A stretch of 20,014 nt of DNA from a virus. Shown here piece after piece: positions 1 through 20,014 of the stretch (its first letter is position 1; each line of letters opens with the position of its first letter). Location: positions 1 to 20,014 of IMG/VR virus record IMGVR_UViG_3300014720_000246; one strand, given 5' to 3'. The position numbers and the translations under genes are program-made. The notes under the pieces were generated by a model that worked only from the letters and a program-made list of their open reading frames with translations, was not told the origin of the DNA and ran no database searches.

Positions 1-724
1 CACGCTCCATACCTTCTCCTACTTTTCCTACAACTGAATTTTCAATAGCAGATGATCCTCCCATTAGACCAGCAAGAATGCCGGCATCATAATCTTCATA
101 CGTCATCTGATATTTAACTTGAGGGATAGATTCTATAGGTAGCATAATAGCATCAGACAATCGAGCAGGTTCGTCAACCTTTAATGTATCTGATAGTTCA
201 GTTAATGCATCGAACACGCCTGCTGTAGCCAACCCAGCAGTGGCTGCAACTCCTGCGGCAACAACCGTTCCTGCAACTGCACCCGCACCTGATCTGGCTC
301 CAGCACTCCTCATTTTTGCCAAAACAGAAGCAGTTAATGATCTCCCCACTCGCGACTTTTCAGCTAATTCTTTTCCGATGCCGAATCCTGCAACAGCCCC
401 CGTTATACCTGCTGCAGCAATACCCGCTGCAGCTAACCTCTCTCTTGCAACGCGATTTTGACCTGTAGTACTTACATCCACATCAACCACTTTTTGATTC
501 TTGAACTTTGTCTTTCCTCTAATGTTTATGTAGAATACCATGTAGTGTTGCAGATCAGCAGCAATCGATACATCCTCAGGATAACTTAACTGAGAAACAT
601 TATAGGGCCCATTATTGGTTAATGAAACTTCTTTTGGGTTGCGTTTGTCATCACCTCCAAACCCCTTCCCGAGGATGGTGTCATTATTAAACTGATCTAG
701 GATATTTGTTCTATTGGCTGACAT
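1..724 (-). CDS. Baseplate / tail-tube-cap-like protein (gp48-like), C-terminus beyond the window
   Basis: An open frame of 241 codons starts at ATG 724-722 (MSANRTNILDQF) and runs off the left edge, so the C-terminus is missing. Two parts look structured: a beta-type stretch near residues 45-75 (YMVFYINIRGK), and a region near residues 180-220 (IMLPIESIPQVKYQMTYEDY). Between them lies a long Gly/Ala-rich, possibly helical stretch. T4-like tail tube cap proteins (gp48) have a similar plan, and in T4 gene 48 sits beside the 26-51-27-28-29 hub genes, which matches the neighbouring plus-strand cassette. I infer a baseplate/tube-cap role from layout and context, not from a catalytic motif. A late promoter box lies 29 bases upstream (753-760). 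The product could instead be another baseplate protein such as gp54. Confidence 0.55.
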   Translation of the reverse strand, partial: MSANRTNILDQFNNDTILGKGFGGDDKRNPKEVSLTNNGPYNVSQLSYPEDVSIAADLQHYMVFYINIRGKTKFKNQKVVDVDVSTTGQNRVARERLAAAGIAAAGITGAVAGFGIGKELAEKSRVGRSLTASVLAKMRSAGARSGAGAVAGTVVAAGVAATAGLATAGVFDALTELSDTLKVDEPARLSDAIMLPIESIPQVKYQMTYEDYDAGILAGLMGGSSAIENSVVGKVGEGMER

Positions 725-727
725 GGG

Positions 728-735
728 TATAAATA
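728..735 (+). promoter_or_regulatory. T4-type late promoter for the virion cassette
   Basis: The sequence TATAAATA is an exact match to the T4 late promoter box read by the gp55 sigma factor with gp33 and the gp45 clamp. It lies 27 bases upstream of the gp4 start at 763, which would give a leader of about 20 nt. No -35 element is needed for this promoter class. It faces away from the box at 753-760 on the other strand, so the short intergenic region is a divergent late promoter pair. Confidence 0.8.
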
Positions 736-752
736 TTTGAAGGATGATCAAT

Positions 753-760
753 TATTTATG
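753..760 (-). promoter_or_regulatory. T4-type late promoter variant for the left-edge baseplate gene
   Basis: On the minus strand the bases read CATAAATA, one mismatch from the T4 late consensus. The box ends 28 bases before the start codon at 724, a normal distance for a late leader. It lies inside the predicted leader of the plus-strand transcript, so the two divergent transcripts would overlap by some 20-25 bases. Confidence 0.6.
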
Positions 761-762
761 CG

Positions 763-1215
763 ATGTATAAAGAAACTTACAAAGGCAAATACAAAGTTAA
801 GAATCCCAAAAAGTATCGAGGAGACATTCATGATGTTATCTATCGAAGCAGTTGGGAACTTAAACTAATGAACTGGTGTGATAGCAATGATTCTGTTCTT
901 GAATGGGGTTCAGAGGTTGCTGTTATACCGTATGTCTCCCCAGTAGACAAAAAAGTACATAGGTACTTTGTTGACTTTTACATGAAGATACGTGATAAGA
1001 ATGGTGTGGATCAGAAGTATTTGGTTGAAGTTAAACCCAAGAAGTTTACACAAGAACCTGTAAAACCTAAACGTGTCACCAAGCAATTCATAGAAGAAGT
1101 ATACACATATGGTATCAATCAAGCAAAGTGGAAAGCAGCAACAGAGTTTTGCGATGATCGCAAGTGGAAGTTTTTGGTTTTAACAGAGGACGAATTAAAA
1201 ATTGGCTACAAGTAA
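763..1215 (+). CDS. 4: Head completion protein gp4 (T4 gp50/gp4 family)
   Basis: A 150-aa protein, matching the family's usual length. Family hallmarks are visible: an N-terminal GKYKVKNPKKYRGD block, then YRSSWELKLMNWCD (near residues 28-41), VIPYVSP, HRYFVDFYMKI and KYLVEVKPKK. The spaced E, D and E-x-K residues (WE, VDF, VEVKPK) fit the TnsA/PD-(D/E)XK-like nuclease fold proposed for this family. In T4, gp4 acts late in head maturation, after DNA packaging, so that tails can join. It is the first gene of the plus-strand virion cassette, 27 bases behind an exact late promoter. The next gene overlaps its end by 14 bases. Confidence 0.9.
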   Translation: MYKETYKGKYKVKNPKKYRGDIHDVIYRSSWELKLMNWCDSNDSVLEWGSEVAVIPYVSPVDKKVHRYFVDFYMKIRDKNGVDQKYLVEVKPKKFTQEPVKPKRVTKQFIEEVYTYGINQAKWKAATEFCDDRKWKFLVLTEDELKIGYK

Positions 1216-1774
1216 TCCATTCGAGAGACTACGTTATACTGGTAAAGATGAAGATAATGCCATCGACTGGTATAAACAGAAGATCAATGACTTAGGCAAA
1301 GGGGCGTTCAGCCCTTCTAAGTTGATGAATACAGAAGAACTTTTGACTCGTAGACTCATGCCCGGGCAGCTTTATTTGTTTTACTATGACCCCAAGTACA
1401 AGGATACTTTGCCCTATTACGACACCTTTCCTTTATTATATCCATACGCCAAAACACCTGATGGGTTCATCGGGTATAATCTACATTACCTTCCCCCCAT
1501 TCTTCGTTTTAAGGTTATGGGTACTTTGTTGGGTATTGAAAGATCAAATAATAACGCTCAAAAGAAACTCGCTTATTCATACGGCGTTTTGAATTCAAGA
1601 GATTTGCAGAAATACTATGAACCATGCATTCGTAGGTATCTAAGAGAACATGTAAGATCAAACTTCTTGCGTATACCATATGAGGATTGGTTGTCAGCAG
1701 CAGTCATGCCCACAGAACGGTTTGTAAAATCAAGCTCAGCTAAAATCTGGGCAGATACCCTAAGGAAAGCATAA
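1202..1774 (+). CDS. Conserved T4-like phage structural protein (unassigned)
   Basis: A 190-aa protein, probably starting at TTG 1202 with an AGAGGA ribosome site 11 bases upstream inside gp4. No in-frame ATG appears before codon 42, so the TTG start is likely. The core GQLYLFYYDPKYKDTLPYYD, then FPLLYP and GYNLHYLPP, is a pattern I associate with T4-like marine phages, but I cannot place it firmly. From its place next to gp4 it could serve the roles of T4 gp2 (DNA end protector) or gp53 (baseplate wedge), which flank gene 4 in T4; no alignable T4 gp53 sequence was evident by eye. It is soluble, without signal or membrane segments. Its TAA shares one base with the next ATG (TAATG), suggesting coupled translation. 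Confidence 0.75.
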   Translation: MATSNPFERLRYTGKDEDNAIDWYKQKINDLGKGAFSPSKLMNTEELLTRRLMPGQLYLFYYDPKYKDTLPYYDTFPLLYPYAKTPDGFIGYNLHYLPPILRFKVMGTLLGIERSNNNAQKKLAYSYGVLNSRDLQKYYEPCIRRYLREHVRSNFLRIPYEDWLSAAVMPTERFVKSSSAKIWADTLRKA

Positions 1775-2442
1775 TGACTACATTTAGTGTAGAACAGTTT
1801 CTATCAACAGTAGGATCAAAAGGTCTGGCTAGGGAAAATAGGTTTGAAGTTATTCTTCCCGAGAGGCTTACGGGCGACTTTCCTGTTTCATTGATGTGCG
1901 AATCAACCTCACTTCCACAAATGTCTGTGGTGACCAAGCAGCAAAGATTGTTCGGACCCACATACAACAGAGCAGCTACTAGCGATTATGGGGGTGCAGG
2001 TATTCAGATGGTATTTTTGGTGGATTCTGCTATGAAAGTGAAGAAGTATTTTGATGATTGGATGCACTTATGTGTTGCATCATCAGAATTTACAGCAAGA
2101 TACCTTAAGGACTACGCCTTCGATATTACTATCAATCAACTCAATGAGAAGAATGAAGTCACGTATACTATTAAATTGATAGAAGCATTTCCTACATCAT
2201 CCGGACCTATGACACTCAGTCAGTCTGGCCAGGATTCATTTCATCGCCTACCTGTTACTATCGCATACCGCTACTGGGAAACAGATGATATAAGTAATTC
2301 ACAGACATTTGCTACGGGTATCGGGGCTGTGTCGAATGAGGGATTAAGTGTTACACAACTAAATCAGATAAGAGAGCAGAGAAGAGACCCATTGTCAGGA
2401 TTATCTGCATCAGAAAGAGCATTAATTTCGATTGGAAGATAA
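1774..2442 (+). CDS. Tail-tube-fold protein, probably baseplate tail tube initiator (gp54-like)
   Basis: A 222-aa protein with the pattern of the phage tube fold: N-terminal LARENRFEVILPE, then CESTSLPQMSV, a DYGGAGIQMVFLVDSAM strand, a helix with FDDWMH, and a closing AYRYWE. T4 gp19 (tube) and gp54 (tube initiator) share this arrangement, with an N-RP/N-x-F start, a LP turn near residue 50, and a final YW. I favour gp54 because the gene sits with hub genes (gp26/gp51 type, tape measure) and not beside a sheath gene; the length is shorter than T4 gp54 (about 320 aa) and longer than gp19 (163 aa). A tube protein proper remains possible. The C-terminal 40 residues look flexible. Confidence 0.65.
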   Translation: MTTFSVEQFLSTVGSKGLARENRFEVILPERLTGDFPVSLMCESTSLPQMSVVTKQQRLFGPTYNRAATSDYGGAGIQMVFLVDSAMKVKKYFDDWMHLCVASSEFTARYLKDYAFDITINQLNEKNEVTYTIKLIEAFPTSSGPMTLSQSGQDSFHRLPVTIAYRYWETDDISNSQTFATGIGAVSNEGLSVTQLNQIREQRRDPLSGLSASERALISIGR

Positions 2443-2456
2443 TTTGAGGAATAAAC

Positions 2457-3158
2457 ATGTCTATACCTAAATTAGAAGTACCCACATTTGAATTGAAACT
2501 ACCATCAACCAATGCAAAGGTTGCATTTCGCCCCTTCCTGGTGAAAGAGCACAAAGCTCTTTTGATGACGAAGGATGGTTCAGAAGAAGAGGTTGCAAGA
2601 GTAGTAGAAGAGATAGTAGATATTTGCACATTCAAGAAATTGAACATGAGAATGCTTGCTCACTTTGATATTGAGTTTATCTTCATGAATTTAAGAGCAA
2701 AGTCGATCAGTGAGAAGCTTGAGTTGGTAATCAATTGCAATAACTGCGATACCAGAAATCCTTTCTCGGTTCACATTCCAAATATTCAAGTGCAAAAGTC
2801 ACCTGAACATAAAACGAAGATGATGGTGACTCATGATATTGGTATAGAGATGAAGTATCCTAGGTATTCTGATTTAGCTGATACCTTAGGAAATCCTAAC
2901 GAGGAATCTCTGTTCAATCTTCTTATTAGTTGCGTCAAAGGTGTTTATTCAGCATCAGGTGACTATCATGAAGTCACAGTCGATGATAAACAAGAGCTAC
3001 AAGAGTTTTTTGATACCATGACTGTTACTCAATATGAGCAGATCAAGCAATTCATTGAAACGATGCCGAAGTTGTCTCATCGTGAACAAGTGACATGTTC
3101 GAAGTGTGGAACAATAAACACAGCAAGATTGGAGAACCTCACAAATTTTTTTCTCTGA
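2457..3158 (+). CDS. 26: Baseplate hub assembly chaperone (gp26/gp51 family, T4_baseplate domain)
   Basis: A 233-aa protein starting MSIPKLEVPTFELKLPSTN, followed by FRPFLVKEHKALL, the typical opening of the T4 baseplate protein family that includes gp26 and gp51. Two CxxC-type pairs, CNNCDT near residue 98 and CSKCGT near residue 217, probably bind one zinc between them. In T4, genes 26 and 51 are adjacent and act in baseplate hub assembly without being major virion parts. A GAGGAATA ribosome site precedes the ATG. The last codons are AAT TTT TTT CTC TGA, and they carry a strong -1 frameshift signal (separate entry) that would replace the final two residues or so by the downstream ORF, giving a product of about 299 aa. 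It lies directly before the tape-measure-like gene, the usual place of frameshifting tail chaperones. Confidence 0.85.
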   Translation: MSIPKLEVPTFELKLPSTNAKVAFRPFLVKEHKALLMTKDGSEEEVARVVEEIVDICTFKKLNMRMLAHFDIEFIFMNLRAKSISEKLELVINCNNCDTRNPFSVHIPNIQVQKSPEHKTKMMVTHDIGIEMKYPRYSDLADTLGNPNEESLFNLLISCVKGVYSASGDYHEVTVDDKQELQEFFDTMTVTQYEQIKQFIETMPKLSHREQVTCSKCGTINTARLENLTNFFL

Positions 3159-3355
3159 GTCTCGCAAGAGACTCACTTGAAGATCACTACACTACAAACT
3201 TTGCTTTGATGCAGCATCACAAGTATTCTTTGACTGAATTGAATGACATGATACCATGGGAACGAGAGATTTATGTTTCGCTTTTGGCTAACTTCATAAA
3301 AGAAGAAAACGAAAAACTACGCCAGAAAATGGCAGAGAGAAGGTATCATGGATAA
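3095..3355 (+). CDS. -1 frame extension ORF of the hub chaperone (gp51-like tail)
   Basis: This frame overlaps the end of the upstream chaperone gene and ends 8 bases into the tape-measure-like gene. The protein-like part begins after the overlap: SLSLARDSLEDHYTTNF, then ALMQHHKYSLTELNDM, IPWEREIYVSLL and a charged helix IKEENEKLRQKMAE. Beyond the upstream stop codon no start codon occurs until the middle of this conserved stretch. The ATG at 3095 lies inside the other gene with no clear ribosome site and would add residues coded by the zinc-motif region. The simplest reading is that it is made as a C-terminal extension by -1 frameshifting, like the T part of lambda G/GT. A stand-alone small gp51-like protein starting at 3095 is the alternative. 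Helical and acidic, with an IPWE motif. Confidence 0.75.
   Translation: MFEVWNNKHSKIGEPHKFFSLSLARDSLEDHYTTNFALMQHHKYSLTELNDMIPWEREIYVSLLANFIKEENEKLRQKMAERRYHG
3143..3175 (+). promoter_or_regulatory. Programmed -1 ribosomal frameshift signal
   Basis: In the reading frame of the chaperone gene the bases read ACA AAT TTT TTT CTC TGA. This gives a slippery heptamer A_AAT_TTT (3143-3149) and an overlapping T_TTT_TTT (3146-3152), both in the X_XXY_YYZ frame. Six bases after the first heptamer begins a perfect 8-bp stem, TGAGTCTC (3156-3163) with GAGACTCA (3168-3175), closed by a GCAA tetraloop of the stable GNRA class. The zero-frame stop TGA is the first three bases of the stem. The downstream ORF is in exactly the -1 frame. 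All elements are read directly from the sequence; frameshifting itself is inferred. Confidence 0.85.
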
Positions 3356-6300
3356 CAAAGAAAAGACTCCTTTAGCAGCTTTACTTAGAAAACCTGCACA
3401 ACCCGTTGATGATGCACCTGTTAAAGCACAGCCAAAACAGAAACCTGAATCGCAGAAAACACCTATTGAACGTGATATCACTTCGATCAAGAAAGATATA
3501 GTTGAAGTTAAAAAGAACACGAAAGTTCTTGCTGACATTGCCAAGAAAGTAGATAAGGAATCTAAGAAAGCTAAACCTGCAACAGCGAACATTCCTTCTC
3601 AAAGTACCCCTTTAACGGGTGACGTAAATTCTGATCTTCTGAAAGTTTTGGGTAGTATAGACAAGAAACTTTCTGCAGATGCAGCAGAAAGGAAAAAAAC
3701 TCAAGGGGGTCCCGATAAAGGGGAGACTAGTTTTTTAGGTTCTTTAGTTGATGCTATTGCTGATATATCTGTAGGAAGAGGAAGGCCTGGCACACCTCCC
3801 ACAGTGCCTCCCGGCACACGACCACCTGTTACTGTACCAAGTGGACCTGCACCAAGTGGACCTGCACCAAGTGGACCTGCACCAGCTCCTGCTCCTAAAC
3901 CTGCACCAGCTCCAGCACCAGCACCAGCTCCAGCTCCAGCACCAGCTCCAGCTCCAGCACCAGCTCCTAGACCACCTGTTCCTGTACCACCAGCAGCCCC
4001 AGGACTTTTAGGGCAAGCAGCTACTTTAGCAGCACCTGCAGCCATTGTAGCAGCTCCATTCGTAGCTGCTAGACAACAAATAGAAAAAATTAAAGCTGAT
4101 CCCAATGCCTCCGGTCTAGAATTTAATCCGTATGCACAAGTTGTTCGCGGTGAAGCAAAAACTATCGGGCAAGCGGGGAGTCAAAATAAAAATAGAGCTG
4201 TTGGACAGGTATTTTCAAATACTATTCAAGCAGCTATCGATTCAGATTTATCTGATGAAGAGTTGTACGATCAATATGGCAGAGATCGAAAGCAATTGAA
4301 AGAATGGGTTGCAAAAAGTAAACCAGGTCAAACATATGATATCAATACATCAGCACCTGCAGTTGCAAATAGGCAAGCTGAAAAACTTATTGGAGTAGAA
4401 ACACCTGCAACACCAGCTGAAGTTGACGTAGGAGCACCTCCACCTGTTACGGGTATGGAATCTGCATTTGTTCCTACACCTCCTACACCTCCACCTGTAC
4501 AACAAATACCGCCTGCAGAAGGTCGGGTAGAATCATCTTTCACAGGCGTAACACCTGAAGATAGAGAGGAAGCTAAGAAGCGCGGGTTACGAGGTGAGGT
4601 TGGAGCTCAGTCAGCAGCAACTGCAAGGGTGGCAAGGCGACAGGTTCAAGTCCAGGATGCATTGTCTGAAGTGAACAACATGCCTATGGCTGCCCCGAGT
4701 GAGGCACCTGTTGTTGAACCTGCAACAGCACCTGCAACAGCACCAGCAGCAGCACCAGCACGTGCAGGCATAACAGTAGAGGAGCATTCAGCCAAAATAG
4801 GGAATGTGGATGGCGGTCAAATTGAAAATCATCCGAATTATAAAAGATATTATAATAACATTTTGATGGGGCGTGATCCTAAAAAAGATGCTAATGCACA
4901 TTTAACAGCACAAAGAATTGCTACATCACAAGTAAAAGCAGATATAGCAAGAGAAAAAGAATATAAACAAGCACCAGCAGCAGCACTAGCACCTCAAGCA
5001 GAAGTAACATCCACACAACCTACACCAGCTGGACCCACATCTATATCTGCACAAATAACATCTACATTTGATGCAGGGGCATTAAGGGAAAAAGATCCCG
5101 AAACACATGCAAAGTACGTTGCTCGTGTTCGTCAGCTAGAGCGCGAAATGCTAGCAGAGAATGAAAAGCAAGGAAAGTTAAGCTCTGCTGATACAGAGAG
5201 AGCAAAAGCACGCGCACAAGAACAAGCAATTAGAGAGTTTTCAGAACCTGCTGCGAATGTGGGTGCAGCTAGTAGAACAGGTACAATGACATCTAGCAGG
5301 GGGGGTGACATTGCAAAGATTTCAACAGAAAATACAGATTTAAGGGATCAAGCTAATTCGGGTTCTACTGCACCAGCAGCAGCATCAAGTCGGACTGAAA
5401 TGAAAATCCCGGAGGCCGTGCTAAATGAAAAAAATCCCAAAGTATTTCAAGAATATCAAAGAAGAAAAAATGAGCTCCGCAGGCAAATAGCTGACCAATT
5501 GAATAAAGAAGCTCTTGAAAGAAAAGATACATCTAGTGCTACAAGGAGAGAAAATGATAGGTTCGCTGACAGACAAGCTCAACTACAAGCATATAATGAG
5601 TTTAAAGATAAATTTGATGCAGCTCCTATATCTGCAGAACCCGCACCTCAAGCAGAAGTAACACCTTCTAGAGAAGCGCAAGGAGGAACAGTAATTTCTC
5701 CTGATGAATCAAAATCAAATAATAGATTTAGTGAAGGGGGGTTAATAGATGGCCCAGGAACTGAAACATCAGATTCAATACCTGCTGTTAATAGAGACAC
5801 CGGACAACCTATTTTGTTATCTGATAATGAATATATTCTTCCCGCAAAAGCAGCGAAAGCTATAGGAAAACAAACCCTAGATGCTGTTGCTGAAAAATTT
5901 GCTGATGGGGGTTCTGTTGGATTTTTAGAAAAAGTTAGTAAACGCGCCGAACTATTACAGCAAAAACGTAGAGAAGAAATTCCAGATTTACAAGATAATA
6001 CAAAGTTTGATTATTATATAAATCAAGCAAAGGCACAACAAGAAATTTTTGATAAGTTAGGCATAACATCAGATGAGGGTGAACAAAAAGTAGATTCTTT
6101 ATTAGATCGCTTCTTAGATAATCAGAAAGCAAATATGATGTTAGGTTATAATCGAGATAAAATAACAGGCGCTGAAGATTTATTAAAAGAAAATGATCAA
6201 GAGTATAAAGCATTACAACAGGAAGCTTCTTCGTTATTGGGTGACAAAATGAAAGAATTTACACAAATTTTAAAAGAGCAGGAGAGATCAACTGTTTCTG

Positions 6301-6515
6301 CAGCTAACGCTATGAATCCTAGTAGAGGGTTTCTAGATCAGATGAAACGATTTTTACAACTAGATGGAGGACGTTATTCACCTCAATCCAATCAACCTGT
6401 AGTTATAAACAATAACAATAATACATCAACACAAACAAATGTGCCAGTCCCTGCCCAACCGAGAGTAGATTCCTCGTTCTCTCGGTATGGGCAGAGTAGA
6501 AGCTCCTTCTTTTAG
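3348..6515 (+). CDS. Tail tape-measure-like / hub protein (gp29 position)
   Basis: A 1055-aa protein with an AGAAGG ribosome site 4 bases before the ATG. Order of parts: charged helical N-terminus (residues 1-120); Pro/Ala linker with three SGPAP copies and an APAP run (about 150-215); a hydrophobic Ala-rich helix, AAPAAIVAAPFVAA (about 225-240); a helical segment; then three related helical modules (about 477-540, 566-635, 680-760) separated by Ala/Pro linkers that twice contain PQAEVT. A stretch near residues 805-840 (DGPGTETSDSIPA then LSDNEYILPAKAAKAIG) is a signature often seen in phage tape measure proteins. The C-terminus is coiled-coil-like, ending in an Asn-rich tail. Its position right after a frameshifting chaperone pair supports the role of setting tail length. 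T4 gp29 has 590 residues, so this is much longer, largely through the linkers. Confidence 0.75.
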   Translation: MDNKEKTPLAALLRKPAQPVDDAPVKAQPKQKPESQKTPIERDITSIKKDIVEVKKNTKVLADIAKKVDKESKKAKPATANIPSQSTPLTGDVNSDLLKVLGSIDKKLSADAAERKKTQGGPDKGETSFLGSLVDAIADISVGRGRPGTPPTVPPGTRPPVTVPSGPAPSGPAPSGPAPAPAPKPAPAPAPAPAPAPAPAPAPAPAPRPPVPVPPAAPGLLGQAATLAAPAAIVAAPFVAARQQIEKIKADPNASGLEFNPYAQVVRGEAKTIGQAGSQNKNRAVGQVFSNTIQAAIDSDLSDEELYDQYGRDRKQLKEWVAKSKPGQTYDINTSAPAVANRQAEKLIGVETPATPAEVDVGAPPPVTGMESAFVPTPPTPPPVQQIPPAEGRVESSFTGVTPEDREEAKKRGLRGEVGAQSAATARVARRQVQVQDALSEVNNMPMAAPSEAPVVEPATAPATAPAAAPARAGITVEEHSAKIGNVDGGQIENHPNYKRYYNNILMGRDPKKDANAHLTAQRIATSQVKADIAREKEYKQAPAAALAPQAEVTSTQPTPAGPTSISAQITSTFDAGALREKDPETHAKYVARVRQLEREMLAENEKQGKLSSADTERAKARAQEQAIREFSEPAANVGAASRTGTMTSSRGGDIAKISTENTDLRDQANSGSTAPAAASSRTEMKIPEAVLNEKNPKVFQEYQRRKNELRRQIADQLNKEALERKDTSSATRRENDRFADRQAQLQAYNEFKDKFDAAPISAEPAPQAEVTPSREAQGGTVISPDESKSNNRFSEGGLIDGPGTETSDSIPAVNRDTGQPILLSDNEYILPAKAAKAIGKQTLDAVAEKFADGGSVGFLEKVSKRAELLQQKRREEIPDLQDNTKFDYYINQAKAQQEIFDKLGITSDEGEQKVDSLLDRFLDNQKANMMLGYNRDKITGAEDLLKENDQEYKALQQEASSLLGDKMKEFTQILKEQERSTVSAANAMNPSRGFLDQMKRFLQLDGGRYSPQSNQPVVINNNNNTSTQTNVPVPAQPRVDSSFSRYGQSRSSFF
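3840..3966 (+). repeat. Short tandem repeats coding a Pro/Ala linker
   Basis: Three perfect direct copies of AGTGGACCTGCACCA occupy 3840-3884 and code SGPAP x3. They run into a degenerate series of GCTCCA/GCACCA/GCTCCT hexamers to about 3966, coding APAPAP. Such repeats can expand or shrink by slippage in frame, which would alter linker length in the tape-measure-like protein without a frameshift. Confidence 0.85.
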
Positions 6516-7423
6516 TCGTCGTTTGCTAGCTTCGCGAAGTAGGACATTGACTCATCATCATCGTCAAAGTTAACTTCTTCGCGTTTAACAGGAGCAGCAG
6601 GTTTAGATTGAACAACTGCTTTAGGTGCAGAACGTTGAACTACAGGTTCATCCTCAACTTCGATTTCCTGGGTGCGAACTTCACCTGCAAGAACCGTGTT
6701 AAGTCTGCGCTGCAGTTCCTCATAGGTCTTGAATCGCTTAGGATCAACAAACTCTTTCAATGAATGTTGTTGTTCCCAGATTCGTGCGATTGCTTCATCT
6801 GAAGATGCAACAGGACTTGGGCGATCAAATTCGCTCTTGTCGTAGTTGCGATAGCCCTCAACCTTACGAATCTTCAGCTTGAAGTTTGCACCATCCCAGA
6901 AATCAAACGGGTTGATAGGTTGCTCGTCTTGAAACTGAGGATCAGTCACATCTTTGATCTTGTCAAAGATTTTCTTGCCATATTTGTACAAGAACACCTT
7001 TCCTTCATTCTCGGGATGAGCAGGATCAGTAACAACAAGAATGTTGCTGATATAAGTCAGCTTACGCTTGCGCTCACGAACCAGATCCTTATCGGATTCA
7101 TTGCCACTGTTCCACAGCTTGGTATTCATATCACTCACAGGATCAGGCAATCCAATCGTAGTAAGTGAATCTTCAATATACCACTTGCCCGTAGGTCCTT
7201 TGAATCCATGATTCCATACACGAACCCAGGGAAGATCCTCACCTTTGGGAGGAGGTAAGAAGCGAATGACAGCGTAGCCATTGCCCACTTTATCAACTTC
7301 GGGTTGCCAGAAGCGATTGTCCTCAGAGGACGATGCGGGGGTATTAATCTTTTCGACTTCCTTCATCAGTTTGTCGAAGCCGCCGCGGGATTTTTTAAGG
7401 TCAGCAAGAGATTGAAATGACAT
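6512..7423 (-). CDS. 32: Single-stranded DNA-binding protein gp32
   Basis: A 303-aa protein (T4: 301). The basic N-terminus (SLADLKKSRGGFDKL) fits the cooperativity domain. The core follows T4 gp32 closely: GNGYAVIRFLPPPKGED, NHGFKGPTGKWYIEDS, SNILVVTDPAHPENEGKVFLYKYGKKI, WDGANFKLKIRKVEGYRNYD. The tail is acidic (VNFDDDDESMSYF), as needed in T4 for docking replication partners such as gp59. The protein coats ssDNA in replication, recombination and repair. Odd point: the segment holding the zinc ligands of T4 gp32 (one His, three Cys) has no Cys here and reads GLPDPVSDMNTKLWN, so zinc is probably absent. GGAG lies 7 bases before the ATG. The stop overlaps the convergent tape-measure stop by 4 bases. 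Confidence 0.95.
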   Translation of the reverse strand: MSFQSLADLKKSRGGFDKLMKEVEKINTPASSSEDNRFWQPEVDKVGNGYAVIRFLPPPKGEDLPWVRVWNHGFKGPTGKWYIEDSLTTIGLPDPVSDMNTKLWNSGNESDKDLVRERKRKLTYISNILVVTDPAHPENEGKVFLYKYGKKIFDKIKDVTDPQFQDEQPINPFDFWDGANFKLKIRKVEGYRNYDKSEFDRPSPVASSDEAIARIWEQQHSLKEFVDPKRFKTYEELQRRLNTVLAGEVRTQEIEVEDEPVVQRSAPKAVVQSKPAAPVKREEVNFDDDDESMSYFAKLANDD

Positions 7424-7457
7424 AGTTTACTCCGTATAAAAAGTGTATTGCTTTGTG

Positions 7458-7640
7458 TTATCGTGTTTTGGTTTTGTTTTGCTTGTATTCATGATCAAGA
7501 TATTCATCAAATGCATCATCAGAGGATTCATAATTATGTATCACTCGTCTATATTTGTCAACAATCCGTTTATTCTTTGTAACTTTCTTGATTCGTTTTT
7601 CCGAGAAGTCCTCGTTGTAACGTCTATACGTATCGCCCAT
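7458..7640 (-). CDS. Small basic phage protein, unknown function
   Basis: A 60-aa protein starting MGDTYRRYNEDF at ATG 7640, with the ribosome site GGAGT 10 bases upstream, formed by the stop region of the previous gene. A longer reading from 7724 adds 28 residues but has no better start. It is rich in Lys/Arg (KRIKKVTKNKR) with an acidic patch (ESSDDAFDEYLDHEY). No known domain recognised. It lies between the 77-aa gene and gp32, and carries the probable gp32 promoter inside its coding sequence. Confidence 0.7.
   Translation of the reverse strand: MGDTYRRYNEDFSEKRIKKVTKNKRIVDKYRRVIHNYESSDDAFDEYLDHEYKQNKTKTR
7533..7561 (-). promoter_or_regulatory. Sigma70-like early promoter for gp32
   Basis: On the minus strand the -35 box is a perfect TTGACA (7561-7556), the spacer is 17 bases and the -10 box is CATAAT (7538-7533), 5 of 6 to consensus. 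Transcription would start near 7526 and give gp32 a leader of about 100 nt. It lies inside the upstream 60-aa gene and would let gp32 be made in excess of gp33/gp59, as its stoichiometric role requires. Confidence 0.7.
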
Positions 7641-7650
7641 GTTAAAAAAC

Positions 7651-7884
7651 TTACTCCTTGTCCTTACGTTTAACAGATTGTTTTTCGACCGCAATATAGG
7701 GCCAGTGAGAAACTTGTGTAGCAATCATTGCTTGTTGCTGTGCCATCTTTACCATATAATGTTGTGTTGCCTTAAGTGCATCTGATAGAGTCAAATAGCG
7801 ATCATGCAGATCAATTAGTTCTTTCTCTAGGTTATGCATCTTTCTTGCAAGAACATCAACATCATATTCCTCGTAGGATTCCAT
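7651..7884 (-). CDS. Small coiled-coil protein, unknown function
   Basis: A 77-aa protein, MESYEEYDVDVLARKMHN, with heptad-like spacing of Leu/Met/Ile through residues 10-55 (LEKELIDLHDRYLTLSDAL), then a Gln-rich stretch and a basic tail (KQSVKRKDKE). AAGGA lies 8-10 bases before the ATG. It overlaps the end of gene 59 by 23 bases and its stop codon forms part of the next gene's ribosome site. Its place between gene 59 and gene 32 hints at a replication-linked accessory role, but nothing in the sequence shows this. Confidence 0.75.
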   Translation of the reverse strand: MESYEEYDVDVLARKMHNLEKELIDLHDRYLTLSDALKATQHYMVKMAQQQAMIATQVSHWPYIAVEKQSVKRKDKE

Positions 7885-8455
7885 TATACTTTTCCTTATC
7901 GATCCTTACAAAAGGGCTATATTTTCGAATCAAACGAGAAATATCAGGCCACACAAATGTTTCTTTAATGTCTTGATCAAACCTATCACAAAACTTACAC
8001 AGCTTGTTTAGTATCACAAGGGTTTCTAGTGACACTTCCTTGCTCATGTAAGACCTAATTATATATGGATGTTCGCCAGTTTGACAATAGAAAACTTTTT
8101 CTTCATCGAACTTTTCTATATTCATCTCCGATAGAATGTGTGCCATGTCTCGCTTGAAGATGTATGATAGCGACTCGATACGCTTCTTCCATTGTGTGTA
8201 AACGTCTTGTGCTTGCCCATCGTATACGCCTCCCCACTTGTTGCCTGCAACAAAATTGGACACAAGAAAGTTAACTAGTTCAGAATCAGAGTATTGTTTT
8301 GCTAACTTTTTGTACATCAACTCATGTTTCATAAATCTATCACGTGACGCCTTTATGCGTCCTTTATGTTTGATCACATCATATGAGTCAGTAGTAAAGT
8401 GTAGCTTTAGTGCAAGATAGTAACGATAGGCCTGAAAGGCGTCCATTTGCATCAT
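7862..8455 (-). CDS. 59: gp59 DNA helicase loader (gp41 assembly protein)
   Basis: A 197-aa protein (T4: 217). It matches the T4 gp59 plan: an N-terminal YRYYLALKLHFTTDSYDVIKHKGR block (T4 has YKLYLMIKQH...YDVIKYN), a basic RDRFMKHELMYKKLAKQYSD segment, then LVNFLVSNFVAGNKWGGVYD (T4: LIFISNLVANQDAWIGDISD). In T4 the protein binds forked DNA and gp32-coated ssDNA and loads the gp41 replicative helicase. The first ATG overlaps the gp33 stop (ATGA), so translation is probably coupled; a second ATG follows at once. The gene order 33-59-(two small genes)-32 matches T4 apart from the small insertions. Confidence 0.9.
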   Translation of the reverse strand: MMQMDAFQAYRYYLALKLHFTTDSYDVIKHKGRIKASRDRFMKHELMYKKLAKQYSDSELVNFLVSNFVAGNKWGGVYDGQAQDVYTQWKKRIESLSYIFKRDMAHILSEMNIEKFDEEKVFYCQTGEHPYIIRSYMSKEVSLETLVILNKLCKFCDRFDQDIKETFVWPDISRLIRKYSPFVRIDKEKYNGILRGI

Positions 8456-8706
8456 AGAGGTAGTTTGCCGGATTTTCGTTTGAAATAGTTTAGATCTTCT
8501 GCTTCACATTGAATCTTCTCTTTGAGAGACTTATTGATCAGCGACTTAACTGATTCTACATCAATGTCTGCATCTTCACAATATTCAATAACTGCCTCCA
8601 TGTAAGATAGTCGCTTGCTAGTCACTAGTTGCTCAATATGTAAAGAAAATTCATTTGCGGTTGTAAACTTCTTTGAAATGATGAACTGATCTGTAATGGG
8701 TTGCAT
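8452..8706 (-). CDS. 33: gp33-like late transcription coactivator
   Basis: An 84-aa protein from ATG 8706 (MQPITDQFIISKKF), which follows the previous stop by one base. A longer start at 8742 overlaps that gene and has no ribosome site. Features matching gp33 of T4-like marine phages: a central LSYMEAVIEYCEDADIDVESV block, LINKSLKEKIQCEAEDLNYF, and a short hydrophobic end KLPL. gp33 links RNA polymerase with gp55 and the gp45 clamp at late promoters; the C-terminus is the clamp-binding part in T4. T4 gp33 is 112 aa. Position directly before gene 59, as in T4, is the strongest support. The exact TATAAATA boxes in this window fit a working gp33/gp55 system. Confidence 0.8.
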   Translation of the reverse strand: MQPITDQFIISKKFTTANEFSLHIEQLVTSKRLSYMEAVIEYCEDADIDVESVKSLINKSLKEKIQCEAEDLNYFKRKSGKLPL

Positions 8707-8707
8707 A

Positions 8708-9100
8708 TTACTTGAATAGAATGAGAGCCATGAATACGGCATTTACGATGAAACCTGCACCAATGGTTAGGACATTTACAGTATCTTTCAGAATGGCTGC
8801 TCGAACAAAGAAGGTAACCATCGCTGCCCAGATAAACAACACCAGATCAACAGGTGGCATCTTATCAGTAACACCTGCCATGACTGCAAGGAATGTAGGA
8901 ATCAATGCAGCATGAAGAAGAACCAATCCAATCCATCCAATAGATTCTGCTGTGCTGGGTACAAGTTTATTGTCTAGAAAGTATTTAATACAATCTTTGA
9001 TCCTTCCCAACCTCTCAATCCAACTAACCTTTGTAGAAGATGTGTTTTCCAATTTGGGTGACTCTTCGTTTTTGCCATTTGGGGTTGACATAGTTTGCAT
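8708..9100 (-). CDS. Membrane protein with three segments, candidate holin
   Basis: About 130 aa (start at 9100, or 9091 giving MSTPNGKNEESP; neither has a good ribosome site). After a soluble charged N-terminus of about 45 residues come three hydrophobic segments: IGWIGLVLLHAALIPTFLAV, VDLVLFIWAAMVTFF and a final VLTIGAGFIVNAVFMALIL ending FK. It overlaps the SleB-type hydrolase gene by up to 77 bases, and small multi-span membrane proteins beside a wall hydrolase often form holes for it. No family signature recognised, so holin is inferred from context. It could also be an antiholin or a superinfection protein. gp33 follows one base after its stop. Confidence 0.65.
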   Translation of the reverse strand: MQTMSTPNGKNEESPKLENTSSTKVSWIERLGRIKDCIKYFLDNKLVPSTAESIGWIGLVLLHAALIPTFLAVMAGVTDKMPPVDLVLFIWAAMVTFFVRAAILKDTVNVLTIGAGFIVNAVFMALILFK

Positions 9101-9554
9101 GATAGAATAGTACGTCCTCAGTGATAATACTTAAACGAAATCCTTCAAGGAGAACCTTACGGGCGACTGCTTCGGATTCCTTGTAGGTTGCTTCATGAAT
9201 GGGTCTGACTTTTGTTTTTTGTTCACAATACCAGCTGAACTGGCATATAACTCTATTGTACACGATGTTCTTTTCGTAAACAACAGCGCAGATATCTTTT
9301 GGAAATTTATTTGATTTGACACGATTTAATGTTACTTGTGCAACTGCAACCTTTCCTTCGAATGGTTCAGTTCCTGCTTCATAATAGATGTTTTTGGCGA
9401 GGCATTCAAGCTCCTTTTCACGTTGCGCCATCGTAATAAACTTGGGATCTCTTTCTTCAGACAACTCTCTAAACTTGTAATCTACAAGCGTTTCAAAGTA
9501 GTCGTATAAGAAGTATCCTAGAACACATATAAAAACTATCCTTAAAAAAGTCAT
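9024..9554 (-). CDS. SleB/CwlJ-type cell wall hydrolase, probable endolysin
   Basis: A 176-aa protein. Residues 3-20 form one hydrophobic segment (FLRIVFICVLGYFLYDYF) that may be a signal-anchor, so export through Sec is likely. The rest matches the Hydrolase_2 (SleB/CwlJ) domain: CLAKNIYYEAGTEP with probable catalytic Glu59, VAVAQVTLNRV, FPKDICAVVY, CQFSWYC, and VLFYHANYVNPKW with a final IGKHIFYK. The family cuts the glycan backbone of peptidoglycan as lytic transglycosylase-like enzymes. In a T4-like phage this would replace the T4 e lysozyme. The ATG overlaps the stop of the preceding membrane-protein gene (TGATG); GTG 9557 is an alternative start one codon earlier. Confidence 0.85.
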   Translation of the reverse strand: MTFLRIVFICVLGYFLYDYFETLVDYKFRELSEERDPKFITMAQREKELECLAKNIYYEAGTEPFEGKVAVAQVTLNRVKSNKFPKDICAVVYEKNIVYNRVICQFSWYCEQKTKVRPIHEATYKESEAVARKVLLEGFRLSIITEDVLFYHANYVNPKWQKRRVTQIGKHIFYKG

Positions 9555-9901
9555 CACTTCTCATTATTTGATTGTCCCGAGCGGGTTCGATTAACAACAT
9601 CAATCAAGTCCTCTTTATTCTTATCTGCATTAGAGAATACCCGGGCGATTAAAGATAACAGGCCCCATGATATGAAACCTATACAAAATCCAAACATCAA
9701 TTGCATTTCCCAATTAGAGGTCATTTCTAGCCATTGTAATAGAGGCGCCGCGAAGATGATACCCGTTCCTGTTGATACTCCACCTCTTAAGCTAGCATCC
9801 ATCATAGAGATAGGTTTTAAGAATGCCATGTTAGTCAAGTTACCTAGTAGGCCTCCGACTCCTGATAAAATCTTTGCGAGTATAAAACCTGAATCTGGCA
9901 T
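9554..9901 (-). CDS. Small membrane protein, candidate holin
   Basis: A 115-aa protein with AGAGG 6 bases before the ATG. Hydrophobic segments: a weak one near the N-terminus (FILAKILSGVGGLLGNL), then VSTGTGIIFAAPLLQWLEM and MQLMFGFCIGFISWGLLSLI, followed by a charged soluble tail (NADKNKEDLIDVVNRTRS). The layout of two or three segments plus a charged C-terminus next to an endolysin gene is typical of holins. It is translationally coupled to the hydrolase (TGATG). I do not recognise the family; the gene at 8708-9100 is the competing candidate and one may be holin, the other antiholin. Confidence 0.7.
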   Translation of the reverse strand: MPDSGFILAKILSGVGGLLGNLTNMAFLKPISMMDASLRGGVSTGTGIIFAAPLLQWLEMTSNWEMQLMFGFCIGFISWGLLSLIARVFSNADKNKEDLIDVVNRTRSGQSNNEK

Positions 9902-9970
9902 AAGAACCTCTAATTGTAGTTATAAGTGGCGCTGATTGGGTAATAAGGACAGCGCCGAAACCCCAGGAGT

Positions 9971-10012
9971 TTACGCTGCTAGGCGATACGCTCCAAAATA
10001 TGCATCGTTTGC
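9971..10012 (-). other. tmRNA tag reading frame
   Basis: Thirteen codons and TAA: resume codon GCA at 10012, giving ANDAYFGAYRLAA; with the alanine brought by the tmRNA the added tag is AANDAYFGAYRLAA. The bases just before the resume codon, AGTAAAT, match the usual AGTAAA(C/T) that sets the resume point. The AND start and LAA end match bacterial tags, and the C-terminal LAA is the ClpX recognition end. Confidence 0.92.
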
Positions 10013-10121
10013 ATTTACTTCTATGCTTCTTCGGGCGAGTAGTCCCCCCCCATCGGCTTTCACATTGCCGGGTTGTCCATCTTCCTACTTATTGCTCTGT
10101 CGAAACCATGTCTCGCCCATC

Positions 10122-10186
10122 ATAAGCATACTTAATTCCTCACCTTGTGGAGTCTCATATTTCAGAGCCGATCCTAGTATGCTTAT
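10122..10186 (-). repeat. Inverted repeat in the tmRNA intervening segment
   Basis: A perfect 11-base inverted repeat, AGTATGCTTAT (10176-10186) and ATAAGCATACT (10122-10132), encloses 43 bases. It joins the end of the acceptor piece to the start of the coding piece in the precursor and continues the direction of the acceptor stem. It probably presents the segment for removal by tRNA-processing nucleases, leaving a two-piece RNA. Confidence 0.85.
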
Positions 10187-10254
10187 GGTGGACGAGGGGG
10201 GAATCGAACCCCCGTCCAGAACACTTTTTGGTTAACTTCAAACAACCATTGGTA

Positions 10255-10262
10255 TATTTATT
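10255..10262 (-). promoter_or_regulatory. Possible late promoter of the tmRNA
   Basis: The minus strand reads AATAAATA, one mismatch from the late box TATAAATA. Late transcripts begin about 6 bases past the box, that is near 10249, just where base pairing predicts the acceptor piece to begin. The same 8-mer occurs inside genes at 12158 and 15008 with no sensible target, so the box alone is weak evidence; the spacing is what supports it. It overlaps the end of the oxygenase gene. Confidence 0.45.
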
Positions 10263-10809
10263 CGTTCACGTAATGCAAGTATGTTCCCATAATGTACTTG
10301 TTTGATGATACAGGTGGCCTAGCTTCATGAGGAAACATCCACAAAGGAGGAAACATTAGAACACGACCTGCTTTAGGTTTCACAGAGATTCCAAGTGTAG
10401 GAAAGGTGGTTTCGCCACCCTCCTCTACATCATTGAGGTAACAAAACACAACTAGAAATCGTTTTGATGATCGATTGTCCCCCACATCTACATGAAGATC
10501 AAACCGCTCGTTTTCATTGGGCCTATATCGCTTGATGCGGATTTCCTCAAAGCCCTGAAGCTGTGGAATTATAGGAACCTTTACATCATTGAAGTAAGAT
10601 GTAGCCCCCGAGTAAGATAGGCCTGCGAACATCTGAGAGATATCCTGCCAGGGTTCTAGCTTAGTGATGTTTAGCTGTTCGAACTTATAGATTTCTGATT
10701 CTACGGTTTCATGTTCTAGTGAACTTTCATAGCGAGCAATGATCGAATCACAGGTCTCTTTGTCTAGTATGTCATCATAGACCTTGATGTAGTCAGTCAA
10801 ATAAATCAT
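10258..10809 (-). CDS. 2OG-Fe(II) oxygenase, prolyl-4-hydroxylase-like
   Basis: A 183-aa protein from ATG 10809, which shares a base with the previous stop (TAATG) and has AAAGG upstream; longer starts run into the preceding gene. The iron site is visible: H106-x-D108 in FDLHVDVGD and H161 in FPHEARPP, with K171 in NKYIMGTYLHY placed to bind 2-oxoglutarate. YLNDVEEGGETTFP and PKAGRVLMFPP are typical of the P4H family. These enzymes hydroxylate proline or other residues using O2 and 2-oxoglutarate; in T4-like marine phages they are common and their target is unknown. The tmRNA begins about 10 bases past the stop. Confidence 0.9.
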   Translation of the reverse strand: MIYLTDYIKVYDDILDKETCDSIIARYESSLEHETVESEIYKFEQLNITKLEPWQDISQMFAGLSYSGATSYFNDVKVPIIPQLQGFEEIRIKRYRPNENERFDLHVDVGDNRSSKRFLVVFCYLNDVEEGGETTFPTLGISVKPKAGRVLMFPPLWMFPHEARPPVSSNKYIMGTYLHYVNE

Positions 10810-11117
10810 TAGAGCCCTTTCTCTGTTACAGTGCGAAGATGTGTTCCTGCAGTTAAAAGACAAGTCATCTTTCCATCTAAAGAACTTAGAGTAATTGTAA
10901 AATTGCCTTTTTGCGTTTCTTTCCACACAACCATAAGCAGATTTTCTGCTTTTCCAATCATAACGGGATATTCCTTATGAGTGTTTTGAAGTTCTTTGAT
11001 CACATCGGGTGTCTCAGCACAGTGCACTGATGTGGGCACTTCAATATATTTAAGCCCTGTTTGCGCCTGTGCTGTCAGCGAAAACATCGTCAAGATACTT
11101 AGGATTGTTTTTTTCAT
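10809..11117 (-). CDS. Small exported protein, unknown function
   Basis: A 102-aa protein with a clear signal peptide: MKKTILSILTMFSLTAQAQT, cleavage likely after AQA at residues 17-19. The mature part of about 83 residues has two Cys (VHCAET and MTCLL) that could form a disulfide in the periplasm, and beta-type stretches (NLLMVVWKETQ, NFTITLSSLDGK). No family recognised. It starts inside the end of the nuclease gene (68-base overlap) and couples to the oxygenase gene by TAATG. Confidence 0.75.
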   Translation of the reverse strand: MKKTILSILTMFSLTAQAQTGLKYIEVPTSVHCAETPDVIKELQNTHKEYPVMIGKAENLLMVVWKETQKGNFTITLSSLDGKMTCLLTAGTHLRTVTEKGL

Positions 11118-11772
11118 GAAGGTCTCGATAGTAAATAAGTTGTTTGATGTAGTGATCGCGCTTTTCTATGAACAACTGAGGTTCTTCACTTTCGCATGCT
11201 ACGATTAGAACGATCTTGTCTACAGGAATGTAAGTCAATTCTTCGTACATTATAGCATAAGCAGCGCATTGCATGAAATAATTTTCAATATCTTCTTTGA
11301 CTTTTCTCCTAGTAGATGTCTTGAAGTCAATGATACTAAGTCGCCCTTTATGTTCTGCCACACAATCAACCGTTCCTGCTAGGCGAAGGTGATTTGAATA
11401 GAGCCTTTGTTCTTGTACATGAATGTTATCGATATCATACAATAGATGCTTAGTTTCGTTAAACAGCGCTTTGTCGAACAAAGAAGTTTTTTCATCGAAG
11501 GGTTCTTGATTCTGTAGGAACCTCTCACATAGCGTGTGAAACCGGGTGCCTCTATTTGCTGCCTGTCTCGCAATCCAATCTGCCTGTTTAGCGCCTACTC
11601 GCTTTCGCCATTCCAGGAGGGCATCTTTACGATACTCCTGCAAAATTGTCGTGATAGAAGGATACCGGTTTCCTTCAGGTGTCACGTAGTGACGTTTGCC
11701 TGTTACGGGATCAGTTACTTGCTGAAGTTTAGGTATTACAGGCAGATTGGATTCATAACGAAACTGTTTCAT
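11050..11772 (-). CDS. PD-(D/E)XK nuclease (RecB/Cas4-like)
   Basis: A 240-aa protein from ATG 11772 (MKQFRYESNLP), with AGGA 4 bases upstream; a start 6 codons earlier lacks a ribosome site. The N-terminal part has YPSITTILQEY and a basic RKRVGAKQADWIARQAANRGTRFH helix region with the His common before this core. The catalytic core is LAGTVDCVAEHKGRLSIIDFKTS: Asp in TVDC, then IIDFK as D-x-K. A QCAAYAIMYEE helix follows, the QxxxY motif of RecB-like nucleases. This group acts on DNA ends in recombination or repair; a similar gene is common in T4-like marine phages. It is the first gene behind a strong sigma70-like promoter. Confidence 0.88.
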   Translation of the reverse strand: MKQFRYESNLPVIPKLQQVTDPVTGKRHYVTPEGNRYPSITTILQEYRKDALLEWRKRVGAKQADWIARQAANRGTRFHTLCERFLQNQEPFDEKTSLFDKALFNETKHLLYDIDNIHVQEQRLYSNHLRLAGTVDCVAEHKGRLSIIDFKTSTRRKVKEDIENYFMQCAAYAIMYEELTYIPVDKIVLIVACESEEPQLFIEKRDHYIKQLIYYRDLHEKNNPKYLDDVFADSTGANRA

Positions 11773-11792
11773 GTTTTCCTTTGCAAACAATA

Positions 11793-11821
11793 ATTCTAAT
11801 GCAGATTAGGTAGCATGTCAA
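11793..11821 (-). promoter_or_regulatory. Sigma70-like early promoter for the nuclease operon
   Basis: Minus strand: perfect -35 TTGACA (11821-11816), 17-base spacer, -10 TAGAAT (11798-11793). The start would be near 11786, 14 bases before the nuclease ATG at 11772. It would drive nuclease, exported protein and oxygenase, and could read on through the tmRNA. Confidence 0.8.
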
Positions 11822-11927
11822 TGAGAGTGTAAACTTACAACAGGTTATCAATGATGTGTCTCAACAGATTTAATATCTGCTAGCTGTAAGTAGATTTCCT
11901 GAGTGGTTAGTTTACGACCTGAGGAAT

Positions 11928-12665
11928 TTACTGTATATCTTCCTCGTACCTCAATCTAGCTAGAATGTATTGTTTGACGATCTCGCTCCTTACAATATCA
12001 TGCACAGAAAACTCGATTAGTTTGAATGACGGCATCATCTTCGCGATACTGATGAACTTTTTAAGGCCTGACATGTCCTGTTTCTTGTTCAGATCTGTTT
12101 GCCTAAAGTCACCACAAAAGATGATCTTTGAGTTTGTTCCTACTCTAGTCATAATCGTATTTATTTCAGCGTCATTTAGATTCTGACACTCATCGACGAT
12201 AACAATCGTATCATCAAGCGTAATACCTCGAAGGAAAGAGGTTGTTAGGAAGTGAACTGCACATTGTTCTTTGAGTCGTTGATACGCATCTGCACGATTA
12301 AAAAGGTTACGGCAAATCTCGTGATAGGGTTCTTGATAGACTTCCGTCTTTTCTTTTTCATGTCCCGGGAGGTGCCCAATCTCACGTGTGGGCACTACTG
12401 ATCGTACAATCACAACTTTCTCGAAATGGTTACTTTTATCTAACACTTCCTCAAGGGCTTTGTAAAGTGCTATGTATGTCTTACCAGTTCCTGCTACACC
12501 ATGCAAAAGCATGAACTGTTCTTCGCTTTTGTAGTAGTCGAAGAATAACTTCTGGTTGTCGGTAAGGGGTTCGATAACCGACATGTCATCTAGGCGTACA
12601 CGTAGGCGGTTGGTGGCGATTGTCACTTCTGGCGAACGATATACTTTTTCTTGTCTTTTTGCCAT
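11928..12665 (-). CDS. phoH: PhoH-family P-loop NTPase
   Basis: A 245-aa protein from ATG 12665 with AGAGG 5 bases upstream. A longer frame from 12740 reads through a terminator hairpin and is rejected. Walker A is GVAGTGKT at residues 56-63, preceded by the PhoH-type LTDNQKLFFDYY; Walker B is VIVDECQN; FCGDFRQTD follows as the sensor region, and RSVVPTREIGHLPG is a typical PhoH loop. PhoH proteins are ATPases related to RNA-helicase-like folds; their phage role is unknown despite wide use as a marker of marine phages, and the phosphate-starvation link is not shown by this sequence. The 137 bases after the stop hold only the nuclease promoter and a startless frame. Confidence 0.93.
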   Translation of the reverse strand: MAKRQEKVYRSPEVTIATNRLRVRLDDMSVIEPLTDNQKLFFDYYKSEEQFMLLHGVAGTGKTYIALYKALEEVLDKSNHFEKVVIVRSVVPTREIGHLPGHEKEKTEVYQEPYHEICRNLFNRADAYQRLKEQCAVHFLTTSFLRGITLDDTIVIVDECQNLNDAEINTIMTRVGTNSKIIFCGDFRQTDLNKKQDMSGLKKFISIAKMMPSFKLIEFSVHDIVRSEIVKQYILARLRYEEDIQ

Positions 12666-12676
12666 AGAGCCCTCTA

Positions 12677-12710
12677 AAATAAAAAAGGACAGCGTTGCAT
12701 TGCTGTCCTT
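12677..12710 (-). terminator. Rho-independent terminator before phoH
   Basis: Minus strand: a 9-bp perfect stem AAGGACAGC (12710-12702) with GCTGTCCTT (12693-12685), 8-base loop, followed by TTTTATTTT. It should end transcripts from the FmdB gene side. It lies only 20 bases before the phoH start, and the run continues straight into the phoH ribosome site, so it may also act as an attenuator. No good promoter is seen between it and phoH. Confidence 0.88.
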
Positions 12711-12736
12711 CTGGTTGATTGGAATTACTTTTCCCA

Positions 12737-12997
12737 TCATCGCGAAAGTTTGTTATTCAAGTTGCTTCTAGGTTGTGATTCATGAATTTTCGAAAGTACC
12801 TCCCTGAATCCGTTATCAATAGTGCGAATACCCAAACGAACAGAATCTCCTACTCCTGGAGTTCCTATCTGTAAAGAGACTGATGAAGATCCACATGAGG
12901 GGCATGGATTGCCCTCAGGAACTTTTCTATTAGCGATGCTTTGCATTTCTCGAAATGCATGACCGCAATCTTGGCATGAATAATCGTATAGTGGCAT
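12737..12997 (-). CDS. FmdB-type zinc ribbon protein
   Basis: An 86-aa protein. The start MPLYDYSCQDCGHAF at 12997 is the standard opening of the FmdB family; a start at 13054 would add 19 residues overlapping the neighbouring gene. Two CxxC pairs, CQDC (residues 8-11) and CPSC, should bind one zinc. The tail (FREVLSKIHESQPRS) is basic and probably disordered. The family is named as a putative regulator, and its molecular role is unsettled. A late-promoter-like box ends only 5 bases before the ATG. Confidence 0.85.
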   Translation of the reverse strand: MPLYDYSCQDCGHAFREMQSIANRKVPEGNPCPSCGSSSVSLQIGTPGVGDSVRLGIRTIDNGFREVLSKIHESQPRSNLNNKLSR

Positions 12998-13002
12998 AAA
13001 CT

Positions 13003-13010
13003 TATTTATG
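13003..13010 (-). promoter_or_regulatory. Late-promoter-like box before the FmdB gene
   Basis: Minus strand CATAAATA, one mismatch from consensus and the same variant as at 753-760. Transcription would begin at about the FmdB ATG itself (12997), which would make a leaderless or nearly leaderless message. It overlaps the end of the upstream gene. It may be real or a chance match. Confidence 0.35.
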
Positions 13011-13560
13011 CATTTTGCAATGTGTACCAGGAAGGTTGACCCCTCACTTTCCAATTAGCCAAATGCTGTTTTCCTCCATTATAATAGTTTCGATAGGAGG
13101 CGATTGAATCGCCCGGCACCTTATATGTATCAGGCATAGCAGGAGTGGGTTGTGAAAAGGAACCTTGAGGAATGTTAGATGGAACATTTTTCAGAAGAAC
13201 ATAGGCTAGACCATCACGCTCTACTTTATGAACTTTCCCATAGCGACAAGTGTATTCTTCACAAAGCAACAAAAGCAGATTACACAACCATATGTAGTTC
13301 TGATCAGATTGCCTCACCCAAACAGCAGAAGGATGATTAATATGGGTAGCGCTATAAAGAATGCTATCACGATGATCTGGAAGAGTATAAACAGTACGCT
13401 TGCGACCAGTTTTAGAAACACCAACAGAAAGATGACCATCAAGAATGCGGTGAGCAGTAGAGAGAAGCTGAGCATATTCTAGGATCATCTTTACAGTATG
13501 TTTGTCGTTGTGCATAGCAGCACACTCTTTAGGATTGTGAGACAGATAGAAGATATTCAT
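13006..13560 (-). CDS. Conserved phage protein (MNIFYL...DKHTVKMILE family), unknown function
   Basis: A 184-aa protein. The opening MNIFYLSHNPKECAAMHNDK, then HTVKMILEYAQLLSTAHRIL, is a widespread pattern in T4-like and other phage genomes, usually left as hypothetical. Further conserved parts are THINHPSAVWVRQSDQNY and YRNYYNGGKQHLANWKVRG near the end. Several conserved His (H17-x-DKH, AHR, HINHP, KQH) could form a metal or active site. Similarity to pyrimidine-dimer glycosylase-like proteins has been suggested for this type, but I cannot confirm it. The start overlaps the previous stop by 4 bases. Confidence 0.8.
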   Translation of the reverse strand: MNIFYLSHNPKECAAMHNDKHTVKMILEYAQLLSTAHRILDGHLSVGVSKTGRKRTVYTLPDHRDSILYSATHINHPSAVWVRQSDQNYIWLCNLLLLLCEEYTCRYGKVHKVERDGLAYVLLKNVPSNIPQGSFSQPTPAMPDTYKVPGDSIASYRNYYNGGKQHLANWKVRGQPSWYTLQNA

Positions 13561-13841
13561 GCCGAGTCAGGTCCGTTCAGTTCAATGTTAGCAATGATAG
13601 TACGTATTGTATCATGGGCATATTCAGAAAACAAGGGGCACTCTAAAACTTTTTCAAGACATTGCAAAACCTTTACAGGATCTACCTCAGAAAGATTTTT
13701 GTTATTAACTTTCTGAGGTAGACCCCCGAAGGTAGAGATGGCGATACGAGTCATCAAGATCTCATCATCGGTATACAATAAGATCTTGAAAGACGCGGGC
13801 CTTTTACTAGCTCGCGGAAACTGTATCACCTCTCCAGTCAA
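13557..13841 (-). CDS. Small hypothetical phage protein
   Basis: Up to 94 aa, start TTG 13841 overlapping the previous TGA; a GTG four codons later is possible. The N-terminus VIQFPRASKRP is typical of short phage regulators but not diagnostic. The rest is mixed helix (VKVLQCLEKVLECPLF, HDTIRTIIANIEL). No domain recognised. The gene contains a perfect 14-base inverted repeat (separate entry). Confidence 0.65.
   Translation of the reverse strand: MTGEVIQFPRASKRPASFKILLYTDDEILMTRIAISTFGGLPQKVNNKNLSEVDPVKVLQCLEKVLECPLFSEYAHDTIRTIIANIELNGPDSA
13681..13722 (-). repeat. Perfect 14-bp inverted repeat inside a coding sequence
   Basis: TCTACCTCAGAAAG (13681-13694) and CTTTCTGAGGTAGA (13709-13722) pair fully around a 14-base A/T-rich loop. 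In the mRNA this is a strong hairpin in the middle of the 94-aa gene. No T-tract follows on the minus strand, so it is not a usual terminator. Confidence 0.85.
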
Positions 13842-14293
13842 TATTCAATATTCCCTTTTGAATTAACTTTTGTGACCATTTGCAGTTTTCGCTGTTCATC
13901 CCAATCTTTGAGATAGTCATTGTCCTCATCGAATACGCGAATGAACTCATCCTTTGTCACTTCTCGATGAGAGATGATTTGCTCATCGATATGCTTTTGA
14001 CTAAGTTCGATAGAATCTTCCATACAAACAGTATCCAACGCCCAGTCGGCAGGAGCGTCTGCGGGAAGCTCAATCACGTACCGAATACGAAACATAGAAA
14101 TAGTTTCAACAAGAACTCGCTTAGTTGCAGTTTCAACCTTAGTCATGCTAAAACTTCCATCTTTGTTGATACCAAATTTAAGAATATCACCCTCTTTCCA
14201 GTTCATATCTTTGAGAATTTGAGGAGGAATAGGGAGAATCAATTCGCCATTCTCGTCCTCTTCGAGCGTCACTACGTATTTTGTGTTTTCCAT
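13838..14293 (-). CDS. AbrB/SpoVT-like DNA-binding domain protein
   Basis: A 151-aa protein with AAAGGA 6-7 bases before the ATG. Residues 5-50 (YVVTLEEDENGELILPIPPQ, then WKEGDILKFGINKDGSFSMTKV) follow the swapped-hairpin AbrB pattern of a beta strand, LPIPPxIL and WxEGDxL. The remainder (MFRIRYVIELPADAPADWAL, EQIISHREVTKDEFIRVF) is a second alpha/beta domain. AbrB-type domains bind DNA as dimers in transition-state regulators and as antitoxins; no toxin gene is adjacent. Unlike an antitoxin, this protein has a long acidic second domain, so a phage regulator is more likely. Confidence 0.75.
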   Translation of the reverse strand: MENTKYVVTLEEDENGELILPIPPQILKDMNWKEGDILKFGINKDGSFSMTKVETATKRVLVETISMFRIRYVIELPADAPADWALDTVCMEDSIELSQKHIDEQIISHREVTKDEFIRVFDEDNDYLKDWDEQRKLQMVTKVNSKGNIEY

Positions 14294-14396
14294 TTTGATT
14301 CCTTTTGTAATCAGTTAACCAACAGAGCTTTTTCTCACTTAACTGTTTATCTTCACTCGCAAATGCTGGACGATTAGTCCCTAGCAACCATGACAT
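14187..14396 (-). CDS. Possible small protein overlapping the AbrB-like gene
   Basis: A 69-aa frame. A very strong ribosome site AAGGAGG lies 3 bases before an ATG at 14396 (MSWLLGTNRPAFASEDKQ), which suggests a true start. The last 35 residues, however, overlap the AbrB-like gene by 107 bases and are Arg/Ser-rich, as a shadow frame would be. The first half (to about CWLTDYKRNQNGKHK) may be real with a drifting tail. No family recognised. Confidence 0.45.
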   Translation of the reverse strand: MSWLLGTNRPAFASEDKQLSEKKLCWLTDYKRNQNGKHKIRSDARRGREWRIDSPYSSSNSQRYELERG

Positions 14397-14404
14397 AGGC
14401 CTCC

Positions 14405-14551
14405 TTAAAATGAGTGTTGACGATCAAATGACTTTCGGTTTTTAAAGTTTCTGGAGTATTGACATTTGTTTTTGACTTTACGTTGCTTGTAAGTTCCTGA
14501 TATAAGCAAGTCAAAAGCAATAGGATTGCGAGGTTTAAATGTTTTGCTCAT
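14405..14551 (-). CDS. Small basic phage protein (RNP...KQRVVK-type)
   Basis: A 48-aa protein, start ATG 14551 overlapping the previous TGA by 4 bases. Sequence parts FKPRNPIAFDLL and TYKQRKVKNKCQYSRNFKNR recall a family of tiny basic proteins found in many phages (RNP-x-A-x-x-L ... Y-x-Q-R-V-V-K-x-K-K-x-Y). It has 12 Lys/Arg in 48 residues, so nucleic acid or polymerase binding is plausible but unproven. The gene lies in what would otherwise be a gap. Confidence 0.75.
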   Translation of the reverse strand: MSKTFKPRNPIAFDLLISGTYKQRKVKNKCQYSRNFKNRKSFDRQHSF

Positions 14552-14859
14552 CGATAATTGCACACACGCTGAATACGTGCGATCCTTCCATAGTGATCAT
14601 AATATGGGATGTCACGGCAAACTGTAACGGGTTGGCGATAGTGATAGGTTGTAGGAGGATAGGTGTAAAGGGGAACAGGTGAGTAAGAAACAGGAGGGGG
14701 AATATATTGTGGCTGAGGAGTAGCGTGAGCTTGGTTTGCTGCTCCTACCACAACTGCTCCGCCTATGAATCCCAGCAAAGCAGCAGTTTCGCGAGGACCC
14801 CATGCGTATGCAGGAGAAGTAGTCGCTATGATCAATAGAGAGGCAAGTAAGCGTTTCAT
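14548..14859 (-). CDS. Exported glycine-zipper protein, unknown function
   Basis: A 103-aa protein. Signal peptide MKRLLASLLIIATTSPAYA, cleavage likely after AYA at residue 19. Next comes a Gly/Ala segment, ALLGFIGGAVVVGAANQAHA, then a Pro/Tyr-rich stretch (PPPVSYSPVPLYTYPPTTYH) and a short end with two Cys (VTVCRDIPYY, RVCNYR). The plan resembles small bacterial envelope proteins with a glycine zipper. A host-derived envelope modifier, for example for superinfection exclusion, is possible but only inferred. Confidence 0.8.
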   Translation of the reverse strand: MKRLLASLLIIATTSPAYAWGPRETAALLGFIGGAVVVGAANQAHATPQPQYIPPPVSYSPVPLYTYPPTTYHYRQPVTVCRDIPYYDHYGRIARIQRVCNYR

Positions 14860-14867
14860 GCTAACTC

Positions 14868-15098
14868 CTAATAAGATTTTTGAGAGTAATATTCGTACAT
14901 TCTGAGCATGTATTCATCGAACTCACGCTCTTCATCTTCTACAAACTGTTGCAGCTCCGCTACGGTTTGTTGTTGTTTCAAGGTCTCAGCAGTCTCTGCA
15001 ATCAAGATATTTATTTGTTGCATGTTTTCAACTGTAGCTTCCTGATGCGTGACCGAGAACATATCGAATGACTTCTTGCTTTCCTTCGTCGCTGGCAT
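14868..15098 (-). CDS. Small coiled-coil protein, unknown function
   Basis: A 76-aa protein from ATG 15098 (MPATKESKKSFDMFSV), with GAGG 6 bases upstream; a longer frame from 15164 is less likely. Residues 20-65 are helical with many Gln/Glu (INILIAETAETLKQQQTVAEL, FVEDEEREFDEYMLRMYEYY). It overlaps the previous gene by 71 bases. No family recognised. Confidence 0.65.
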   Translation of the reverse strand: MPATKESKKSFDMFSVTHQEATVENMQQINILIAETAETLKQQQTVAELQQFVEDEEREFDEYMLRMYEYYSQKSY

Positions 15099-15234
15099 TC
15101 CACACCTCATTGGGGGTTGAAAGTTTAAAATGGAGGTTCGGACTAATCCACCAATTAGCAACAAGCTCTTTGCTACCCAACATCGCTAAAAGAATTATGT
15201 CTAGCTTATCCGCTGCCGAAAGTTTATTGCTCAT
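15028..15234 (-). CDS. Small protein resembling the MbcA/ParS/Xre toxin-binding domain
   Basis: A 68-aa protein, start overlapping the previous stop by 4 bases. After a short helix (SAADKLDIILLAMLGSKEL) comes VANWWISPNLHFKLSTPNEV and GKQEVIRYVLGHASG. The order W...PN..F...TP...G...V..YV follows the DUF2384 (MbcA/ParS/Xre C-terminal) pattern, where it covers an ADP-ribosylating RES toxin. No DNA-binding helix-turn-helix and no toxin gene is present. The match is by eye and short; it could be coincidental. Confidence 0.7.
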   Translation of the reverse strand: MSNKLSAADKLDIILLAMLGSKELVANWWISPNLHFKLSTPNEVWNASDEGKQEVIRYVLGHASGSYS

Positions 15235-15467
15235 TTCGACTCCTTGCTAATATATTTCAGACGATCCGCAACATCAGCCATAATTTTCGGATTCTGCACC
15301 ATGAAGGTCGCCATCATTGACTGCAGGTAGCCCAGAGCATACGCGGCGGTATCGCCACGCTCGTAACCTACACTTGCCTGACGGGCACGAATGGTTTCGA
15401 CAAAGGTCGTCATAATCGAATCAGCCACGGCGTGGTTGATTTCCGCTTTGGTTTGACGTTTGGCCAT
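15231..15467 (-). CDS. Small hypothetical phage protein
   Basis: A 78-aa helical protein, MAKRQTKAEINHAVADSI, with a central RARQASVGYERGDTAAYALG block and a hydrophobic YLQSMMATFMV helix. First gene behind the promoter at 15500-15527 and head of a run of overlapping small genes. No family recognised. Confidence 0.7.
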   Translation of the reverse strand: MAKRQTKAEINHAVADSIMTTFVETIRARQASVGYERGDTAAYALGYLQSMMATFMVQNPKIMADVADRLKYISKESK

Positions 15468-15499
15468 TTTCTTGGTCCGTTAATCATTCAACATAAACA

Positions 15500-15527
15500 A
15501 TTATACAGGATTCGGCGTAAAGTGCAA
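15500..15527 (-). promoter_or_regulatory. Possible sigma70-like promoter
   Basis: Minus strand: perfect -10 TATAAT (15505-15500) with a weak -35 TTGCAC (15527-15522) 16 bases upstream. Start near 15493, 26 bases before the ATG at 15467. It is the only good candidate in the 80-base gap and would drive the small accessory genes. Confidence 0.55.
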
Positions 15528-15547
15528 CCACTCTTTTTCTGTTGTAT

Positions 15548-16336
15548 CTACGCAACAGATTGTTGTTCAAAAACAACACGTTCGATATCCTCTTCTTCAC
15601 ACTTAGAACCATACTGTATCTCTATGATTTTTAAGAGAGTTTCGCCCTGATTTTCCAGCTGGTGCCATTCTTTCGCGTTAACCTTGATCGATGAATATTT
15701 AGGATACCTTCCGATGAAAACACGTTCATTACTTCCACGTAGCGTCCAAACAGTAGCGGTTCCTTCGGTCACAAACCAAACTTCACTTCGTCCCATGTGG
15801 CGCTGCATGCTCAGTTTTTTGCCTGGATCGACAGTCAATTCTTTCACTTTAACATTCGGATTGGGTGTATCAAGAACACGATAATAGCCCCAGGATCTTT
15901 CTGTCTTTGGAGCTTTCCATTGACGTAGAATCCAACTAGAGCTATTCGCTTTGTTTTCGCCTCCAACAGCAAACAAAAATTGTAGGCGAGGATCCTCAAT
16001 ATCCATTTCAGGAATGTTTTGCTTAGTTCGGTCGCCCCCATTCGCAAAGAGACAAATTGCGTCAGGATACTTGTCTAAAACCTTTTGAATAGCATTCTTT
16101 GCCGACCCGTCGCTATCATCAAAGGAAATTACTGAGTCTACCATCTTAAGATTTTTGATGATGCACTCACGCTCTTCAAATGGCATAAATGCCTTGCCTT
16201 TTTTACGCTCAAGCCAAGAATCAGAATTTACACCCACAACTAGAATGTCTCCTAGTTCCTTCGCCTGACGAAAGTATGCAATGTGACCTGAGTGTAGAGG
16301 ATCAAATCCCCCTGTTACAAGAACAACTTTTTTCAT
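15548..16336 (-). CDS. Nucleotidyltransferase (HldE/RfaE-type) fused to a ManC-type cupin
   Basis: A 262-aa protein. Residues 1-130 are a cytidylyltransferase-type fold: GGFDPLHSGH (9-18) with the HxGH motif (H15, H18) and VGVNSDSWLERKKG, GKAFMPFEER, as in HldE/TagD enzymes that join a sugar or alcohol phosphate to a nucleotide. Residues 165-245 are a cupin: VKELTVDPGKKLSMQRHMGR, SEVWFVTEGTATVWT and NAKEWHQLENQG, the pattern of the C-terminal domain of mannose-1-phosphate guanylyltransferase/mannose-6-phosphate isomerase. The fusion suggests one enzyme of sugar-nucleotide or glycan making, perhaps altering host surface or phage DNA/virion decoration. The substrate cannot be read from the sequence. 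It couples by ATGA to the tiny gene before it. Confidence 0.85.
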   Translation of the reverse strand: MKKVVLVTGGFDPLHSGHIAYFRQAKELGDILVVGVNSDSWLERKKGKAFMPFEERECIIKNLKMVDSVISFDDSDGSAKNAIQKVLDKYPDAICLFANGGDRTKQNIPEMDIEDPRLQFLFAVGGENKANSSSWILRQWKAPKTERSWGYYRVLDTPNPNVKVKELTVDPGKKLSMQRHMGRSEVWFVTEGTATVWTLRGSNERVFIGRYPKYSSIKVNAKEWHQLENQGETLLKIIEIQYGSKCEEEDIERVVFEQQSVA

Positions 16337-16449
16337 TTAAATAGCTCCAATATGAGACCTAGGATTATTCCCACAACAGGAATGACCATCAAGCTAATGC
16401 CCAACACAACTATTGCCGCAGCGACGAATCTTAAAACGCTCATGATCAT
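16333..16449 (-). CDS. Tiny membrane protein
   Basis: A 38-aa protein, nearly all hydrophobic: VLRFVAAAIVVLGISLMVIP and VVGIILGLILELFK, one long or two short membrane segments with a Pro-Gly-like break. Start ATG 16449 overlaps the previous stop by 4 bases (or ATG 16443), and its own stop overlaps the nucleotidyltransferase ATG by 4 bases. The double coupling supports it as a real gene. Function unknown. Confidence 0.65.
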   Translation of the reverse strand: MIMSVLRFVAAAIVVLGISLMVIPVVGIILGLILELFK

Positions 16450-16592
16450 TTTGTTGCCATCAGGTAGAGACCAATGTTAGAAATAGCGTATGCGCCGAAG
16501 GTGACAAGCATTGGAATATTGCCTTTCAATGCTTGCTCGACTGCCACATAGAAATAAATTATTGCTACTACGATGATTAGGTTTGCACTCAT
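16446..16592 (-). CDS. Small membrane protein
   Basis: A 48-aa protein, MSANLIIVVAIIYFYVAVEQ then LKGNIPMLVTFGAYAISNIG ending YLMATK: two membrane helices joined by a short KGN loop. GGTG lies 4-8 bases before the ATG at 16592. Short proteins with this two-helix plan are common in T4-like marine phages and unassigned. It is the first gene of a coupled trio ending in the nucleotidyltransferase fusion. Confidence 0.72.
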   Translation of the reverse strand: MSANLIIVVAIIYFYVAVEQALKGNIPMLVTFGAYAISNIGLYLMATK

Positions 16593-16604
16593 GTTGCACC
16601 GCAA

Positions 16605-16612
16605 TATAAATA
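16605..16612 (+). promoter_or_regulatory. T4-type late promoter on the plus strand
   Basis: Exact TATAAATA, pointing right, against the direction of all nearby genes. The next plus-strand gene starts at 16660, a 48-base distance, leaving a leader of about 40 nt with a good ribosome site. Confidence 0.75.
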
Positions 16613-16659
16613 TGATTGAGACATAATCTCACCTTCTACAACAACCCAAAAGGTCATCT

Positions 16660-16770
16660 ATGTTAACGCCTATCAAATCTTTCTTTAAAAATCTTCTCGA
16701 AATGCTGATTGAATCTCGTCGTCTTGCAGCAGAGGCTCGTCTGAAGTCGAACTCTCGCTTATGGGAGTAA
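16660..16770 (+). CDS. Small basic/amphipathic protein with its own late promoter
   Basis: A 36-aa frame, MLTPIKSFFKNLLEMLIESR then RLAAEARLKSNSRLWE. AAAAGG lies 6 bases before the ATG and an exact late box 48 bases upstream. The first 20 residues form an amphipathic helix with Phe/Leu/Ile on one face; the rest is Arg/Ala helix. It overlaps the 3' end of the metallophosphoesterase gene in antisense by 86 bases, so part of its transcript is also antisense to that gene. Function unknown; too short for ordinary ORF finding. Confidence 0.7.
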   Translation: MLTPIKSFFKNLLEMLIESRRLAAEARLKSNSRLWE

Positions 16771-17563
16771 AAAGATCAATCACCTTAGGATAGTAAGGAT
16801 CTGATTCTTGTGATCCTCGTTCGTATCCAATATATCCTCTCGGGTTTGCAACTACACGGGTAGTTCCAACCATGTAGTCAAACTCTGAGTGGGTATGCCC
16901 ATGCACCCACAGTTTGATTCTGGGTTTATCGATAATGAACTGTTCTAGGTCACTTCGATAAGCACCATTCATATGATAGTCACGCTCATACATGGGTTTT
17001 ACGCTCGTATGACTGGGAGCATGATGCCCAACCATTACTACAGGAAGGTCGTGTGCATCATAGAAGGCAGTGATCTTTTCTAGAGTCTGCTGATGATCAT
17101 AAAGTGTATCAAGTGCAATTAGGCGACGATCTTTCAGAGAATTCTTAATGATTCGATAGTCATTCATCTGTCTTTCTGCAGAATTCATGCTATATGAATC
17201 TTGTTTGTTGAAATCCGTCCATAGCGTCGCACCAATAAACATAACCCCCTTGATGATTTTGAATTCTTTCTCAAGAAAATGAATGTTAGAATATTTTTCT
17301 AGTTGATCTTTCAGAATTTGATAGCTGGTACAGTAGTCGCCATTGTAATGCTCATGGTTGCCCATGATGTAAACAACATCACGAAACTGTTCTGAACATT
17401 GCTTGAAAAACTCGTGATAACGTTCTGAGTCGTAAAAAGAACGACCAAATCCTGCAGCAACACAGATGTCTCCTGCAAGAACAAGAACATCTGCATTCTC
17501 TGTGTTCTTGATAGGCAGATCACCGAACTCAAGATGGATGTCAGAACAAATTGCGATTTTCAT
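16685..17563 (-). CDS. Calcineurin-like metallophosphoesterase
   Basis: A 292-aa protein from ATG 17563 (MKIAICSDIHLEF), joined to the previous stop by TAATG; a longer frame from 17671 is out of frame with good starts. All family motifs are present: D8-x-H10, LAGDI with D32, YIMGNHEH with N69-H70, VMVGHHAP, and WVHGHTHSEF. These bind two metals and cleave phosphoesters in nucleotides, nucleic acids or proteins. The C-terminal 35 residues are acidic and Ser-rich (SESSTSDEPLLQDDEIQS) and lie opposite the small plus-strand gene. T4-like phages often carry such an enzyme; its substrate cannot be told. Confidence 0.92.
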   Translation of the reverse strand: MKIAICSDIHLEFGDLPIKNTENADVLVLAGDICVAAGFGRSFYDSERYHEFFKQCSEQFRDVVYIMGNHEHYNGDYCTSYQILKDQLEKYSNIHFLEKEFKIIKGVMFIGATLWTDFNKQDSYSMNSAERQMNDYRIIKNSLKDRRLIALDTLYDHQQTLEKITAFYDAHDLPVVMVGHHAPSHTSVKPMYERDYHMNGAYRSDLEQFIIDKPRIKLWVHGHTHSEFDYMVGTTRVVANPRGYIGYERGSQESDPYYPKVIDLFTPISESSTSDEPLLQDDEIQSAFREDF

Positions 17564-17754
17564 TAAGGTCCTTCGTATACAGTTACTCTGATCTCGATAT
17601 CGCAGCCTGGATACTTTTTTGCATTCAGTTTGCGAATGAGGTCGTATGGAATTTCTTGATCTTGCCCCCACACACCCAAGATACGTTTTTTCTTAGGCCT
17701 ACCCATTGTATCATGAATTTCTACTTCTACAATGTTGCGAGCAAAATTAAGCAT
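17563..17754 (-). CDS. Small hypothetical phage protein
   Basis: A 63-aa protein, MLNFARNIVEVEIHDTMGRP then KKKRILGVWGQDQEIPYDL and CDIEIRVTVYEGP. Mostly beta-type with a basic turn. Its start overlaps the DsbA stop by 8 bases and its stop overlaps the phosphoesterase ATG, so it is coupled on both sides. No family recognised. Confidence 0.72.
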   Translation of the reverse strand: MLNFARNIVEVEIHDTMGRPKKKRILGVWGQDQEIPYDLIRKLNAKKYPGCDIEIRVTVYEGP

Positions 17755-18028
17755 CTTTGTTTACCTGAGTTGTCGTGGTAATGGTTTCGTAGAGATTCTC
17801 GAATTCTTCATGCTCCTCAACCTCCTGAGTATAGGTTTGAGCATGATAAACCTTGATCATCTTTCGAAAAACCTTCTTTGAGATCACGGGATATCTATCA
17901 GTAATCGTCTTAATAGATTCCTTAATGTAATCCCGTTCACCTTCGATGCGAGTCATTGCATTTGAAATTTCTTGCAATGCATCCCGAATGGTTTTCTTGT
18001 CAGCGGGATTGCTAAAGATAATACTCAC
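17747..18028 (-). CDS. dsbA: DsbA-like dsDNA-binding protein
   Basis: A 93-aa protein (T4 DsbA: 89) with start GTG 18028 and GGAG 7-10 bases upstream. Helical with the T4-type core FRKMIKVYHAQTYTQEVEEH and EEFENLYETI, compared with T4 FNRLLALYHKDNR...EAETEEVVELYDTV. In T4, DsbA binds double-stranded DNA, helps late transcription with gp33/gp55, and its gene lies between rnh and 33. Here it is also downstream of rnh, with two genes between and gene 33 moved about 9 kb away. Assignment rests on the core match and synteny. Confidence 0.82.
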   Translation of the reverse strand: MSIIFSNPADKKTIRDALQEISNAMTRIEGERDYIKESIKTITDRYPVISKKVFRKMIKVYHAQTYTQEVEEHEEFENLYETITTTTQVNKDA

Positions 18029-18415
18029 TTATTTTCTCCTTTCACTTGACCCCAATGTGGTGGGATCTGTTTCATCGCTAATAAATTGATAACCGCCCTT
18101 GTTATAGACAATTGCAACACGCTTGCTTTTTGCAATAACTGCCTCGCGATCCTTGTCGGACATGCGTGATAGATGCAAAGGATCCATGATGCTAGTCACA
18201 GCAAGAACTGCAGGTGCGGTTGATTGCAAGCTAGGAATTTTCTTCACCTCATCATATCCTCGCCTATAGGGCTTACTTGCCGAAAGGGCGCCTGAAGGTT
18301 TTGAGGGTTTTTGCCCAGATGGATTTACACTTCTCAACCAACGATTGTACTCGTCTATTTCTTTCTGAGTTTTGCGCTTCACTTTTGAAGACGGGGTGGT
18401 CGTATAGATCAGCAT
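18029..18415 (-). CDS. Conserved phage protein (MLIYTTTP...KPYRRG family)
   Basis: A 128-aa protein from ATG 18415 (MLIYTTTPSSKVKRKTQKE), with GGTGA 5 bases upstream; ATG 18427 lacks a ribosome site. The plan MLIYTxxP...EYNRWL...KPYRRG...KIPSL near the middle is a pattern I know from many T4-like marine phage genomes, always unassigned. Disordered, basic and Ser/Pro-rich around residues 30-60. It has its own sigma70-like promoter and is followed without gap by dsbA. Confidence 0.8.
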   Translation of the reverse strand: MLIYTTTPSSKVKRKTQKEIDEYNRWLRSVNPSGQKPSKPSGALSASKPYRRGYDEVKKIPSLQSTAPAVLAVTSIMDPLHLSRMSDKDREAVIAKSKRVAIVYNKGGYQFISDETDPTTLGSSERRK

Positions 18416-18437
18416 GCCATTCACCATTCAAAAAATG

Positions 18438-18466
18438 CATTGTAACATTGGCCCGAGGATCTGTCA
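18438..18466 (-). promoter_or_regulatory. Sigma70-like early promoter
   Basis: Minus strand: perfect -35 TTGACA (18466-18461), 17-base spacer, -10 TACAAT (18443-18438), 5 of 6. Start near 18431, 16 bases before the ATG at 18415. The -35 box overlaps the stop codon of the upstream gene. It would drive the 128-aa gene, dsbA and the phosphoesterase early. Confidence 0.78.
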
Positions 18467-18964
18467 AGCAGTTCTTTTGGGCCTTCCTCGCTTTTTTGGG
18501 ACAACTTCCCCCGACTGTTGTACCTCTACAACACTAGGCTTTTCAGGAAGAATGCCAGGAAAAGTTTTCACCACCAGATCATAAGTGATCGCAGGATACA
18601 GATTGCTCATTGCTTTATCTTTGACAGCACAGATCAGTTCAGCTTCCTTCTCATTAATACTTTCTAGAAGTTGAATGAACAATGTCTCTCGTTTGATCTT
18701 GTGTAGATTAGGCGGAGGATTGATCCATGTATACATTCTACGCATTTCTTTATAGAGATTGGTATCTGCAAGTCCCATTGGAATGCCTTCTTTCTTATAA
18801 GGAGGCACACCTTCAGGTAATTGCATCTTGACGGCGGGATCAAAATTGATTTTGAACAGATCAATTAGAACAGGAGATGTATGTTGACGAAGAACTTGCA
18901 TTCTCGCTTCATCTGTTTCTGCTTTTTGAGCACGATCAAGAATTTCAGGAAGTAATAGGCGCAT
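18464..18964 (-). CDS. Conserved phage protein (DUF6433-like), unknown function
   Basis: A 166-aa protein from ATG 18964, one base after the rnh stop, with GGAG inside the end of rnh. The pattern MRLLLPEILDRAQKAETDEA, LRQHTSPVLIDLFKINFDP, ALPEG-type LPEGVPPYK, and IKRETLFIQLLESINEKEAE with LICAVKDK is common in T4-like marine phages and I link it tentatively to DUF6433. Helical, with a basic end PKKRGRPKRTA that resembles an AT-hook-like GRP motif. Its position next to rnh suggests a DNA-related role. Confidence 0.82.
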   Translation of the reverse strand: MRLLLPEILDRAQKAETDEARMQVLRQHTSPVLIDLFKINFDPAVKMQLPEGVPPYKKEGIPMGLADTNLYKEMRRMYTWINPPPNLHKIKRETLFIQLLESINEKEAELICAVKDKAMSNLYPAITYDLVVKTFPGILPEKPSVVEVQQSGEVVPKKRGRPKRTA

Positions 18965-18965
18965 G

Positions 18966-19844
18966 TTAAAACTCCGAGATGACCTCAAGCATCATTTTCA
19001 TTCTATGTTGCATGAAGAAGTTCATTAGTTGACTACGATCTTTTTTGGGTTGGTTCACAAAATTATTTATAATCGCTGTTTTAACAGACATGGGAATCAT
19101 CGCAAAGTCAACCAATACTTTATTGCGCTCGTAGTTTGTTTTGAATGCGGCATCATTTGGCATCGTAGAGGGGTCAGCAATCCACTCATCAAGTTTCTTG
19201 GTCATGATGGGTTTTTGTCTACGACCATCGATGATGCAAGTATCATCGGAAAGCACATTAGGAATGCCATCACCCGTATCACCCCGAATGATATGCTCAA
19301 TCACATACTTTTCGGGACTACGATCAGGTTTGACAAACTTCTTTTGAATGGGACTGTACTGAGCTACATTGGAATACTTCTGAAGCTGCCCGAAGTCATG
19401 ATCACCCGACACAATCAGAAATGGTTTAGGTTCGTCAAACATTCCTCCCAAATCATTTGTCTGTGCCCATTCAGCTAAAGTCGCGATTACATCATCCGCC
19501 TCTGCACCTTCTACGTTGATCACAGGATATGGGAATACCTTATCAAGTTCCTCGCGAACAGTTGCAAGAGCCTCAAATATTGCTTTCCAATCGTATCCCG
19601 AATCTTCGCGAACTTTCTTCCTGTTTGCTTTATATTGTGTAAAGACAGATCGCCTCCAGTAAGTTCTATTGTCACATGTGATGACTAGATCGCCATATTT
19701 GCTTCCAAACTTCTGCTTGTAACCTCGAATGCTGTTAAGGATCATATGACGAATCAATGGAAGGTTGATGTCAATATCTTTTCGCCCTCCAAGCTCGACC
19801 ATGAGGTTAGCAATACCCACTTGATTAAAATCTATTACAATCAC
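18966..19844 (-). CDS. rnh: RNase H / 5'-3' FEN-type exonuclease
   Basis: A 292-aa protein (T4 RNase H: 305), start GTG 19844 with GAGGG 7 bases upstream. FEN/5' exonuclease motifs are in order: IVIDFNQ (Asp5), LVITCDNRTYWRRSVFTQYK with the Y-K-x-x-R element, VEGAEADDVIA, IVSGDHDFGQL, and IIRGDTGDGIPNV. The acidic residues bind two metals. In T4 the enzyme removes RNA primers and adjacent DNA from lagging-strand fragments with gp32 and the clamp. It overlaps the upstream gene's stop by 4 bases. An exact late box (19064-19071) lies inside its 3' part. Confidence 0.95.
   Translation of the reverse strand: MIVIDFNQVGIANLMVELGGRKDIDINLPLIRHMILNSIRGYKQKFGSKYGDLVITCDNRTYWRRSVFTQYKANRKKVREDSGYDWKAIFEALATVREELDKVFPYPVINVEGAEADDVIATLAEWAQTNDLGGMFDEPKPFLIVSGDHDFGQLQKYSNVAQYSPIQKKFVKPDRSPEKYVIEHIIRGDTGDGIPNVLSDDTCIIDGRRQKPIMTKKLDEWIADPSTMPNDAAFKTNYERNKVLVDFAMIPMSVKTAIINNFVNQPKKDRSQLMNFFMQHRMKMMLEVISEF
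19064..19071 (-). promoter_or_regulatory. T4-type late promoter inside rnh
   Basis: Exact TATAAATA on the minus strand, 100 bases before the ATG at 18964. It would give late expression of the DUF6433-like gene and those after it. Being within a coding sequence it could be a chance match, but the T4 consensus is matched at all eight bases. Confidence 0.55.
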
Positions 19845-20014
19845 TTGACTACCCTCACAATTAGTGTATCGGCATTGATACGACCACTAGGAGTCGATGC
19901 AACTGCCTTAATGTTATCCATGTACTTTCGAAGTTGAACCTTACCTGCTGCTACTAGATCCTTCAGCTGCTCTGCAGGTTTACGTAGTGTCTTTTGAGAT
20001 GACATATCGGGATC
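19841..20014 (-). CDS. Small phage protein, possibly cut by the right edge
   Basis: The frame ends at TGA 19843-19841, overlapping the rnh GTG. An ATG at 20005 gives 54 aa: MSSQKTLRKPAEQLKDLVAA then GKVQLRKYMDNIKAV and INADTLIVRVVK. The frame stays open to the window edge (three more codons) and no ribosome site is seen before the ATG, so the true start may be outside. Basic and helical; no family recognised. Confidence 0.6.
   Translation of the reverse strand, partial: DPDMSSQKTLRKPAEQLKDLVAAGKVQLRKYMDNIKAVASTPSGRINADTLIVRVVK

Follow-up and report, generated by a model that had tools for sequence, protein, structure and literature searches.

The window (the whole stretch of 20,014 nucleotides analysed here, an IMG/VR virus record) encodes proteins of T4 type, namely gp32, gp59, a gp33-type coactivator (PF16805), tail tube, baseplate hub, head closure, DNA end protector and a PhoH-like protein. 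An earlier sequence-only reading had assigned the DNA to a T4-like phage, and the presence of gp32, gp33, gp59, tail-tube and baseplate genes on the same contig bears this out. The best full-length match of gp32 among isolates shows 57% identity, which indicates a phage of an uncultured lineage; the nearest isolates among the matches listed are mostly cyanophages, together with Pelagibacter phage HTVC008M. The host may be a freshwater bacterium, although this is a guess from the beta-type RNA described below and from the relatives of the phage. Among the genes listed in Table 1, the 115-residue protein is probably holin-like, judging from its position before the cell-wall hydrolase. The use of the latter (the endolysin) as a search bait returned a single near-identical contig.

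Between the oxygenase gene and these lysis genes, the minus strand of the window carries a complete circularly permuted tmRNA gene (10247-9928), as seen with Rfam models, ARAGORN and the anatomy of the sequence. Its order from 5' to 3' is acceptor piece, 67-nt spacer and coding piece. The model RF04321 (tmRNA_permuted) matches 10247-9971 (-) over its full length with 120 bits (cut-off 47, E 2.4e-23), and RF01850 (beta_tmRNA) matches 10303-9903 (-) with 93.8 bits (cut-off 84); the remaining clan members, the alpha and cyano models among them, score lower, RF01850 being the best of the clade-specific models, among which a comparison had been proposed. ARAGORN independently calls a permuted tmRNA* at the same place, its printed tag having two extra residues upstream of the GCA resume codon. 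The two models and ARAGORN agree with the earlier proposal of a CCA-bearing acceptor piece preceding a coding piece with a tag. All seven pairs of the acceptor stem can form, G3:U70 included, and the ANDAYFGAYRLAA frame has its resume codon, its stop and a hydrophobic -AA end.

Table 1. Coordinates of the permuted tmRNA gene and of neighbouring features in the window
Feature	Position	Strand	Remarks
2OG-Fe(II) oxygenase, upstream gene	10258..10926	-	PF13640; ends ~10 nt before acceptor piece
Candidate late promoter AATAAATA	10255..10262	-	7/8 against T4-type late promoter TATAAATA; 7 nt upstream of P2 strand; uncertain
Acceptor piece	10186..10247	-	P2 3' strand 10247-10242; GAAG of k-turn-like motif; T arm; CUCGUCC 10196-10190; A73; encoded CCA 10188-10186
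Spacer (IVS), 67 nt	10119..10185	-	Closing stem 10185-10176/10132-10123; UGAU linker 10122-10119, then G1; from sequence and fold
Acceptor stem 5' strand GGGCGAG, start of coding piece	10112..10118	-	G1 = 10118; partner CUCGUCC 10196-10190
P2 strand ACAACC of coding piece	10071..10076	-	Partner GGUUGU 10247-10242 in acceptor piece; UGG just before gives GGA, the other k-turn-like half
Pre-tag hairpin CGGC/GCCG (P3 of PK1)	10054..10070	-	9-nt loop; followed by a second, G-rich hairpin
Tag reading frame	9971..10012	-	Resume codon GCA 10012-10010; ANDAYFGAYRLAA; stop UAA 9973-9971
Post-tag hairpin GGCGCUG/CAGCGCC	9928..9956	-	Kept with different sequence in several relatives
Putative membrane protein, 115 aa, downstream	9554..9901	-	No family match
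Cell-wall hydrolase/endolysin	9024..9557	-	PF07486, PHROG 938
gp33-like late-transcription coactivator	8452..8742	-	PF16805
gp59, after gp33-like gene	7862-8455		PHROGs 269 and 224 (gp33-like gene, gp59 and gp32 together)
gp32, after gp59	6512-7423		PHROGs as for gp59

The pairing of the two pieces was analysed in an alignment of 24 diverse phage relatives from which the spacers had been removed. In the acceptor stem, T stem, P2 and inner P2 helices 96.6% of the cells are paired, with changes on both sides at 17 of the 26 pairs; the covariation score was reached by none of 500 shuffles, and slid partners pair in only 38-50%. P2 (helix 1), which is formed between the pieces, is 98.3% paired with both-side changes at four of five pairs, while in the acceptor stem, also formed between the pieces, U:G is invariant at columns 63/72 and compensatory changes occur at three further pairs. 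The structure was partly derived from the aligned sequences themselves, which gives some advantage to the unslid version; however, this bias cannot explain the covariation, because the stem changes in a compensatory manner from GGGCGAG/CUCGUCC to GGGCCUG/CAGGUCC and GGGGAUG/CAUCUCC. The claim that acceptor stem and P2 pair across the pieces is thus well founded. The two outcomes that would have told against the sequence-only reading, namely no covariance-model match and no covariation in related phages, were both looked for, and the reverse was found in each case. The same reading had also placed a tag-side pseudoknot across the two pieces, and this part is not supported: complementarity between the 3' end of the coding piece and the 5' tail of the acceptor piece is at shuffle level; in 13 of the 14 genes it does not exceed the best shuffle out of 40, and in one it is slightly higher. 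The pre-tag hairpins, the post-tag hairpin and the putative tag-side pseudoknot all lie inside the coding piece. Most relatives in the clade of the window gene have the same two pre-tag hairpins with different sequences, and the loop of the post-tag hairpin may form a pseudoknot with an upstream GGG within the coding piece.

Scans for sigma-70 promoters and terminators at the tmRNA gene gave nothing above shuffles. The exact TATAAATA motif occurs in 6 of 113 phage upstream regions against 1.3 in shuffles, and matches of at least 7/8 occur in 28 against 20; the enrichment is weak, and the motif is to be taken as a lead only. On the opposite strand, an antisense ORF of 99 residues (9936-10235 (+), ...VDEGGIEPPSRTLFG) overlies the tmRNA; it is probably spurious and represents an annotation hazard.

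The spacer, which is expected to be absent from the mature RNA, is always closed by a covarying hairpin. In 110 distinct phage spacers the bases next to CCA form a stem with a stretch whose end lies four bases upstream of G1, with 94.3% pairing over eight inner positions against 39-62% in slid controls, and all pair types occur. Of these 110 spacers, 101 have UGAU or UAAU as the linker, and the loop side is hypervariable among phages. Bacterial spacers have the same hairpin, shorter and 88% paired. Phage spacers measure 44-120 nt (median 79) and those of the bacterial sample 23-48 nt (median 28), although one phage collecting pattern demanded a long spacer and the bacterial pattern a short one. 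The set collected through gp32 gives the same picture despite these patterns, with spacers of 29-120 nt, most of them above 60.

Related genes are widespread in phages. A DNA pattern with a long spacer matched at least 120 viral stretches, and among 80 viral contigs obtained through gp32 about 30 have a permuted tmRNA upstream of gp32; when the count is restricted to contigs extending 5 kb or more upstream of gp32, it gives, by hand, 21 of ∼31. Two large records lacking a tmRNA near gp32 have one elsewhere. Altogether ∼150 related phage genes were collected, 149 of which were parsed. All 149 have G3:U70 and CCA, although the parser is biased towards both, and CCA was demanded by one of the patterns used for collection; CCA is also encoded in all 30 genes found through gp32. 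For comparison with bacteria, a BLAST search of Burkholderiales genomes with the DNA of the window gene returned mainly the conserved T arm, often from one-piece genes, and a covariance model of the phage genes (R1) was therefore used instead. Few candidates were scored per genome in the R1 search, which is no census, and the limited bacterial sample is weighted to Rhodocyclaceae.

Phage P2 helices take two main forms. The form of the window, GUNNGAAG opposite GGAC, is present in 61 distinct phage genes but absent from all 49 distinct bacterial permuted genes; Herbaspirillum has GAAG in P2 and lacks GGAC. In the window, GAAG/GGA stands at 10239-10236 with 10079-10076 (columns 16-19 and 109-112 of A1) and is invariant in the phage-only P2 class, and the tandem G.A layout gives this P2 a putative k-turn-like appearance. 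The bacterial type of RF01850, with its short spacer and its P2, describes sampled genes and is no formal criterion; the window gene departs from it with its 67-nt spacer and phage-only P2. In addition, the G+C-rich 3'-terminal hairpin of RF01850 was not found in the window gene: where the final hairpin of the model is aligned, several positions do not pair.

A tree was built from 69 phage and 12 bacterial genes (deduplicated, 172 columns); it is short and has many open forks. The window gene is nested in two starred clades, of 5 and 15 rows, that contain phage genes only, while the phage genes overall do not form one clade, since the phage/bacterial label takes three changes on the tree. The same general tmRNA type is found in Synechococcus phage BUCT-ZZ01 and in Stenotrophomonas phages, and the type therefore does not track the host. 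The gene is a member of a widespread tmRNA family that evolved inside phages and has features unseen in the bacterial genes sampled.

The tags vary widely in this family. ANDAYFGAYRLAA is identical in two relatives (L153 and L264) and occurs in no sampled bacterium, and similar tags of 13 residues (ANDAFYGEDRLAA) are found in phage genes of the other P2 form. Phage tags end in LAA or similar with the stop intact, and many are identical to bacterial tags, for example ANDERFALAA and ANDESYALAA. Degradation of the tagged products by ClpXP is an assumption. Very long tags of 23-28 residues, e.g. ANADTFDFSAMSFTGNTVSGKSKVALAA, occur in L165, L184, L185, L189, L198, L233 and others.

Two-piece tmRNAs in phages are already known as a kind (PMC9004378, PMC11915505). 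One has been described in the T4-like marine phage Melnitz, where it was placed with alphaproteobacteria, and another in phage Mosig; 53 were counted among phage genomes in a 2021 phage survey, 50 of them from marine or aquatic samples (PMC9004378). The RF04321 model has been described with a list of 79 bacteriophage tmRNA sequences (PMC11915505). In the literature searched, which lacked most subscription papers, neither the enlarged hairpin spacer nor the P2 form seen only in phages is described, and no literature on freshwater T4-like phages with a two-piece tmRNA was found. Mosig and Melnitz (PMC9004378; MT647606), which are marine T4-like phages, resemble the window in having a permuted tmRNA, and in Mosig it likewise lies just upstream of a gp33-type gene with gp59 further on. 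However, the Mosig gene is of alpha type (RF01849, 67.6 bits) whereas that of the window is of beta type, with another P2, a longer spacer (67 versus 44 nt) and another tag. Because the alpha-type gene of Mosig has the same placement upstream of the gp33-type gene, the locus is common to phages with different tmRNA types. Mosig also has a manA RNA motif (RF01745, 64 bits; L084 7380-7587) ∼3 kb downstream of its tmRNA. A glutamine riboswitch, as reported for Melnitz, has no Rfam match in the window.

Betaproteobacterial tmRNAs (RF01850; Azonexus, Thauera, Herbaspirillum, Oligella) share the permuted order, the acceptor stem with G3:U70, the T arm, the tag layout and the hairpin spacer with the window gene. 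They differ in that the spacer is 23-48 nt long as against 44-120 in phages, the GAAG/GGAC motif of P2 is missing in 49 of 49 and CCA is often incompletely encoded (10/44, against all phage genes, with uneven sampling). The Menderavirus genes of Stenotrophomonas phages IME-SM1, Moby and Yut2 are likewise permuted, with encoded CCA, a 56-nt hairpin spacer and GUAUGAAG in P2; however, they lie within a tRNA cluster beside ribonucleotide reductase and have the tag ANDDSYTVRIAA. The host order of these phages is expected to have one-piece tmRNA. The genes of Yut2 and Moby were located at L083 4972-5345 and in L333; in the Moby record the tmRNA is unannotated, and a hypothetical CDS of 37 residues (CPT_Moby_106) is called over the coding piece. 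Standard one-piece tmRNA (RF00023) has the same tRNA-like domain and tag function, but its gene order is unpermuted and without a spacer.

Taken together, these observations support the interpretation of a phage-encoded permuted tmRNA in a T4-like phage, and the gene is probably a functional beta-type permuted tmRNA resident in a large T4-like phage lineage. Its likeliest role, we infer, is to supply or supplement trans-translation of the host as host RNA is degraded and ribosomes stall on broken messages. By analogy with established tmRNA biology, the RNA would be transcribed together with neighbouring phage genes, and the spacer hairpin would stack on the acceptor stem, offering both spacer ends to host enzymes. 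Host RNase P would cut before G1 (10118), and a 3' endonuclease with trimming would expose the encoded CCA, after which the two pieces would be held together by the acceptor stem and P2. Host AlaRS would then charge the RNA through G3:U70, and host SmpB and EF-Tu would bring it to ribosomes stalled on broken mRNAs, where translation would restart at GCA, append ANDAYFGAYRLAA and end at UAA; the LAA end would direct the product to host ClpXP/ClpAP, to the presumed benefit of the phage. No SmpB was found in 17 records of phage relatives, including three complete isolate genomes, and host SmpB is therefore probably used.

The sequence-only reading regarded the gene as a captured RNA, and capture holds only as a distant event. 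A recent origin from the ssrA gene of a betaproteobacterial host, still matching that of the host, would agree with RF01850 being the best clade-specific model and with the many phage tags that equal bacterial ones. It is nevertheless improbable: the window gene lies deep in starred all-phage clades, which excludes recent capture from any sampled bacterium, and neither its P2 form nor its tag was seen in the bacteria sampled, while the hosts of the related Synechococcus and Stenotrophomonas phages are not betaproteobacteria. Ribosome rescue is thereby shown to be a long-standing gene of a wide T4-like virus lineage rather than a stray host capture. A decaying pseudogene or a chance similarity can be practically dismissed, being refuted by the compensatory changes throughout, which 0/500 shuffles matched, and by the intact tag.

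Two further readings concern the use of the RNA. It has been proposed for Melnitz that the phage tmRNA is mainly a means of attack or recycling that marks proteins of the host for breakdown during early infection (PMC9004378), and tagged proteins could be sent to another fate by an altered tag such as ANDAYFGAYRLAA. In the window, however, the neighbours of the gene are lysis and late-transcription genes, which do not form an obvious early block. Furthermore, tmRNA acts on stalled ribosomes and is not known to select host proteins, so that this role is unlikely. A decoy that poisons trans-translation of the host has a precedent in the tag-less tmRNA-like form of phage DS6A, for which such an effect has been reported (PMC11915505). 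The DS6A form has no tag reading frame, whereas the tag frame, resume codon, stop and pre-tag structures of the window gene are intact and kept across the lineage, and a decoy is very improbable here. Supplementing host trans-translation thus remains the preferred role, and the natural variants of the family (new tags, different P2, full CCA and enlarged spacers) offer tests of what two-piece tmRNA needs for processing and function.

The spacers of some relatives contain ORFs. About ten distinct spacers of phages carry an ORF of 22-24 codons that takes up the whole spacer and stops at the UGA of the UGAU linker, and a Shine-Dalgarno sequence for it lies in the 5' strand of the stem; a directed search gave further spacer ORFs of up to 32 codons. 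The predicted products are single-pass membrane peptides, e.g. MNDNLNSLAIGVVIVLIVFALVLL. Such ORFs of 22-32 residues with a Shine-Dalgarno sequence were observed in L160, L172, L181, L165, L198, L177, L186 and L206 and further in L047, L184, L277, L282, L291, L295 and L302, usually ending at the UGA of the linker. Between L160 and L181, pS is 0.66 and pN 0.06, which is not so in other frames and indicates purifying selection on the spacer protein; other pairs are weaker (L184/L291, pS 0.29 and pN 0.27). The spacer of the window itself has no convincing ORF and no PF09791 domain. Whether T4-like phages keep a permuted tmRNA lineage of their own that has turned the discarded spacer into a cargo site, with a hairpin flush against the acceptor stem closing it in every case and a complete tiny gene inside it in some relatives, is evenly balanced. 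If so, one transcript in these relatives would give either a microprotein or a mature tmRNA, and the embedded membrane microproteins, if translated, would represent a gene lying within the portion of a structural RNA gene that is removed.

Longer ORFs were also observed. In L053, L279, L288, L290, L294, L296-L298, L304 and L305 an ORF of 61-63 residues (MPVDMYYYTESEWNRLGCGPLPPER...), with no Pfam match, runs from the spacer on through the coding piece. In L041, L042, L050, L054, L056 and L066 an in-frame translation of the spacer gives a PF09791 Oxidored-like domain (PTTCCGKGCEYCVW..., E 1.3e-8). The ORF of L066, with 64 residues, begins within the acceptor piece, the T loop of which is unusual (UGCAAAU).
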